A stretch of DNA of 61,360 bases from an uncultured Paracoccus sp. (GTDB lineage Bacteria; Pseudomonadota; Alphaproteobacteria; Rhodobacterales; Rhodobacteraceae): the NCBI GenBank assembly GCA_934533075.1, contig CAKTBJ010000014.1, positions 1-61,360 of the forward strand, given 5' to 3'. This document shows positions 1 through 61,360 of the stretch, piece by piece. The position numbers and the translations under genes were made by a program. Each line of letters opens with the position of its first letter. Within the stretch, counting starts at the first letter, position 1. The notes under the pieces were generated by a model, which was not told the origin of the DNA, ran no database searches, and saw only the letters and a program-made list of their open reading frames with translations.

Positions 1-60
1 ATCAAGGTCGGCTCGGTCGACGAGCTGGTGGCGAAACTGAAAGAAGCGGGGGTGGTGTGA
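1..60 (+). CDS. etfB: Electron transfer flavoprotein beta subunit, C-terminal end
   Basis: Only the last 19 codons are in the window; they read SVDELVAKLKEAGVV before TGA, typical of the EtfB C terminus. With EtfA it forms the heterodimer that takes electrons from acyl-CoA dehydrogenases and passes them to ETF:ubiquinone oxidoreductase. The stop overlaps the ATG of etfA (TGATG), so the two subunits are translationally coupled. The identity rests on this tail and on the neighbour. Confidence 0.85.
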   Translation: MKVGSVDELVAKLKEAGVV

Positions 61-986
61 TGGCTGTTCTGCTGCTTGGAGAAGTCACGAACGGGGTGCT
101 GAACCGCGACGCGACGGCCAAGGCCGTCAATGCGGTCAAGGGTCTGGGCGATGTAACGGTGCTGTGCGCCGGGGCCTCGGCCCGCGATGCGGCCACCGAG
201 GCCGCGAAGATCGCCGGCGTGGCCCGCGTGCTGGTGGCCGAGGACGCCCGCTATGGCCACCGCCTGGCCGAGCCGACCGCGGCGCTGATCGTGGCGCTGG
301 CCGGCGATTACGACCATATCGTCGCGCCCTCAACCACGGATGCCAAGAACGTGATGCCGCGCGTCGCCGCGCTGCTGGACGTGATGGTGATCCCGGATGT
401 GTCCGCCGTGGTCGATGCCGACACGTTCGAGCGCCCGGTCTATGCCGGCAACGCCATCCAGACGGTGAAGTCCTCGGACGCGAAAAAGGTGCTGACCGTG
501 CGCACCGCCAGCTTCGACGCGGCTGGCGACGGCGATTCGGCTGCGGTTTCCGACGCCGCGCTGGCCGACGATCCGGGCCTGTCGCAATGGCTGGGTGACG
601 AGGTTGCGACCTCCGACCGTCCCGAACTGACCTCGGCCGGCCGTGTGGTCTCCGGTGGCCGCGCGCTCGGCTCGAAGGAGAACTTCGCCATCATCGAGGC
701 GCTGGCCGACAAGCTGGGCGCCGCCGTGGGCGCCTCGCGCGCCGCCGTCGACTCGGGCTATGCGCCGAACGACTGGCAGGTGGGCCAGACCGGCAAGGTC
801 GTCGCGCCCGAGCTTTATATCGCCGTGGGGATTTCCGGCGCGATCCAGCACCTTGCCGGGATGAAGGACAGCAAGGTCATCGTCGCCATCAACAAGGACG
901 AGGAGGCGCCGATCTTCTCGGTCGCCGATTACGGGCTGGTCGCCGACCTGTTCAACGCCGTGCCGGAACTGACCGGCAAGCTGTAA
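60..986 (+). CDS. etfA: Electron transfer flavoprotein alpha subunit
   Basis: The protein has 308 residues, the normal EtfA length. The N-terminal half (MAVLLLGEV...) is the ETF alpha/beta domain. The C-terminal half carries the FAD-binding region, with [13 protein letters not shown] and [12 protein letters not shown] as recognisable blocks. It accepts electrons from acyl-CoA dehydrogenases in the cytoplasm, for example the methylsuccinyl-CoA dehydrogenase encoded further along this window. The ATG at 60 is preferred over an in-frame GTG at 57 because it overlaps the etfB stop. A strong terminator follows, so etfBA ends its own transcript. Confidence 0.97.
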
Positions 987-1009
987 TCGCCGGCACAACC
1001 TGGCATCGA

Positions 1010-1043
1010 CCGCCCGCGCGAGGGTTCGCGCGGGCGGTTTTTC
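1010..1043 (+). terminator. Rho-independent terminator after etfA
   Basis: A perfect 12-bp stem (1010-1021 with 1026-1037) closes a GGGT loop and is followed by a T-rich run (TTTTTCTTT). It lies 24 bases after the etfA stop. Confidence 0.93.
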
Positions 1044-1162
1044 TTTACCCGGATTGCACTTGCTACGCTGCGGCATGAAGGGCCGGATCGGTGCTTTTGC
1101 ATTGAACTACCCCGGCAAGGGGCCTAGTCTCCGGCAAATTTCGTTACGGGGGAAGTGGTATC

Positions 1163-2038
1163 ATGGCGGTTCAATCGGTGGGCGTGATCGGCGCGGGCCA
1201 GATGGGCAACGGCATCGCCCATGTCTTTGCGCTGGCGGGCTATGACGTGCTGATGACCGACATCAGCCAGGAGGCGCTGACCAAGGCGGTGGCGCTGATC
1301 GACCACAACATGGACCGGCAGGTGCATCGCGGCCGCATCACCGAGGCCGACCACAAATCCGCCCTTGCCCGCATCCGCACCACGCTGGTTCTGGCCGAGC
1401 TGGGCCGCTGCGATCTGGTGATCGAGGCCGCGACCGAGCGCGAATCCGTCAAGCAGGCGATCTTCGAGGACCTGCTGCCGCATCTGCGGCCGGAGACGAT
1501 CCTGGCCTCGAACACCTCCTCGATCTCGATCACCCGCCTGGCCAGCCGCACCGACCGGCCGGAGAAGTTCATGGGCGTGCATTTCATGAACCCGGTGCCG
1601 GTGATGCAGCTGGTCGAGCTGATCCGCGGCATCGCCACCGACGAGGAAACCTATCAGACGCTGGTGGAGGTGGTGGCGCGCATCGGCAAGACCGCCGCGC
1701 GGGCCGAGGATTTCCCGGCCTTCATCGTCAACCGCATCCTGGTGCCGATGATCAACGAGGCCGTCTATACGCTTTACGAGGGCGTCGGCAGCGTGACCTC
1801 GATCGACGAGGCGATGAAACTGGGCGCCAACCATCCGATGGGACCGCTGGAACTGGCGGATTTCATCGGGCTGGATACCTGCCTTGCCATCATGAACGTG
1901 CTTTACGACGGGCTGGCGGATTCCAAATACCGGCCCTGTCCGCTGCTGGTGAAATATGTCGAAGCCGGCTGGCTGGGCCGCAAGACCGGGCGCGGCTTTT
2001 ACGACTATCGCCAGGACCCGCCGGTGCCGACGCGCTGA
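1163..2038 (+). CDS. hbd: 3-hydroxybutyryl-CoA dehydrogenase
   Basis: The protein has 291 residues and catalyses NAD(P)-dependent interconversion of 3-hydroxybutyryl-CoA and acetoacetyl-CoA, used in butanoate/PHB metabolism and beta-oxidation. The Rossmann motif GVIGAGQMGNGIA starts at residue 7. The catalytic block GVHFMNPVPVMQLVE and the C-terminal helical domain with NRILVPMINEA and GRKTGRGFYDY follow. A GGGGGAAG ribosome-binding site precedes the ATG. It stands alone between two terminators, next to etfBA, as is common in Rhodobacteraceae. Confidence 0.96.
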   Translation: MAVQSVGVIGAGQMGNGIAHVFALAGYDVLMTDISQEALTKAVALIDHNMDRQVHRGRITEADHKSALARIRTTLVLAELGRCDLVIEAATERESVKQAIFEDLLPHLRPETILASNTSSISITRLASRTDRPEKFMGVHFMNPVPVMQLVELIRGIATDEETYQTLVEVVARIGKTAARAEDFPAFIVNRILVPMINEAVYTLYEGVGSVTSIDEAMKLGANHPMGPLELADFIGLDTCLAIMNVLYDGLADSKYRPCPLLVKYVEAGWLGRKTGRGFYDYRQDPPVPTR

Positions 2039-2052
2039 ACCACGGATACGGG

Positions 2053-2079
2053 AAAAGGGGCCGAAAGGCCCCTTTTTTT
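2053..2079 (+). terminator. Rho-independent terminator after hbd
   Basis: A stem GGGGCC/GGCCCC with a GAAA tetraloop is extended by A/T pairs and followed by seven Ts, 15 bases after the hbd stop. Confidence 0.92.
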
Positions 2080-2094
2080 GCCAGCCAGCCCCGT

Positions 2095-2235
2095 TCAGGG
2101 TGTCTGAGGCTGTGGCTGCGCGGCAGCATCCCTCGCGTTGTCGCGATGTGCAGCATCGCTGCCCACCTTATAGCCCGCCGCGAACAGCACGCAGAACGTG
2201 ACAGCCAGAACGGTGAGGATCTTGTTTTTCGGCAT
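2095..2235 (-). CDS. Small single-pass membrane protein, 46 aa
   Basis: I translated this short frame by hand. The protein starts MPKNKILTVLAVTF, has one hydrophobic segment at about residues 6-21, and ends in a polar, Gln/Pro-rich tail (QPQPQTP). An AGGAAGG ribosome-binding site lies three bases before the ATG at 2235. The topology (basic N terminus, one TM helix, short charged tail) suits a small inner-membrane or periplasm-facing protein. I do not recognise a family. It sits head to tail behind the DUF2852 gene on the same strand with a 36-base gap, so the two may be co-transcribed. Confidence 0.6.
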   Translation of the reverse strand: MPKNKILTVLAVTFCVLFAAGYKVGSDAAHRDNARDAAAQPQPQTP

Positions 2236-2271
2236 GGGCCTTCCTGATCGCTGGTTACGGATGGGACCGGT

Positions 2272-2691
2272 TCAGACCTCGGCGCGCGGGGCCGGATTGG
2301 TGGCCTGGGCGCGTTCGGCCATGAACTGGTCGAACTCTGCCTTGTCCTTGGCGGCGCGCAGGCGGGCCACGAAGTCGCGGAAGGCGGCCTGCTCGTCCTC
2401 CAGCCGGCGGATGGTCTCGTCCCGATAGGCGTCGAAGGCCGAATTGCCGGACGACCGGAAGGATTGCCTTGCGTGGTAGCGGTGTCCGCAGGTCATGCGC
2501 TTGCTCCAGATCATATAGCCGAGGATGCCGAGGCCCACGGGCCAGAAGGCGATGAAGCCGAGGATCATGGCGATGATCCAGGCCGGCTTGCCGCGTTCGT
2601 CCAGCCAGTCGCGGCCCATCGCGAGGATTTCGCCGATTTTCGCAAGGATTCCGGCAGGTTGCGGCAGGTTGGTCGCATAGGTCGGTCGCAT
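2272..2691 (-). CDS. DUF2852 family membrane protein
   Basis: The protein has 139 residues and an alphaproteobacterial DUF2852 architecture: a short N terminus, one or two hydrophobic segments around residues 37-62 (PAWIIAMILGFIAFWPVG), then a charged helical tail with DAYRDETIRRLEDEQ and LRAAKDKAEFDQFM. The function of the family is unknown; the tail suggests a cytoplasmic coiled helix. A GGAGAG purine run lies upstream of the ATG at 2691. It probably forms a unit with the 46-residue protein downstream. Confidence 0.8.
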   Translation of the reverse strand: MRPTYATNLPQPAGILAKIGEILAMGRDWLDERGKPAWIIAMILGFIAFWPVGLGILGYMIWSKRMTCGHRYHARQSFRSSGNSAFDAYRDETIRRLEDEQAAFRDFVARLRAAKDKAEFDQFMAERAQATNPAPRAEV

Positions 2692-2876
2692 CGGGCGTCT
2701 CTCCTCTCTCCTCGCGTTGCTTCCTTGCCATCGATTTGGGGATAGCGGGGCGCCGGTTCAACGGCCCGCCGATCACATCCGCAGAAAACCGCGCAACGAA
2801 AAAGGCCGGGGTCGCCCCCGGCTCGGCGCGGTCACGGCACATCGGCCTCCCGATCAGCATCGTCACCGCGACGCTG

Positions 2877-3512
2877 TTACAGCAGTTCCTTGGCAGCTCT
2901 CACATCCTTGGAAATCCGCCTGCTCGCATCGCTGGCACCGGCATGAAACTCCTGACGGATCTCCTCCATGAAATGAGAAGGACTCAAGCCGGAATGGAGG
3001 AAGCAACCGATGAAACCGCTGGTCACGAACAGAAAGCCCCACCCGCCCATTGCGTTGCTCACCTTGATGGCCGAGAGGACGCATGCGGCAAAAGCCAGAA
3101 TCCACGCAACACCTGCAATCCCTCGCATGCCCAGCCAAGACAGCGCCACTGCGCCAAAAACCAGGTACTCCGGGATATCCATTGTTTTCCCTTGGAACGC
3201 TATCTGGATGATCGACGCAAAGATCCACCACAGCAGGAACAGCGTTATCAGCCCATAGACCGACCTGCTCCATCGCAGAATACCACGCGCATAGAGCGGC
3301 ATGAGCAAAACAATCGAGATGGCGCCCGATAAAAAGTCCGGCGTAATGTTCAGCGTCCCCTTCAAAAATATGAAACGCTTTGTATCGAACGACATGAGCG
3401 AGATACCCACTGCCACGAGCAGGCAAATGAGCGACAGCACCTTCGCTGTTGACGGCGAAAATTCCCGCTCATTGGTTATATGTTCAATGAAACCAGTGAG
3501 TTTACTAGACAT
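2877..3512 (-). CDS. Polytopic membrane protein of unknown function, 211 aa
   Basis: I do not recognise this protein. It shows about six hydrophobic segments (roughly residues 22-40, 58-78, 84-108, 114-130, 131-150 and 155-172) and a soluble amphipathic C-terminal tail of about 35 residues beginning SPSHFMEEIRQEF. The region is visibly richer in A+T than its neighbours and uses codons rare elsewhere in the window, which suggests recent acquisition. The ribosome-binding site is weak (AAAGGG). It is flanked by noncoding gaps and has no operon partner. The ATG at 3512 is the first start, but a shorter start cannot be excluded. Confidence 0.6.
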   Translation of the reverse strand: MSSKLTGFIEHITNEREFSPSTAKVLSLICLLVAVGISLMSFDTKRFIFLKGTLNITPDFLSGAISIVLLMPLYARGILRWSRSVYGLITLFLLWWIFASIIQIAFQGKTMDIPEYLVFGAVALSWLGMRGIAGVAWILAFAACVLSAIKVSNAMGGWGFLFVTSGFIGCFLHSGLSPSHFMEEIRQEFHAGASDASRRISKDVRAAKELL

Positions 3513-3574
3513 AGCTCGCGCGACCCTTTGTCATTCCACCCTAGGGTAAAAAGAACGCCCATCACAAGCGAAAT

Positions 3575-5173
3575 TCAGCCGATGGCGGCCTTGCGCACGT
3601 CCTCGTCCACCTTGTCGGCATATTGGGCGAAGTTGTCGGCGAACATGCCGACCAGCTTCTTCGCCTGCGCGTCATAGCCGGCGCCATCGGCCCAGGTGCG
3701 GCGCGGGTCCAGCAGGTCCTCCGGCACGCCGGGCACGGCCACCGGAACCTCGAAGCCGAAATTCGGATCGCGGCGGAACTCCACCTTGTCCAGCGAGCCG
3801 TTCAGCGCCGCGGTCAGCAGCGCGCGGGTGGCGCTGATCGGCATGCGCTTGCCGGTGCCATAGGCGCCGCCGGTCCAGCCGGTATTGACCAGCCAGCAGG
3901 TGGCGCCGGTCCGGGCGATCTTGTCGCGCAGCAGCTGGCCGTAGACCTCGGGCCGGCGCGGCATGAAGGGGGCGCCGAAGCAGGTCGAGAAGGTCGGCAG
4001 CGGTTCGGTCACGCCCTGCTCGGTTCCCGGCGTCTTGGAGGTGAAACCGGACAGGAAGTGATATTCCGCCTGCGCCGGCGTCAGCCGGGCGATGGGCGGC
4101 AGCACGCCATAGGCGTCGCAGGTCAGCATGATGACGTTCTTCGGCAGTCCGGCCATGCCGGTCGCGGAGGCGTTGGAAATCTGCTCCAGCGGATAGGCCG
4201 CGCGCATGTTCTCCGTCAGGCTGCTGTCGGCGAAATCCAGCTCCAGCGTCTCGGGATCGAAGACCATGTTCTCGATCACGGTGCCGAAGCGCGAGGTCGT
4301 CGCATAGATCTCCGGCTCGGCCGTGGGCGACAGGTTGATGGTCTTGGCATAGCAGCCGCCCTCGAAGTTGAACACGCCCGTATCGGACCAGCCATGTTCG
4401 TCGTCGCCGATCAGCGTGCGCGAGACATCCGCCGACAGCGTGGTCTTGCCGGTGCCCGACAGGCCGAAGAAGATCGCCACGTCATCCGTATCGCCCGGCG
4501 CGTGGTTGGCGCTGCAATGCATCGGCATCACGCCGTGATCGGGCAGGATATAGTTCAGCAGGGTGAAGACGGATTTCTTGTTCTCGCCCGCATAGCCGGT
4601 GCCGCCGATCAGGATCAGCTTGCGGTCGAAATTGATCGACACCACCGTTTCGCTGCGCACGCCATGCCGCTCCGGGTCGGCCTTGAAGCTGGGGCAGTTG
4701 ATGATGGTGAATTCCGGCACGAAGCCGGCCAGTTCCCCGGCCGCCGGGCGGCGCAGCAGGTGGCGGATGAACAGCCCGTGCCAGGCCAGTTCGGTGACCA
4801 CGCGCACGTCCAGCCGATGCGCCGGATCGGCGCCGGCATAGAGGTCCTGCACGAAATAGTCGCGGCCCTTCATATGGGCCAGCATGTCCTCATAGAGGCG
4901 GTCGAAGGCCGCCGGCTCCTGCGGGCGGTTGTTCTCCCACCAGATCGTGTGTTCGACCGAGGGGGTGCGCACCACATGCTTGTCCTTGGGCGACCGGCCC
5001 GTCTTGTCGCCCGTCGCCACCAGGAAGGCGCCGCCGAGGCCCAGATTTCCCTCGCCCCGCGCGATCGCGGCCTCGATCAGCGCAGGCTCCAGCAGGTTGT
5101 AATAGACATTGCCAAGGCCGACGATACCCTGATCCTCCAGGCGTTGCTGCGGATTGACGCGAAGCTGGGACAT
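3575..5173 (-). CDS. pckA: Phosphoenolpyruvate carboxykinase (ATP)
   Basis: The protein has 532 residues, full length for ATP-dependent PEPCK, the cytoplasmic enzyme that makes PEP from oxaloacetate and ATP at the entry to gluconeogenesis. The kinase P-loop [11 protein letters not shown] and the metal-binding DDEHGW are present, as is the early substrate motif [11 protein letters not shown]. In many alphaproteobacteria pckA is divergent from chvI-chvG, which lead into hprK. Here pckA is divergent directly from hprK across 198 bp, with no two-component genes between them. That spacer must hold both promoters. Confidence 0.98.
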
Positions 5174-5371
5174 TCGTTTTCTCCTGCTGAGGCGCGCGGG
5201 GCGCTGCGGGGCCTATAGCACGGAGGTTTCCCGAAACCATAGCCCCCCCGGCCTCCGTTAGCGCAAACCGCGGATGTTAGCGCAAAAGCGGGGAAGCGCG
5301 GCGGATTTCGGGGCGGCGGAAAGGTTCCGGCAAGGATTCGGTGCGATGAAAGGGTCAGGAGGCGATTCGCG

Positions 5372-5800
5372 GTGACGGAGAAAGAGGGCGATGTTCTTCA
5401 TGCCAGCTGCGTGCTGGTCGGCGATTGCGGGGTGCTGGTGCTGGGCGCCTCGGGCACGGGCAAGTCCACGCTGGCGCTGGCGCTGATGGGCATGGGCGCG
5501 TCTCTGGTGGCCGACGACCGCACGCGGGTATGGACCGCCGGGGGGCGGTTATGGGCCGAGGCGCCGGCGACGATTCGCGGCCGGATCGAGGCGCGCGGCA
5601 TCGGGCTGCTGGGGGCCGATGCGGTGGGGCCGGCGACGGTCGGGCTGGTCGTCGACCTGGACCGGCAGGAGGGCGAGCGGCTGCCGCCGATGCGGCAGGT
5701 GGAGGTGCTGGGCGTGGCGCTGCCGCTGGTGCTGGGACCGCTGCATCCGGGGCTGGCGCCGGGCGTCCGGCAGATGGCGCTGTCCGGGCGGCTCGCTTGA
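5372..5800 (+). CDS. hprK: HPr kinase/phosphorylase, short alphaproteobacterial type
   Basis: The protein has 142 residues and corresponds to the catalytic C-terminal domain only, as is usual in alphaproteobacteria. The P-loop LGASGTGKSTLA is at about residues 25-36, followed by SLVADDR and the IRGRIEARGIGLL block that includes the family signature region. It phosphorylates HPr on its regulatory serine. The GTG start is fixed by a perfect AGGAGG at 5357-5362, nine bases upstream. It leads a co-directional set hprK-rapZ-EIIA-HPr. Confidence 0.94.
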   Translation: MTEKEGDVLHASCVLVGDCGVLVLGASGTGKSTLALALMGMGASLVADDRTRVWTAGGRLWAEAPATIRGRIEARGIGLLGADAVGPATVGLVVDLDRQEGERLPPMRQVEVLGVALPLVLGPLHPGLAPGVRQMALSGRLA

Positions 5801-5860
5801 CGTTAGGGTAGGGCGGGAATCGAGCGATAACATGCGTCTGACAGGAAAGGACATGACGAC

Positions 5861-6820
5861 ATGACCGAGGCGGATGCCACCCCTGCCCCGCCGCCTTCCG
5901 CTGCGGAACTCGCGGCGCAGCGCGTGGTGCTGGTCACCGGCCCGTCGGGTGCCGGGCGCTCGACCGCGATCCATGTGCTGGAGGATCTGGGCTTCGAGGC
6001 CATCGACAACCTGCCGCTGTCGCTGGTGCCGCGGCTGCTGGACGGGCCGGTGCGCGGCGTGCCGCTGGCGCTGGGGCTGGACGCGCGCAACCGCGACTTT
6101 TCGGCCTCGGGGCTGATCGCGCTGATCGACCATCTGGTGGAACGTCCTGAAATCGCGCTGGAAACCCTGTATCTGGACTGCGCGCCCGACCAGATCGTGC
6201 GCCGCTATTCCGAAACCCGCCGCCGTCACCCGCTGGCGCCGGAGGATGATCCGCTGTCGGGCGTGCTGGCCGAGCGCAACCTGATGGAGCCGATCCGCGT
6301 CCGCGCCGACGTGCTGATCGACACGACCGAAACCACCCCCCACAATCTGAAGGCCGAACTGACCCGCTGGTTCGGGCGGGCGCCGGACCATGCCATGACC
6401 GTCTCGGTCCAGTCGTTTTCCTACAAGCGCGGCACCCCGCGCGGCCTCGACATCATGTTCGACACGCGCTTCCTGGCCAATCCGCACTGGGTGGCCGAAT
6501 TGCGCCCGCTGGACGGCCGCGACCCGCGCGTGCAGGACTATGTGAAGGCCGATCCGCGCTTTGCCGAATTCATGCGCCGGATCGAGGATCTGCTGCTGTT
6601 TTTGCTGCCCGCCCATCGCGAGGAAGGCAAATCCCATCTCGCCATCGGCATCGGCTGCACCGGCGGGCAACACCGTTCCGTCACAATCGCGGAAATTCTG
6701 TCGCAATCGCTTGCACAAGCCGGGTGGCCCGTGTCTAAGAGGCACAGGGAACTGGAACGCCGCAACGCCGCGCTGCCGACCCCCGTGGCCGGGGAAAGGT
6801 TGGGGCCGGATCGGGTCTGA
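5861..6820 (+). CDS. rapZ: RNase adapter / nucleotide-binding protein RapZ
   Basis: The protein has 319 residues, close to the family norm of about 285-300 with a longer N terminus. Walker A is [12 protein letters not shown] at about residues 25-36. The C-terminal domain has the conserved [20 protein letters not shown] and [11 protein letters not shown] blocks. In enterobacteria RapZ guides RNase E to a small RNA controlling glucosamine-6-phosphate synthase; the alphaproteobacterial role is less clear, but the gene is regularly kept with the PTS-Ntr genes as here. AGGAAAGGA at 5843-5851 supports the ATG at 5861. Confidence 0.95.
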
Positions 6821-6835
6821 AATGGATTGGCTGCA

Positions 6836-7396
6836 TTGATCGGCATCGTCATTGTCGCTCACGGGGGCCTTGCCCCGGAATATCTGTCCGCGGTCGAGCA
6901 TGTCGTCGGCCCGCAGGACCGAATGCGCGCCATCGCCATCCAGCCCGGCCACGACCGCGCCGAGAAACAGGCCGAGATTTGCCGCGCCGCCGATTCCGTC
7001 GATGCCGGCGACGGCGTGGTGGTGGTGACGGACCTGTTCGGCGGCTCGCCTTCCAACCTGTCGCTGCTGGCCTGTTCGCAGAAGAACCGCGCGATCCTCT
7101 ACGGTGCCAACCTGCCGATGCTGGTAAAACTGGCGAAATCCCGCGACCTTACCGTGACCGAAGCCGTAGCTGCCGCCCGCGATGCCGGGCGGCGTTACAT
7201 TAACAGCCTCGACATCTCCGGCGAGGACGGGCGCCTCGGCGCCTCCGGTGCCGCCAGCCCGGCGCCGCTGCCGCCCTGCGCGGTGCAGCCGATCCGCCCC
7301 GCCGACGAGACCCCGCGCCGCCAGCCCGGCAAGCTGGCCAACCTGGCCGGCAAGCGCCCGCGCCCTCCGCGCGGCGCGTTGAAGACGGCGCCCTGA
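6836..7396 (+). CDS. PTS EIIA component, mannose family (regulatory PTS), with C-terminal extension
   Basis: The first 130 or so residues are a mannose-type EIIA domain: the phosphorylatable His is in IVAHGGLA (His9), and VTDLFGGSPSNLSL is the other conserved block. No EIIB or EIIC genes follow, so it belongs to the regulatory, non-transporting PTS of alphaproteobacteria. I place the start at TTG 6836 because homologues begin IGIVIVAHGG; an in-frame TTG at 6827 adds three residues. Unusual: about 50 further residues rich in Pro, Ala, Arg and Lys follow the domain (PAPLPP, ADETPRRQPG, GKRPRPPRG). HPr follows after 8 bases. Confidence 0.88.
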   Translation: MIGIVIVAHGGLAPEYLSAVEHVVGPQDRMRAIAIQPGHDRAEKQAEICRAADSVDAGDGVVVVTDLFGGSPSNLSLLACSQKNRAILYGANLPMLVKLAKSRDLTVTEAVAAARDAGRRYINSLDISGEDGRLGASGAASPAPLPPCAVQPIRPADETPRRQPGKLANLAGKRPRPPRGALKTAP

Positions 7397-7404
7397 GGCC
7401 CGGC

Positions 7405-7680
7405 ATGCCCTCGGTCACCCGCGACTTGCCGATCGTCAACGAAAAGGGCCTGCATGCCCGCGCCTCGGCGAAATTCGTCGAATGCGTCGAGCGATTCGAC
7501 GCCCGCGCCTGGGTCGAGCGCGAGGGGAACCGCGTCTCCGGCGATTCGATCATGGGCCTGCTGATGCTGGCCGCGGCGCGCGGCACCTCGATCACCGTCA
7601 CCACCGAGGGGCTGGAGGCCGAGGCGCTGGCCGAGGCGCTGGCCGACCTGGTGGCCGGCCGCTTCGGCGAAGCGATGTAA
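7405..7680 (+). CDS. ptsH: Phosphocarrier protein HPr
   Basis: The protein has 91 residues, normal for HPr. The active-site His is in NEKGLHARASAKF (His17), and the serine targeted by HPr kinase is in SGDSIMGLLML. It relays phosphate from EI-Ntr to EIIA and is modified by HprK encoded three genes upstream. It ends the hprK-rapZ-EIIA-HPr unit and converges on dapE with six bases between the stops. Confidence 0.96.
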   Translation: MPSVTRDLPIVNEKGLHARASAKFVECVERFDARAWVEREGNRVSGDSIMGLLMLAAARGTSITVTTEGLEAEALAEALADLVAGRFGEAM

Positions 7681-7686
7681 CCCCCC

Positions 7687-8832
7687 TCAGCCCGCGAAAT
7701 ACCGCTCCAGAATCGTGCGATAGATGCCTTTCAGCGCCTCGATTTCCGCCTCCGGCACACGCTCGTCCACCTGGTGCATGTAGCGGCCGACCAGCCCGAA
7801 CTCGACCACCGGGCAATGATCCTTGACGAAGCGCGCATCCGAGGTCCCGCCCGAAGTGGACAGGACCGGCTCGACCCCGCAACGATCCGCGACCGCCCGC
7901 CGGACCAGATCGACGAAGGCGCCCGGCTCGGTCAGGAAGCTTTCGCCCGAAATCTTCGCGCTCACCGCCAGCGTCACCCCGGTCTCTGCCGCGATGCGGT
8001 TGGCCTGGGCGGTGATCGCGTCGATCAGGCCCTGCCCGCTATGGGCGTCGTTGAAGCGGATGTTGATGCAGGCCGTCGCCGTTTCCGGGATCACGTTGCT
8101 GGCCGGGTTGCCCACGTCGACGCTGACCACCTGCAACGTGGACGCCTCGAAATGCGCGGTCCCCGCATCCAGCGGCTGCGCGGTCAGGTCCGCCAGCAAC
8201 CGCACCAGCGGATGGATCGGGTTGCGGGCGCGGTGCGGATAAGCCGAATGCCCCTGCACCCCCCTGGCCGCGATATTCAGCGTGACCGAGCCGCGCCGCC
8301 CGATCTTCATCATGTCGCCCATCGCTTCGATGCTGGTCGGCTCGCCGACGATGCAATGGCTCATCGCCTCGCCCTCGGCCGCCATCCAGTCCAGCAGGGC
8401 GCGGGTGCCGTCCTCGCCCGGCCCTTCCTCGTCGCCGGTGATGGTCAGGATGATGGCGCCGTCGGGCGGGGTCTCGCGCACGAAATCCACCGCGGCGGCG
8501 GCAAAGGCCGCCACGCCCGACTTCATGTCGGTGGCGCCGCGCCCCCAGATGGTGCCGTCCGCCCGATGCGCGGAAAAGGGCGGATGCGTCCAGCTGGCCG
8601 CGTCGCCGGGCGGCACCACGTCGGTATGGCCGTTGAAACCCAGCGTTTTCGCACCCTTGCGCCCCCAGCGGGCGAACAGGTTCGGCGTGCCGTTGCGATC
8701 GACGCGGTGACACTCGAACCCCGCGCCAGAGAGCAGTTCCTCCAGCAGCACCAGCGCGCCGCCCTCCGCCGGCGTCACCGAGGGGCAGCGGATCAGCGCG
8801 GCGGTCAGCGCGCTCGCGTCGGTCTGGGTCAT
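7687..8832 (-). CDS. dapE: Succinyl-diaminopimelate desuccinylase
   Basis: The protein has 381 residues, typical for DapE, and hydrolyses N-succinyl-LL-diaminopimelate in lysine and cell-wall precursor synthesis. Metal ligands and catalytic residues appear in [10 protein letters not shown], the [10 protein letters not shown] loop, the [12 protein letters not shown] general-base region, GEPTS, and the C-terminal CPVVEFG...MHQVDE. The start at 8832 (MTQTDASAL) is preferred because a GGAGAGG ribosome-binding site lies just upstream and the 40-residue upstream extension has no family character. Confidence 0.96.
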
Positions 8833-9030
8833 CTTTGGCCTCTCCAAGCGGTTTTCCGGGCGCAAGGCTAGGCCCGGCGCCGGGGCGCGGCAAGCCGGAT
8901 TCCGCACCCCGCCGCGCGATCCGTCGCGACAGAATGATGCGTCACGCAACAATCTGACGCATCATCGTTGCGCTGCACCTGCAAAGGCGCTAGCAGGAGG
9001 CCGAAGTTTGACCCGCCGCAGGATGAGCCG

Positions 9031-10671
9031 ATGCCGCAGCCGTTTTCCCCCTCCGCCGCCCTTGCCAGCGCCCGCGCGGCGCTGCCCGCCCTCGCGCCGC
9101 TGACCGAGGCCGCGACCGAGGCGCTGCGCGACCGCGTGCTGTCGAATGGCCGCCCCGATGCGGCCCTGCTGGAGGCCGAGCAGCACGCCGCCCATGCGCT
9201 GAGCTGGATCGCCACCTATACCGAGGCGCTGGCGCAGCTTGCCGCCTGGGCCGGGCGGCTGGACGAGGCCGGGGCCTTCGGCGAGATCGAGGGGCTGATC
9301 CTTCAGATCGGCTTCGGCGAATACCTGACCCAGCTTTTCGGCGGCATCCCGATGAGCCAGACGGAATTCGCGCGGCTTTCCGACCTCGGCCTCGACATCG
9401 CCCCCGACGCCGCCGCCCGCGCGGCGATGGGCGGCAACACCGCGCAGGCACGGGCGCGGCTGGCCGAACTGATCCTTGTCGCCGAGGGCGCGGCGACCTT
9501 CGGCGCCTCCGGCCTCGACGAGGAGCTGGAGATGATCCGCACCCAGTTCCGCCGCTATGCCGAGGACAAGGTGATCCCGCATGCGCATGGCTGGCATCTG
9601 CGCGACGAATACATCCCGATGCAGGTCATCGAGGACCTGGCCGGCATGGGCGTCTTCGGCCTGACCATCCCCGAGGAATTCGGTGGCTACGGGCTGTCGA
9701 AGGCGTCGATGGTGGTGGTCTCCGAAGAGCTTTCAAGAGGTTACATCGGCGTCGGTTCCTTGGGCACCCGGTCCGAGATCGCGGCCGAGCTGATCCTGTG
9801 CGGCGGCACCGAGGCGCAGAAGGCGCATTGGCTGCCACGCATCGCGTCCGGGGAAATCCTGCCGACGGCGGTGTTCACCGAACCCAATACCGGCAGCGAT
9901 CTGGGCAGCCTTCGCACCCGCGCCACCCGCACCGAAGACGGCTGGGAGATCACGGGCAACAAGACCTGGATCACCCATGCCGCCCGCGCCCATGTGATGA
10001 CCCTGCTGGCGCGCACCGACCCCGCCAGCACCGACTGGCGGGGCCTGTCGATGTTCCTGGCCGAGAAGCAGCCGGGCACCGACGACGACCCCTTCCCCAC
10101 GCCCGGCATGACCGGCGGCGAGATCGAGGTGCTGGGCTATCGCGGCATGAAGGAGTTCGAGCTGGGCTTCGACGGCTTCAAGGTCCCGTCCGAGAACCTG
10201 CTGGGCGGCCAGCCGGGACAGGGCTTCAAGCAGTTGATGCAAACATTTGAATCGGCACGGATTCAAACTGCCGCCCGCGCCGTGGGCGTGGCGCAATCGG
10301 CGCTGGAATACGGCCTGCGCTATGCGCGCGAGCGGGTGCAGTTCGGCAAGCCGCTGGCCGCCTTCCCGCGCGTGGCCGACAAGCTGGCGCTGTCGGCGGT
10401 CGAGGTGATGATCGCCCGCCAGTTGACCTATTTCGCTGCCTGGGAAAAGGACCACGACCGGCGTTGCGACCTGGAGGCCGGAATGGCCAAGCTGCTGGGC
10501 GCGCGCGTGGCCTGGGCGGCGGCGGACAATGCGCTGCAAATTCATGGTGGTAACGGGTTCGCGCTGGAATATCCGATCAGCCGGGTTCTGTGCGATGCCC
10601 GCATCCTGAACATCTTCGAGGGCGCGGCCGAGATTCAGGCGCAGGTGATCGCGCGGCGCCTGCTGGGGTAA
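9031..10671 (+). CDS. mcd: (2S)-methylsuccinyl-CoA dehydrogenase
   Basis: The protein has 546 residues: an acyl-CoA dehydrogenase domain (from about residue 150: EELEMIRTQFRRYAEDKVIP, FGLTIPEEFGGYGLS, TEPNTGSDLGS, ARERVQFGKPL, ILNIFEGAAEIQ) with an added N-terminal helical domain of about 150 residues. That extension is the hallmark of Mcd, which oxidises (2S)-methylsuccinyl-CoA to mesaconyl-CoA in the ethylmalonyl-CoA pathway for acetyl-CoA assimilation. Electrons would go to EtfBA. The ATG at 9031 is the first in-frame ATG of homologous sequence; the ribosome-binding site is GGATGAG. An ordinary acyl-CoA dehydrogenase would lack the N-terminal domain. Confidence 0.88.
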   Translation: MPQPFSPSAALASARAALPALAPLTEAATEALRDRVLSNGRPDAALLEAEQHAAHALSWIATYTEALAQLAAWAGRLDEAGAFGEIEGLILQIGFGEYLTQLFGGIPMSQTEFARLSDLGLDIAPDAAARAAMGGNTAQARARLAELILVAEGAATFGASGLDEELEMIRTQFRRYAEDKVIPHAHGWHLRDEYIPMQVIEDLAGMGVFGLTIPEEFGGYGLSKASMVVVSEELSRGYIGVGSLGTRSEIAAELILCGGTEAQKAHWLPRIASGEILPTAVFTEPNTGSDLGSLRTRATRTEDGWEITGNKTWITHAARAHVMTLLARTDPASTDWRGLSMFLAEKQPGTDDDPFPTPGMTGGEIEVLGYRGMKEFELGFDGFKVPSENLLGGQPGQGFKQLMQTFESARIQTAARAVGVAQSALEYGLRYARERVQFGKPLAAFPRVADKLALSAVEVMIARQLTYFAAWEKDHDRRCDLEAGMAKLLGARVAWAAADNALQIHGGNGFALEYPISRVLCDARILNIFEGAAEIQAQVIARRLLG

Positions 10672-10695
10672 CCTGTCCCAAGCCGAACCCGAACG

Positions 10696-10830
10696 CCCGT
10701 GGGTGCGTGCTTGCATGCGTCGGACCCCGAATGGTGCGTGTAAACACGCACCCTACGCCCCGAGGGCACCGCGCCTTGCACAACGATCCGTGCGATCCCG
10801 TAGGGTGCGTGCTTGCACGCACCGAACCCC
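10696..10830. repeat. REP-like palindrome cluster (three units)
   Basis: Two near-identical direct units (10696-10728 and 10797-10830) share the core GGGTGCGTGCTTGCACGCAC, which is itself palindromic. Between them, at 10733-10756, lies a third unit, GGTGCGTGTAAACACGCACC, in the opposite sense. The cluster fills the gap between mcd and the PIN-domain gene. It resembles bacterial REP/BIME elements; transcripts ending here could form stable hairpins. Confidence 0.75.
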
Positions 10831-10835
10831 ACCGC

Positions 10836-11399
10836 TCACCCCCGCGCCAGCGCGCGGGCCAGACGCGGCAGGCGGGCGCGCTTCATCAGCGCCCGCAGGT
10901 CCATATCGCCGCCAAGGGCCTGCGCGCGGGCATGGGCCGCATGGACCGCCCCCGCCACGGGATCGGGGTCGCGCCGCCACAGCCCGGTCAGGAATTCGTC
11001 GGGATGCAGGGCCTCCACCCCCTCCGGGACCAAGGCCCGGCGCGGGAAATCGCGCAGGTTGGCGGTGACGATCAGCCCCGCCCGCGCCGACAAGGCGGCC
11101 GCCAGAACATGCCGGTCGGCGGGGTCGGGCAGATCATGGGCCGCGCCCTCGTCCGCCGCCACCTCGGCGCCGGGAAACCGCGCCCGCGCCTGCGCGATCT
11201 CGGCCCCGGCCACGGCATCGCCCTCCGGTCCCAGCCGCGCGGCGGCATGGCGCCACTCACCCAGAATCCGCGCCGACCAGATGGGCACGAACAACCCGGC
11301 GCCGGCCACGTCCAGCAGCACCTCGCGCAGGATCGTGGGATACAGCACGCAGGCATCCAGCACCGCGCGCCCACCCGTGGGAAATTGCCGCCACTCCAT
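10836..11399 (-). CDS. PIN-domain protein (VapC-like nuclease fold)
   Basis: The protein has 187 residues. The N terminus has the PIN-type first acidic motif in AVLDACVLYP. Later acidic residues occur in SARILGEW, HDLPDPADRHVLAAAL and LIVTANLRDFP, as in PIN-domain nucleases. No antitoxin-like small gene is adjacent, so a classical VapBC pair is not supported. It matches a PIN family common in Rhodobacteraceae whose role is not established. It ends inside or next to the REP-like cluster and is divergent from edd. Confidence 0.78.
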   Translation of the reverse strand: MEWRQFPTGGRAVLDACVLYPTILREVLLDVAGAGLFVPIWSARILGEWRHAAARLGPEGDAVAGAEIAQARARFPGAEVAADEGAAHDLPDPADRHVLAAALSARAGLIVTANLRDFPRRALVPEGVEALHPDEFLTGLWRRDPDPVAGAVHAAHARAQALGGDMDLRALMKRARLPRLARALARG

Positions 11400-11493
11400 C
11401 GGGCCGGGATGCCAGCGAAAACCCGCCGCAGCAAGCCCTTGCCGGCGTTATCGCTAACGGCGTAAGCTGTGCCGGAATGACCCGGAGGCCGCC

Positions 11494-13302
<1,809 letters not shown>

Positions 13303-13350
13303 CCGCATTTCCCCCCTGCCCGCCGCGCGCCGGGCGTGCTAGGCAAACTC

Positions 13351-15621
13351 ATGGCAACGATCCCCTCCCGACAGCAGATCCTCGACTGGGTGGCCGAGCA
13401 CCCGGACGCGGCCAGCAAGCGCGACCTCGCCAAGGCCTTCGGCCTCAAGGGCGGGGCCGAGCGCATCGAACTCAAGCGTATCCTGCGCGAGCTGGAGGCC
13501 GAGGGGCTGCTGGCCCGCCGCCGCCGGCATTACGAGGATGCGGGCGCCCTGCCCCCGGTCTCGGTCCTGGCGCTGATCGGCCCGGACGCGCAAGGCGACC
13601 TGTTCGCCAAGCCGCTGGAATGGCAGGGCGACGGCGCCGCGCCGCGCATCCTGTTCCTGCCGCGCGAGCATGACCCGGCCATCGGTCCCGGCGACCGCTT
13701 CCTGGCCCGCCTGACCCCCACGCCCGGCACCGAATCGCATGATTACGAGGCGCGGCTGATGCGGCGCATCGGCATGCAGCCCCACAAGATCGCCGGGATC
13801 TTCCGCAAGACCACCGAGGGCGGGCGCATCCTGCCCATCGACAAGGGCGACAGCCGCGAATGGCGGGTGCGCGGCGACGCCACGCTGGGCGCGCAGGACG
13901 GCGAACTGGTCGAGGCCGAGCAGGCCGGGCCGAAGGGCCGGCTGGGCCTGCCGCTGGCCCGCGTGATCGAGCGGCTGGGCGACCCTTCGGCGCCGCGCGC
14001 GGTCAGCCTGATCGCCATCCATCAATACGGCATTCCCGACGATTTCCCCGACGAGGCGCTGGCGGAGGCCGAGGCGGCGAAGCCCGCACCGATGAAGGGC
14101 CGCGACGACCTGCGCACGCTGCCCTTCATCACCATCGACCCCTCGGATGCGCGCGACCATGACGATGCGGTCGCCGCCATGCCCGACCCCGACCCGGCCA
14201 ATCCGGGCGGCATGCTGGTCTGGGTGGCCATCGCCGACGTGGCGCATTACGTCCGCCCCGGCACCGCGCTGGACCGCGAGGCAAGAAAGCGCGGGAACTC
14301 GACCTATTTCCCCGACCGGGTGGTGCCGATGCTGCCCGACGCGCTGTCGGGCGACCTGTGCAGCCTGCATGAGGGCGTCGACCGCCCGGTGATCGCGGTG
14401 CGCTTGCGGCTGGATTCCTCGGGCGAGCTGACCGGCCACGGCTTTCATCGCGGGATGATTCGCTCGCTGGCCTCGCTGTCCTATCATCAGGCGCAGGACG
14501 CGGCGGACGGGCGGCCCGATGCGGTGACGCAGCCGCTGATGGACAGCGTGATCCGGCCTTTGTTCGCCGCCTATGAACTGGCCGACAAGGCGCGGGCGCG
14601 GCGGCAACCGCTAGACCTCGACCTGCCCGAGCGGCGGATCGAACTCGGCCCGGACGGCCGCGTGCGTTCGGTGGCCTTCCGCGAGCGGCTGGCGGCACAC
14701 AAACTGATCGAGGAGATGATGATCCTCGCCAATGTCGCGGCCGCGCAGACATTGGAGGCGAAGCGCCGCCCGCTGGTCTATCGCGTGCATGAGGAGCCGG
14801 CCCCTGACCGGCTGGACGCGCTGCGCGAGGTGGCGGCGGCCTCGGGCTTTACCCTGGCCAAGGGGCAGGTGCTGCATACCCAGCACATCAACCGGCTGCT
14901 GGCGCAGGCCGAGGGCAGCGATTACGACGAACTGATCAATATCAGCACCTTGCGGGCGATGTCACAGGCCTATTACGACCCCGGCAACCTTGGCCATTTC
15001 GGGCTGGCGCTGCGGTCCTATGCGCATTTCACCTCGCCCATCCGGCGCTATGCCGACCTGATCGTGCACCGGGCGCTGATCGCCGCGCATGGCTGGGGCA
15101 AGGACGGCCTGTCGCCCGAGGATGTCGAGATGCTGCCCGAGACCGCGCAGCATATCTCGGAGACCGAGCGCCGCTCGATGGCGGCCGAGCGCGACACCAA
15201 CGACCGTTATCTGGCCGCCTTCCTGGCGGATCGGGTGGGCACAGAAATGTCCGGCCGGATCAACGGGGTGGCGCGGTTCGGCGCCTTCGTGCGGCTGGAC
15301 GAGACCGGCGCCGACGGGCTGCTGCCGATCCGCGCCATCGGCAACGAATATTTCCATTTCGACCCTGACGCGCAGCTTCTGATCGGCGCCGACAGCGGGC
15401 TGGAGATCGGGCTGGGCCAGCGCGTCACCGTGCGGCTGGCCGAGGCCGATGCGCTGACCGGCGGGCTGGTGCTGGACCTGCTGGAACTGGACGGCCAGCC
15501 GGTCGCGCAAGGCCCGCGCCGGCGCAAGGGGCGCGGCCCCGCCCGCCCCGGCGCCACCCGCAAGAAGGCCAGCGAGGCCGCCCACAAGGCCAAGCGCAGC
15601 CGGGTCCGCAAGCAACGCTGA
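13351..15621 (+). CDS. rnr: Ribonuclease R
   Basis: The protein has 756 residues and is a 3'-5' exoribonuclease that degrades structured RNA. In order: an N-terminal winged-helix-like region ([12 protein letters not shown]), cold-shock domains, the RNB catalytic domain with the acidic cluster [14 protein letters not shown], a second RNB block [15 protein letters not shown], an S1 domain ([17 protein letters not shown]) and a basic Lys/Arg tail ([17 protein letters not shown]). I start at ATG 13351 because homologues begin MA.IPS; the GTG at 13336 would add five residues. Confidence 0.96.
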
Positions 15622-15626
15622 CACGA

Positions 15627-15655
15627 GAAAGGGCGGCCCGCTGGCCGCCCTTTCC
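15627..15655. terminator. Inverted repeat between convergent rnr and cycM
   Basis: A 12-bp perfect stem (GAAAGGGCGGCC with GGCCGCCCTTTC) and a four-base loop lie six bases after rnr and 24 bases after the cycM stop. The AAA/TTT ends give each direction a short U run, so it can act as a bidirectional terminator. Confidence 0.75.
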
Positions 15656-15678
15656 GTAATCCCGCGAAGGGGTTGCGC

Positions 15679-16221
15679 TTACGGGTTCTGTTCCAGGTAG
15701 GCGACCAGATCGGCGATCTCCTGCGGGCGGCGGATGCCGGCGAAGGCCATCTTGGTGCCGGGAACCTCGGCCTTCGGGTTGGTCAGGAAGTGGAACAGCG
15801 CCTCGGGCGTCCATTCGGGATAGTCGGCGACATGGGCCTTCATCGCGTCGGAATAGGCATAGCCGGCCGACGAGGCCATCGGACGGCCGACCACGCCGTT
15901 CAGATGCGGGCCGGTGCCGTCGCTGCCGTCCAGCTTGTGGCAGGCCCGGCACTTGCCGAAGCCCTTCTCGCCCGCGGCCGGGTCGGCCGATTCCATCAGC
16001 GCGGCGAAGTCGACCTCCTCGGCCTCGGCGGCGCCGCCGGCATCGGACTCGGCAACCTCGATCGTGTAGGCCTGCGCCGGCGCCTCGCCCTCGGCATGAT
16101 GGTCGCCGCCGGGCGGTCCCATGTGGAAGATGCCCGAGGCCGCCCACGACGCCAGCATCATAAACAGAAGCGCGCCGATGAGTGCCCCGGCGGCCTTGGT
16201 GATCGTCATGGTGTTGAACAT
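15679..16221 (-). CDS. cycM: Membrane-anchored cytochrome c552 (CycM type)
   Basis: The protein has 180 residues. An uncleaved N-terminal anchor (about residues 8-30, [19 protein letters not shown]) is followed by an acidic linker of about 45 residues and a class I cytochrome c domain. The heme site is KCRACH (Cys91, Cys94, His95), and the likely sixth ligand is Met158 in PGTKMAFAG. In Paracoccus, CycM carries electrons between the bc1 complex and cytochrome aa3 oxidase. Start and anchor match that family closely. It is divergent from pheA. Confidence 0.95.
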
Positions 16222-16332
16222 GATGGCGTTCCCGGTTGGTCAGCTATGTGTCGCGGGTATCTACCCGCTTTCGTTCGGTCCTTTCAAGGTATAGTTGACA
16301 TCCTGCGCCCTTTGCGACGACAGGATTCCCCG

Positions 16333-17232
16333 ATGACCGATCACCCCCATTCCAAGACCAATCGCATCGCATTTCAAGGGGAACTGGGTGCCTATTCGCA
16401 TCAGGCCTGCCAATTTTCGCGTCCCGGCATGGAGGTCCTGCCCTGCCGCACCTTCGAGGACGTGATCGAGGCGGTGCATTCCGGGCAGGCCGACCTGGCC
16501 ATGCTGCCGGTCGAGAACTCGACCTATGGGCGGGTGGCCGACATCCATCGCCTGCTGCCGGAATCGGGGCTGCATATCGTCGACGAGGCCTTCGTCCGCG
16601 TGCATATCAACCTGATGGCGCTGCCCGGCGTGCGGGTCGAGGACATCGCCAAGGTGCGCGCGCATCTGGTGCTGCTGCCGCAATCGGCGGCCTTCCTGGC
16701 GCGCCACGGCATCAGCGGCGAGGCCGCCGCCGACAGCGCCGGGGCCGCCGCCGAACTGGCGCGGGAAGGCCATCGTGACCAGGGCGTGCTGGCCTCGGAC
16801 CTCGCGGCGGACATCCACGGGCTGGAGATCCTCGCCCGCCATATCGAGGACCACGCCCACAACACCACCCGCTTTCTGGTCATGTCGCCGACGCCCGACA
16901 CGACCCGGCGCGAGCGGCGCCCCGGCCTCGGCATGATCACCACCATCGTGTTCCAGGTGCGCAACATTCCCGCCGCGCTCTACAAGGCGATGGGCGGGTT
17001 CGCGACCAACGGCATCAACATGACCAAGCTGGAAAGCTATATGGTGGACGGGCTGTTCACCGCGACGCAGTTCTATGCCGATATCGACGGCCATCCCGAC
17101 GACCCGCCGGTCCAGCGCGCGCTGGAGGAGCTGCGCTATTTCACCTCATCCATGATGATCCTCGGCACCTATCCCGCCGATCCGCTGCGCGAATCGCAGG
17201 CGGCGGCCCAGGCGGCGGCCTGCGGCGGCTGA
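16333..17232 (+). CDS. pheA: Prephenate dehydratase
   Basis: The protein has 299 residues, a monofunctional prephenate dehydratase without a chorismate mutase domain. The catalytic domain begins RIAFQGELGAYSHQA and contains PVENSTYGRVADIH and the TRF motif in HNTTRFLVM. The C-terminal ACT domain has NGINMTKLESYMVDG, where phenylalanine feedback regulation normally acts. The reaction gives phenylpyruvate for phenylalanine synthesis. ATG 16333 is chosen because the frame upstream runs antisense through cycM. The 111-bp spacer to cycM holds both promoters. Confidence 0.95.
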   Translation: MTDHPHSKTNRIAFQGELGAYSHQACQFSRPGMEVLPCRTFEDVIEAVHSGQADLAMLPVENSTYGRVADIHRLLPESGLHIVDEAFVRVHINLMALPGVRVEDIAKVRAHLVLLPQSAAFLARHGISGEAAADSAGAAAELAREGHRDQGVLASDLAADIHGLEILARHIEDHAHNTTRFLVMSPTPDTTRRERRPGLGMITTIVFQVRNIPAALYKAMGGFATNGINMTKLESYMVDGLFTATQFYADIDGHPDDPPVQRALEELRYFTSSMMILGTYPADPLRESQAAAQAAACGG

Positions 17233-17260
17233 GCCGCCCCGGCCCCCGGCAGGGCCGCGC

Positions 17261-17719
17261 TCAGGCGGCCATGCGCCCCTCGACCATCTGCTCGACCAGC
17301 CTGTCCACGCCTTGCGCGAAACGGCTGTCCAGCGAGCCCTTGGACAGCTTGGCCGTCTGGATCAGCAGCCGCGCCTTCATCGTGCGGGGGCGCAGGTTCA
17401 CCTCGCACACCACGCGCGAGCGCGCCCGCGTCAGCGCCACGATGGTCAGGTCCAGCACGATGTCGAAGGATTCCGAACTGCCGTTCAGCCGCAGCGCCTC
17501 GTCCGGGTCGTGCCGGGTCAGCGCGAACCGCGCCACCCGCCGCTTTCCGCGCCAGTCGAAGCTGATATCCCAGGCCTTCGTCCCCTCCACGCCGGGGTCC
17601 AGCGCCGTCACCTCGGCCCGGTTGCGCCGCACGATCCGCTCCAGCCGGTCGAAATCGCTCAGCGCCCGGAACAGCGCCTGCGCGGTCATGTCGACATCCT
17701 TGCGCGCCGAAAACTTCAT
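17261..17719 (-). CDS. SRPBCC-superfamily protein (START/polyketide-cyclase-like fold)
   Basis: The protein has 152 residues and starts MKFSARKDVD after a GGGGGAGGG ribosome-binding site. The pattern of an N-terminal beta strand, FRALSDFDRLERIVRR, a mid-region of strands (WDISFDWRGKRRVARF) and a long C-terminal helix (LDSRFAQGVDRLVEQMVEG) fits the SRPBCC helix-grip fold. These proteins bind hydrophobic ligands, but nothing here identifies the ligand. It converges with pheA and lies divergent from the phosphoesterase gene. Confidence 0.75.
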   Translation of the reverse strand: MKFSARKDVDMTAQALFRALSDFDRLERIVRRNRAEVTALDPGVEGTKAWDISFDWRGKRRVARFALTRHDPDEALRLNGSSESFDIVLDLTIVALTRARSRVVCEVNLRPRTMKARLLIQTAKLSKGSLDSRFAQGVDRLVEQMVEGRMAA

Positions 17720-17840
17720 CTGCCCTCCCCCTCGAAAACTGCCCTGCCCATAAAGCACCCCTCACCCGCAGCGCAAGGCCGGGGCGGTCCCCGACAACCT
17801 TTGATTGTGAACCATCGCACGCAACGGTAAACATTTCGTT

Positions 17841-19658
17841 GTGAAGCGACACAAGGCGACCATATCCCCGCCGGCAAGGGCGGAATTGCGCATCCTTGCG
17901 ACCAGCGACCTGCATATGCACCTGCTGGCGCATGATTATTTCACGGATCGGGGCGATGCGCCCTTCGGGCTGGCGCGGGTGGCCGCCCGCATCGCCCGCC
18001 ACCGGGCCGAGGCCGGGAACTGCCTGCTGCTGGACAATGGCGACCTGTTGCAGGGCAATCTGCTGGGCGACCATCTGGCCGGCCAGCCCGGCCCGCATCC
18101 GGCGATCGGCTGGATGGCGCGGCTGGGCTACGACGCGGCGACGCTGGGCAATCACGATTTTTCCTATGGGCTGCGCAACCTTGCCCGCGCGCTCTCCGCC
18201 GCGCGCTACCCCGTCGTGCTGGCCAATGCCGAAACGCCCGGCCGCAAGCCGCCCTTTCGCCCCTGGGTCATGCTGCCCCGGCGGATCGCCTGCACCGATG
18301 GCAGCCATCACGCGCTGCGGGTCGGCATCATCGGCTTCCTGCCCCCGCAGACCCCGCAATGGGAGCCGGGCCTCGCCGGGCGCCTGACCTGCACCGACAT
18401 CCTGGAGGCCGCCGCGCACCACCTGCCCCGGATGCGCGCGGCGGGCTGCGAGGTGATCGTGGCCCTGTGCCACGGCGGCATCCAGCCCGGCCGCCACCAT
18501 CGCGGGGCCGAGAACGCGGCGGCGGCGCTGGCGCGGCTGGACATCGACGCGATCGTCGCCGGCCATACGCATCTGGTCTTTCCCGGTCCCGACATCCCGG
18601 CAACGGAGGAGATCGACCCCCGGCGCGGCACGCTTGCGGGCAAGCCGGCGGTGATGCCGGGCTTCTGGGGCAGCCATCTGGGGGTGATCGCGCTGCACCT
18701 CGCGCATGACGGCACCCGCTGGACCATCGAATCCGCGCAATCCCGCGCCGAGCCTTGCGCGGCCGAGCCGCCCGCCGCCGACCTGCCCGCGCCGGTGATC
18801 GCCGCGCATCGCGCCGCGCGCCGGCATTTCGCGCGCCGGGTCGGGCACAGCGCGGTGCCGCTGGCCAGCCATTTCGCGCAACTGGGCCAGGATGCGGGGC
18901 TGGTGCTGATCGCGCAGGCCTCGCGCTGGCACCTGCGCCGCGCACTGAAGGCGGATGGCCTGCCCATCCTTGCCGCCGTAGCCCCGTTCCGCAGCGGCGG
19001 GCGCGGCGGGCCGTCGCATTATACCGATGTGGCGGCCGGCCCGCTGTCGCTGCGGGCACTGACCGATCTTTACCTGTTTCCCAACCACATCGCCGCCCTG
19101 CGCGTCACCGGCCGCGCCCTGCGCGACTGGCTGGAGCGCGCGGCCGGCCAGTTCAACCGCCTCGTGCCCGCGCAACCCGATCAGGACCTGCTGGACCCGC
19201 GCTTTCCGGGCTATAATTTCGACGTGATCGCCGGGCTGCGCTGGCAGTTCGACCTGTCCGCCCCGCCGCTCTATCGCCCCGATGGCCGGCCGCTGGGCGA
19301 TGGGCCGGGCCGGGTGCGCAACCTGCAATTCCGAGGTCGGCCGCTGGAGGACGAGCAGGCCTTCATCCTCGCCACCAACAGCTATCGCCTCGGCGCGCAC
19401 GGGCTTTTCGCCCCGCTGGCCCGCACGGCCGCGCCGCTGCTGACGCAGGGGCCAAGGCTGCGCGACGTTCTGGCGCTGTATCTGCGACGGCGGCGCCATG
19501 TCGCCCCGCGGGCGGCGCTGGGCTGGGGCCTCGCCCCCCTGCCCGGCACCTCGGCGCGCTTTCGCACCGCGCCCGGCGCGCGCCCGCCGCCCGGCCTGAA
19601 CCTGACCCCGGCGGGGCTGGACCCGCAAGGCTTTGCGCTGTGGCACCTGCATCTCTAA
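17841..19658 (+). CDS. Bifunctional metallophosphatase / 5'-nucleotidase family protein
   Basis: The protein has 605 residues. The N-terminal metallophosphoesterase domain has ATSDLHMHL, LLDNGDLLQGN, ATLGNHDFSYG, VALCHGG and VAGHTHLVFPG in order, covering the two-metal site. The C-terminal 5'-nucleotidase domain has YTDVAAGPLSLRALTDLY and FNDVI-like GYNFDVIAGL. This is the CpdB/UshA family (2',3'-cyclic nucleotide phosphodiesterase and 3'-nucleotidase). Such enzymes are normally periplasmic, yet no signal peptide is visible after the GTG at 17841 (MKRHKATISPPARAELRIL), so it may be cytoplasmic or the start may be wrong. Confidence 0.86.
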   Translation: MKRHKATISPPARAELRILATSDLHMHLLAHDYFTDRGDAPFGLARVAARIARHRAEAGNCLLLDNGDLLQGNLLGDHLAGQPGPHPAIGWMARLGYDAATLGNHDFSYGLRNLARALSAARYPVVLANAETPGRKPPFRPWVMLPRRIACTDGSHHALRVGIIGFLPPQTPQWEPGLAGRLTCTDILEAAAHHLPRMRAAGCEVIVALCHGGIQPGRHHRGAENAAAALARLDIDAIVAGHTHLVFPGPDIPATEEIDPRRGTLAGKPAVMPGFWGSHLGVIALHLAHDGTRWTIESAQSRAEPCAAEPPAADLPAPVIAAHRAARRHFARRVGHSAVPLASHFAQLGQDAGLVLIAQASRWHLRRALKADGLPILAAVAPFRSGGRGGPSHYTDVAAGPLSLRALTDLYLFPNHIAALRVTGRALRDWLERAAGQFNRLVPAQPDQDLLDPRFPGYNFDVIAGLRWQFDLSAPPLYRPDGRPLGDGPGRVRNLQFRGRPLEDEQAFILATNSYRLGAHGLFAPLARTAAPLLTQGPRLRDVLALYLRRRRHVAPRAALGWGLAPLPGTSARFRTAPGARPPPGLNLTPAGLDPQGFALWHLHL

Positions 19659-19688
19659 AGCCTTGCACATCGCGGAAAGCTGGCCTAT

Positions 19689-19795
19689 CTGGATGGCGAG
19701 AGGTTGGCGCGGGCAGGCGCCTCGCCAACCCGGTCAGGTCCGGAAGGAAGCAGCCGTAACGAGTCCCGTCTGGGTCGTCGTCCAGCCTCTCACCT
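19689..19795 (+). ncRNA. ffs: Signal recognition particle RNA, small bacterial (4.5S) type
   Basis: The SRP RNA apical domain is unmistakable: GGTCAGGTCCGGAAGGAAGC followed by AGCC at about 19732-19755, with the GGAA tetraloop and the asymmetric and symmetric loops. The 5' part GAGAGGTTGG near 19698 pairs with CCAGCCTCTC near 19781. The RNA binds Ffh and directs nascent membrane proteins to the translocon. Ends are approximate. Confidence 0.93.
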
Positions 19796-19911
19796 TTCCC
19801 GACATGCCGCGAAGGGCATGCCCCGCATTCACGGCGGGTCGGCCGCGACAACCGCCGGTGCCGATGGGAAACGGGGCAGGCGACACTTCCTTCCGCCGCT
19901 ATGATCCCCGG

Positions 19912-21105
19912 ATGACGAACACCATGACCCGCCCGTTGCGCATCTGCCTGATCCTGCATTCCAGCCGCTCGGACAATCTGGGCGTGGGGGCGCTGACGGA
20001 ATCCGAGGTGGTCATCCTGCGCGACGTGGCCCGCCGGCTGGGGCGCGGGATCGCGATCACCATCCTCGACTGGAAGGACCCGCGCCGGCCCTATGTCACC
20101 GGTCCCGACATCACCCATCGCGACCTCAGCGGCCGCTTCATCGCCGACCCGCGCGGCTTCTATGCGCTGGTCCGGCAACATGACGCGGTGATCGACATCA
20201 GCGGCGGCGACAGTTTCGCGGACATCTACGGCAAGCCGCGCCTGCGCCGTATCCTCGCGATGAAATACCTGACCCATCTGGCACGCCGGCCGCTGGTGGT
20301 GGCACCGCAGACCCTCGGCCCGTTCGAGCGCCCGGTCTCGCGGCTGCTGGCGCGGGTGACGCTGAACCGCTCGGCGCTGGTAGCCACGCGCGACGGCGAC
20401 GGGCTGTCGGCCAGGGCCGCGCGCGAGATGGGGGTGCGGGTGCCGGTGATCGCGGCCTCGGACGTGGCCATGCGCCTGCCCCATACCCCGCCGCCGCCCC
20501 ATGACGGGCCGCCGCGGGTGGGGCTGAACGTCTCCGGCCTGCTGATGGGCGGCGGCTATACCGGGCGCAACGAGTTCGGGCTGCGGATGGATTATCCGGC
20601 GCTGATCCGGGGGCTGATCCGGCATTTCCAGGCGCATCCCGACGGGTGCGAGCTGCACCTGGTGCCCCATGTCTTCCCCGACACGCCCCGCCCGATGCGC
20701 GAGGACGACCTAGCCGCCTCCGAGGCCCTGGCGGCCGAATTTCCGGGCGTGGTGGTGGCGCCGCGCTTCGCCACGCCCTCGGCGGCGAAAAGCTATATCG
20801 CCGGGATGGACTTCTTCATGGGCGCGCGCATGCATGCCTGCATCGCGGCGCTGTCTTCCGGCGTGGCGGTGGCGCCGATGGCCTATAGCCGCAAGTTCGC
20901 CGGGCTGTTCGACGCGATCGACTATCCGCATACGCTGGACTGCACCACGCTGTCGGCGGAGGACATGCAGGCGCGTATCGCGGCGCTTTACGAGGATCGC
21001 ACCCGGTTGGCGGCGGATGCCAAGGCGGCACACGAGATCGCTTTGGGCAGGTTGCAGCGTTATGAGGATGCTTTGACTGATCTGTTGAGGAAGATCGGGA
21101 GATAG
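19912..21105 (+). CDS. Polysaccharide pyruvyl transferase family protein
   Basis: The protein has 397 residues. It has the polysaccharide pyruvyl transferase layout: N-terminal LILHSSRSDNLGVGALTE, then DAVIDISGGDSFAD, PLVVAPQTLGPFE, and C-terminal FFMGARMHACIAALSSGVA with PMAYSRKFAG, which resembles the nucleotide/PEP-binding half. It may add pyruvate ketals to an exopolysaccharide, fitting the glycosyltransferases next door. An ATG at 19912 follows the SRP RNA; the frame upstream of it overlaps that RNA and is not coding. The next gene starts four bases after the stop. Confidence 0.85.
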   Translation: MTNTMTRPLRICLILHSSRSDNLGVGALTESEVVILRDVARRLGRGIAITILDWKDPRRPYVTGPDITHRDLSGRFIADPRGFYALVRQHDAVIDISGGDSFADIYGKPRLRRILAMKYLTHLARRPLVVAPQTLGPFERPVSRLLARVTLNRSALVATRDGDGLSARAAREMGVRVPVIAASDVAMRLPHTPPPPHDGPPRVGLNVSGLLMGGGYTGRNEFGLRMDYPALIRGLIRHFQAHPDGCELHLVPHVFPDTPRPMREDDLAASEALAAEFPGVVVAPRFATPSAAKSYIAGMDFFMGARMHACIAALSSGVAVAPMAYSRKFAGLFDAIDYPHTLDCTTLSAEDMQARIAALYEDRTRLAADAKAAHEIALGRLQRYEDALTDLLRKIGR

Positions 21106-21109
21106 TGGG

Positions 21110-22153
21110 ATGCTGACCTATGCAATCGTGGTGGCGACGCGGAACCGGCTGGAGGCGTTGCAGGCGTCGGTGCCCTTGTTTCTTGGCCAGACCCGCCCGC
21201 CGGCCCGTCTCGTCGTCGTCGACCGCTCGGACGATCACGCCGCAGTCGCCGCGTGGCTGGCCGAGATGGCACTGACCAGCCCGATCCCGGTCGAGGTGAT
21301 CCATGCCGACCTGGCCAATCTGCCGCATCAGCGCAATCTGGGAATAGCCCGCGTGACCGAGGCGGTAACGATGCTGCCTGATGACGATTCGCTGTGGTTC
21401 CCGGACACAGCCGAGCGGATCATGGCCGTCTATGAGCGTGACGCTACCGGCCTGATCGGCGGCGTAACCGGCATTCAGACCATGATCTCACCGCTGGAGA
21501 AGAGTAAGGCACCCCCGAGCGACCAGCCCCTCATGAGCAGGCCGGCTATCGCACGCTGGCGCAATCGTATCGAAGCGCATTTCGTGCCACAGCCCTTCAA
21601 CCTCTATGCGCACGACCGGATTGCGGCCTTGCTGCCGGCGGCGGGAGCGCAGGGCTTGGGCGACCTGCGATTTGTCGAAACGATAGGCGGCTGGCGAATG
21701 AGCTTTCGCACTGGCGTTCTGCGGGATTCGGGCTTCGACGCCACCCTTGGCTCGCGCGTCGGCTATGCCCAACACGAAGACAAGGACATGGCGCTACAGG
21801 TGCAGCGGGCCGGTCATCTGCTGGCGGCGGCACCGGGCGCGCGGGTTATGCACAACATGCATCCAGGCAAGCGCGCCGGCGGATTCGCCTATGGGTTCTT
21901 CTGGATATTCAATTACCTATACATATGCCGTAAACTGTTCGGAGATGCCCCGCCAGGCCGAAGGCCGGTTTGGCGCTATCTGCGCTACAAAGTGTTTCTC
22001 TATGGCCTGCGGCGCGGCAATACCCATGACCGCGATATTGCCCGCGGCGGCGCCGCCGCCTTGGCCGAGTTCGACCGCATGTGGCAGGCCCCCGACAATC
22101 GTCTGGCAGAGACCTACGGCGAAATCGCCGACCGGGTGTTAAAAGCAGGATAA
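21110..22153 (+). CDS. Family 2-type glycosyltransferase
   Basis: The protein has 347 residues. The GT-A N terminus YAIVVATRNRLEALQ, the variant donor/metal motif MLPDDDSLWFPD and the later acceptor-region EDKDMALQVQRAG fit a GT2 fold. Near the C terminus FAYGFFWIFNYLYIC is hydrophobic and may touch the membrane. It is cotranscribed with the pyruvyl transferase (GGGAGATAGTGGG ribosome-binding site). Donor and acceptor sugars cannot be told from sequence. The base composition is a little more A+T-rich than its neighbours. Confidence 0.82.
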   Translation: MLTYAIVVATRNRLEALQASVPLFLGQTRPPARLVVVDRSDDHAAVAAWLAEMALTSPIPVEVIHADLANLPHQRNLGIARVTEAVTMLPDDDSLWFPDTAERIMAVYERDATGLIGGVTGIQTMISPLEKSKAPPSDQPLMSRPAIARWRNRIEAHFVPQPFNLYAHDRIAALLPAAGAQGLGDLRFVETIGGWRMSFRTGVLRDSGFDATLGSRVGYAQHEDKDMALQVQRAGHLLAAAPGARVMHNMHPGKRAGGFAYGFFWIFNYLYICRKLFGDAPPGRRPVWRYLRYKVFLYGLRRGNTHDRDIARGGAAALAEFDRMWQAPDNRLAETYGEIADRVLKAG

Positions 22154-22160
22154 GCGGCCC

Positions 22161-23069
22161 CTACCCCCGGTTCCAGCGCCCGGCCAGCACCGCCGGATCG
22201 CCGCCGGCCAGCAGCCAGGCCATCCGCCGCGCGCGGTGCAGCCGCACGCGGGTCAGCGCCGCGAAAGCCAGCAGGCGGTTGCGCGGGCCATTCAGCCGGT
22301 CCGAGCCGATGATGCGCGGCAACTCGGCCAAAGGCGAGGGTGCCATCGCCAGGGTCTTGACCGCCCAGCGAAACCGGCCGCCGCGCCGGGTGCGGGCCTG
22401 GGCGAAGTCATGCGCGATCTGGCGATCCCATTTCACGAAAATCTCGGCAAAGCTGGCACGCGCGGGGTGATAGACGCGCATGTCCGGCACGAAACGGATG
22501 CGGTGGCCGGCGCGGCCGGCGCGCTGGCCCCAATCGCGGTCCTCGGCCACCGACAGCCCGGCGAAGCGACCCACCGCCTCCAGAACCGCCCGCCGCACCA
22601 CCAGATTGCCGGTGCCGGTGAAACCCTCGCGGGCGATATAGCGGTCCATGCGGTAGGCATATTCGCTCTCATAGGCCTCCAGCGCGGTCAGCCGCGCCGG
22701 ATCGCGCAGCGCGATGCGGACATCGCCGCCGAGAATGCCGGCCGCAGGGTCGGCCAGCGCGCGCTCCGCCGCCGCCAGCCAATCGGGATCGGCGAGGCAA
22801 TCGGCGTCGATGAAGGCCACCGCATCCCCGCGCGCCGCCGCCACCCCGCGATTGCGCGCCGGTCCCGGTCCCGGCTCGGCCTCCTGCAACAGCCGCACGC
22901 CCGGCCGGTCGCAGACCGCCAGCGGCAATGCGGTCGAGCCGTTATCGACGACCAGCACCTCGTCGGGACGCCGATGCCCGGCGGCAAGCGAGTCCAGACA
23001 GCGCCCCAGGGCCGCCGGCTGGTTGAGATGCGGGATCACGACGGAGAGCACAGGCGGCCCGGCGGTCAT
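22161..23069 (-). CDS. Family 2 glycosyltransferase
   Basis: The protein has 302 residues and begins MTAGPPVLSVVIPHLNQPA. The GT2 core is clear: VVDNGSTALP, PGPARNRGVAAARGD, AFIDADCLADPDWL (the DxD-like site) and SVAEDRDWGQRAGRAGH (catalytic ED). The C-terminal part is basic and partly hydrophobic, as in membrane-associated sugar transferases of EPS loci. It is the last gene of a minus-strand run with the EPS kinase, chain-length and ATPase genes, but a 304-bp gap separates it from them. The start follows the first conserved residues; the ribosome-binding site is weak. Confidence 0.85.
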   Translation of the reverse strand: MTAGPPVLSVVIPHLNQPAALGRCLDSLAAGHRRPDEVLVVDNGSTALPLAVCDRPGVRLLQEAEPGPGPARNRGVAAARGDAVAFIDADCLADPDWLAAAERALADPAAGILGGDVRIALRDPARLTALEAYESEYAYRMDRYIAREGFTGTGNLVVRRAVLEAVGRFAGLSVAEDRDWGQRAGRAGHRIRFVPDMRVYHPARASFAEIFVKWDRQIAHDFAQARTRRGGRFRWAVKTLAMAPSPLAELPRIIGSDRLNGPRNRLLAFAALTRVRLHRARRMAWLLAGGDPAVLAGRWNRG

Positions 23070-23346
23070 CGCGGGGCACCGCGCAGGGCCGGCAGGAGCG
23101 CAGGCCGGATTGCGCCGCACGGGGGCGATCCGGGGGCGAAGGCGCGCGGACGATCACGCCCCGGAGGCGCGGGCCGCTCTGATCCGCGCCACGGGAACGC
23201 GGGCGATACCGCATGGCCCCCCGCACGAATTTGCACCGATCGCTTCGCTTCGTCCCGCAAGGTGGAACAACTCCAGATATGTCGCCCGTCTAGGCCGGCA
23301 ATCGGGCCGCGAGGCGTGCCCCGGATGGCACGGCCCTGCGCCCTGC
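23070..23346. other. Noncoding gap between glycosyltransferase and EPS kinase
   Basis: Both flanking genes run on the minus strand. I see no conserved ORF and no strong promoter. A slightly A+T-richer patch around 23226-23290 could hold a promoter for the glycosyltransferase, but no -35/-10 pair is convincing. Confidence 0.4.
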
Positions 23347-23371
23347 GCCGGCCCCTGCCGGAAGGGCCGGC
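23347..23371 (-). terminator. GC-rich hairpin directly after the EPS kinase gene
   Basis: An 8-bp stem (GCCGGCCC with GGGCCGGC) lies two bases past the kinase stop. There is no T tract, so it may slow or protect the transcript end rather than terminate it outright. Confidence 0.45.
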
Positions 23372-23373
23372 CG

Positions 23374-24291
23374 TCAATAGCCGTATTCGTATTGCGACAT
23401 GGTGTCGAAATAACGGCATTTGTTCAGCACCACGCCCATGACGTTGCATTGCGTGGCCAGTTCGCGCTCGCAATGGTCGATCTGCTTGATGGTGGTCAAC
23501 TCGGCTGCGGCGACGATCAGCACGGCATCGACATGGCCGATGAAGGCCATCACATCGTCGCCGGCCTGCATCGGCGGCATGTCGAACAGCATCACCGTAG
23601 GCGCATAGTCGCGGGCCAGCCCGGCCAGCGCATCCGCCACCGCCCCGCCATGCAGCAGCTCCGCCGGCGAGCGCACCACATGCGTCTGGGTGGCCACGGC
23701 GAGATTGGCGCCGATGCGCACCGCATGGTCGGCGAAGGGCGCCCGGCCCTCCAGGAACCGCGAGACCTCCTGCTGCGCCGGCAGCCCCAGATAGCGCGAC
23801 AGCTTGGGCCGGCGCAGGTCGGTCTCGATCAGCACCGTGCGCTGCTCGGGCTGGCGGGCGAGGCTGAAGGCGAGGTTCAGCGCCAGCATGCTCTTGCCGC
23901 AGCCGGTGCCGGGCGAGGTGATCGCCACCCGCGTCCAGCCATTCGCCCGCATCTGTTGCAGCATGCGGGTGCGGATCACGTCGAAGGACAGCGCGTCGGG
24001 ACCGGCCTCGGCGGCCAGCACACGGCTGTGCAGCAGGTGGCGCGGATCGGGGTTGAAGCCCGGCAGGGCCAGCCATGCCGCGTCAGATGCAGAGGCCGCG
24101 GCGCCGGGACCGGGGGCGGCCGGTGCCGGAGAGGCCGAGGCCGCCTCAGGCCCGGCCGGCGCGGTTTCGGCAATCCGGCTGTCGGGGGTCAGCCGCAGCG
24201 GCCCGCCTTCGGCCTCCGCCTCGGTTGCGGGGCGCCCGGTTCCGCTGCGGGCGGCGCGGGCCTTGGCGATTGCGGCCTGAATCTTTTCCAT
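23374..24291 (-). CDS. EPS-locus tyrosine autokinase (BY-kinase, CpsD/PEP-CTERM-locus type)
   Basis: The protein has 305 residues and starts MEKIQAAIAKARAAR. A Pro/Ala-rich linker of about 80 residues leads to the kinase domain: Walker A ITSPGTGCGKSMLALNLA, Walker A' VLIETDLRRPKLSRYLG, Walker B VMLFDMPPM. The C terminus carries the tyrosine cluster YFDTMSQYEYGY that such kinases autophosphorylate. These kinases pair with a membrane chain-length protein, encoded just upstream, to control EPS polymerisation. The start at 24291 is set by homology; an upstream extension in this frame overlaps the chain-length gene. Confidence 0.9.
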   Translation of the reverse strand: MEKIQAAIAKARAARSGTGRPATEAEAEGGPLRLTPDSRIAETAPAGPEAASASPAPAAPGPGAAASASDAAWLALPGFNPDPRHLLHSRVLAAEAGPDALSFDVIRTRMLQQMRANGWTRVAITSPGTGCGKSMLALNLAFSLARQPEQRTVLIETDLRRPKLSRYLGLPAQQEVSRFLEGRAPFADHAVRIGANLAVATQTHVVRSPAELLHGGAVADALAGLARDYAPTVMLFDMPPMQAGDDVMAFIGHVDAVLIVAAAELTTIKQIDHCERELATQCNVMGVVLNKCRYFDTMSQYEYGY

Positions 24292-24311
24292 TCCCTGTCC
24301 TCCCGCCTGCC

Positions 24312-25895
24312 TCAGCCCTGGCCGAGCAGGCTGCCCAGCCCGGCCCTCATCAGCGCGCGCTCCAGCAGCAGGTCCAGCGGCGTGATGAATGTATGAACAT
24401 ACCACAAGCCCGCAGGCAGGCCGATGCCGATCACCGCCAGCACCGCCAGTTGTATCGCCCGCTGGCGATTCCGCTCGCGCCGCGTATGGATCAGCGGCAC
24501 CACGCCGAAGGGCGAGATGCCCAGCTTGTCCACCAGGTCGCCGGGACGCCGGAGCCGGCGATTCAGCAGCTCCAGCAGCAGGACCAGCCCGCCGCCGGCC
24601 GCCAGCCCGCCGGCCAGCCCCGCAATGGCGATCAGGGGACGGTTCGGGCGTTCCGGCTGGCTGGGGGCGATGGCCTGCTCGATGATGGAAATCCGCTGGG
24701 CCTTCGACATCACTTCCAGCGTGTCGCCGGTCTGGGCCTGGGCGCGGGCCGCGACCGCCTGGTTATACTGCGCCCGCAGGTTGTCATAGTCCCGTTGCAG
24801 CCGTGCAATGGCGATGGCGTTGCCCGGCGTGGCCTCGATGCTTTGCTGGAGATCGGCCAGCATGGCCTGCAACTGCTGCTTCTGGCTGTCCAGGAAGTCG
24901 ATCTGGCCGTCCAGATCGGCCAGCTGGATCTCATAGGGCGACAGCCCGGCACCCGCCTGCCCGGCACCGGCGGCGACCTGCTGGGCCACCACCGTCTGCA
25001 AGGAGGCGATCTGCCCCTCCAGCATCTTGATGCGGGGGTTCTGCGGGGACAGCACCACCAGCTGCCGCTGCAACTCGTCGTTCAGGGCCTGCAACTGGCG
25101 CTGCTCGGGCGTCAGGCTGGCGGCGGGGCCGGCGGTCGAAGGCACCTGCCCCGTGGTCTCGTAAAGCTCGACCAGCCGGGCGCGGCGGTCGCGCAGGGTG
25201 GCCATGTCGCGCTCGACCTGGGCCAGGCGCTCCTGCGAGGCGGCCTGCTGGCTGCGGCGGAAGTCGAGGCTGTCGGGCAGCGCGTTCAGGTTGGCCTCCT
25301 GGAAGGCGAGCAACTCGCCGCCCTTGCGGGTCAGCTCCTGCTCCAGCCGGTCCACCTCGGATTCGAAGAATTCCAGCGTCTGCGCCGCGACGGCGGTGCG
25401 GATGCGGACGTTTTCCTGCAACAGCCGGGTGACGATCTCGTTCGTGACCCGCGCCGACATGGCGGCGGTCTCGGCCTCGAAGCTGACGGTGACGATGACC
25501 GCGGCCTCGGGCTGGCCGCGCGCGGTGCCGCCGCCGCCGGTGGTCACGATGCGGATGCGCTGGCGCAGGTCCGCCAGCATGTCGTCGGCCGACATGCGCA
25601 GGCCCGGCGATCCGCGTTGCGGGCCATAGATCTGCAACTGGTTGGCCATTTCCAGCAGCCGGTCGCGGGCGAGGATGCGCTGCTGGATGATCTGCAACTG
25701 CTCGATGGCGCCGGTGCGGACGGTGGTCTCGGCGAGGTTGCCCGGAATCTGCTCGCTCTCGACGATCAGCACGGCACGCGCGGCATAGGTGGGCGGCAGC
25801 AGCTTGGCCAGCGCCAGCCCGGCGGCCGAGCCGATGATCACCAGAAGCAGCACCCAGTGCAGCCGGCGCAGGAAAAGCGAAAGGTAGTATTTCAT
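24312..25895 (-). CDS. EPS chain-length determinant (Wzz/PCP type, PEP-CTERM-locus family)
   Basis: The protein has 527 residues. TM1 (about residues 12-32, RLHWVLLLVIIGSAAGLALA) and a C-terminal TM (about 434-456, LIAIAGLAGGLAAGGGLVL) bracket a large periplasmic part with long coiled-coil stretches (EVDRLEQELTRKGGELLAF; DFLDSQKQQLQAMLADLQQ). A further hydrophobic stretch follows near the C terminus (AIQLAVLAVIGIGLPAGLW). It would set EPS chain length together with the BY-kinase 20 bp downstream. The true start MKYYLSLFLRR (25895) lies just after the ATPase stop; the longer reading frame upstream is antisense-type shadow. Confidence 0.9.
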   Translation of the reverse strand: MKYYLSLFLRRLHWVLLLVIIGSAAGLALAKLLPPTYAARAVLIVESEQIPGNLAETTVRTGAIEQLQIIQQRILARDRLLEMANQLQIYGPQRGSPGLRMSADDMLADLRQRIRIVTTGGGGTARGQPEAAVIVTVSFEAETAAMSARVTNEIVTRLLQENVRIRTAVAAQTLEFFESEVDRLEQELTRKGGELLAFQEANLNALPDSLDFRRSQQAASQERLAQVERDMATLRDRRARLVELYETTGQVPSTAGPAASLTPEQRQLQALNDELQRQLVVLSPQNPRIKMLEGQIASLQTVVAQQVAAGAGQAGAGLSPYEIQLADLDGQIDFLDSQKQQLQAMLADLQQSIEATPGNAIAIARLQRDYDNLRAQYNQAVAARAQAQTGDTLEVMSKAQRISIIEQAIAPSQPERPNRPLIAIAGLAGGLAAGGGLVLLLELLNRRLRRPGDLVDKLGISPFGVVPLIHTRRERNRQRAIQLAVLAVIGIGLPAGLWYVHTFITPLDLLLERALMRAGLGSLLGQG

Positions 25896-25902
25896 TCCGG
25901 TC

Positions 25903-26769
25903 TCACCGCTGCCGCAGCACGAGGGGGGCGGGGCCTGGGCCGTTCTCGGCCTCCTGGCCGCCGCCGAAGAACACGCCGTCGTCCAGCACCTGCCGCACGG
26001 TGCGGGCCTCCACCACCGGCGCGTCGTCGGTAAAGGCATAGAGCATGGCGAGGTCGCACAGCTGGTTGACCAGCCGCGGCACGCCGCGCGTGGCCTCGAA
26101 GATGGGATCGAAGGCGTCATCCATGAAGATCGGCCGATCGGCCCCCGCCACCGCCAGCCGGTGCGCGACATAGGCGGCCAGCGTGTCGCGCGTCATCGAA
26201 GGCAGGTGATAGCTGGAGGAGATCCGCTGCGCGAACTGGCGCAGGTCGTGGGCGCGCACCATGTCGCGCAGCTCCGGCTGGCCGACCAGGACCAGTTGCA
26301 GCAACTCGTCCTTGCCGGAATTGATGTTGGTGAACATCCGCAATTCCTCAAGGTTCTCGCGGCTGAGGTTCTGCGCCTCGTCGAAGATCAGGATCACCCG
26401 GCGGCCCTCGGCATATTGCGCGATCAGGTATTGCTGGAAGCGGGCGAACAGGTCGACATAGCCGGCCTCCGCCGGCGCCTCCTGGTCCAGCGCCATCAGC
26501 ACCCAGCGCAGCAGCTCGCCCCGCTCGCCCTGCGCGTTCGAGATCAGGCCGATGCGCACGTCGTCGCCGATGGTGCGCAGCAGCTGATGCAGCAGCACCG
26601 TCTTGCCGGCGCCGACCTCGCCGGTGATCAGGGTGATGGGCGCGCGGGTGAGGATGCCGTATTCCAGCATCGAGAACGCCGTCTGGTGCTGCCTGGACCA
26701 GAACAGGAAATCCGGGTCGGGCACCAGATTGAAGGGACGCTCGCGCAGGTTGAAGTGCTCGGTATAAAT
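25903..26769 (-). CDS. EPS/PEP-CTERM-locus secretion ATPase (ExeA-like AAA), probable ATT start
   Basis: The protein has 288 residues if begun at ATT 26769. Walker A LITGEVGAGKTVLLHQ, Walker B RRVILIFDEAQNLS and sensor blocks (LVLVGQPELRDMV; TRGVPRLVNQLCDLA) define the ExeA-like AAA family found beside EPS chain-length genes. Homologues begin M-Y-x-x-F-x-L-x-x-x-P-F-x-x-x-P-D-P; here the frame reads IYTEHFNLRERPFNLVPDP, with ATT where Met should be and no ATG, GTG or TTG before it in frame. A GGATGGGA run eight bases upstream could be the ribosome-binding site. The alternative is the GTG at 26724, which would remove the conserved motif. Confidence 0.85.
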   Translation of the reverse strand: MYTEHFNLRERPFNLVPDPDFLFWSRQHQTAFSMLEYGILTRAPITLITGEVGAGKTVLLHQLLRTIGDDVRIGLISNAQGERGELLRWVLMALDQEAPAEAGYVDLFARFQQYLIAQYAEGRRVILIFDEAQNLSRENLEELRMFTNINSGKDELLQLVLVGQPELRDMVRAHDLRQFAQRISSSYHLPSMTRDTLAAYVAHRLAVAGADRPIFMDDAFDPIFEATRGVPRLVNQLCDLAMLYAFTDDAPVVEARTVRQVLDDGVFFGGGQEAENGPGPAPLVLRQR

Positions 26770-27334
26770 TTCGCTGGTCCCATCCGTATCCCATGCAGTG
26801 CAGCATCAGCCGAGAGATTGCCGCAGCTGCATGATCCGCAAGAATTCCCGCATAAAACCGCGTGCCGCGCGGCAGCGCAAGGCCCTCTGTGCCCGCCGGG
26901 CGCTTCCGTGCCGTCACGGCGGCGTGAGACCCGCTGATTCGCGGCCCCGACTCGGGTGCGGGACATGGCAGGAAGGCTGACCGGGCCGGTGCTCCACCCA
27001 ATATTCACAAGGGGATTCCGGCTATTCCTCACGAATGCGGGGCGCAAAGTCAGGCGTCCATACACCGAAAAGTTGTGCTGCAACGCGAATCAAACACCCC
27101 GTGAGGTCAATCTTTCTTTAGATGTTGTTTTTACACAATAAACAACTGAGAGTTGAAAAGACACATTAGATTACAATCCAATTTTCACACCCTGAGATTG
27201 AGCCGCCGGACGGGGACGATATTTATCCGCGCAAATTGCGGCCCGCCGCCTGAACCCGGTTGCAAACCGCGGTCCGGCCATAATATAAATAAAATTGTAT
27301 CTATTTCAGGACGGCATCTGAAAAGGAGACTGCG
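26770..27334. promoter_or_regulatory. Divergent EPS regulatory region
   Basis: This 565-bp spacer separates the minus-strand ATPase operon from the plus-strand priming transferase and TPR gene. The part from about 27040 to 27320 is markedly A+T-rich against the rest of the window. It contains two overlapping inverted repeats: TTGTTT(27125-27130)/AAACAA(27140-27145) and CAACT-GAG-AGTTG (27143-27155). No ORF here has coding character. It likely holds promoters for both directions and binding sites for an unidentified regulator. Confidence 0.65.
27260..27289 (+). promoter_or_regulatory. Candidate sigma-70-type promoter for the priming sugar transferase
   Basis: A -35-like TTGCAA (27260-27265) is 18 bases from a -10-like TATAAA (27284-27289) in an A+T-rich stretch. 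It would give a leader of about 40 bases before the TTG start at 27335. Prediction by eye only. Confidence 0.4.
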
Positions 27335-28015
27335 TTGACGATTCCGATGAGATTCGAGGGCATCGAAAGCGCGACCGAATCGGTGCCGCCCGCACGTGTG
27401 CCCAGCCTGCGCCTCTATGCCGACTGGCTGAAGCGTCCCTTCGACATCGCCTTCGTGATCGCGATCATGCCGGTCCTGCTGCCGCTGCTCATGCTGCTGG
27501 GGCTGGCCGTGGCGCTGTCGGGCGGGCGGCCGCTCTATTCGCAGGCCCGCATCGGGCGCAACGGCCGCGTCTTCCGCATGTGGAAGCTGCGCAGCATGGT
27601 GCCGGATGCCGACGCCGCGTTGCAGCGCCTGCTGGCCGAGGACCCCGCCCTGCGCGCCGAATGGGCCATGAAGCAGAAGCTGGAGAACGACCCCCGCGTC
27701 ACCCGGCTGGGCCGCTTCATGCGCAAGACCTCGCTGGACGAACTGCCCCAGTTCTTCAACGTGCTGATGGGCGACATGAGCCTGATCGGCCCCCGCCCGA
27801 TGATGCCCGAGCAGTGCCGGCTCTACCCCGGCACCGACTATTACCGGCTGCGTCCGGGCATCAGCGGCGCCTGGCAGGTCGGCGGCCGCAACGACACCAG
27901 CTTTGCCGAGCGGGCGCGTTTCGATGGGGCCTATCGGGACAACCTGACCTTCGCCACCGATGTCGTGCTGATCGCGGCAACCCTGCGCGTCGTGCTTCGC
28001 GGAACCGGCCGCTGA
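27335..28015 (+). CDS. Priming sugar-1-phosphate transferase (undecaprenyl-phosphate hexose transferase, ExoY/PssY type)
   Basis: The protein has 226 residues. One N-terminal membrane segment (about residues 33-60, KRPFDIAFVIAIMPVLLP) is followed by the cytosolic catalytic domain: FRMWKLRSMVPDAD, RVTRLGRFMRKTSLDELPQ, MSLIGPRPMMPEQ and LRPGISGAWQVGGRND. It moves a sugar phosphate from a nucleotide sugar to undecaprenyl phosphate, the first step of EPS repeat-unit assembly. The TTG start is fixed by AAGGAG at 27323-27328, six bases upstream. Confidence 0.94.
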   Translation: MTIPMRFEGIESATESVPPARVPSLRLYADWLKRPFDIAFVIAIMPVLLPLLMLLGLAVALSGGRPLYSQARIGRNGRVFRMWKLRSMVPDADAALQRLLAEDPALRAEWAMKQKLENDPRVTRLGRFMRKTSLDELPQFFNVLMGDMSLIGPRPMMPEQCRLYPGTDYYRLRPGISGAWQVGGRNDTSFAERARFDGAYRDNLTFATDVVLIAATLRVVLRGTGR

Positions 28016-28110
28016 TCCCGAAAGCTTGTTAACCTCCTCACCGGCTACGATCTTGCCAGAAGGCCAGAACTGCCCGAATATCATCGCATTCTGTTTGTCA
28101 GGCTGGCCAA

Positions 28111-30627
28111 ATGATCCATTTTCCGAACCGTGGCCGTCCGGCCGTCGTCTCCTCGCATTCCCTGCTCCGCTCCCTGCGCCTGCCCGTCCTGGTGCTGGCG
28201 GCGACCTTGGCGGTCGCGGGATGCGAAAGCTCGGACGAGAAGGCGGAACGCTATTACCAGTCCGCGCTGACCCTGATGCAGGCGGGCGACGTGGACCGCG
28301 CGCTGATCGAGCTGCGCAACGTCTTCAAATACAACGGCTTCCATAAGGAGGCCCGCCAGCTTTACGCCGATGTGCAGCTGGACCGCGGCGAGGTGGGCGA
28401 GGCCTATTCGCAACTGCTGCGGCTGGTCGAGCAATATCCCGACACGCCGGAGGCGCGGATCACGCTGGCCGAGCTGGCGCTGGATCGCGCCGACTGGGAC
28501 GAGGTGGAGCGCCACGGCGGCGCCGCGATCCAGCTGGACCCCGACAATCCCCGCGTGCAGGCGCTGGCGGTGGCGCTGGACTATCGCAAGGCGCTGCTGG
28601 CGCGCGACGACAGCGGCCGCGCCTCGACCGCCGAGCGGGCCGAGGCGCTGCTGGCCAGCGAGCCGGACAGCAAGGTCGCGCGCCGCCTGATCATCGACGC
28701 CCGCCTGCGCGACAACCAGCACGAGGCCGCGCTGGAGGCCATCGACGAGGCGCTGGCGCTGGACGCCGACGATCTGGAACTGCACATGCTGCGCTTCCGG
28801 CTGCTGGCCACCACCGGCGACATCGACGCCGCCAGCGCCGAGCTGGAGGCCACCTATGCCGCCTTCCCCGACAATCCCGAGATCGGCGAGACGCTGATCC
28901 AGTGGTATTACACGCAGGGCGACGTGGACGGCGCGGAATCGCTGCTGCGGCGGCTGGCGGGCGAGGATACCGGCCCGACCGCCGGCCATGCCACTCTGGT
29001 GCGCTTTCTGGACCGCGCCCGCGGGCCGGCGGCCGCCACCGCCGAACTGGATCGCCTGATCGCCGCGAACGAGGGCCAGCCCCAGCAGGCGCTCTATCGC
29101 GCGCTGCGGGCCGGGTTCGACTTCACCGCCGGCCAGCGCGACGCCGCCATCGCCAGCATGCAGGGGCTGGTCGAGGGGGCCGAGGATTCCGACATCACCC
29201 GGCGGATCAAGCTGCTGCTGGCGCAGATGCTGCTGGAGACCGGCAACATCGTCGGCGCCCGCGAGCAGATCGAGACCGTGCTGGCCGCCGAGCCGGGCCA
29301 GGTCGAGGCGCTGAAGATGCGCGCCCGCCTGCTGATCGACGAGGACAAGCCCGACGCCGCGATCATCGACCTGCGCACCGCGCTGGACGGGGCGCCGCGC
29401 GATCCGCAGGTCATGGGCCTGATGGCCGATGCCCATCTGCGCGCCGGCAGCCGCGACCTCGCCGGCGAGCGGCTGGCGCTGGCGGTCGAGACCTCGAACT
29501 CCGCGCCCGAATACGCCCTGCCCTATGCGCGCTTCCTGCTTCAGGACGGCCGCGTCCAGACGGCGGAGGCGGTGCTGGTGGCGGCGCGCAATGCCAGCCC
29601 CGGCAATCTGGACGTTCTGCGCGAACTGGGACAGGTCTGGCTTCAGCAAGAGAAATGGCCCGCCTTGCAGGAATTGCTGGCCACGCTGCGCGGTGCCGGC
29701 TCTGCCCCCGCCAACACCGTGGCAAGCAATCTGGAAGCGGCGATGCTGATGCGCCAGGATCGCACCGACGAGGGCCTGGCGATCCTGGAGCAGCAGGCGG
29801 CCGGGGACGGCAGCGCCAGCGATCAGGCGCTTTCGGTGCTGGTGATGGCCCAGGTCGGCAACGGCCAGCTGGACGCCGCCCGCGCCGCCGTCGATGCCGC
29901 CCGCGCCGAGCGTCCCGACAGCATTGCCGTGCGGCTGCTGTCGGCGATGGTGGATGCGATGGCCGGGCGGCTCGATGCCTCCGAGGCCGAGCTGCGCGCC
30001 CTGATCGCGGACGAGCCGCAGATCGAGGCGCCGGTGCAGCGGCTGGTGTCGCTGCTGCTGGCGCAGGGGCGCCATGAGGAGGCGCTGGCGGCGCTGGACG
30101 CGGGCATCGCCGCGCAACCGGCCTCGGCGGCGCTGCGGCTGACGCGCGCCGGCCTCTACCAGTCCGATGGCCGGATCGACGAGGCGCTGGCCCTCTATGA
30201 CGCGCTGTATGCCGAGAACAGCGGCAACCTGATCGTCGCCAACAACCTCGCCAGCCTGCTGGCCGATTACCACGACGACCCCGCCGCGCTGGAGCGCGCC
30301 TATACCATCGCCCGCCGCCTTCAGGGGATGGACGTGCCGGCCTTTCAGGACACCTATGGCTGGATCGAATACCGGCGCGGCAATTACGATCTGGCCCTGC
30401 CCGCGCTGGAAGCCGCCGCCGCCGGTCTGCCCGACGAGCCGTCGGTCCTGATCCATCTGGGCCTGACCCATGCCGCGCTGGGACAGGGCGACAAGGCTCG
30501 CCCGCATCTGGAGCGCGGGCTGGAACTGGCCGCCGGCCGGGACGTGCCGCAGGCCGATGACGCGCAAGCCGCCCTCGCCGCGCTGGACGCGCCCGCGGCG
30601 GCGCCCGAGACAGCGCCCCGGCCGTGA
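28111..30627 (+). CDS. Large TPR lipoprotein, PEP-CTERM-system PrsT type
   Basis: The protein has 838 residues. A signal peptide ends in the lipobox LAVAGC, with Cys38 as the likely lipidated residue. The rest is a long array of tetratricopeptide-like repeats, for example EKAERYYQSALTLMQAGD, VDRALIELRNVFKYNGF and DEALALYDALYAENSGN. Length, lipobox and repeats match the TPR lipoprotein of exosortase/EPS loci (PrsT). It is probably anchored in the periplasm or outer membrane and may guide EPS or CTERM-protein export; the molecular role is not known. It lies 95 bp behind the priming transferase. Confidence 0.87.
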   Translation: MIHFPNRGRPAVVSSHSLLRSLRLPVLVLAATLAVAGCESSDEKAERYYQSALTLMQAGDVDRALIELRNVFKYNGFHKEARQLYADVQLDRGEVGEAYSQLLRLVEQYPDTPEARITLAELALDRADWDEVERHGGAAIQLDPDNPRVQALAVALDYRKALLARDDSGRASTAERAEALLASEPDSKVARRLIIDARLRDNQHEAALEAIDEALALDADDLELHMLRFRLLATTGDIDAASAELEATYAAFPDNPEIGETLIQWYYTQGDVDGAESLLRRLAGEDTGPTAGHATLVRFLDRARGPAAATAELDRLIAANEGQPQQALYRALRAGFDFTAGQRDAAIASMQGLVEGAEDSDITRRIKLLLAQMLLETGNIVGAREQIETVLAAEPGQVEALKMRARLLIDEDKPDAAIIDLRTALDGAPRDPQVMGLMADAHLRAGSRDLAGERLALAVETSNSAPEYALPYARFLLQDGRVQTAEAVLVAARNASPGNLDVLRELGQVWLQQEKWPALQELLATLRGAGSAPANTVASNLEAAMLMRQDRTDEGLAILEQQAAGDGSASDQALSVLVMAQVGNGQLDAARAAVDAARAERPDSIAVRLLSAMVDAMAGRLDASEAELRALIADEPQIEAPVQRLVSLLLAQGRHEEALAALDAGIAAQPASAALRLTRAGLYQSDGRIDEALALYDALYAENSGNLIVANNLASLLADYHDDPAALERAYTIARRLQGMDVPAFQDTYGWIEYRRGNYDLALPALEAAAAGLPDEPSVLIHLGLTHAALGQGDKARPHLERGLELAAGRDVPQADDAQAALAALDAPAAAPETAPRP

Positions 30628-30656
30628 CCGCGTTCACGCCGGCGCGCGGCGGACCG

Positions 30657-30968
30657 TCACGGAGGTCCGCGACCGGGATCGGATGCGGTGACGCGCGCCT
30701 GGGCCGCCACCTTCGCATCGGCGCATCCGGCTCCCCGCCCCGCCCGATGGCAGGCGGGGGACGGAGGGTCCTCCACCCCGGCGGCCGGCCGTGCAGGATC
30801 GCTGCGGCGGCGGCGATACTGGACGAACAGGCCGATGCCCAGCGCGAAGACCGTGCCGCAGCCGGCCACGATCACCAGCAGCGTCACCCAGCCCGCCCCG
30901 AGGAAAAACGCCACCCCGGCGATCACATAGGCGGGGATCGCCGCCAGAAGCAGGATGGCAAGGCCCAT
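30657..30968 (-). CDS. Small two-segment membrane protein, 103 aa
   Basis: The protein starts MGLAILLLAAIPAYVIAG after an AGGGGAAG purine run. Two hydrophobic segments (about residues 2-22 and 26-50) are followed by RRRR and a Pro/Ala-rich tail. I do not recognise a family. It converges with the TPR gene and is divergent from the GT4 gene. The tail composition resembles random G+C-rich coding, so the C-terminal end is less certain than the membrane part. Confidence 0.5.
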   Translation of the reverse strand: MGLAILLLAAIPAYVIAGVAFFLGAGWVTLLVIVAGCGTVFALGIGLFVQYRRRRSDPARPAAGVEDPPSPACHRAGRGAGCADAKVAAQARVTASDPGRGPP

Positions 30969-31185
30969 TATCTGTCGCTTCCCCTGACGATGGCCGACAC
31001 GACCGGGACGAGGCGCCCGAACCGCCGTCCCCTGTCCCGGCTGGCATCCCCCCACACACCATCAAGGTTGAGAGGATCAAGATCAACTCTCCTATAACGC
31101 GATCATCCGGCCACCCGTTCCGCAATCCCCCCGGCTGAGCCGCCCGGCCCCTCACGCCCCCCCTCTGTTCAGGTCAGGATCACCC

Positions 31186-32397
31186 ATGCCTTCCACCTCC
31201 CCGCGCCGCGTCCTGATCGTGGTCGAGAACCTGCCGGTGCCGCTGGACCGCCGCGTCTGGCTGGAGGCCACGACGCTGGCGCAGGCGGGCTATCGGGTCT
31301 CGGTGATCTGCCCGGCGATGAAGGGCTGGACCGAGCCTTACGAGGAAATCGACGGCATCCGCATCTGGCGCTATCCGATGCCGGCCGAGGGCCATGCCGG
31401 CGCCGTCGGCTATGCGCGCGAATACGGCTCGGCCCTGTGGCACTGGTTCCGGCTGGCGCGGGTGGTGCGGCGCGAGGCCGGCTTCGATGTCATCCACGGC
31501 TGCAACCCGCCGGATCTGGTCTGGCTGCTGGCGCTGCGCTACCGGCTGGCCGGGGTGCGCTATCTGTTCGACCATCACGATGTCTGCCCGGAACTGTTCG
31601 AGGCCAAGTTCGGCAAGCGCGGTGCCCTCTGGCATGTGATGCGGCTGTGGGAACGGCTGAACTTTGCCTGCGCCTCGGTCTCCATCGCCACCAATGACAG
31701 CTTCCGCGCCATCGCCCTGCGCCGCGGCGGCATGGCGCCCGAGGACGTGTTCACCGTCCGCTCGGCCCCGCAGATCGACCGCTTCCGTCCCGGTCCCGGC
31801 AATCTCGCCCTGCGCAAGGGGGCGGGCACGGTGCTGGGCTATGTCGGGGTGATCGGCCAGCAGGAGGGCATGGACCTGCTGGTGGCGGCGGTGGACCACC
31901 TGGTGCGCGGCATGGGCCGGGACGACCTGCATGTGCTGGTCATCGGCTTCGGCCCGGAGCTGGAGAACGTCAGGGCCGATGTCGCCGCGCGCGGGCTGGA
32001 GGGCTTCTTTACCTTCACCGGCCCGCTTTATGGCGACGACCTGACCGCCGCGCTGAATGCCGTGGACATCGGCGTGGCGCCCGATCCGAAGAACGCGATG
32101 AACGACATTTCCACCATGAACAAGATCATGGAATACATGGCGCTGGCCAAGCCGGCGGTGCAGTTCGACCTGACCGAGGGCCGGGTCTCGGCCGGCGATG
32201 CCGCGCTTTACGCCCGCCCCGGCGATCCGCGGGATTTCGCCGCGAAGGTTGCGGCGCTGATGGACGACCCCGCCCTGCGCGAGGAGATGGGCCGCGAGGG
32301 CCGGCAAAGGGTCCTGGACGCCCTGTCATGGGAGCATTCGGTGCCGAAGCTGCTGGCCGCCTATGACCGCATCTTCGCCAGGATGGGCCGGGGCTAG
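31186..32397 (+). CDS. Family 4 glycosyltransferase
   Basis: The protein has 403 residues with a GT-B fold. The N-terminal acceptor half has LIVVENLPVPLDRRVWLEA and DVIHGCNPPDLVWLLA; the C-terminal donor half has VLGYVGVIGQQEGMDLL, FTFTGPLYGDDLTAAL and the catalytic-region motif MNKIMEYMALAKPAVQFD. It likely adds a sugar to the EPS repeat unit in the cytoplasm. Its TAG stop shares the bases CTAG with the stop of the convergent rhomboid gene. Confidence 0.9.
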   Translation: MPSTSPRRVLIVVENLPVPLDRRVWLEATTLAQAGYRVSVICPAMKGWTEPYEEIDGIRIWRYPMPAEGHAGAVGYAREYGSALWHWFRLARVVRREAGFDVIHGCNPPDLVWLLALRYRLAGVRYLFDHHDVCPELFEAKFGKRGALWHVMRLWERLNFACASVSIATNDSFRAIALRRGGMAPEDVFTVRSAPQIDRFRPGPGNLALRKGAGTVLGYVGVIGQQEGMDLLVAAVDHLVRGMGRDDLHVLVIGFGPELENVRADVAARGLEGFFTFTGPLYGDDLTAALNAVDIGVAPDPKNAMNDISTMNKIMEYMALAKPAVQFDLTEGRVSAGDAALYARPGDPRDFAAKVAALMDDPALREEMGREGRQRVLDALSWEHSVPKLLAAYDRIFARMGRG

Positions 32398-33044
32398 GCC
32401 CGCCGCCACGACGCGGCCAGCACGGCCCCGGCCAGAAAGCCGCCCAGATGCGCCTGCCAGGCCAGCCGCCCGGCCTCGGCCCACCATTGCAGCAGGTTCA
32501 GCGCGGCGAGGATCAGGCAGATCGCCGCCGCCCGCCCCAGCCAGGGCCGGCCGCGCCCGCGCTGCTCGCGCGCCTCGGCGACCACCCAGGCCCCGGCCAG
32601 CCCGAAGACCGCGCCCGAGGCCCCGACCATCGGCGCCACCTGCCGCGACAGCAGCCCGAACATCGCCGCCCCGGCCAGCGCCGCCACCGCATAGACCAGC
32701 ACGATCCGCCCCATCGCCAGCCTTGGCCGCAGCAGCCGCGCCAGCCAGGCCAGCGCCAGCAGATTGCCGGCCAGATGCAGCGGCCCGGCATGGAGAAAGC
32801 CGTAGCTGGCGAACATCGTCCAGGGCTGCGCGGCGAAGTTGGGCCGCCAGCCATGCAGCAGCCCGGCCCAGAAGCCGCCATAGGCATAGGCCAGCGGCCG
32901 CCAGCGCACCGACCCCCACAGCCCCAGATCGGCGCCGGTCAGAACCGCCTCCGGCAGGGCCAGCATCGCGGCCAGCAACAGCCCCGCGGCAAGGCCGGAC
33001 GGGGGGAAGGATGGGCCGGAACGGGGTGCGCGGCTGGATCGCAT
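32394..33044 (-). CDS. Rhomboid-family intramembrane serine protease
   Basis: The protein has 216 residues and about six TM helices. Catalytic residues are visible: the nucleophile Ser143 in GASGAVFG and His199 in WQAHLGGFLAG; the HxxxN-type motif is GPLHLAGN (His90, Asn94). It cuts substrates within or near a membrane helix. It lies between a glycosyltransferase and a CTERM-tailed secreted protein and is divergent from the latter. Rhomboids of similar size can act as sorting proteases for GlyGly-CTERM proteins (rhombosortases), but this link is inference. Confidence 0.9.
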   Translation of the reverse strand: MRSSRAPRSGPSFPPSGLAAGLLLAAMLALPEAVLTGADLGLWGSVRWRPLAYAYGGFWAGLLHGWRPNFAAQPWTMFASYGFLHAGPLHLAGNLLALAWLARLLRPRLAMGRIVLVYAVAALAGAAMFGLLSRQVAPMVGASGAVFGLAGAWVVAEAREQRGRGRPWLGRAAAICLILAALNLLQWWAEAGRLAWQAHLGGFLAGAVLAASWRRA

Positions 33045-33360
33045 AAGCCTGCATCCGGCATCGGCGGCGGCAGATCAAGGCCCGTCTCGCGTCACGGGCC
33101 GAACCGGCCCCGCAATGCCGATACGGGCCGCCCGCAATTCGCGCAACCGGGTGATTCTCCCGGCCCGGCAACGATCCGGAATTTCGGCCCACCCGGCTGC
33201 GCAACTTGTGCGCGCATTCCCTTGCGACACTTTGCCGGAAGCACGCCCTAAGGTTGTATCTTGCGGAAATTGCAGCTTTTTCCTTTGTATTGCGCGGAAT
33301 TTCGCTAATCTGGCCGGGCTAGATCATTTTCTAATCCGACAAGTCAGGGGGACCAGAATC
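33045..33360. promoter_or_regulatory. Divergent spacer between rhomboid and VPLPA-CTERM genes
   Basis: The spacer is 316 bp. The half next to the CTERM gene (about 33245-33335) is A+T-rich and pyrimidine-tract rich, consistent with a promoter. I looked for the sigma-54 pattern GG-N10-GC known for PEP-CTERM regulons and did not find one. An AGGGGGA ribosome-binding site lies just before the ATG at 33361. Confidence 0.45.
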
Positions 33361-34089
33361 ATGACCATCATTCCACGCAGCGCGGCGGTAGCGGCCACGG
33401 CAGCGGCGGCGCTGTTCGCGCTGTCGTTCTCGGCGGAAGCCTTCCCGGTGACCCAGCAGGGCAGCAACGCGCATAACGGCTACGGCGCCGCCACCGTGAA
33501 ACTGACCGGCGTCAGCGGCAACGTAAGCGCGGGGGCCTTTGCCCTGAATGCGGACGAGCTTGGCGGCAACTTCGCCGCGTGGTGCCTCGACATCGCGAAC
33601 ACCCTTGGCCTGCCCTCGGATTACGAGTTCACCACCAGCCCGTTCGCCGGCAACCCGCTCAGCGCGTCGGTGATCTCCAACCTTCAGGCGCTGGTGAATA
33701 CCGCCTATTCGGCCGTGCTGGCGAACCTGAACAACAGCGCCTATTCGGCCGGCTTCCAGCTTGCGCTGTGGGAAATCATCACCGAGACCAAGAAGACCTA
33801 TGACGTGACCAAGGGCAACTTCGTGGTCAGCACCGTCAGCGGCCATACCGGCGCCGGCAACGCGGCGCGGACCAAGGCTAACGAGTTCCTGAACGGTCTC
33901 GGCGGTCCGGTCACGGGCAACTACACCCTGACCTATCTGCAATCCACGGACGGCAAGCAGAGCTTGGTCAACATCGCCCCGACCCCGCCGGTTTCGGAAG
34001 TGCCGGTGCCTGCGGCGGGTCTGCTGCTGATGGGTGCGCTGGGTGGTCTGGGCGTGATGGCCCGCCGCCGCAAGTCCGCGGACGCCTGA
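33361..34089 (+). CDS. Secreted protein with VPLPA-CTERM-type sorting tail
   Basis: The protein has 242 residues. A signal peptide (about residues 1-27) is followed by a polar, Asn/Ser/Gly-rich body with NNSAYSAGFQLALWEI. The C terminus has the three-part CTERM signal: VPVPAAG, a hydrophobic segment rich in Gly/Ala/Leu (LLLMGALGGLGVMA) and RRRK. Such tails are cut by an exosortase (XrtD class for VPLPA) or a comparable protease before surface delivery. No exosortase is in this window. The body has no enzyme motif; it resembles matrix or surface proteins. Confidence 0.88.
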   Translation: MTIIPRSAAVAATAAAALFALSFSAEAFPVTQQGSNAHNGYGAATVKLTGVSGNVSAGAFALNADELGGNFAAWCLDIANTLGLPSDYEFTTSPFAGNPLSASVISNLQALVNTAYSAVLANLNNSAYSAGFQLALWEIITETKKTYDVTKGNFVVSTVSGHTGAGNAARTKANEFLNGLGGPVTGNYTLTYLQSTDGKQSLVNIAPTPPVSEVPVPAAGLLLMGALGGLGVMARRRKSADA

Positions 34090-34107
34090 GCGATCAGGCA
34101 AGACGAT

Positions 34108-34136
34108 CCGCCGGGATGTGCCAGGCACCCCGGCGG
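34108..34136 (+). terminator. Long GC hairpin after the CTERM gene
   Basis: An 8-bp stem (CCGCCGGG with CCCGGCGG) encloses a second stem (GTGC/GCAC), 18 bases after the stop. There is no T tract; it may stabilise the mRNA end. Confidence 0.5.
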
Positions 34137-34210
34137 AAGACCTCCGGCCCGGAGCCTCCATTCACAGGCCCCCGCTGCCAATGGGATCGTTCCCGGTCGT
34201 GTCGAACAGA

Positions 34211-34246
34211 AAAGCGCCGGCAGCCTCACCGCTGCCGGCGTCTTTC
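34211..34246. terminator. Bidirectional terminator between CTERM gene and sugar dehydrogenase
   Basis: A perfect 10-bp stem (34215-34224 with 34231-34240) and a six-base loop are followed by TCTTT on the plus strand and TTTTCTGTT on the minus strand, so it can serve both convergent genes. I see no gene in the 284-bp gap around it. Confidence 0.8.
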
Positions 34247-34373
34247 ATCTGCGCCGCCCGGTCCCTCGCCGCATCGGCACGCGGCTGGGCGCCCGGCCTC
34301 GCGTCCTGGGGGGCACGCACCTGCACCCGGCCCCGCCTGTGGCCTGCCCCCGGCGCGGCGGAAGCGGCGCCCC

Positions 34374-35567
34374 TTAGCCGCCCGGCGTCAGGCGGATCAG
34401 CGCCCCGTCCTCGGCATCGGTCAGGATCATCACGGCCCCGTCCCGCGCCACCGCCACGTCGCGGATGCGCGCGAAACCCTCCAGATAGCGCGCCTCGCCG
34501 GTCACGCGCCCGCCATCCAGTTCCAGCCGCACCAGCGCCTGCCCCGCCAGCCCGCCGATCAGCGCGCTGCCCTGCCAGCCGGGGAACAGCGCCCCGTCAT
34601 AGAAGGCCAGCCCGCTGGGCGCGATCACCGGGTCCCAGTAATAGACCGGCTGCTCCATCCCCTCGGCCTGCGTCAGCCCCTCGCCGATGGTGCCGCCCCG
34701 GTATTCGACGCCGTAGGAGATCACCGGCCAGCCATAGTTGCGGCCGGCCTCCGGGCGGTTCAGCTCGTCGCCGCCGCGCGGGCCGTGCTCGACCGTCCAC
34801 AGCGCGCCATCCGGCCCGATGGCTGCCGACTGCACGTTGCGATGGCCCCATGACCAGATTTCCGGCAAGCCGCCGGGAATGGCGGGATTGCCGGCGGCCG
34901 GCCCGCCCTCGGGGTCCAGCCGCAGCACCTTGCCCAGATGCGTGCCGACATCCTGCGACAACTCCCGCGCGCCGGTGACCGAGCGTTCGCCCGTGGTCAC
35001 GAACAGCGCCCCGTCCGGCGCAAAGGCCAGCCGCGAGCCGAAATGCAGCCCCGAGGCCCAGCCCGGTTGCTGCTGGAAGATCACCTTCACGTCGCGCATC
35101 TCGCGCCCGTCCTCGGACAGGGTGCCGGTGGCGACGGCGGTGCCGTTCAGCCCCTCGGCGCGGGGTTCGGCATAGCTCCACCACACCCGGCGCGTCCGGG
35201 CGAAATCGTCTCGGATGGCCACGTCCAGCAACCCGCCCTGCCCGCCGGAAAACACCTCCGGCAGGCCCGCAACCGGGTCCGAGACGCCGCCATCCATGCC
35301 GACGATGCGCAGCCGGCCGGGCTTTTCCGTCACCAGCCAGCGGCCATCCGGCAGTTCCGCCATACCCCAGGGGTTCACGAGGCCCGAGGCGATGACCTGC
35401 TGCGCCAGCGCGACGCCATCGGCGATCGCCGGGGCGCGGGTCTGGCCCTCGAAGGCGGGGCCGTAGGTGGTATTCGGCGCGGCGGCGTTGAAATCCTGCG
35501 CGCAGGCCGGCAGGGCCAGCAGCGCGGCCGAGACGCCGATCAGGGCGGAAAAACGAGGACGGGGCAT
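34374..35567 (-). CDS. Soluble PQQ-type sugar (aldose) dehydrogenase, periplasmic
   Basis: The protein has 397 residues. The signal peptide (ALIGVSAALLALPACA, ending before QDFN) directs export. The beta-propeller blades carry GLVNPWGMAELPDGRWLVTE, VTTGERS, EIWSWGHRNVQSAAI, WTVEHGPRGGDELN and DPVIAPSGLAFYDG, which are the PQQ/calcium-binding landmarks of the glucose/sorbosone dehydrogenase family (Asd/YliI type). It would oxidise aldoses in the periplasm. The start at 35567 fits the signal peptide and a CAGGAT site. Confidence 0.9.
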   Translation of the reverse strand: MPRPRFSALIGVSAALLALPACAQDFNAAAPNTTYGPAFEGQTRAPAIADGVALAQQVIASGLVNPWGMAELPDGRWLVTEKPGRLRIVGMDGGVSDPVAGLPEVFSGGQGGLLDVAIRDDFARTRRVWWSYAEPRAEGLNGTAVATGTLSEDGREMRDVKVIFQQQPGWASGLHFGSRLAFAPDGALFVTTGERSVTGARELSQDVGTHLGKVLRLDPEGGPAAGNPAIPGGLPEIWSWGHRNVQSAAIGPDGALWTVEHGPRGGDELNRPEAGRNYGWPVISYGVEYRGGTIGEGLTQAEGMEQPVYYWDPVIAPSGLAFYDGALFPGWQGSALIGGLAGQALVRLELDGGRVTGEARYLEGFARIRDVAVARDGAVMILTDAEDGALIRLTPGG

Positions 35568-35726
35568 GGCACGATCCTGTCTTGCAAGGGTTTTCGGAGG
35601 CGCCCCCAGTCTGCAAGACCGGGCGGGGTCGGGCCAGTGACAAAGCCGTGTGGGCGGCAAACGGCTGATCGGCACCGGAATCCCCGCGCCCCGCTCCGCA
35701 CGGCGCCGCAGCCACCCGCGACGGGT

Positions 35727-36023
35727 TCAGGGGGTGACGAACAGCTCTGCCCAATCCGGGTGCCGCCGCAACTGCGCCAGAACGAAGGGACAGAGGGGCA
35801 GGATGCGGAACCCCTCGCGCCGGGCATCCTCGACCATGCGCAGGACCAGCGCCCGCCCGACGCCCTGCCCGGCCATGCTGTCGGGCACGCCGGTATGATC
35901 GGCGCTGACCTGTCCCGGCCCGCGGCGGGTAAAGGTCATCTCGGCCTCGCCCGCCACGCCGGGGATGCGGGCGACATAGCGGCCCCGGCGGGCGTCGGCG
36001 TCTTCGCGGATGATCTCGACCAT
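35727..36023 (-). CDS. Short GNAT-like acetyltransferase (Acetyltransf_CG type)
   Basis: The protein has 98 residues, the size of the minimal GNAT-like domain family. The acetyl-CoA loop is reduced to SMAGQGVGRALVLRMVEDA, followed by GFRILPLCPFVLAQL and RHPDWAELF. The substrate is unknown. It starts one base after the stop of the DoxX gene, so the two form one transcript. Confidence 0.85.
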   Translation of the reverse strand: MVEIIREDADARRGRYVARIPGVAGEAEMTFTRRGPGQVSADHTGVPDSMAGQGVGRALVLRMVEDARREGFRILPLCPFVLAQLRRHPDWAELFVTP

Positions 36024-36024
36024 C

Positions 36025-36603
36025 TCAGAATTCCTTGCCGCGCAGGCGGTCCAGCGACAGCCGACCGCCGCCGAAGGCCGCAAAGAACAAGGCCGCGACG
36101 GTCCACAGGGCCGACAGGAAATTCGCCTTCGACTGCACCTGATGCAGGAAGCGCGCCCCGCCATCGCCGCCCAGATTGACCAGCGCATTGCCGGCGTCGG
36201 CGGTGAACAGGGCGGCGTGCTCCGGGAAGGCGGCGATGCCCTCCGGCGTCAGCAGCGCGGCGCCATAGGGATGGGTAATGTGGAACCACAGCGTCACCGC
36301 CAGCATCAGCCCGCAAGCCAGCGCCACCGGCCGCGTGAACAGGCCCAGCACCAGCAGGATGCCGCCGCCGAATTGCAGCACCGCCAGAGCCGGCGACCAG
36401 AGCATCCCCGGCCAGAGGCCCAGGCCCTCGGTAAAGCCGGCCATCGCGAAGGGTGCCTGGATCTTCGGCCAGCCCTCGACCACCAGCAGCGCGCCGGTCA
36501 GCACGCGCAGCACCAGCCAGGCCAATGGCTCGGCAACATAGTGATAAACTGGTCGGAATACCGGCAGGATCAGGCGGGTTTCATGGTCGTGAGGGGCGGG
36601 CAT
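36025..36603 (-). CDS. DoxX family membrane protein
   Basis: The protein has 192 residues with four or five TM helices. LVLRVLTGALLVVEGWPKI, VLQFGGGILLVLGLFTRPVA and MLAVTLWFHITHPYG are typical DoxX segments. DoxX proteins are quinone-linked or accessory membrane subunits of varied role. Start 36603 is where homologous sequence begins; upstream frame is low complexity. It is coupled to the short GNAT gene. Confidence 0.87.
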   Translation of the reverse strand: MPAPHDHETRLILPVFRPVYHYVAEPLAWLVLRVLTGALLVVEGWPKIQAPFAMAGFTEGLGLWPGMLWSPALAVLQFGGGILLVLGLFTRPVALACGLMLAVTLWFHITHPYGAALLTPEGIAAFPEHAALFTADAGNALVNLGGDGGARFLHQVQSKANFLSALWTVAALFFAAFGGGRLSLDRLRGKEF

Positions 36604-36918
36604 AGCAGTCTCCTCGGGCACGGCGGGGCAGAGGGTCAACCCCAAGCAAGGCCGAAAGTTCGCCCCGGCGCCAGAGATTCGGCCCGCCGGGGCTGCGGCG
36701 AAAGCGCACGCATCTCCGCCCCTGCGGGCCGCCGCGCGGCGCTGCGCCCCGTGGCGCCGATCCGTCCGGCGGCAAGCGTGATCGACGCCCGCGCCCCGGA
36801 AAACCCGAAGGACATCAGCCGATTGCCGCACGATACCCGAGGCGAATGCCCACACCGCACCGGCTTCCGCCTTCCAACCGGCAGCGTTCTCCCCCGCTAG
36901 CGGAGGAAAGGCCAAGGT
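36604..36918. other. Noncoding gap upstream of the DoxX gene
   Basis: The gap is 315 bp and lies between two minus-strand genes. I found no credible ORF. An imperfect inverted repeat CCGCTAGCGG near 36893 lies close to the stop of the GNAT gene and might end its transcript. The DoxX promoter must be in here, but I cannot assign it. Confidence 0.4.
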
Positions 36919-37371
36919 TCAGCCCAGCAGCTTGGCCATATAGACGCGGCGCAGGCCGATCTCCTCCGCCCGGTGGGTCTCGACATAGCCGAGGCGCGTA
37001 TAGAGGGCGATGTTCCGGGTCATCGCCTCATGCGTATACAGCACGATGCGGTTCAGCCCGCCGGCGCGCGCGACGGCCTCGGTCCAGTCCAGCAGCCGCC
37101 GCCCCAGCCCGGTGCCCTGCGCCGAAGGCAGCACGGCGATATTGTCCAGAAGCAGGCTGTCGGGCCGGGGCACCAGCACCAGAACCCCGGCGACGATCCC
37201 GCCCTGCTCGGCCACATGCACCTGCCCGCGCGCGATCGCGGCGCCATAGTCGTCGCGCATCGGGCCGGGCTTCATGCCGATCAGCGGGACGTAAGGACGA
37301 TAGGCCTCGAACACGACGTGCTCGACGGCGGCGCGGTCCTCGGGCGTGGCGGGGCGGACGGGATTGTCCAT
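36919..37371 (-). CDS. GNAT family N-acetyltransferase
   Basis: The protein has 150 residues with a complete GNAT domain: IRPAT-like NPVRPATPEDRAAVEHV, then LLLDNIAVLPSAQGTGLGRRLLDW (acetyl-CoA loop Q-x-x-G-x-G) and NIALYTRLGYVETHR. The substrate is unknown. The TGA of the upstream dehydrogenase and GTGAGGCG lie just before the ATG, so it is translated from the same message. Confidence 0.92.
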   Translation of the reverse strand: MDNPVRPATPEDRAAVEHVVFEAYRPYVPLIGMKPGPMRDDYGAAIARGQVHVAEQGGIVAGVLVLVPRPDSLLLDNIAVLPSAQGTGLGRRLLDWTEAVARAGGLNRIVLYTHEAMTRNIALYTRLGYVETHRAEEIGLRRVYMAKLLG

Positions 37372-37375
37372 CGCC

Positions 37376-38419
37376 TCACCCGTCCAGCGCATCCAGAACG
37401 GCGGCCGTGATCGCCTCGGTCCGGTCGGCGCCCGGCCTCGTGCCGATGCCGCGCGCGGTCACCGCCTCGACCGCCGCCATCACCCGCGCCGCCGCCGCCG
37501 GCGCGCCCAGATGCTCCAGCATCATCGCGCCCGACCAGATCGCGGCGACGGGATTGGCCACGCCCAGATGCGCGATGTCGGGGGCCGAGCCATGCACCGG
37601 CTCGAACATCGACGGCCCGGCGGCGGGGCTGATATTGGCCGAGGCCGCAAAGCCCAAACCACCCTGAATCGCCGCGCCCAGATCGGTGAGGATGTCGCCG
37701 AACAGGTTCGAGGCCACCACCACGTCCAGGCTTTCCGGCGCCATCACCATCCGCGCGCACATGGCGTCGATATGGTAATGCGTGACCTCCACCTCCTTGT
37801 ATTCGGCGGCCAGCCGGTCGGTGATCTCGTCCCAGAACACCATCGAATACTTCTGCGCATTCGATTTCGTCACCGAGGCCAGCTTGCGCCGCCGCCGCAT
37901 CGCCTGCTCGAAGCCGAAGCGCAGGATGCGCTCGACCCCGGCGCGGGTGAAGATCGAGGTCTCCACCGCCACCTCGTCGGGGGTGCCGACATGGACGCGG
38001 CCGCCGGCGCCGGAATATTCGCCCTCGGTATTCTCGCGGATGCACAGGATATCGAAATCGCGGGTCTTCAGCGGGCCTTCGACGCCGGGCAGCAGCCGGT
38101 GCGGGCGGATATTGGCATATTGCACGAAGGCCTTGCGGATCGGCAGCAGCAACCCGTGCAGCGACACCGAATCGGGCACCGTCGCCGGCCAGCCCACCGC
38201 GCCCAGAAAGATGGCGTCGAAGCCGCGCAGGGTCTCGATCCCGTCGGCGGGCATCATCGCCCCGGTTTCCAGATAGTGCTGGCAGGACCAGGGGAAGGTC
38301 GTGCCCTCCAGCGTGATCCCCTCGGCGCGGGCGGCCTTGTCCAGAACCTGCCAGGCGGCTTCTGTCACCGGAACGCCGATCCCGTCGCCGGGAATCAGGG
38401 CAATGGAATGGCGGGTCAT
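37376..38419 (-). CDS. Tartrate/D-malate dehydrogenase (isocitrate/isopropylmalate dehydrogenase family)
   Basis: The protein has 347 residues. The family signatures are IALIPGDGIGVPVTEAAWQ, LCIRENTEGEYSG, VTKSNAQKYSMVFWDE, VVASNLFGDILTDLGAAI and MFEPVHGSAPDIAHLG. The substrate loop (LHGLLLPIRKAFVQYANIRP) and overall sequence are closer to tartrate dehydrogenase/decarboxylase or D-malate dehydrogenase than to isopropylmalate dehydrogenase. It oxidatively decarboxylates a 2-hydroxy acid with NAD and a divalent metal. Start 38419 follows homology. The GNAT gene is coupled downstream. Confidence 0.88.
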   Translation of the reverse strand: MTRHSIALIPGDGIGVPVTEAAWQVLDKAARAEGITLEGTTFPWSCQHYLETGAMMPADGIETLRGFDAIFLGAVGWPATVPDSVSLHGLLLPIRKAFVQYANIRPHRLLPGVEGPLKTRDFDILCIRENTEGEYSGAGGRVHVGTPDEVAVETSIFTRAGVERILRFGFEQAMRRRRKLASVTKSNAQKYSMVFWDEITDRLAAEYKEVEVTHYHIDAMCARMVMAPESLDVVVASNLFGDILTDLGAAIQGGLGFAASANISPAAGPSMFEPVHGSAPDIAHLGVANPVAAIWSGAMMLEHLGAPAAAARVMAAVEAVTARGIGTRPGADRTEAITAAVLDALDG

Positions 38420-38530
38420 CTTCGCTCCTCGCAGGCTGCGCGGGGGCAGCCTAGCCAGCCCCGCCCCCGGCATCCAGAGCAATTCGCCGGGCTTGCCCCC
38501 GGCCGCGTTCCCGGCTAGCGTGGCCGCATT

Positions 38531-38620
38531 ACTCGTTGGGGTGCCCCCTGGGGCTGAGAGGCGGATGCCGACCCATCGAACCTGATCCGGTTAGCACCGG
38601 CGGAGGGAACGGGTAGCCTG
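38531..38620 (+). promoter_or_regulatory. TPP riboswitch (THI element)
   Basis: The conserved core is plain: GGGGCTGAGAGGCGGATGCC in the first half and ACCTGATCCGGTTAGCACC followed by GGCGGAGGGAACGG in the second. It sits about 65 bases before thiD and senses thiamin pyrophosphate. I see no obvious terminator stem between it and thiD, so control of translation initiation is the more likely mode. Confidence 0.96.
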
Positions 38621-38684
38621 AATACACGGCCTTCATGCCGTGCGCATGCCCCCAAACCCATCCGTCGGTCGAAATGGGGGCGAC

Positions 38685-39488
38685 GTGACGGCTATCGCAT
38701 TGACCATCGCAGGGTCCGACAGCGGCGGCGGCGCCGGGATTCAGGCGGATCTGAAAACCTTTTCGGCGCTGGGGACCTATGGCGCCAGCGTGCTGACCGC
38801 GATCACCGCACAGAACACCCGCGCGGTGACGGCGGTGGCACCGGCGACGCCGGCGATGGTGCGCGCGCAGATGGCGGCGGTGTTCGACGACCTCGCCCTC
38901 GCGGCGGTCAAGATCGGCATGCTGGGCGGGCCGGAGGTGATCCGCGCCGTGGCCGAGGGCCTGCGGGGGCGCGACCTGCCGGTGGTGCTGGACCCGGTGA
39001 TGGTGGCGAAATCCGGCGACCGGCTGCTGGCCGCCGAGGCCATCGCCGCCCTGAAATCCGAGCTTTTGCCGCTGGCCACGGTGCTGACCCCGAACCTGCC
39101 CGAAGCGGCGGAGATTCTCGGGCATCCCCAAGCCGCCGACATGGCGGCGCGCGAGACGCAAGGCGCCGCGCTGCTGGCGCTGGGGCCGCAATGGGTGCTG
39201 ATGAAAGGCGGCCATGCCGAGGGCGCCACCTGCACCGACCTGCTGCTGGGTCCGCAACCCGTGACCCTGACCGCGCCGCGCATCGACACCCGCAACACCC
39301 ACGGCACCGGCTGCACCCTGTCGGCCGCCATCGCCGCCGGGCTGGCGCAGGGCGCGACGGTGCCCGAGGCGGTGCGGCAGGCCCATGCCTATCTGCACGC
39401 CGCCATCGCCGCCGCCGACCGGCTGGCCGTGGGATCGGGCCACGGCCCGGTGCATCATTTTCATGCGCTCTGGGGGGCGGGGGCATGA
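38685..39488 (+). CDS. thiD: Hydroxymethylpyrimidine/phosphomethylpyrimidine kinase
   Basis: The protein has 267 residues, the usual ThiD size. [18 protein letters not shown] at the N terminus and [18 protein letters not shown] near the C terminus are the substrate and ATP/anion-hole motifs. It phosphorylates HMP and HMP-phosphate to HMP-PP. I prefer the GTG at 38685 ([10 protein letters not shown]) to the GTG at 38640, because the added residues run through the riboswitch leader. Its TGA overlaps the thiO ATG. Confidence 0.95.
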
Positions 39489-40459
39489 TCCGCATCCTCG
39501 GCGCCGGCGTGATGGGCCTGGCCATCGCCACCGAGCTGACCGCGCGCGGCCATGCGGTCGAACTGGTCGATCCGCTGCCCACGCCCGGCCCGCATGGCTG
39601 CTCCTTCTGGGCCGGCGGCATGCTGGCCCCCTATTGCGAGCGCGAATCGGCCGAGGAGCCGGTCGAGCGTCTGGGCCTGACCGCCATCGACTGGTGGGAC
39701 CGGCATAGCGGCTGCGTGCAGCGCAACGGCACGCTGGTGCTGGCGCTGAGCCGCGACCGGGGGGAACTGGCGCGCTTTGCCCGCCGCTCGACCGGGCACC
39801 GGGCCGTGGACGGCGCGGGCATCGCCACGCTGGAGCCGGACCTTGCCGGGCGCTTCGCCTCGGGCCTGTTTTTCGAGGGCGAGGCCCACCTGTCCCCCCG
39901 CGCCGCGCTGACTGAACTGCGCCGCCGGCTGGAGGCGCGGGGCGTGGCCTTCCGCACCGCACCGGAAGGTCCCGCGCAGACCACCATCGACGCCCGCGGC
40001 CTTGCTGCCCGCGACCGCCTGCCCGACCTGCGCGGCGTGCGCGGCGAGATGCTGGTCCTGCGCTGCCCCGACATCAGCCTGTCGCGCCCGGTGCGGCTGC
40101 TGCATCCGCGCATCCCGCTTTATATCGTGCCGCGCGGCGACGGCATCTTCATGCTGGGCGCGACGATGATCGAAAGCGACCGGCGCGGCGTCGTCACCGC
40201 GCGCTCGCTGCTGGAACTGCTGTCGGCGGCCTATGCGCTGCACCCGGCCTTCGGCGAGGCCGAGGTGCTGGAGACCGGCGCCGATGCCCGCCCGGCCTTT
40301 CCCGACAACCTGCCCCGCCTGCGCCGCCACGGCGAGACGCTGTTCGCCAACGGCCTGTTCCGGCACGGCTTTCTGCTCTCGCCCGCCGTGGCCCGCATGG
40401 CGGCCGAGCATCTGGAGACCGGCGCCATTCCCGAATTCATGGACGAGGTAAACGCATGA
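39485..40459 (+). CDS. thiO: Glycine oxidase
   Basis: The protein has 324 residues. The FAD motif [15 protein letters not shown] opens the chain; [15 protein letters not shown] and [20 protein letters not shown] are DAO-family blocks. It oxidises glycine to the iminoacetate used for the thiazole. It is joined to thiD and thiS by ATGA overlaps. Confidence 0.92.
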
Positions 40460-40650
40460 ACATCACCCTCAACGGCGAGGCGCGGCAGACCGCCGCCGCC
40501 ACGCTGGCCGACCTGCTGGCCGAGCAGGGCTTCGGCCCCCGCGTCGCCACCGCCCGCAACGGCGATTTCGTCCCCGCCGGCCAGCGCGCGACCACCCCCC
40601 TTGCCGAGGGCGACCGCATCGAGGTCGTCGCCCCCATGCAGGGGGGCTGA
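40456..40650 (+). CDS. thiS: Sulfur-carrier protein ThiS
   Basis: The protein has 64 residues and a ubiquitin-like fold; it ends in the essential Gly-Gly (APMQGG). ThiF adenylates this end so that it can carry sulfur as a thiocarboxylate to ThiG. Confidence 0.94.
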   Translation: MNITLNGEARQTAAATLADLLAEQGFGPRVATARNGDFVPAGQRATTPLAEGDRIEVVAPMQGG

Positions 40651-40653
40651 GCC

Positions 40654-41418
40654 ATGCCGGTCTTTTACGGCACGACTATCGACAGCGCGCTGATGCTGGG
40701 CACGGCACAATATCCCTCGCCGGCGATCCTGCGCGAGGCCTTCGCGGCATCGAAGGCCGGCATCGCCACCGTCTCGCTGCGCCGCGAGCAGGGCGGCGGG
40801 CAAGATTTCTGGGGCCTGATCGAGGGGCTTAACACCACCCTTCTGCCCAACACCGCCGGCTGCCACACCGTCAAGGAGGCCGTCACGACCGCCCATATGG
40901 CGCGCGAGCTGTTCGGCACCAAATGGATCAAGCTGGAGGTGATCGGCCATGCCGACACCCTGCAACCCGACCTGTTCGCCCTGGTCGAGGCCGCCAGCAT
41001 CCTGATCGAGGACGGTTTCGCGGTCTTTCCCTATTGCACCGAGGACCTGACCGTCTGCGGGCGCCTGCTGGACGTGGGCTGTCAGGTGCTGATGCCCTGG
41101 GGCGCGCCGATCGGCTCGGGGCTGGGGCTGAACAATGTCTACGGGCTGCGCAGCCTGCGGGCGCATTTCCCGGACGTGCCGCTGGTGGTGGATGCCGGCA
41201 TCGGCCTGCCCAGCCATGCGGCGCAGGCAATGGAGCTGGGCTTCGACGCGGTGCTGCTGAACTCGGCCGTGGCCAAGGCCGGCGATCCGGTGGCGATGGC
41301 GCGCGCGATGGCGCTGGCGGTCGAGGCCGGGCGCGCGGCCCATCTGGCCGACCCGATGGGACCGCGCGACATGGCCGAACCCTCCACCCCCCTGATCGGA
41401 AAGGCTTTCCTGGAATGA
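40654..41418 (+). CDS. thiG: Thiazole synthase
   Basis: The protein has 254 residues and a TIM barrel. The Schiff-base lysine lies in [51 protein letters not shown] and [14 protein letters not shown] are further hallmarks. It builds the thiazole phosphate from deoxyxylulose phosphate, dehydroglycine and ThiS-COSH. Confidence 0.96.
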
Positions 41419-42011
41419 CCCTGCCGCGTTTCTACCCGATCTTCGACAGCGCCGACTGGCTGGCGCGGATGCTGCCGCTGGGCGTGCGGCTGGTGCAGCT
41501 GCGCGTCAAGGACCGCTCCGAAGCCGAGACCCGCGCCGAGATCCGCCGCGCCCGCGCGTTGTGCGCCGCGCATGGGGCGGTGCTGGTGGTCAACGACCAT
41601 TGGCGCATCGCCATCGACGAGGGGTGCGACTGGCTGCATCTTGGGCAGGAGGATCTGGACGAGGCCGACCTGCCCGCCATCCGCGTCGCCGGGCTGCGGC
41701 TGGGGATTTCCACCCATGACGAGGCCGAGCTGGACCGCGCGCTGGCGCTGTCGCCGGATTACGTCGCGCTGGGACCGGTCTGGCCGACCATTCTGAAGAA
41801 GATGAAATGGCACCAGCAAGGCGTTGAAAAACTGACGGAATGGAAGGTGCGCATCGGTGACATCCCCCTGATCGCCATCGGCGGGCTGAACCTCGACCGC
41901 GCGGCCCCGGCCTTCGCGGCGGGTGCCGATGTGGTCTCGGTCGTCACCGACATCACGCTGAACGCCGACCCGGAGGGCCGGGTGCACGACTGGCTGCGGG
42001 TGACGGCATGA
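41415..42011 (+). CDS. thiE: Thiamine-phosphate synthase
   Basis: The protein has 198 residues. [40 protein letters not shown] and [26 protein letters not shown] are the ThiE motifs. It joins HMP-PP and thiazole phosphate. The phosphate-loop segment [13 protein letters not shown] is the form seen in Rhodobacteraceae. It overlaps thiG and thiF by four bases. Confidence 0.95.
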
Positions 42012-42988
42012 ACCGATACGCGCGCCAGACGATCCTGCCGGAGGTCGGCGCCGATGGGCAGGCGCGGCTGGCCCGCGCGCATCTGCTGGTGATCGGCGCC
42101 GGCGGGCTTGGCGTGCCGGTGGTGCAATATCTGGTCGCGGCGGGCGTGGGGCGGATCACGCTGGCCGATCCCGACCGCGTGGAGGCGACGAACCTGCACC
42201 GCCAGCCGATCTATGGCCCCCATCTCGGCCGCCCCAAGGCCGAGGCGGCGGCGGATGTCGCGCGCATGCTGAACCCCGAGGTCACGGTGATCCCGCTGGT
42301 GGACTGGCTGACCCCGGCCAATGCGCCGGCCCTTGTGGCCCAGTCCGATCTGGTGCTGGACTGCGCCGACAGTTTCGCGGCCAGCTATATCCTGTCGGAT
42401 GCCTGCCTTGCCGCCGGCAAGCCGCTGGTCTCGGCCTCGGCGCTGGGGCTGTCGGGCTATGTCGGCGGGTTCTGCGGCGGGGCGCCCTCGCTGCGCGCGG
42501 TCTTTCCCGACCTGCCCGAGACGCTGGCCACCTGTGCCAGCGCCGGCGTGCTGGGACCGGTGGTGGGCATGCTGGGGCTGATGCAGGCGCAGATGGCGCT
42601 GGCGGTGCTGCTGGGCCTGACGCCCTCGCCGCTGGGGCAACTCATCCGCTACGAGATGCGGGGTTTCCGCAGCACCGGCTTTCGTTTCGACGGCGCGCCG
42701 GAGCCGGATTCAGCCTTTACATTCATTGCCAAGAACGACCTGCAAGCCGATGATTTCGTGATCGAACTTCGCGACACAACCGAGGCGCCCATCCCCGCCG
42801 CCCCCTTCGCCCGCCGTCACGCGGTCGAGGAATTCGGCCCCCTTGGCCCCCGCCCGGCCGAAGGCCAGCGCGCGGTCTTCGCCTGCCGCTCGGGCCTGCG
42901 CGCATGGCGCGCCGCCGACCGGCTGCGCCCGCATTGGCCGGGCGAGATCGCCCTGCTGGCCGACCCCATCCCACAGGAGACGACATGA
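42008..42988 (+). CDS. thiF: ThiF/MoeB-type adenylyltransferase with C-terminal rhodanese-like domain
   Basis: The protein has 326 residues. The E1-like domain has VIGAGGLGVPVVQYLVAAG, RIEATNLHRQ-type VEATNLHRQPIY, DCADSFAASY and the catalytic-cysteine block ATCASAGVLGPVVG. A shortened rhodanese domain follows (DDFVIELRDTTEAPIPAAPF, then VFACRSGLRAW with the candidate persulfide Cys). The cysteine pairs that bind zinc in E. coli ThiF and MoeB are missing: the position of CxxC reads SLRA. It activates ThiS and may also hand over sulfur, combining two steps in one chain. Confidence 0.9.
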   Translation: MNRYARQTILPEVGADGQARLARAHLLVIGAGGLGVPVVQYLVAAGVGRITLADPDRVEATNLHRQPIYGPHLGRPKAEAAADVARMLNPEVTVIPLVDWLTPANAPALVAQSDLVLDCADSFAASYILSDACLAAGKPLVSASALGLSGYVGGFCGGAPSLRAVFPDLPETLATCASAGVLGPVVGMLGLMQAQMALAVLLGLTPSPLGQLIRYEMRGFRSTGFRFDGAPEPDSAFTFIAKNDLQADDFVIELRDTTEAPIPAAPFARRHAVEEFGPLGPRPAEGQRAVFACRSGLRAWRAADRLRPHWPGEIALLADPIPQETT

Positions 42989-43932
42989 TGAAACCCCGCT
43001 TCGCCGCCTGCCTCGCCGGCCTGCTGCTGGCCCTGCCCGCCGCCGCACAGGACAAGCTGACGCTGATCCTCGACTGGTATGTGAACCCCGACCATGCGCC
43101 GATCATCCTGGCGCAGGAAAAGGGCTATTTCGCCGAGCAGGGGCTGGCGATCGAGATCATCGCCCCCGCCGACCCGACCGAGCCGCCCAAGCTGGTCGCC
43201 GCCGGTCAGGCCGATCTGGCGGTCAGCTATCAGCCGCAGCTTCATCTTCAGGTGCATGAGGGGCTGCCGGTGGTGCGCGTCGGCACACTGGTCGCCACGC
43301 CGCTGAACTGCCTGATGGTGCATGCCGACGGCCCGGTGCAAAGCCTTGCCGACCTCAAGGGCCGCAAGATCGGCTATTCGGTCTCCGGCGTGGAAAGCGC
43401 GATGGCGGGGGCGATGCTGGCCAGCGGCGGGCTGACCCCGGCGGATGTCGAGATGGTCAACGTGAACTGGTCGCTGACCCCCTCGCTGCTGACCGGGCAG
43501 GTGGATGCCGTCATCGGCGCCTTCCGCAATTTCGAACTGACGCAGATGCGGCTGGCCGGCGGCGACGGCCGTTGCTTCTTCCCCGAGGAGGAGGGCCTGC
43601 CCGGCTATGACGAACTGATCTTCGTCGCCAATCGCGACCGCCTGGACCGCGCGCGCATCGCCCGCTTCCTCGCCGCCATCGAGCGCGGCACGCAATACAT
43701 GGTCAACCACCCCGACGAGGCCTTCGCGGTCTTCTCCGGCACCGCGCCGGACCTGTCGGACGAGTTGAACACCCGCGCCTGGGCCGATACGCTGCCGCGC
43801 TTTGCCCACAGCCCGGCGGCGCTGGACCACGGCCGTTATGCGCGGTTCGAGGCGTTCCTGCACGAAGCCGGGCTGATCGACAGCATCCTGCCGGTCTCGG
43901 CGCTGGCCCTCGATCCGGGGGCCGAGCCGTGA
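42985..43932 (+). CDS. thiY: Thiamin-pyrimidine ABC transporter, substrate-binding protein
   Basis: The protein has 315 residues and belongs to the NMT1/THI5-like family. A signal peptide (FAACLAGLLLALPAAAQ) exports it to the periplasm. LILDWYVNPDHAPIILAQEKG and QPQLHLQVHEGLPVV are hallmarks of ThiY, which binds N-formyl-4-amino-5-aminomethyl-2-methylpyrimidine or HMP. Partners ThiZ and ThiX are encoded downstream. ATGA overlap with thiF and GTGA with tenA. Confidence 0.92.
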   Translation: MMKPRFAACLAGLLLALPAAAQDKLTLILDWYVNPDHAPIILAQEKGYFAEQGLAIEIIAPADPTEPPKLVAAGQADLAVSYQPQLHLQVHEGLPVVRVGTLVATPLNCLMVHADGPVQSLADLKGRKIGYSVSGVESAMAGAMLASGGLTPADVEMVNVNWSLTPSLLTGQVDAVIGAFRNFELTQMRLAGGDGRCFFPEEEGLPGYDELIFVANRDRLDRARIARFLAAIERGTQYMVNHPDEAFAVFSGTAPDLSDELNTRAWADTLPRFAHSPAALDHGRYARFEAFLHEAGLIDSILPVSALALDPGAEP

Positions 43933-44603
43933 GCACCCCCAATTACGGCCGCAGCTTCGCCCTGTGGCGCGGTGCCTGTCCCGAGCCGTGGAACGCCTAT
44001 ACCCGCCACCCCTTCCTCAAGGGGCTGCGGGACGGCACCCTGCCCCGCCCCGCCTTCCTGGCCTATCTGCGGCAGGACTATATCTTCCTGATGCATTTCT
44101 CGCGCGCCTGGTCTTTGGCCGTGGTCAAGGCCGGCACCCTGGCCGAGATGCAGGCCGCCAGCGCCACCGTCCACGCGCTGCTGCATTTCGAGATGGCGCT
44201 GCATGTCGGCATCTGCGAGGCGGCGGGCATCAGCCACGCCGATCTGGAGGCGACCGAGGAGGCGCCCGAGAACCTCGCCTATACCCGCTATGTGCTGGAG
44301 GCGGGCTATTCCGGCGATTTCCTAGACCTGCTGGCGGCGCTGGCGCCCTGCGTGCTGGGCTATGGCGAGATCGGCGCGCGGCTGCTGGCCGAGGCCGGCG
44401 ATACGCCCTATCGCGACTGGATCGCGACCTATGGCGGCGCGGAATACCAGCAGCTTTGCCGCGACACCGGCGCGCTGATCGACCGCGCGGTGGCGGACCG
44501 GCTGGGACCGGCGCCCGAAAGCCTGCCGCGCTGGCAGGGGCTTTGCCGGCGCTTCGCCACCGCGACCCGGCTGGAAGCGGCGTTCTGGGGTCTCGGCCGG
44601 TGA
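43929..44603 (+). CDS. tenA: Aminopyrimidine aminohydrolase (TenA)
   Basis: The protein has 224 residues and an all-helical TenA fold. RQDYIFLMHFSRAWSLAV, FEMALHVGICEAAG and the active-site Cys in LAPCVLGYGEIG are conserved. It hydrolyses 4-amino-5-aminomethyl-2-methylpyrimidine to HMP in thiamin salvage, which fits the neighbouring ThiYXZ importer. GTG start overlapping the thiY stop. Confidence 0.93.
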   Translation: MSTPNYGRSFALWRGACPEPWNAYTRHPFLKGLRDGTLPRPAFLAYLRQDYIFLMHFSRAWSLAVVKAGTLAEMQAASATVHALLHFEMALHVGICEAAGISHADLEATEEAPENLAYTRYVLEAGYSGDFLDLLAALAPCVLGYGEIGARLLAEAGDTPYRDWIATYGGAEYQQLCRDTGALIDRAVADRLGPAPESLPRWQGLCRRFATATRLEAAFWGLGR

Positions 44604-45295
44604 TCCTGTCGGGACAGGTGCGCGTCGATGGGCGGGCGCTGTTCCCGCCCTTGCGGCTGGCGCTGGCGCCGGGCCGGTGGACGGCGCTGCTGGGACCCTC
44701 GGGCGTGGGCAAGTCCACGCTGCTGCGCCTGTTCGCCGGCCTGCCCGTCGGCGGCAGTTTCGAGGGCCGGATCGAGAACCCGCAGCCGGTGGCGCTGATG
44801 GCGCAGGACCCCGGCCTGCTGCCCTGGCTGACCGCGCGCCGGAACGCGGCGCTGGGCGCAAGGCTGCGCGGGCAGCGGGCGGATGCGGCGCGTCTGGACG
44901 ACATCCTGGCCCGCACCGGGCTGGCCGACCACGCCGGCAAATATCCGGCGGCGCTGTCGGGCGGCCAGCGCCAGCGGGTGGCGCTGGCCCGCACGCTGAT
45001 GGAGGACCGCCCGCTGGTGCTGCTGGACGAGCCGTTCTCGGCGCTGGACGCGCGGATGCGGCTGGCCATGCAGGACCTGGCGGGAGGGCTTTTGCAGGGG
45101 CGCACGGTGCTGATGGTCACGCATGACCCGGCCGAGGCCGCGCGGCTGGCGGATCGGATTTTCGTGCTGACGGAATCCGGCCTGACCGAAGCCCCTGCCC
45201 CGCCCGTGCCGGCGCCGCGCCCGCCCGCCGATCCCAAGGTGCTGGCCTGTCAGGCCGCGCTGCTGGCCCGGCTGGTCGAGGAGGTGAGGGCATGA
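44600..45295 (+). CDS. thiZ: Thiamin-pyrimidine ABC transporter, ATP-binding protein
   Basis: The protein has 231 residues. Walker A LLGPSGVGKSTLL, signature [14 protein letters not shown], Walker B VLLDEPFSAL and the His switch VTHDPAEA are complete. It powers ThiX. GTG start overlaps the tenA stop. Unusually, thiX does not follow at once: the TGA overlaps the ATG of a small ORF. Confidence 0.93.
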   Translation: MILSGQVRVDGRALFPPLRLALAPGRWTALLGPSGVGKSTLLRLFAGLPVGGSFEGRIENPQPVALMAQDPGLLPWLTARRNAALGARLRGQRADAARLDDILARTGLADHAGKYPAALSGGQRQRVALARTLMEDRPLVLLDEPFSALDARMRLAMQDLAGGLLQGRTVLMVTHDPAEAARLADRIFVLTESGLTEAPAPPVPAPRPPADPKVLACQAALLARLVEEVRA

Positions 45296-45435
45296 GCGGC
45301 CGCACGGCGCGGCCGACTCCCGGACAGGGGAACACATGGCGGCCGCGGGTATCCTCGGCCCGCCCCGCCTGCCACGATCACGCCGACCACGATCCCGCAA
45401 GCCGTTCGACAGCCGGAAAGGAGGACGACAGATGA
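45292..45435 (+). CDS. Small ORF 1 between thiZ and thiX, 47 aa
   Basis: Its ATG overlaps the thiZ stop (ATGA at 45292-45295), and its own TGA overlaps the next ATG at 45432. The protein begins MSGRTARPTPGQ and ends DPASRSTAGKEDDR; the middle is Cys/His-rich (PACHDHADHD). A GAGGAGGTGAGGG purine run inside the end of thiZ can serve as ribosome-binding site. No family is recognised. The C terminus resembles that of small ORF 2 (NPADRSPAGGEKYR). It may be a real microprotein or a by-product of tandem duplication. Confidence 0.45.
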   Translation: MSGRTARPTPGQGNTWRPRVSSARPACHDHADHDPASRSTAGKEDDR

Positions 45436-45581
45436 ACCGCATCCCGCCCTTTGCCCCCGCCGCCACCGGCCCGGCGCCGTCTCATGGCACATCTTGCCTG
45501 CATCACGTCTCCACCCGCCACCCTCACCCCGGCGGCAACCCGGCGGACCGCTCGCCGGCCGGAGGGGAGAAATACAGATGA
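45432..45581 (+). CDS. Small ORF 2 between thiZ and thiX, 49 aa
   Basis: A strong AAAGGAGGA lies eight bases before the ATG. The protein begins MNRIPPFAPAATGP and has SCLHHVSTRHPHPGG in the middle, again with one Cys and several His. The TGA overlaps the ATG of small ORF 3. The first codons resemble those of small ORF 3 (MSRIPP) and, more loosely, of thiX (MNRALAPLAATAG). No homologue is known to me. Confidence 0.48.
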   Translation: MNRIPPFAPAATGPAPSHGTSCLHHVSTRHPHPGGNPADRSPAGGEKYR

Positions 45582-45712
45582 GCCGCATCCCGCCCCCTCC
45601 GGCCAGCGCCAGCGAACCGCCACCCTCCCGGAGCGCAGCCTGCCCCATCGCCATCCGCCGCACCCACGGACCCGCGACCCGGCCGATGCCCGAGCAGAGG
45701 CGCCGCCGATGA
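45578..45712 (+). CDS. Small ORF 3 between thiZ and thiX, 44 aa
   Basis: A GGAGGGGAG run precedes the ATG by nine bases. The protein begins MSRIPPPPASASEP, has one Cys (SAACPIAIRRTHGP) and ends in PEQRRRR. Its TGA overlaps the ATG of thiX at 45709. The C terminus differs from those of small ORFs 1 and 2. Confidence 0.45.
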   Translation: MSRIPPPPASASEPPPSRSAACPIAIRRTHGPATRPMPEQRRRR

Positions 45713-46446
45713 ACCGCGCCCTCGCCCCCCTCGCCGCGACCGCCGGCTTCCTGCTGCTGTGGCAGGGGCTTGTCCTCGCGACCGGCCTGCCGCCCTTCCT
45801 GCTGCCCGGCCCGCGCGCCGTGGCCGAGGCGCTGCTGACCCATCGCGACGTGCTGGCCCGCGCCGTGCTGCGCACCTCGACCGAGATCCTCGCCGGCTTT
45901 GCGCTGGGCGCCGGCACCGGCGCGGTGCTGGCGGTGCTGATGGCCTCCTCGCGCCGGCTGGCGGCGGGGCTGCGCCCGGTGCTGCTGCTGTCGCAGGTCA
46001 TCCCGACCTTTGCGCTGGCGCCGATCCTGACGCTGTGGCTGGGCTATGGCATGGCGCCGAAGATCGTCGTGGCGGCGCTGATCTGCTTTTTCCCGGTCGC
46101 CTCGGGCTTTTTCGACGGGCTGATGCGCACGGCGCCGGCCTGCCTCGACCTGGCGCAGACGATGGGCGCCGGGCATTGGCGGGTGATGCGCCATATCCGC
46201 ATCCCCGCGGCGCTGCCGATGCTGGGCAGCGGGCTGAAGCTGGCGGCGGTCTATGCGCCGGTGGGCGCGGTGATCGGGGAATGGGTCGGCGGCTCGGAAG
46301 GGCTGGGCGCGGTGATGATCCATGCCAACGGCCGCATGCGGATCGACCTCAGCTTTGCGGCGCTGGCGCTGGTGACGCTGATCGCGCTGGGCTTTCACGC
46401 GCTGGTCAGCCGGGCAGTGGCGCGGGGATTCGCGCGCTTTGCCTGA
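45709..46446 (+). CDS. thiX: Thiamin-pyrimidine ABC transporter, permease
   Basis: The protein has 245 residues and about six TM helices. The EAA-type cytoplasmic loop is QTMGAGHWRVMRHIRIPAALP. LSQVIPTFALAPILTLWLGYG and IGEWVGGSEGLGAVMIHANG are typical of the SsuC/ThiX family. It forms the membrane pore for the ThiY ligand. It ends three bases before the convergent Lrp gene. Confidence 0.93.
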   Translation: MNRALAPLAATAGFLLLWQGLVLATGLPPFLLPGPRAVAEALLTHRDVLARAVLRTSTEILAGFALGAGTGAVLAVLMASSRRLAAGLRPVLLLSQVIPTFALAPILTLWLGYGMAPKIVVAALICFFPVASGFFDGLMRTAPACLDLAQTMGAGHWRVMRHIRIPAALPMLGSGLKLAAVYAPVGAVIGEWVGGSEGLGAVMIHANGRMRIDLSFAALALVTLIALGFHALVSRAVARGFARFA

Positions 46447-46449
46447 GGC

Positions 46450-46881
46450 CTAGCGGCTGCCTGCCCGGCGGGTGGACAGCAGCAGGTTGGTTTCCGAGGT
46501 CATCACCCCCTCGATATTGCGGATGCGGCGGATCACTTCGTCCAGTTCGATCAGCGATTCGGCGGCCAGCTCGACGATGATGTCCCAGCGGCCATTGGTC
46601 GAATGCACCGCCCCCACCGCCGGCAACCCGGTCAGCCGCGCGGTGATGCGCTCGCCGCCGCGCCCCTCGATGCCGATCAGCATCAGCGCCCGCACCGGCG
46701 CCTCGGTCACATCCGCCCGCGTCAGGGCGGTGAAACCCGCGATCTCGCCCGCCGCCTGCAACCGCTCCATCCGCGCGCGCACCGTCGCCCGGCTGACCCG
46801 CAGCCGCGCGGCCAGCTCGGAAATCGGCGCGCGGCCGTCGCGGCGCAACTCGGCCACCAGCCGCTGGTCCAGATCGTCCAT
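46450..46881 (-). CDS. Lrp/AsnC family transcriptional regulator
   Basis: The protein has 143 residues. The N-terminal winged helix-turn-helix (LDQRLVAELRRDGRAPISE, then LRVSRATVRARMERL) and the C-terminal RAM effector domain (VRALMLIGIEG; WDIIVELAAESLIELDEVI) are complete. It is divergent from arginase across 109 bp, the usual layout for an amino-acid-responsive activator or repressor of the adjacent genes. The ligand is probably arginine or ornithine, by context only. Start 46881 is preferred to an ATG 10 codons upstream. Confidence 0.92.
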   Translation of the reverse strand: MDDLDQRLVAELRRDGRAPISELAARLRVSRATVRARMERLQAAGEIAGFTALTRADVTEAPVRALMLIGIEGRGGERITARLTGLPAVGAVHSTNGRWDIIVELAAESLIELDEVIRRIRNIEGVMTSETNLLLSTRRAGSR

Positions 46882-46905
46882 TCTGGCGAAACTCCGTGCC
46901 GTTTT

Positions 46906-46921
46906 GCGCAATCACCTGCGC
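46906..46921. promoter_or_regulatory. Candidate Lrp-type operator in the regulator-arginase spacer
   Basis: An inverted repeat GCGCA-N6-TGCGC lies centrally in the divergent spacer, 25 bases before the regulator start. Placement suits autoregulation and arginase control. No consensus was tested. Confidence 0.35.
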
Positions 46922-46990
46922 GATCTAGACATAAATCTCATTGAAGTCACCACGAATCGAACAGACATCTTGCCCGCAAAGGAGCAAGAC

Positions 46991-47917
46991 ATGAGCAGAA
47001 TTTCCCTGATCGGCGCGCCGGTCGATTCCGGCCAGCGCAATCGCGGCTGCCTGATGGGACCGGCCGCCTATCGCATCGCCGGCCTCGAATCGGTGCTGCG
47101 CGACCTCGGCCACAGCGTCACCGATACCGGCGACGCCGCACCGCAGGCCCTGCCCAAGGCCGCCTGCGCCAACCCCGCCGTGGACCAGCTTGACGAGACG
47201 CTGGGCTGGACCGCCGAACTGCGCGCCCGCGTGGCCGCGACGCTGGACGCGGGCGAGATGCCGGTGGTGCTGGGCGGGGATCACAGCCTCGCCCTCGGCT
47301 CGGTCGCCGGGGCCGCCGAACATGCCGCCCGCGCCGGCAAGCCGTTGTTCCTGCTGTGGCTGGACGCGCATAGCGATTTCCACACCCCGCTGACCACGGT
47401 GTCGGGCAACCTGCACGGCACCCCCGTCGCCTATATCGCCGGGCGCGAGGGCTTCGCGCCCTTCCCGCCCTTCCCGGCGCCGGTGCCGCAGCAGAACATC
47501 TGCCTGTTCGGTATCCGCAGCGTCGATGCCGCCGAATCCGCCGCCCTGCGCGAGACCGAGATCGTCGTGGACGACATGCGCGTCCTGGACGAGCGCGGCG
47601 TCGTCGCACCCCTGCGCGAATTCCTCGACCGGGTGCGCGCGGCCGGCGGGATGCTGCATGTCTCGCTGGACGTGGATTTCCTCGACCCGGCCATCGCCCC
47701 GGCCGTGGGCACCACCGTTCCCGGCGGCGCCACCTTCCGCGAGGCGCATCTGGTCTGCGAGCTTCTGCACGAATCCGGGCTGATGACCTCGCTGGACCTG
47801 GTGGAACTGAACCCCTTCCTGGACGAGCGCGGCCGCACCGCCCGGTTGATGGTGGACCTTGCCGGTTCGCTGTTCGGCAAGAAGGTCTTCGACCGCCCCA
47901 CCCGCAGCTTTCATTGA
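46991..47917 (+). CDS. rocF: Arginase
   Basis: The protein has 308 residues. All manganese-site motifs are present: VVLGGDHSLALG, LDAHSDFHTP and LHVSLDVDFLDPAIAP; the N terminus ISLIGAPVDSGQRNRGC is also typical. It hydrolyses arginine to ornithine and urea. AAGGAG at 46979-46984 sets the ATG at 46991. Ornithine cyclodeaminase follows after eight bases, giving an arginine-to-proline module. Confidence 0.95.
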   Translation: MSRISLIGAPVDSGQRNRGCLMGPAAYRIAGLESVLRDLGHSVTDTGDAAPQALPKAACANPAVDQLDETLGWTAELRARVAATLDAGEMPVVLGGDHSLALGSVAGAAEHAARAGKPLFLLWLDAHSDFHTPLTTVSGNLHGTPVAYIAGREGFAPFPPFPAPVPQQNICLFGIRSVDAAESAALRETEIVVDDMRVLDERGVVAPLREFLDRVRAAGGMLHVSLDVDFLDPAIAPAVGTTVPGGATFREAHLVCELLHESGLMTSLDLVELNPFLDERGRTARLMVDLAGSLFGKKVFDRPTRSFH

Positions 47918-47925
47918 GTAGCCCC

Positions 47926-48972
47926 ATGCAAAAGCCTTCCAAGACCGCCCTCGTCCCCTTCGTCAGCGTCGAGAACATGATGCGGCTGGTGCTGCATGTC
48001 GGCATCGAGGAGATGCTGCTGGGCCTCGCGGCCGAGATCGAGGCCGATTTCGCCCGCTGGCCGCTGTTCGACAAGACGCCGCGCGTGGCCAGCCATTCCG
48101 ACGTGGGCGTGATCGAGCTGATGCCGACCTCGGACGGGGAAACCTACGGCTTCAAATACGTGAACGGCCATCCCTCGAACACCAAGCAGGGCTTGCAGAC
48201 CGTCACCGCCTTCGGGCTGCTGGCGGATGTGGCGACGGGTTATCCGCTGATGCTGTCGGAGATGACCATCCTGACCGCGCTGCGCACCGCCGCGACCAGC
48301 GCGATGGCGGCGAAATGGCTGGCGCCGAAGGGGGCTGCGGTCATGGCGATGATCGGCAACGGCGCGCAGGCCGAATTCCAGGCCGTGGCCTTCAAGGCCA
48401 TCTGCGGCGTCACCGAGGTGCGGCTTTACGACCTCGATCCCGCCGCCACCGAGAAATGCGCGCGCAACCTTGCCGGGCGCGGCCTGACCGTGGTCCCCTG
48501 CAAAAGCGCCGAGGAGGCGATCATGGGCGCCCGGATCGTCACCACCTGCACCGCCGACAAGCAATATGCCACCATCCTGACCGACAACATGATCGGAAGC
48601 GGCGTGCATATCAACGCGGTCGGCGGCGACTGCCCCGGCAAGACGGAACTGCATCGCGACATCCTGATGCGGTCGGGCATCTTCGTGGAATACCCGCCGC
48701 AGACCCGCATCGAGGGCGAAATCCAGCAGCTTGATCCCGACCACCCGGTGACGGAGCTGTGGCAGGTCATCACCGGCGCCGTGCCGGGGCGGCAGGATGC
48801 GCGCCAGATCACGCTGTTCGACAGTGTGGGCTTCGCCATCGAGGACTTTTCGGCCCTGCGCTATGTCCATTCGCGCCTGAAGGGCACCAGCTTCTTCCAG
48901 GACCTCGACATGATCGCCGACCCGGACGATCCGCGCGACCTGTTCGGCATGCTGCTGCGGGCGGCCGGCTAG
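47926..48972 (+). CDS. Ornithine cyclodeaminase
   Basis: The protein has 348 residues, family-typical. The NAD-binding fold is at MAMIGNGAQAEFQAVAF; substrate-region residues lie in KYVNGHPSNTKQGLQTV and HINAVGGDCPGKTELHRD. It converts ornithine to proline and ammonia. The ATG at 47926 is preferred; a TTG at 47914 would add four residues. It is the last gene before convergence with the cyanophycin operon. Confidence 0.93.
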   Translation: MQKPSKTALVPFVSVENMMRLVLHVGIEEMLLGLAAEIEADFARWPLFDKTPRVASHSDVGVIELMPTSDGETYGFKYVNGHPSNTKQGLQTVTAFGLLADVATGYPLMLSEMTILTALRTAATSAMAAKWLAPKGAAVMAMIGNGAQAEFQAVAFKAICGVTEVRLYDLDPAATEKCARNLAGRGLTVVPCKSAEEAIMGARIVTTCTADKQYATILTDNMIGSGVHINAVGGDCPGKTELHRDILMRSGIFVEYPPQTRIEGEIQQLDPDHPVTELWQVITGAVPGRQDARQITLFDSVGFAIEDFSALRYVHSRLKGTSFFQDLDMIADPDDPRDLFGMLLRAAG

Positions 48973-49030
48973 AGCCTGTCCGCCGAAAGCGGCCTCCGGT
49001 TTCGCCGCAAGACAGGCGGCAACGACGCAT

Positions 49031-49074
49031 CCGGCGGCTGTCCGGCGCCTCTTTCCGCACCGGGCAGCCGCCGG
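49031..49074. terminator. Inverted repeat between convergent operons
   Basis: A 10-bp stem (CCGGCGGCTG at 49031 with CAGCCGCCGG at 49065) spans a 24-base loop between ornithine cyclodeaminase and the minus-strand cyanophycin genes. No T tract; it may act as a transcript boundary. Confidence 0.45.
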
Positions 49075-49095
49075 GGGCGCCCCACCCTGTCGGGG

Positions 49096-49491
49096 TCATT
49101 CCTCGGCGGGGGCTTCCGGCTCGGGCTGTCCCGGCTCCGGCAGGTTGTCCAGCGAGAACGCCTCCGCCTCGTAATAGGCGGCGCAGGCGCCGTGCCAGAC
49201 GGCTTCCAGCCCCCCGCTGCTGCCGGTATTGACCGCCTGCGTCGCCGCCTCGATCAGGCGATGCGCCGGGGGCATGTCGCGCAGCTCGATCCCGGCGAGG
49301 TCGAGGTAATTCGTCACATGCCCCTCCAGCTCGGCCGGCGAGAGGCCCCGGTCCTTCAGCGCCAGAACGGTGCCGGCCACCGCCAGCGGCGAGGTAAAGC
49401 GGCGCCGCGCGGCGGCGACGGCGGGGGCGGCCTTCTGCTGGACCTCCGCATCCGACAGCAGGCGGGTCAGCGTCTCGGTATCGAAATACAT
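49096..49491 (-). CDS. Unknown protein in the cyanophycin operon, 131 aa
   Basis: I do not recognise the family. The protein is soluble and helix-rich (TLTRLLSDAEVQQKAAPAVA, LAVAGTVLALKDRGLSPAE) with an acidic Pro/Glu tail (LPEPGQPEPEAPAEE). A strong AAGGAG lies six bases before the ATG. It is third after cphA and the cyanophycinase on the same strand, 30 bases from the latter, so it may serve granule assembly, regulation or degradation. This is inferred from position only. Confidence 0.7.
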   Translation of the reverse strand: MYFDTETLTRLLSDAEVQQKAAPAVAAARRRFTSPLAVAGTVLALKDRGLSPAELEGHVTNYLDLAGIELRDMPPAHRLIEAATQAVNTGSSGGLEAVWHGACAAYYEAEAFSLDNLPEPGQPEPEAPAEE

Positions 49492-49521
49492 GCTTTCTCC
49501 TTTTCGGGGTTCGGGGCGGCG

Positions 49522-51702
49522 TCAACCGTGGCGGTCGCGGATGCTCTGGATGTCCAGAAGCCCGCTGCCGTCACCATCGGGATGATAGCGCAAGGCGATC
49601 GGCGATTCGACCGGCTGGCCGGGGCGGCCATCGGCATCGGGCTGGTCGCAGCATTCCGCGATCACCTGCCGCACCAGCCGGTCCAGCGCCTCGGCGGCCC
49701 GGACCGGGTCGCCCGCGCGCGTGACCGTGCCCTTGCGCAGGTCGATCACGTCGCCGGGCAGGGCGAAATGCAGCCTTGTGCCCATCGCGGTGAAATCGTC
49801 GCCCTGCAACTCGGTCTGCTTCAGGTCGATCTCGATCAGGACCGCGCCCAGCGCGCCGATCACCGTCAGCGCGGTATTGTCGCGGTTGGTGACCACGCCG
49901 CTGTCCTCAAGGATACCGACGCCGCAGCGCACGCCCTCCTCGGCGCAGGCGACGGCCAGCCGGCCCAGCCGCCCCACCGATTGCAGGTTCTGGTCGACGA
50001 TGGCGCCGCCGAAGATGCCCAGGCCCTCCTGGATCACCAGCCCGCGCCGGCCCATGTCCGAGGCGATGCCGAAGCGCAGGGCCTCGTAGCTGGTGCCGCC
50101 GGCGATCATGAAGCCCGACAGCGCCGAGGCCGCGCCCGACACCGCCACCACGGTGCCGCCGGCGGCATGGGCGTCGATGACGGCTTGCAGGACCGGCGTG
50201 ACCTCGCCCCGGTGCAGCAGGGTCTCGATCAGGCGGATCTGGTTGCCGCCGGTCAGCAGGATGGTTTTCAGGCCCGCCAGCCGCGCGACCAGTTCGGTGT
50301 CGCGGCCCAGGCGTTCCACGTTGTCGATGGTGATGCCGAAATCCAGCGCCTCGATGCCCCGGTCGGCAAAGGCGCGGACATAGCGGCGGGCCTCGTCGCC
50401 GGCATCGGCCGAGGCGGCGGCGATGATCCCCACCGGGCCTTGCGCCTGCGCCACCACCGGATCGAACAGCGCCGCCTCGCGCAGCGGGGTGGAGCCGAGC
50501 AGCATTAGCCGCGCCCCCTTGCCCGGCTTGGCGCCATAGTCGCGGGCCAGCGCCGAGCGCCGGTTCTCGGCCAGTTGCGCGGCGTTCAGCTTGCGCGTGG
50601 ACATGGCGGCGCGAAAGCCGATGGCGGTCATGCGGAAATCGCGGTCGCGCTCGCACATCAGGGTGCGGGTCTCGGGGGTGCGGGTGAATTCGATGGTGGT
50701 GGCATAGCCGCCCTTCGGCTCGATGGCGCGGGCGCGGTCGGCGGGATAGCTGTCGGGATCGCCCAGCACCAGCCGGGCCAGCAGGTCGTAAAGCGTATAG
50801 GCCCCGAACACATTGCGCAGCGAGCGCGCCGGCGCCCGATAGGCCACATCGCGCCGCGTCACCGGGCGCTTGTCCGGCCCCGGCAGCACCATGCCGGCGT
50901 CCAGGTCGATGGCGTCGCCGTCATCGACATAGCTGAAGGTGATGTTCTCGAAGGCATGGCGGCGGCGGTCGCGGCGCGCGCCCTTCATGTCCAGCACGAA
51001 GGCCCCGAACTCGCCCACGACATGACCGCGGCTGCCGTCGATGAACAGGGCGGTGTTCTCGTCCACGCCGAAGCCGAAGCGGGTGCGGCTGGCCGCCATC
51101 GCGACGATCAGCCGCCCCAGCCGGCCGCGCTTGATGAAATGCTGGTCCACGATGCCCCAGCGGAAAAAGCCCAAGCCCTTGCCCAGCAGCAGGCCGGGTT
51201 GGCCGGGATCCGTCACGACGCCATAGGTGGCGGCCTCCAGCGAGGTGCCGCCCTCGATCATCACCTGCGACATGATCGCCGCGCCCGCCGACGAGCCGGC
51301 GATCAGCCCGCCCGCCGCATGGGTTTCGCGGATCGCCGCCAGAACCGGGCTGTCCACGCCGTTCGGGGCCAGCGCAGCCGCAATCAGCGCCTGGTCGCCG
51401 CCGGTAAAGAACACGCTGCCGTAATCGCGCACCAGCGCCGCAACCTCGGGCCGGCGCGCGGCCTGCGCGGCGCCCGCGCCAAAGACCGGGGCCAGCGCCA
51501 CGTCGAAGCCGTGGGCGCGAAACACCGCCACGGTTTCGGCCCCCACGGCTTCCGGCTCGCCCGAGGCGGTGGGAAAGACCAGGATCCGCCCGCCGGACAG
51601 CGCGTGCATCCCGGTATAGACGGGGCCGTTATCGTCCTCCAGCCGGCCGCCGATCACGGCCAGCTTGGGGTTGTTCCCCGTCCGGGTCTGGTCCTTCATC
51701 AT
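49522..51702 (-). CDS. cphB: Tandem cyanophycinase (active first domain, degenerate second domain)
   Basis: The protein has 726 residues, over twice the usual cyanophycinase length. Domain 1 (about 12-330) has the full set: GGDQ 101-104, nucleophile Ser138 in GSSAG, DQHF 186-189 and Glu215. Domain 2 (about 395-700) keeps GGNQ 485-488 and Glu599 but reads VSGAA in place of GSSAG (Ser522 remains) and DQNL in place of DQHF, so the histidine is lost. It should cleave cyanophycin to beta-Asp-Arg through domain 1; domain 2 may bind polymer or hold a partner. It starts 12 bases past the cphA stop; ATGs at 51702 and 51699 are equally possible. Confidence 0.88.
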   Translation of the reverse strand: MMKDQTRTGNNPKLAVIGGRLEDDNGPVYTGMHALSGGRILVFPTASGEPEAVGAETVAVFRAHGFDVALAPVFGAGAAQAARRPEVAALVRDYGSVFFTGGDQALIAAALAPNGVDSPVLAAIRETHAAGGLIAGSSAGAAIMSQVMIEGGTSLEAATYGVVTDPGQPGLLLGKGLGFFRWGIVDQHFIKRGRLGRLIVAMAASRTRFGFGVDENTALFIDGSRGHVVGEFGAFVLDMKGARRDRRRHAFENITFSYVDDGDAIDLDAGMVLPGPDKRPVTRRDVAYRAPARSLRNVFGAYTLYDLLARLVLGDPDSYPADRARAIEPKGGYATTIEFTRTPETRTLMCERDRDFRMTAIGFRAAMSTRKLNAAQLAENRRSALARDYGAKPGKGARLMLLGSTPLREAALFDPVVAQAQGPVGIIAAASADAGDEARRYVRAFADRGIEALDFGITIDNVERLGRDTELVARLAGLKTILLTGGNQIRLIETLLHRGEVTPVLQAVIDAHAAGGTVVAVSGAASALSGFMIAGGTSYEALRFGIASDMGRRGLVIQEGLGIFGGAIVDQNLQSVGRLGRLAVACAEEGVRCGVGILEDSGVVTNRDNTALTVIGALGAVLIEIDLKQTELQGDDFTAMGTRLHFALPGDVIDLRKGTVTRAGDPVRAAEALDRLVRQVIAECCDQPDADGRPGQPVESPIALRYHPDGDGSGLLDIQSIRDRHG

Positions 51703-51714
51703 GCGCCGCCGCGA

Positions 51715-54435
51715 TCACTGATCGGGAGCGATCAGCACGCCGCGCCCGTCCTCGACCACGCGATAGCCCGCGGGAATGTCGAAACCGCCGTCCTGCATGC
51801 GCCGCGCCACGCGGTCCTCCTGGGGTTCGGCCCCGAAGGCGGGGGTGAACTGGATGATCTGCTTCCACGACCGGGTGATGGCCTCGCAGAAGAACAGGAT
51901 CAGGTCGTCCCTTTGCGCCATGTTCAGCGCGGTGGCAAGGGCGGCCTGCTCCTCCTCGACGATCTCGATGGCGTCCTCGGGCACGCCGAGGTCGATCAGC
52001 GATTGCCGCATCAGGCGCGGCATCTCGTCCGGGGCGCGGTTGCGCAGGTCGTCGTCGCGGTGGCAGATATAGTGATCGAAATGGCCGGCGACCTTGGCGG
52101 CGATGGCGCGGGCGTCCTCGTCGCGGCGGTCGCCGGGGCAGGTCACGCAGATGATGCGCTTGCCGCGCGGCTTCAGCCGGTCCACGAGGTCCACCATCGC
52201 GCCCACGGCGGCCTCGTTATGGCCATAGTCGAGGATGACGCGGAAGCCGTGCTCGTCATAGACGTTCATGCGGCCGGGCGACTGGAAGAAGGTGTTGTCG
52301 AAGGTGCGCAGCCCGGTGCGGATCTGGTCCAGCGTCTTGCCCAGCGCAAAGGCCATGCCGGCGGCGAACATGGCGTTTTCCACGTTGTGCAGGGCCTTGC
52401 CCTCCAAGGTGGCCGGGATCAGATGCGTCCACATCAGCGGGATATGGGTGCCGTTGTCATAGATCACGATCTGGTCGCCATTCAGCCCCTGCTCCAGCAC
52501 CACCGCGCGCTTGCCGAGGCGGATATGCTCGCGCACCAGCTCATGCTCGGGGTTGCGGGTAACGTAAAGGATGTGCTTGGCCGGCGAGTGGCTGGCCATC
52601 TTCAGCGTATATTCGTTATCGGCGTTCAGCACGACGGTATCGCGGGTGACTTCGGCGATGACGCGCTTGACGCGGGCCAGCCCGTCCAGCGTATCGACGC
52701 CGCCCAGCCCCAGATGGTCCGAGGTCACGTTCAGCACCGCACCCACGTCGCAGAAATGATAGCCCAGCCCCGAGCGCACGATGCCGCCGCGCGCCGTTTC
52801 CAGCACGGCGATGTCCACCGAGGGGTCGCGCAGCACCATCTTGGCCGAGACCGGGCCGGTCATGTCGCCCTTCACCGTGACGTTGCCGTCGATATAGACC
52901 GCATCGGTCGAGGTCTGGCCGACCACATGCCCGGCCATCTTCAGGATATGGGCCAGCATGCGCGCGCAAGTGGTCTTGCCGTTGGTGCCGGTCAGCGCCG
53001 CGATCGGCACGCGCGAGGGCGCGCCCGGCGGGAACAGCATATCCATGATCTTGCCGCCCACGTCGCGCGGCTTGCCCTCGGAGGGCGCGATATGCATCCG
53101 CAGGCCGGGGCCGGCATTGATCTCGCAGATGCCGCCGCCGGTCTCGCGATAGGACCGGGTGATGTCGGTGGTCAGGAAATCCACCGCCCCCACGTCCAGC
53201 CCGATGGCGCGGATGGCGCGCTCGGCCATCAGCTTGTTGTCGGGGTGGATGGTGTCGGTGCAGTCCACCGCCGTGCCGCCGGTCGAGATATTGGCGGTCT
53301 TGCGCAGATAGACCTCCTGCCCCTCCGGGGGGACGGTCTCGGGCGTATAGCCGCGTTCCTCCAGCAGTTTCAGCGCCTGCGCGTCCAGTTCGAGGCGGGT
53401 CAGCACGTTCTCGTGCCCGACGCCCCGGCGGGGGTCGCGGTTCACGATCTCGACCAGTTCCGCGATGGTATGGCTGCCGTCGCCCCGGACATGGCCCGGC
53501 ACACGGCGGGCGGCGGCGACCAGTTCGCCATCCACCACCAGCAGGCGGTGATCGTCGCCGTTGAGCATGCTCTCCACCACGACCGCGCTGCCCTCGGCAT
53601 CGGCCAGCGCGAAGGCGGCCACCACCCCGGCCTCGTCGGTGACGTTCACCGTCACCCCACGCCCGTGATTGCCGTCCAGCGGCTTGACCACCACCGGATA
53701 GCCGATGCGGTCGGCGGCGGATACCGCCTCCTCCGCCTCATAGACCAGCCGCTGCCGGGGCACCGGCAGGCCCAGGTCGGACAGAAGCTGGTTGCACAGG
53801 TTCTTGTCCGAGGCGATCTCGACCGCGATATGCGAGGTCCGGCTGGTCAGCGCCGCCTCGATCCGCTTGCCGAACTTGCCCTGCCCGATCTGGATCAGGC
53901 TGGCATCGTTCAGGCGATACCACGGGATGTCCCGTGCCTCGGCGGCGCGCACCAGCTCCATCGCCGACGGCCCGAGGCTGCGCTTGTCGGCGTAATGCAG
54001 GAAATCGTCCAGATCCTCCGACAGGTCCGCCGCCTCGTCCCGCGCGATGGCCGCCAGCAGGTCGCAGGCGACCTCGCCGGCCTCCAGCCCGATATCCTCG
54101 GAATCGAAGCTGTAGAAGACGCGCACCACCTCCGGGTCGTCTGTCGCCTCCGACCATGCCAGATCGCCGCGCTGGCCGGCGGCGCGTTGCAGCGCCAGCG
54201 CCAGATGGGCCAGCAGGTCGCCGATGTCCAGCCATCCGGCGCGCACGCCCGCCAGCCAGTCGGCATCCGCATCGCCCCAGCCCGGCAGCACGGCCAGCAG
54301 CCGGTCCAGCACCTGCCCGCCCATCTCGGCCAGACGCTCGGCATAGGCGGGCTTGATGGCGACGGTCAGCCGGATCAGCGGCTCGCGGGCGTGGACATTA
54401 GGGCCGACATAGACGGAAACGGAATCGATATTCAC
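51715..54435 (-). CDS. cphA: Cyanophycin synthetase
   Basis: The protein has 906 residues from GTG 54435, typical of CphA1. After an N-terminal domain (about 1-160) come the ATP-grasp domain (SDKNLCNQLLSDLGLPVP, YPVVVKPLDGNHGRGVTV, CEINAGPGLRMH) that adds aspartate and the Mur-ligase-like domain with P-loop LTGTNGKTTCARML (about 483-489) and ETARGGIVRSGLG that adds arginine. It makes the nitrogen and carbon store multi-L-arginyl-poly-L-aspartate from Asp, Arg and ATP. Upstream in-frame ATG at 54600 gives a non-conserved extension. The operon continues with the cyanophycinase. Confidence 0.95.
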   Translation of the reverse strand: MNIDSVSVYVGPNVHAREPLIRLTVAIKPAYAERLAEMGGQVLDRLLAVLPGWGDADADWLAGVRAGWLDIGDLLAHLALALQRAAGQRGDLAWSEATDDPEVVRVFYSFDSEDIGLEAGEVACDLLAAIARDEAADLSEDLDDFLHYADKRSLGPSAMELVRAAEARDIPWYRLNDASLIQIGQGKFGKRIEAALTSRTSHIAVEIASDKNLCNQLLSDLGLPVPRQRLVYEAEEAVSAADRIGYPVVVKPLDGNHGRGVTVNVTDEAGVVAAFALADAEGSAVVVESMLNGDDHRLLVVDGELVAAARRVPGHVRGDGSHTIAELVEIVNRDPRRGVGHENVLTRLELDAQALKLLEERGYTPETVPPEGQEVYLRKTANISTGGTAVDCTDTIHPDNKLMAERAIRAIGLDVGAVDFLTTDITRSYRETGGGICEINAGPGLRMHIAPSEGKPRDVGGKIMDMLFPPGAPSRVPIAALTGTNGKTTCARMLAHILKMAGHVVGQTSTDAVYIDGNVTVKGDMTGPVSAKMVLRDPSVDIAVLETARGGIVRSGLGYHFCDVGAVLNVTSDHLGLGGVDTLDGLARVKRVIAEVTRDTVVLNADNEYTLKMASHSPAKHILYVTRNPEHELVREHIRLGKRAVVLEQGLNGDQIVIYDNGTHIPLMWTHLIPATLEGKALHNVENAMFAAGMAFALGKTLDQIRTGLRTFDNTFFQSPGRMNVYDEHGFRVILDYGHNEAAVGAMVDLVDRLKPRGKRIICVTCPGDRRDEDARAIAAKVAGHFDHYICHRDDDLRNRAPDEMPRLMRQSLIDLGVPEDAIEIVEEEQAALATALNMAQRDDLILFFCEAITRSWKQIIQFTPAFGAEPQEDRVARRMQDGGFDIPAGYRVVEDGRGVLIAPDQ

Positions 54436-54442
54436 CGGCTGG

Positions 54443-54450
54443 TCCTTCTT
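54443..54450 (-). promoter_or_regulatory. cphA: Ribosome-binding site that fixes the cphA GTG start
   Basis: AAGAAGGA lies seven bases before the GTG at 54435, where CphA homology begins. This argues against the ATG at 54600. Confidence 0.75.
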
Positions 54451-54783
54451 GTTGCGACTGGTCCCGCCGCAGGTCGCGGCGCGGCGGGCACGGGCAGAAT
54501 CGGGCCGGCAAGCGGTCCCCCTCCGATCCCCAAGGCTGGGCAAATCCGGGATGGCGTCAATTGCTTTCTGCACGAGGCAGCCGGTGATGGGTGAAATCAC
54601 CGCATCCCGAGGGGCGATGCCGGGGCCGGCGCGCGGCCCTCCCGGCGCGGTGCGGAAGGCCCCTGCCCCCGCCGCAGGATGCGTGATGTCGCGCCGCGTG
54701 CCGGGCGAATCCGCAATCCGCGCCCCCGGAACGCAGGGGGCCGGGCGGGAAGGCCCGCTCCCCGCGCATGGGGTTGCATGAGC
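54451..54783. other. Spacer upstream of cphA
   Basis: About 330 bp separate the amidohydrolase stop from the cphA ribosome-binding site. There is a TTGACG at 54560-54555 (minus strand) that might be a -35 box, and short GC hairpins around 54740-54775 after the amidohydrolase. I see no convincing gene. A promoter of its own for cphA is likely but not proven. Confidence 0.4.
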
Positions 54784-55950
54784 CTATGCCGGCAGCCGGC
54801 TGCGCACCAGCGCGGCCCAATAGGACACGCCCCAGGCGATGGCCTCGTCGTTGAAATCATAGCCCGGATTATGCAGCCCGGCGCCGGGACCGTTGCCGAT
54901 CTTGATCAGCGCCCCCGGCACCGCGTTGAGCATGAAGGAAAAATCCTCGCCGCCCAGCGTCGGCGGCATGTCGTCGCGCACCCGGTCCGCCCCGGCCACC
55001 GCGATGGCGGCCTGCGCGGCGTGAACCGTTTCCTGCGCGTGGTTCACCGTCACCGGATAGTGGCGGCCATAGTCCAGCCGGCCCGTGGCGCCGAAGGCCG
55101 CCGCGATATGCTCGACCATCCGGCCCATGCGGGCCTCGATCATGTCGCGCACCTCCTCGCGCAGGGTGCGCACGGTGCCGGTCAGCACCACCGCCGTGGG
55201 AAGCACGTTATGCGCATCGCCGCCGTGAACCGTGGTCACGGACACCACCGCCCCGTCGATCGGGTCCAGATTGCGCGAGGCGATGGTCTGCAAGGCCTGG
55301 ATCAGCGCCGCCATCACCGGCATCGGGTCCAGCGTGGTGTTCGGCATCGCCGCATGGCCGCCCACCCCCTCGATGCGGATCTCGAACATGTCCACCGATC
55401 CCATGATCGCACCGGGCGCGATCTCGAAGCTGCCCAGCGGCAGGTTCGGGCGGTTGTGCATGCCGTAAACCTCGTTGCAGGGAAAGCGGGTGAACAGCCC
55501 GTCCTCGATCATGGCGCGGGCGCCGGCGCCGCCCTCCTCGGCGGGCTGGAAGATCACCGCCACGGTGCCGTCGAAATCGCGCCGCTCGGCCAGCCCCATC
55601 GCCGCGCCCAGCAGCATGGCCATATGGCCGTCATGGCCGCAGGCATGCATCTTGCCCGGCACCTGCGAGGCCCATTCCTTGCCCGTCTCCTCCGCAATCG
55701 GCAGCGCGTCCATGTCCGAGCGCAGGCCGATCATCCGCCCCGAATTGTTCGTGCGCCCCCGGATCACGCCGACGACGCCGGTCTTGCCGATCCCCTCATG
55801 CACCTCGTCCACGCCGGCCTTGCGCAGGGCCTCGGCCACCTTGGCGGATGTGCGCGGCAGGTCGTAAAGCAGTTCGGGATTGCGGTGCAGGTCGCGGCGA
55901 AAGGCGATCAACTCGTCCAGACGCTCGGCAATCCAGTTTTCGACGGGCAT
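54784..55950 (-). CDS. M20 family amidohydrolase
   Basis: The protein has 388 residues. Metal ligands appear in GLRSDMDALPI, MHACGHDGHMAMLLG and FQPAEEGGAGA; the dimerisation domain has VGGHAAMP and the C terminus MPPTLGGEDFSFML. It is of the hippurate hydrolase / N-acyl-amino-acid amidohydrolase group and cleaves an acyl or peptide amide from an amino acid. AAGGAG precedes the ATG. It ends the transporter operon, so its substrate is probably imported by that transporter. Confidence 0.92.
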   Translation of the reverse strand: MPVENWIAERLDELIAFRRDLHRNPELLYDLPRTSAKVAEALRKAGVDEVHEGIGKTGVVGVIRGRTNNSGRMIGLRSDMDALPIAEETGKEWASQVPGKMHACGHDGHMAMLLGAAMGLAERRDFDGTVAVIFQPAEEGGAGARAMIEDGLFTRFPCNEVYGMHNRPNLPLGSFEIAPGAIMGSVDMFEIRIEGVGGHAAMPNTTLDPMPVMAALIQALQTIASRNLDPIDGAVVSVTTVHGGDAHNVLPTAVVLTGTVRTLREEVRDMIEARMGRMVEHIAAAFGATGRLDYGRHYPVTVNHAQETVHAAQAAIAVAGADRVRDDMPPTLGGEDFSFMLNAVPGALIKIGNGPGAGLHNPGYDFNDEAIAWGVSYWAALVRSRLPA

Positions 55951-55968
55951 GCTCGGCTCCTTTTCCGT

Positions 55969-57273
55969 TCAGATCTCACGCTGGTCCTTGCGGCGCAGCC
56001 AGGCAAGGTAATTCGGCGCGATGCGCCGCGCGAGGGCATGAAACGGCAGCGGCGCCGGCTGCGAGAGCGGCAGGGCGAGGCCGTCGATGGCATGGCCGGA
56101 CACGGCGCGCGCCAGCTCGCGCCCCAGCGCCACGCCCAGCGCCACGCCGCGCCCGTTGCAGCCGATCCAGCCCCAGCCGTCCGGGCCGAGGTTCAGGATG
56201 CGCGGGAAGCGGTCCCAGGTCATGCCGACATAGCCTGACCAGACATGCGTCATGTCCTGCTGGCCCAGTGCCGGATAGGCATCCGAGAGGTTGCGCGCCG
56301 CCTTCTGCGCCACCCGGCGCGGCACGTCATGGCGTCCGATCACGGAACCGCCGGTTATCAGTCGGTTGCGCGCATCATATCGAAAGAATCGCAGATCCCC
56401 GCGCGTGTCGGACACCGCTTGCCGCCCCGGCAGGATGGTGGCGCGCAGGTTGTCCGAGACGGGCGCCGTCGCCATCTGCCAGGCCGTCACCGGCACCACC
56501 GTATGCGCCAGCCGGCGGGCGAGGCCGGGGACCAGTTCGCCGGTATAGGTGTTCGTGGCGAGGATCAGGTGACGGGCGCGAACCCGGTGGCCCGTGGTCG
56601 TGACCACCTGCCACTGCGCGCCGTCGCGGGCATAGCTGGCGACCAGCGTGGCCTCGTGGATGACGGCACCATGCGCTTCGGCCGCCTGCGCCAGCCCACG
56701 CGCCAGACCCAGCGGGTTGATATGGCCGCCGGTGGGGTTCAGCATGCCGCCATACCAGAAATCGCTGCCCAGCAGGGCGGCCGCAGCCTCGCGGTCCAGC
56801 AGTTCCGCCGGAAAGCCCCGCCGCTGCCACGCCTCGACGCGGGCCTTCGACAACTTGATGCGGCCCGGCGAATGGGCGGGCTGGAACCAGCCGGTTTGCT
56901 CGGCCTCGGCCTGCGCCTCGATCCCCTCGCGCCGGGCGATGTCGAACAGGGTCGCGGCGCTGTTGCCGATCAGCCCCACCAGCCGCTCGCCCGCCGCGCC
57001 CCAGCGGGCGGCGATGGCATCCGGCTCGGCGGCGGTCAGGATCGGGATCACCTGCCCGTTGTTGCGGCCCGAGGCGCCCCAGCCGACCGCCTTGCCCTCC
57101 AGCACCAGCACCGACTGGCCGGCACGGGCCAGTTCCAGCGCCGCCGACAGCCCGGTGAACCCGGCGCCGATCACCACCGCGTCGGCCTCGCCGTCCCCGG
57201 CCAGCGCTGGGGCCTGCGCGCGCGCCACCGCCGTCGCGGCCCAGATCGAGGCGGGAAATTCTACCGGCTGCAT
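55969..57273 (-). CDS. FAD-dependent amine/amino-acid oxidoreductase (DAO/PuuB-like)
   Basis: The protein has 434 residues. FAD-binding VVIGAGFTGLSAALELA, the GWGASGRNNGQVIP flavin block and the C-terminal GYVGMTWDRFPRI and CNGRGVALGVALG match the glycine oxidase / gamma-glutamylputrescine oxidase group. It would deaminate a secondary or primary amine in the cytoplasm. A position between peptide transporter and amidohydrolase suggests one catabolic pathway. AAAGGA precedes the ATG. Confidence 0.9.
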   Translation of the reverse strand: MQPVEFPASIWAATAVARAQAPALAGDGEADAVVIGAGFTGLSAALELARAGQSVLVLEGKAVGWGASGRNNGQVIPILTAAEPDAIAARWGAAGERLVGLIGNSAATLFDIARREGIEAQAEAEQTGWFQPAHSPGRIKLSKARVEAWQRRGFPAELLDREAAAALLGSDFWYGGMLNPTGGHINPLGLARGLAQAAEAHGAVIHEATLVASYARDGAQWQVVTTTGHRVRARHLILATNTYTGELVPGLARRLAHTVVPVTAWQMATAPVSDNLRATILPGRQAVSDTRGDLRFFRYDARNRLITGGSVIGRHDVPRRVAQKAARNLSDAYPALGQQDMTHVWSGYVGMTWDRFPRILNLGPDGWGWIGCNGRGVALGVALGRELARAVSGHAIDGLALPLSQPAPLPFHALARRIAPNYLAWLRRKDQREI

Positions 57274-57288
57274 GGCGGTCCTTTCGGT

Positions 57289-58920
57289 TCAGGCCACGTC
57301 GTCCAGCCGTGGCGGCTGCCAGCCCCGACCGGGGATAGAGGCCAGCAGGGCCTGTGTATAGGGATGCGCGGGATCGGCAAAGACCTGTGCGGTCGGACCG
57401 GCCTCGACGACCTTGCCCTTCTGCATGACCAGAATCCGGTCGCAAAGCTGGGCCGCCACCCGCAGATCGTGGGTGACGAACAGCAGCGACAGGTCCAGCC
57501 GCTCGCGCAGGTCGGCCAGCAGCCGCAGCACCTGCGCCTGCACCGACACGTCCAGCGCCGAGACCGGCTCGTCCGCCACGATCACCCTGGGCTGCATGGC
57601 CAGCGCGCGGGCGATGCCGATGCGCTGGCGCTGGCCGCCGGAAAACTCGTGCGGATAGCGGTCGGCGGCGGCGGGCGTCAACTCGACCAGGTCCAGCAGG
57701 GCGCGCGCACGGGCATGGGCCTCGGCGCGGGGCACGCCCTGCACGATGGGGCCTTGCGCGATCAGGTCCAGCACGCGCTTCCTGGGATTCAACGAGGCCA
57801 TCGGGTCCTGGAACACCATCTGGATGTCGCAGCGCGCCGCCCTGAGTTCGCGGCGCCCGGCGGCCAGCAGGTCGCGGCCGTTCAGGTCGACCGCGCCGCT
57901 ATCGGCCTCCAGCAGCCGGGTGACGATACGCGAGACCGTGGTCTTGCCCGAGCCGGATTCGCCCACGACGCCCAGCGTCTCGCCCTGCCGCAGCGCGAAG
58001 CCGACATCATCCACCGCCGCCACCGCCGCGCGCCGGCCCGAGAGCAACCCGCCCCGCGCGGCAAAGGTCTTGCGCAACTCGCGCGCCGCCAGCACCACCG
58101 GCGCCTCGACCGCCGCGCGCTGCGGCGGGGGCGTCAGGGCCGGGACGGCGGCGATCAGGGCGCGGGTATAGGGATGCTGCGGATGGTTCAGCACCTGATC
58201 GGCGGGACCGGATTCGACCAGCTCGCCCAGCCGCAGCACGGCGATGCGGTCGGCGATTTCCGCCACCACGCCGAAGTCATGGGTGATGAACAGAATGCCG
58301 GTGCCGTGTTTCTGCTGCATCTCGCGGATCAGGCCGAGGATGCGCTTTTGCGTGGTCACGTCCAGCGCGGTGGTCGGCTCGTCCGCGATCAGCAGGCGCG
58401 GATTCAGCACCAGCGCCATCGCGATCATCACCCGCTGGCGCTGGCCGCCGGAAATCTGGTGCGGATAGGCGTTGATGGCCGATTCCGGGTCGGGGATATG
58501 CACGTCGCGCAGGATCTCCAGCACCCGCGCCCGGCGCGCGCGGCGGTCCATGCCGGTATGCAGGCGCAACACCTCGTCGATCTGCCAGCCAACGGTCTTT
58601 TGCGGGTTCAGCGCGGTCATCGGCTCCTGAAAGATCATCGCGGCCTTGGCGCCGCGCAGGTGGCGCATCTCGGCCTCGGACAGGCCGGCCACGTCCTCGC
58701 CGTCCAGCACGATGCGGCCGCCGGCCACCTGCACCTGCGGCGGCAGCAGGCGCAGGACGGCATTCGCCGCCAGCGACTTGCCCGAGCCGGACTCGCCCAC
58801 GAGGCAGACGATTTCCCCCGGCGCCACGGTCAGGTCCAGCCCTTGCAGGGCAAAGGGCCGGTCAGCGCCGGGCGGCAGGGCCAGGCGCAGGCCCTCGATG
58901 CTCAGGATGGGGGCGGTCAT
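57289..58920 (-). CDS. Peptide ABC transporter, fused double ATP-binding protein (DppD-DppF type)
   Basis: The protein has 543 residues and holds two full ATPase domains. Domain 1: [44 protein letters not shown]. Domain 2: [44 protein letters not shown]. Each ends with the oligopeptide/dipeptide tail ([24 protein letters not shown]). The longer reading frame upstream is out of frame with the permease and is not used. The ATG at 58920 overlaps the permease stop. Confidence 0.95.
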
Positions 58921-59792
58921 TTCTTCTGCCTCGGATTCAGCGCGTCGTTCAGCCCCTCGCCCATCAGGCTGAAGGACAGCACCGTAAGCAGGATGGCGAT
59001 GCCGGGAATGACGGTGCAATGCGGGTCGGTGCGCAGGACGGCCCGCCCCTGCCCGATCATGTTGCCCCAGCTGGCGAAATTCGGATCGCCAAGGCCGAGG
59101 AAGGCCAGCGCGCTCTCCATCAGGATCGAGGTCGCCATGACCACCGAGGCGAAGACGATCACCGGCGGCAGGGCGTTGGGCAGGATCTCGCGGAAGATCA
59201 GCGACAGGTTGCCCACGCCGAGGTTGCGGGCGGCATCGACGAATTCGCGGCCGCGCAGGGACATGAATTCGGCCCGGACCATGCGGGCCGGCGCCGTCCA
59301 TGACACCACGCCGATGGCGATGACGATGGTCTGGATGCTTGACCCGAAGATCGCCACCAGCGTCAGCAGCAGAACGAAGCTGGGGATGGTCTGGAAGGCT
59401 TCGGTCACGCGCATCAGCACGTCGTCCACCCAGCCGCCGAAGAACCCCGACAGCGCGCCGATGGTGATGCCGATCCCGATCGAGATCAGCGTCGCCACCA
59501 CCCCGATCAGCAGCGAGATGCGCGCGCCATGCAGGATGCCGGCCAGCGTGTCGCGGCCGAGCTGGTCTGTGCCCCAGGGCGTCGCGGCATCCACGAAGGG
59601 CGCCACCAGCGGCGCGCCGGCGCGGCGCAGCGGATCGCCCGGCGTGATGATCCCGGCCAGCGCCGCCGCCACCACCACGGCGGCAAACAGCACCAGCCCC
59701 AGCACGGCGGCGCGGTTGCGGCGAAAGCGGCGCCACAGCACCAGCGCACGCGGCGCGGCGGGCGGGGGAAGGGTCGGGTCGGTCCCGCTCAT
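58917..59792 (-). CDS. Peptide ABC transporter, permease (DppC type)
   Basis: The protein has 291 residues. N-terminal cytoplasmic RRFRRNRAAVLGLVLF, TPWGTDQLGRDTLAGILHGA and the EAA loop FVDAARNLGVGNLSLIFREILPN are DppC hallmarks, with about six TM segments. It overlaps both neighbours by four bases. Confidence 0.95.
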   Translation of the reverse strand: MSGTDPTLPPPAAPRALVLWRRFRRNRAAVLGLVLFAAVVVAAALAGIITPGDPLRRAGAPLVAPFVDAATPWGTDQLGRDTLAGILHGARISLLIGVVATLISIGIGITIGALSGFFGGWVDDVLMRVTEAFQTIPSFVLLLTLVAIFGSSIQTIVIAIGVVSWTAPARMVRAEFMSLRGREFVDAARNLGVGNLSLIFREILPNALPPVIVFASVVMATSILMESALAFLGLGDPNFASWGNMIGQGRAVLRTDPHCTVIPGIAILLTVLSFSLMGEGLNDALNPRQKK

Positions 59793-60766
59793 TTCAGTTC
59801 GATCCTCGGGTCCAGCCAGGCATAGATCATGTCGGTGACGATATTCACCACGATGACGATGATCGAGCACAGGAAGATGATGCCCATCAATGTGTTGAGG
59901 TCGCGCTTGATGACCGAGTTATAGGCAAGCTGCCCCAGCCCCGGCAGCGAGAAGATGGTCTCGATCACCACCGACCCGCCCAGCACGGTGGAGAATTGCA
60001 GCCCCAGCAGGGTGATGACCGGCAGCAGCGCGTTGCGCATGATATGGTGCCACATCAGCCGCGCCTGCCCGGCACCCTTGGCGCGGGCGGTGCGCACGAA
60101 GTCCAGCTCCATCACCTCCAGCACGGAGGTGCGCATCAGGCGCATATAGAAGGCCATGTAGATCAGCGACAGCGCCAGCACCGGCATGACAAGGTGCAGC
60201 GCGATGTCCCACCACAGCCGCCAGCCGGTATGAAAGGCGGCGATGTCCTTGATGCCGCCCGCCGGCAGCCAGCCCAGCTTGATCGAGAAGGTCAGGATCA
60301 TCAGCAGGCTGAGGAAGAACGAGGGCATCGCATAGAACACCAGCCCCAGCGTCGAAATCGCATTGTCGGTCAACGAATAGGCCCGGCGCGCCGCAAAGGC
60401 GCCCAGCACGACGCCGAAGACGAAGGCCGCCGCCAGCGAGGCCCCCATCAGCAGCAGCGTCACCCACAGCCGCGACAGCAGCACCTGCGAGACCGGCGCC
60501 TGGAACACGAAGGAGCGCCCGAAATCGAACTGTGCCAGATGCAGCAGATAGCGCCACAGCTGCACCAGAACCGGCTGGTCCAGCCCGTATTCCTGCCGCA
60601 GCCGCGCGACATAGGCCGGGTCGGCCCCGCCCATGTCGCCGACCAGCGCATCGACGGTATCGCCCGGCGCCAGCTTCAACAGAAGAAAGCTGCCGATCAT
60701 GATCAGGATCATGACCGGCAGGGCCTGAAGGATGCGGCGCAGCGTATAGAGGAGGATCGGGGGCAT
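59789..60766 (-). CDS. Peptide ABC transporter, permease (DppB type)
   Basis: The protein has 325 residues. LLYTLRRILQALPVMILIM at the N terminus, PGDTVDALVGD, and the EAA loop DFVRTARAKGAGQARLMWHH with SLPGLGQLAYNSVIKRDL mark DppB. With DppC it forms the membrane channel. Confidence 0.95.
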   Translation of the reverse strand: MPPILLYTLRRILQALPVMILIMIGSFLLLKLAPGDTVDALVGDMGGADPAYVARLRQEYGLDQPVLVQLWRYLLHLAQFDFGRSFVFQAPVSQVLLSRLWVTLLLMGASLAAAFVFGVVLGAFAARRAYSLTDNAISTLGLVFYAMPSFFLSLLMILTFSIKLGWLPAGGIKDIAAFHTGWRLWWDIALHLVMPVLALSLIYMAFYMRLMRTSVLEVMELDFVRTARAKGAGQARLMWHHIMRNALLPVITLLGLQFSTVLGGSVVIETIFSLPGLGQLAYNSVIKRDLNTLMGIIFLCSIIVIVVNIVTDMIYAWLDPRIELK

Positions 60767-60788
60767 GGGTGCAGCCTTGCGGAAGGCG

Positions 60789-60811
60789 GGGCGGCCGGCA
60801 GGGGGCCGCCC
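60789..60811 (-). terminator. Hairpin between binding-protein and permease genes
   Basis: An 8-bp stem (GGGCGGCC with GGCCGCCC) and a seven-base loop sit in the 54-bp gap after the binding-protein stop. Such hairpins often raise binding-protein mRNA over permease mRNA. No T tract. Confidence 0.55.
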
Positions 60812-60820
60812 TCGCGCTCG

Positions 60821-61360
60821 TTACTGTTTCAACCAGGCGTCATACCAGCTGGAACTGTCCCAGCGCGGCGTGTTGTGGTGGTTGATCAGGTTCACGTTGG
60901 TGATGCCGATGAAGGGATGCTCCAGCGCGAAGATCACCGGCAGGTCGGTCATCGCCAGACGCTGGATCTGGTGATAGAGGTCGGCGCGCTTCGCCGGGTC
61001 CAGCTCGACCGCGGCCTCGTCGATCAGGCGATCCATCTCGGCGGATTCGTAGCCGAACTGGTTCGACCAGGCCGTGCCCGCCGGCGCGCCCGAGCGCAGC
61101 CACACCGTGGTCGAGACCGCAGGATCGGCGCGGAACTGGTGCCAGCCGTTGGCGGTGTCGAAATCGTGGTCGCGATAGACCCCGTTCAGAAAGCCCGGCG
61201 CGTCATTGGTCAGCAGATCGACCTGAATCCCCACCTCCTTCAGCGCCTGCGCGTAATACTCGCCCCAAAGCTGGGTGTATTCGCCCCAGGGCGCCGGGCG
61301 GTGGCGCAGGGTAAAGCGGATGCCGTCCGGCCCCGGCGGATAGCCGGCCTCGTCCAGCAG
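60821..61360 (-). CDS. Peptide ABC transporter, substrate-binding protein, C-terminal part
   Basis: The frame is open to the window edge; 179 residues are visible (LLDEAGYPPGPDGIRFTL to SWYDAWLKQ). SAEMDRLIDEAAVELDPAKR and YHQIQRLAMTDLPVIFALEHP fit the end of a family 5 extracellular solute-binding protein. It heads this dipeptide-type transporter operon. The N terminus and any signal peptide lie outside the window. Confidence 0.9.
   Translation of the reverse strand: MLDEAGYPPGPDGIRFTLRHRPAPWGEYTQLWGEYYAQALKEVGIQVDLLTNDAPGFLNGVYRDHDFDTANGWHQFRADPAVSTTVWLRSGAPAGTAWSNQFGYESAEMDRLIDEAAVELDPAKRADLYHQIQRLAMTDLPVIFALEHPFIGITNVNLINHHNTPRWDSSSWYDAWLKQ

Follow-up and report, generated by a model that had tools for sequence, protein, structure and literature searches.

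Three short open reading frames between thiZ and thiX of a Paracoccus thi operon: a probable translational bridge across a lineage-specific insertion

Why should three short open reading frames (sORFs) stand between the ATPase gene and the permease gene of one transporter, in an operon whose genes are mostly joined by four-base overlaps? The question arises in a window of 61,360 nt, the whole stretch of DNA that was analysed, from an uncultured Paracoccus sp.; all features given here lie on its forward (+) strand. The thi operon of the window has the order thiD-thiO-thiS-thiG-thiE-thiF-thiY-tenA-thiZ-thiX and is headed by a TPP riboswitch (38527..38625; Rfam RF00059, 71.9 bits, E 7.5e-13); ThiG, ThiF, TenA, the ABC ATPase and the permease were confirmed by Pfam. 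The initial annotation described the operon as joined throughout by four-base overlaps, which is right for most joints: of those checked from thiO/thiS to tenA/thiZ, all are -4 overlaps except thiS/thiG, where the genes are separated by a 3-nt gap. The GTG start of thiZ (44600..45295, ABC transporter ATPase; PF00005; 76% to P. zhejiangensis thiZ) sits on the tenA stop, and its own stop lies in the ATGA that opens sORF1. The gene thiX (45709..46446) encodes an intact ABC transporter permease of 245 amino acids (PF00528, BPD_transp_1; 84% to P. siganidrum).

Between these two genes lies an insert of 413 nt flanked by two ATGAs (45296..45708; 417 nt with one ATGA). It is C-rich and T-poor and is made of three related units of 140, 146 and 131 nt, measured from start to start, which carry sORF1 (45292..45435, 47 codons), sORF2 (45432..45581, 49 codons) and sORF3 (45578..45712, 44 codons, containing PPPP and PPP). 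Each sORF has ATGA at both ends, and the coordinates, lengths and overlaps first reported for them proved exact: all four joints of thiZ-sORF1-sORF2-sORF3-thiX are ATGA. The MNRIPP and MSRIPP starts of sORF2 and sORF3, the similar ends of sORF1 and sORF2, and the one Cys and at least one His in each sORF are likewise present. A ribosome-binding site had been proposed for each sORF, and in an anti-Shine-Dalgarno (anti-SD) scan of 45240-45712 the three strongest sites indeed precede the three ATGs, with peaks at about 45278, 45417 and 45558. The strongest (45278..45286, about -12.4 to -12.9 kcal/mol) belongs to sORF1 and lies inside thiZ, the second (45417..45425, about -11.5 to -11.9 kcal/mol) belongs to sORF2 and the third (45558..45566, -10.0 kcal/mol) to sORF3; the next-best site reaches just -6.5 kcal/mol, and the SD before thiX is weak (-5.8 kcal/mol). 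All SD pairing scans and shuffles were done with a 16S 3' end that we take to be the anti-SD sequence.

Comparison with relatives confirms that the permease gene is to be expected directly after thiZ. The thiX start overlaps the thiZ stop by four bases in 50 of the 58 fetched loci having both genes, and the annotation of P. zhejiangensis places thiZ at 5589-6296 and thiX at 6293-7036. The other eight loci (L004, L012, L016, L029, L051, L071, L077, L078) have small shifts, a broken or distant thiZ or, in L016, a 25-nt insert bridged by a 10-codon ORF. In a wider survey of 143 thiZ/thiX pairs, in which some species occur twice, the overlap measures 4 nt in 121, the genes are no more than 10 nt apart in 9, and 13 are spaced; nine of the spaced pairs hold a tenA-like gene, three have spacers of 11-25 nt, and the last is the window. 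Two side observations concern these loci: the tenA-like gene between thiZ and thiX (L148, L154, L155, L157, L160, L161, L164, L183, L196) is a second, distant one (27-30% identity) that only some members of the family have, and thiZ of L029 (P. mutanolyticus) and L012 and thiF of L077 (P. cavernae) are interrupted by apparent frameshifts, perhaps sequencing errors.

The closest ThiX proteins of the protein catalogue (88% and 87% identity) have an N-terminus much like that of the window's ThiX, therefore 45709 is the native thiX start. The insert DNA gave short matches only against the fetched thi loci of relatives and against plasmids; among genomes, matches were found in 4 of 8 and in 23 of 125, every one shorter than 75 nt. 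An exact 30-nt pattern from the insert had no match in viral contigs, no second copy of the insert was seen within the 61-kb window, and a 20-nt junction motif, with at most one mismatch, occurred in 0 of 394 family genomes, a set that does not include the host genome beyond the window. The 417-nt insertion is lineage-specific and absent from the relatives examined.

The simplest account of such an insert is a neutral one: T-poor DNA of intergenic type where chance produced the chain or let it persist, with thiX initiating independently. Several data agree with it. The initial annotation regarded the three open frames as striking, but the insert holds only 8.7% T, therefore open frames are cheap in it; its internal stops in the three forward frames are two TGAs, both within ATGA, with no TAA or TAG, and 19% of all 417-nt windows of the whole sequence, on both strands, are as stop-poor in three frames. 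The presence of Cys and His in all three sORFs has a chance of 6% in shuffled frames (Cys 10%, His 64%). A linked chain with ATG links appeared in 565 of 40,000 dinucleotide shuffles with the flanks fixed (1.4%) and one with any NTG start in 1,384 of 40,000 (3.5%). When the length of the shuffled insert was free by one base and in-frame extensions were counted, 38% of the shuffles were coupled and 26% bridged. Three-link ATG chains also occur in 1.34 Mb of strands from the loci of 57 relatives, in three rows representing two sites, and the ATGA chain alone was accordingly set aside as proof.

What chance does not supply is the chain together with both internal SDs; the chain alone is weak evidence. 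Among 150,000 shuffles, 5,554 held a complete chain, 167 of these had at least one internal anti-SD site of -10 kcal/mol or lower (a cut-off derived from the weaker observed internal site), and only one had both. Should one internal joint be a copy of the other, 167/150,000 would be the fairer figure, and the SD evidence may be one event. Survival by drift was simulated from an intact chain with 20% of the sites redrawn and 4 indels: the three-link ATG chain persisted in 1.3% of the runs, though some complete chain remained in about 20-22%.

The units themselves are diverged relatives of one another, as judged from their alignments. The DNA of sORF2 and sORF3 aligns over most of its length, with a score of 71 that none of 1000 shuffles (mean 35) reached, and sORF1 and sORF2 have 67 ungapped nt at the 3' end in common (p 0.01); the sORF1/sORF3 alignment is within chance for DNA (p 0.5) and reaches p 0.04 for protein. 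The 5' 60 nt of sORF2 resemble the start of thiX, a resemblance bettered by just 0.14% of 2817 ATGA starts; the start of sORF3 resembles it better than all but 1.7% of the ATGA starts, and that of sORF1 does not. These matches make it likely, though they do not prove, that the units arose by tandem duplication of initiation regions. Duplication of a long piece of thiX was ruled out, the resemblance being confined to the 5' end. Tandem Repeats Finder detected no array in the insert because the units are too diverged.

We consider it probable that the three-sORF chain is a translational bridge, on which ribosomes that have finished thiZ reach thiX by successive termination-reinitiation, making dispensable peptides on the way. 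In this scheme, a 417-nt insertion would have split the original -4 (ATGA) overlap of thiZ and thiX. Each of the three diverged tandem units would provide a ribosome-binding site and a short ORF that starts at one ATGA and ends on the next, so that a ribosome ending thiZ could restart immediately on sORF1, then on sORF2, sORF3 and finally thiX. Fresh 30S loading at the strong SDs would aid termination-reinitiation, and the peptides would be by-products. The sORFs would thus be translated and thiX would depend on them; the benefit, for which selection may have maintained the chain, would be that the coupling of ThiX to ThiZ is kept despite the size of the gap. A second benefit may be that the C-rich RNA stays covered by ribosomes, hindering Rho. 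The C-over-G excess of the insert is 0.161, which is in the top 0.4% of windows and a value that not one of the operon's 1311 sense-strand windows reaches; if untranslated, the insert would be a plausible Rho target.

How much thiX needs such a path depends on how far coupling reaches across untranslated RNA. Termination-reinitiation at overlaps is an established process, with variable help from the SD in the systems described in the cited part of PMC6728339. In six tested pairs, gaps of about 20 nt nearly abolished it (PMC10666635), while contrary work cited in the same source reports coupling over 150-850 nt with about a 1.4-fold loss per 100 nt. Therefore, an untranslated gap of 413 nt should weaken or end the coupling of thiX, and the sORF chain restores a path of -4 joints to it; coupling over 150-850 nt would make the bridge less necessary. 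It also speaks against the bridge that the chain is carried by one lineage only.

Further evidence came from inserts at other joints of the operon. Bridged inserts in P. luteus (L043) and P. sanguinis (L034), both at thiG/thiE, and in Paracoccus sp. DMF-8 (L012) at thiE/thiF prompted a survey; in these three and in the thiZ/thiX insert of L016, one ORF runs from ATGA to ATGA or GTGA. The survey comprised 179 sequences (56 plus 2 earlier loci, 120 new regions and the window), each examined at up to nine joints; species present more than once were filtered out by insert sequence, and the inserts come from one operon and partly share their ancestry. All 25 distinct inserts of 28-600 nt, that of the window among them, keep translation continuous, where 11.5 would be expected from shuffles whose length was changed by -1, 0 or +1. 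Thirteen of the 25 are bridged (12 by -4 joints and 1 by a -1 joint) and 12 form in-frame N-terminal extensions starting on ATGA; where the ATGA is no more than the start of the gene, such an extension is to be expected as well. The product of chances is 1.5e-9 over the 25 inserts and 5e-5 for 14 clusters, in which one member was kept per likely common element, assigned by eye. None of the 25 has a length divisible by 3, the class that no single ORF can join ((2/3)^25 = 4e-5; 3e-3 for the 14 clusters). Without the window and the three prompting inserts, 21 of 21 remain continuous.

The limits of 28 and 600 nt bear on how this count is to be read. The lower one was chosen after seeing the data, which include unbridged short spacers: a -4 bridge, the only kind of joint that was counted below 28 nt, is missing from 18 of the 22 spacers of 10-27 nt at thiF/thiY and from 6 of the 9 at other joints. 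Inserts above 600 nt (11 rows) were excluded, as each of them overlaps a stretch that matches tenA or another thi protein. The apparent thiE/thiF insert of L077 was dropped, since its thiF is split by a frameshift; this thiF starts on ATGA. The window chain is the sole multi-link bridge among the 13. In the bridged inserts, the anti-SD pairing before the downstream start beats that of shuffled insert letters (Fisher p 0.0013 combined; singly 0.04 to 0.42). At tenA/thiZ of L153, a 535-nt insert holds one bridging ORF of about 180 codons, rich in Arg, Ala and Pro and running from GTGA to GTGA; L153 carries another bridge at thiY/tenA.

Many of the survey inserts contain a palindromic repeat that is scattered through Paracoccus genomes (AAATATCC...GGGGGTCCGGGGG...) and is read either as a bridge ORF or as an N-terminal extension of ThiF; at thiG/thiE and thiE/thiF it is carried by L034, L035, L043, L044, L047, L052, L212, L214 and others. 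The first repeat pattern has 1 to 40 copies per genome in 9 of 9 genomes searched, with 0 for the reversed control, and the second has 1 to 12 copies per genome in 9 of 9. Six thiE/thiF inserts give rise to a ThiF N-terminal extension with GGFTPPDPRG and two more to a variant of it. The insert of the window is without this repeat.

The initial annotation had offered translational relays as one of two possible roles of the sORFs, and this reading, in the sense of continuity rather than of regulated ThiX output, gains support from the placement of the SDs, the kinship of the units and the uninterrupted series of continuous inserts. The same series, together with the single shuffle in 150,000 that matched the chain and both SDs, renders a neutral insert unlikely, even though, as would suit such an insert, the fold of the whole region is no more stable than that of shuffles (z -0.22) and sORF1 and sORF3 look non-coding in their codon statistics.

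These statistics bear also on the other role proposed at the outset, that of microproteins for thiamin transport; spelled out, the sORFs would be three paralogous microproteins serving the transport of thiamin or a precursor. Points in favour are the SD before each sORF, the common MxRIPP start of sORF2 and sORF3 with one Cys aligned between them, protein alignments of the units that exceed shuffles, and the presence of sORF2 as a called protein in the catalogue (P0001). The codon signal is mixed. In a codon model built from the window's genes, real fragments have a median of +0.59 bits per codon; sORF1 scores -0.67, sORF2 -0.25 and sORF3 -0.58, which places sORF1 and sORF3 below the 5% quantile (-0.47) and sORF2 between the 5% and 25% quantiles. 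Own shuffles beat the score of sORF2 in 0.1% of cases, that of sORF3 in 4% and that of sORF1 in 25%; sORF2 also outscores the other five frames of its stretch, whereas sORF1 and sORF3 are each outscored by another frame. The frame of sORF2 therefore has a mild coding-like signal, which sORF1 and sORF3 are without.

No peptide family emerged from the searches. A profile of the three sORFs, run against 5.77 billion proteins with 10 candidates scored, found sORF2 itself and nothing else; Pfam had no match for the sORFs, and tblastn with sORF2 found no homologue in plasmids. In 154 of the 394 family genomes the profile had a match with E no higher than 0.1; of these, the DNA of L137, L138 and L140 and the ORFs of L137 were inspected; the match in L137 (E 1.4e-5 in its own genome) lies partly antisense to and partly beside another ORF and was taken as chance. 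Differences between the units have no third-position excess, with codon-position counts of 10, 10 and 6 for sORF2/3 and 11, 5 and 6 for sORF1/2, counted over the alignment positions that stay in codon register (86 of 107 and 67 of 67, respectively). Thus neither homologues nor purifying selection on the peptide, the marks of a conserved microprotein family, were found in these searches and counts. By eye, the peptides are hydrophilic and have no membrane segment, and duplication at the DNA level accounts for their kinship. We therefore judge a transport role of the peptides to be very unlikely.

A regulatory attenuator is a further alternative: stalling within sORF3, at its PPPP and PPP, or opening of a hairpin at the sORF2/sORF3 joint would tune thiX via EF-P, amino-acid supply or Rho. 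The C-richness of the insert fits this idea, as does the interplay of EF-P and Rho at polyproline in E. coli described in PMC5021804. The possible hairpin (45557..45604) has an 11-bp stem, drawn by eye, that pairs the sORF3 SD with the sORF3 start and would mask this SD; its local fold has a z of -3.45 and a fraction of 0.005 in 200 shuffles. A hairpin at every joint was rejected, as one is seen at 1 of the 4 insert joints. The native thiE/thiF joint also folds locally (z -2.82), and 3 of 52 thiZ/thiX joints of relatives have a more stable fold. Proline is a consequence of C-richness, and the operon already has its TPP riboswitch. Rfam gave sub-threshold matches only on the insert region, where structure beyond shuffles amounts to the single local hairpin and does not point to a known structured RNA; a search of 45200-45800 yielded no promoter or terminator. 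Attenuation at this site is accordingly quite improbable. An assembly artefact is hardly credible: the insert is seen in no other lineage, as an artefact would be, but the frames are exact, and the catalogue has both sORF2 (as one sequence) and ThiX on 3 contigs each, though these need not stem from independent assemblies.

We return to the translational bridge and the systems that it resembles. Termination-reinitiation at ATGA overlaps, as treated in the cited parts of Huber 2019 (PMC6728339) and Huber 2023 (PMC10666635), has in common with the window the -4 overlaps, an SD in the upstream ORF and the joining of subunits of one complex. In the systems described there one overlap joins two genes, whereas in the window a chain of three short ORFs lies between them. 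Starts and stops that overlap or lie within a few nt of each other are found here at four ATGA joints, and the SD lies within the upstream ORF, as is usual but not essential, with a weak one at the fourth joint, before thiX. Upstream-ORF coupling and bicistronic designs, as outlined in the review PMC12548453, likewise use an ORF to bring ribosomes and not to make a protein; the ORFs of the window differ in that they are inside an operon, three in series, and bridge an insertion. The REP-like palindromic repeats of Paracoccus also occupy coupled thi joints, where they form bridges or in-frame extensions, but are not part of the window insert. We found no report of short-ORF chains bridging operon joints in the open-access literature.

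The nearest parallel are the mycobacterial MIRUs. They occur in tandem arrays and are shorter than the units of the window, which measure 131-146 nt, are strongly diverged, belong to another phylum and have no second locus in the window or, as far as the junction motif shows, in the 394 family genomes. The likeness is a repeat unit placed at a start codon, with a small ORF inside it that joins the gene at -4 spacing (Supply 1997, via the 2025 review PMC12548453); according to the cited part of this review, insertion of a MIRU likely spares gene expression by means of the -4 coupling. The window insert, too, lies at a start codon and has its internal ORFs coupled at -4. By analogy, the bridge would work like mycobacterial MIRUs, and identity with MIRUs is not claimed. 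One might go further and suppose that Alphaproteobacteria have a MIRU-like class of their own, in which inserts and mobile palindromic repeats in -4 joints persist only with an ORF bridge or an in-frame extension; the window would then hold an array of three units belonging to a family not known otherwise; such a family would duplicate initiation regions, and the number of its units could thereby change the output of ThiX. We regard this extension as rather doubtful, but put it forward tentatively.

The chain in the window is a ready construct for asking how far reinitiating ribosomes can be relayed, and it cautions against assuming that short ORFs of this kind encode useful proteins. Its wider value lies in a rule: in this survey, longer inserts at coupled joints of the thi operon were seen only in a form that preserves coupling. 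If the overlaps were mere compactness, inserts would fall in any frame; in the surveyed thi operons of Paracoccus relatives, continuous translation is broken by none of the 25 distinct inserts of 28-600 nt. Nature has thus carried out an experiment on why bacterial genes overlap by ATGA.
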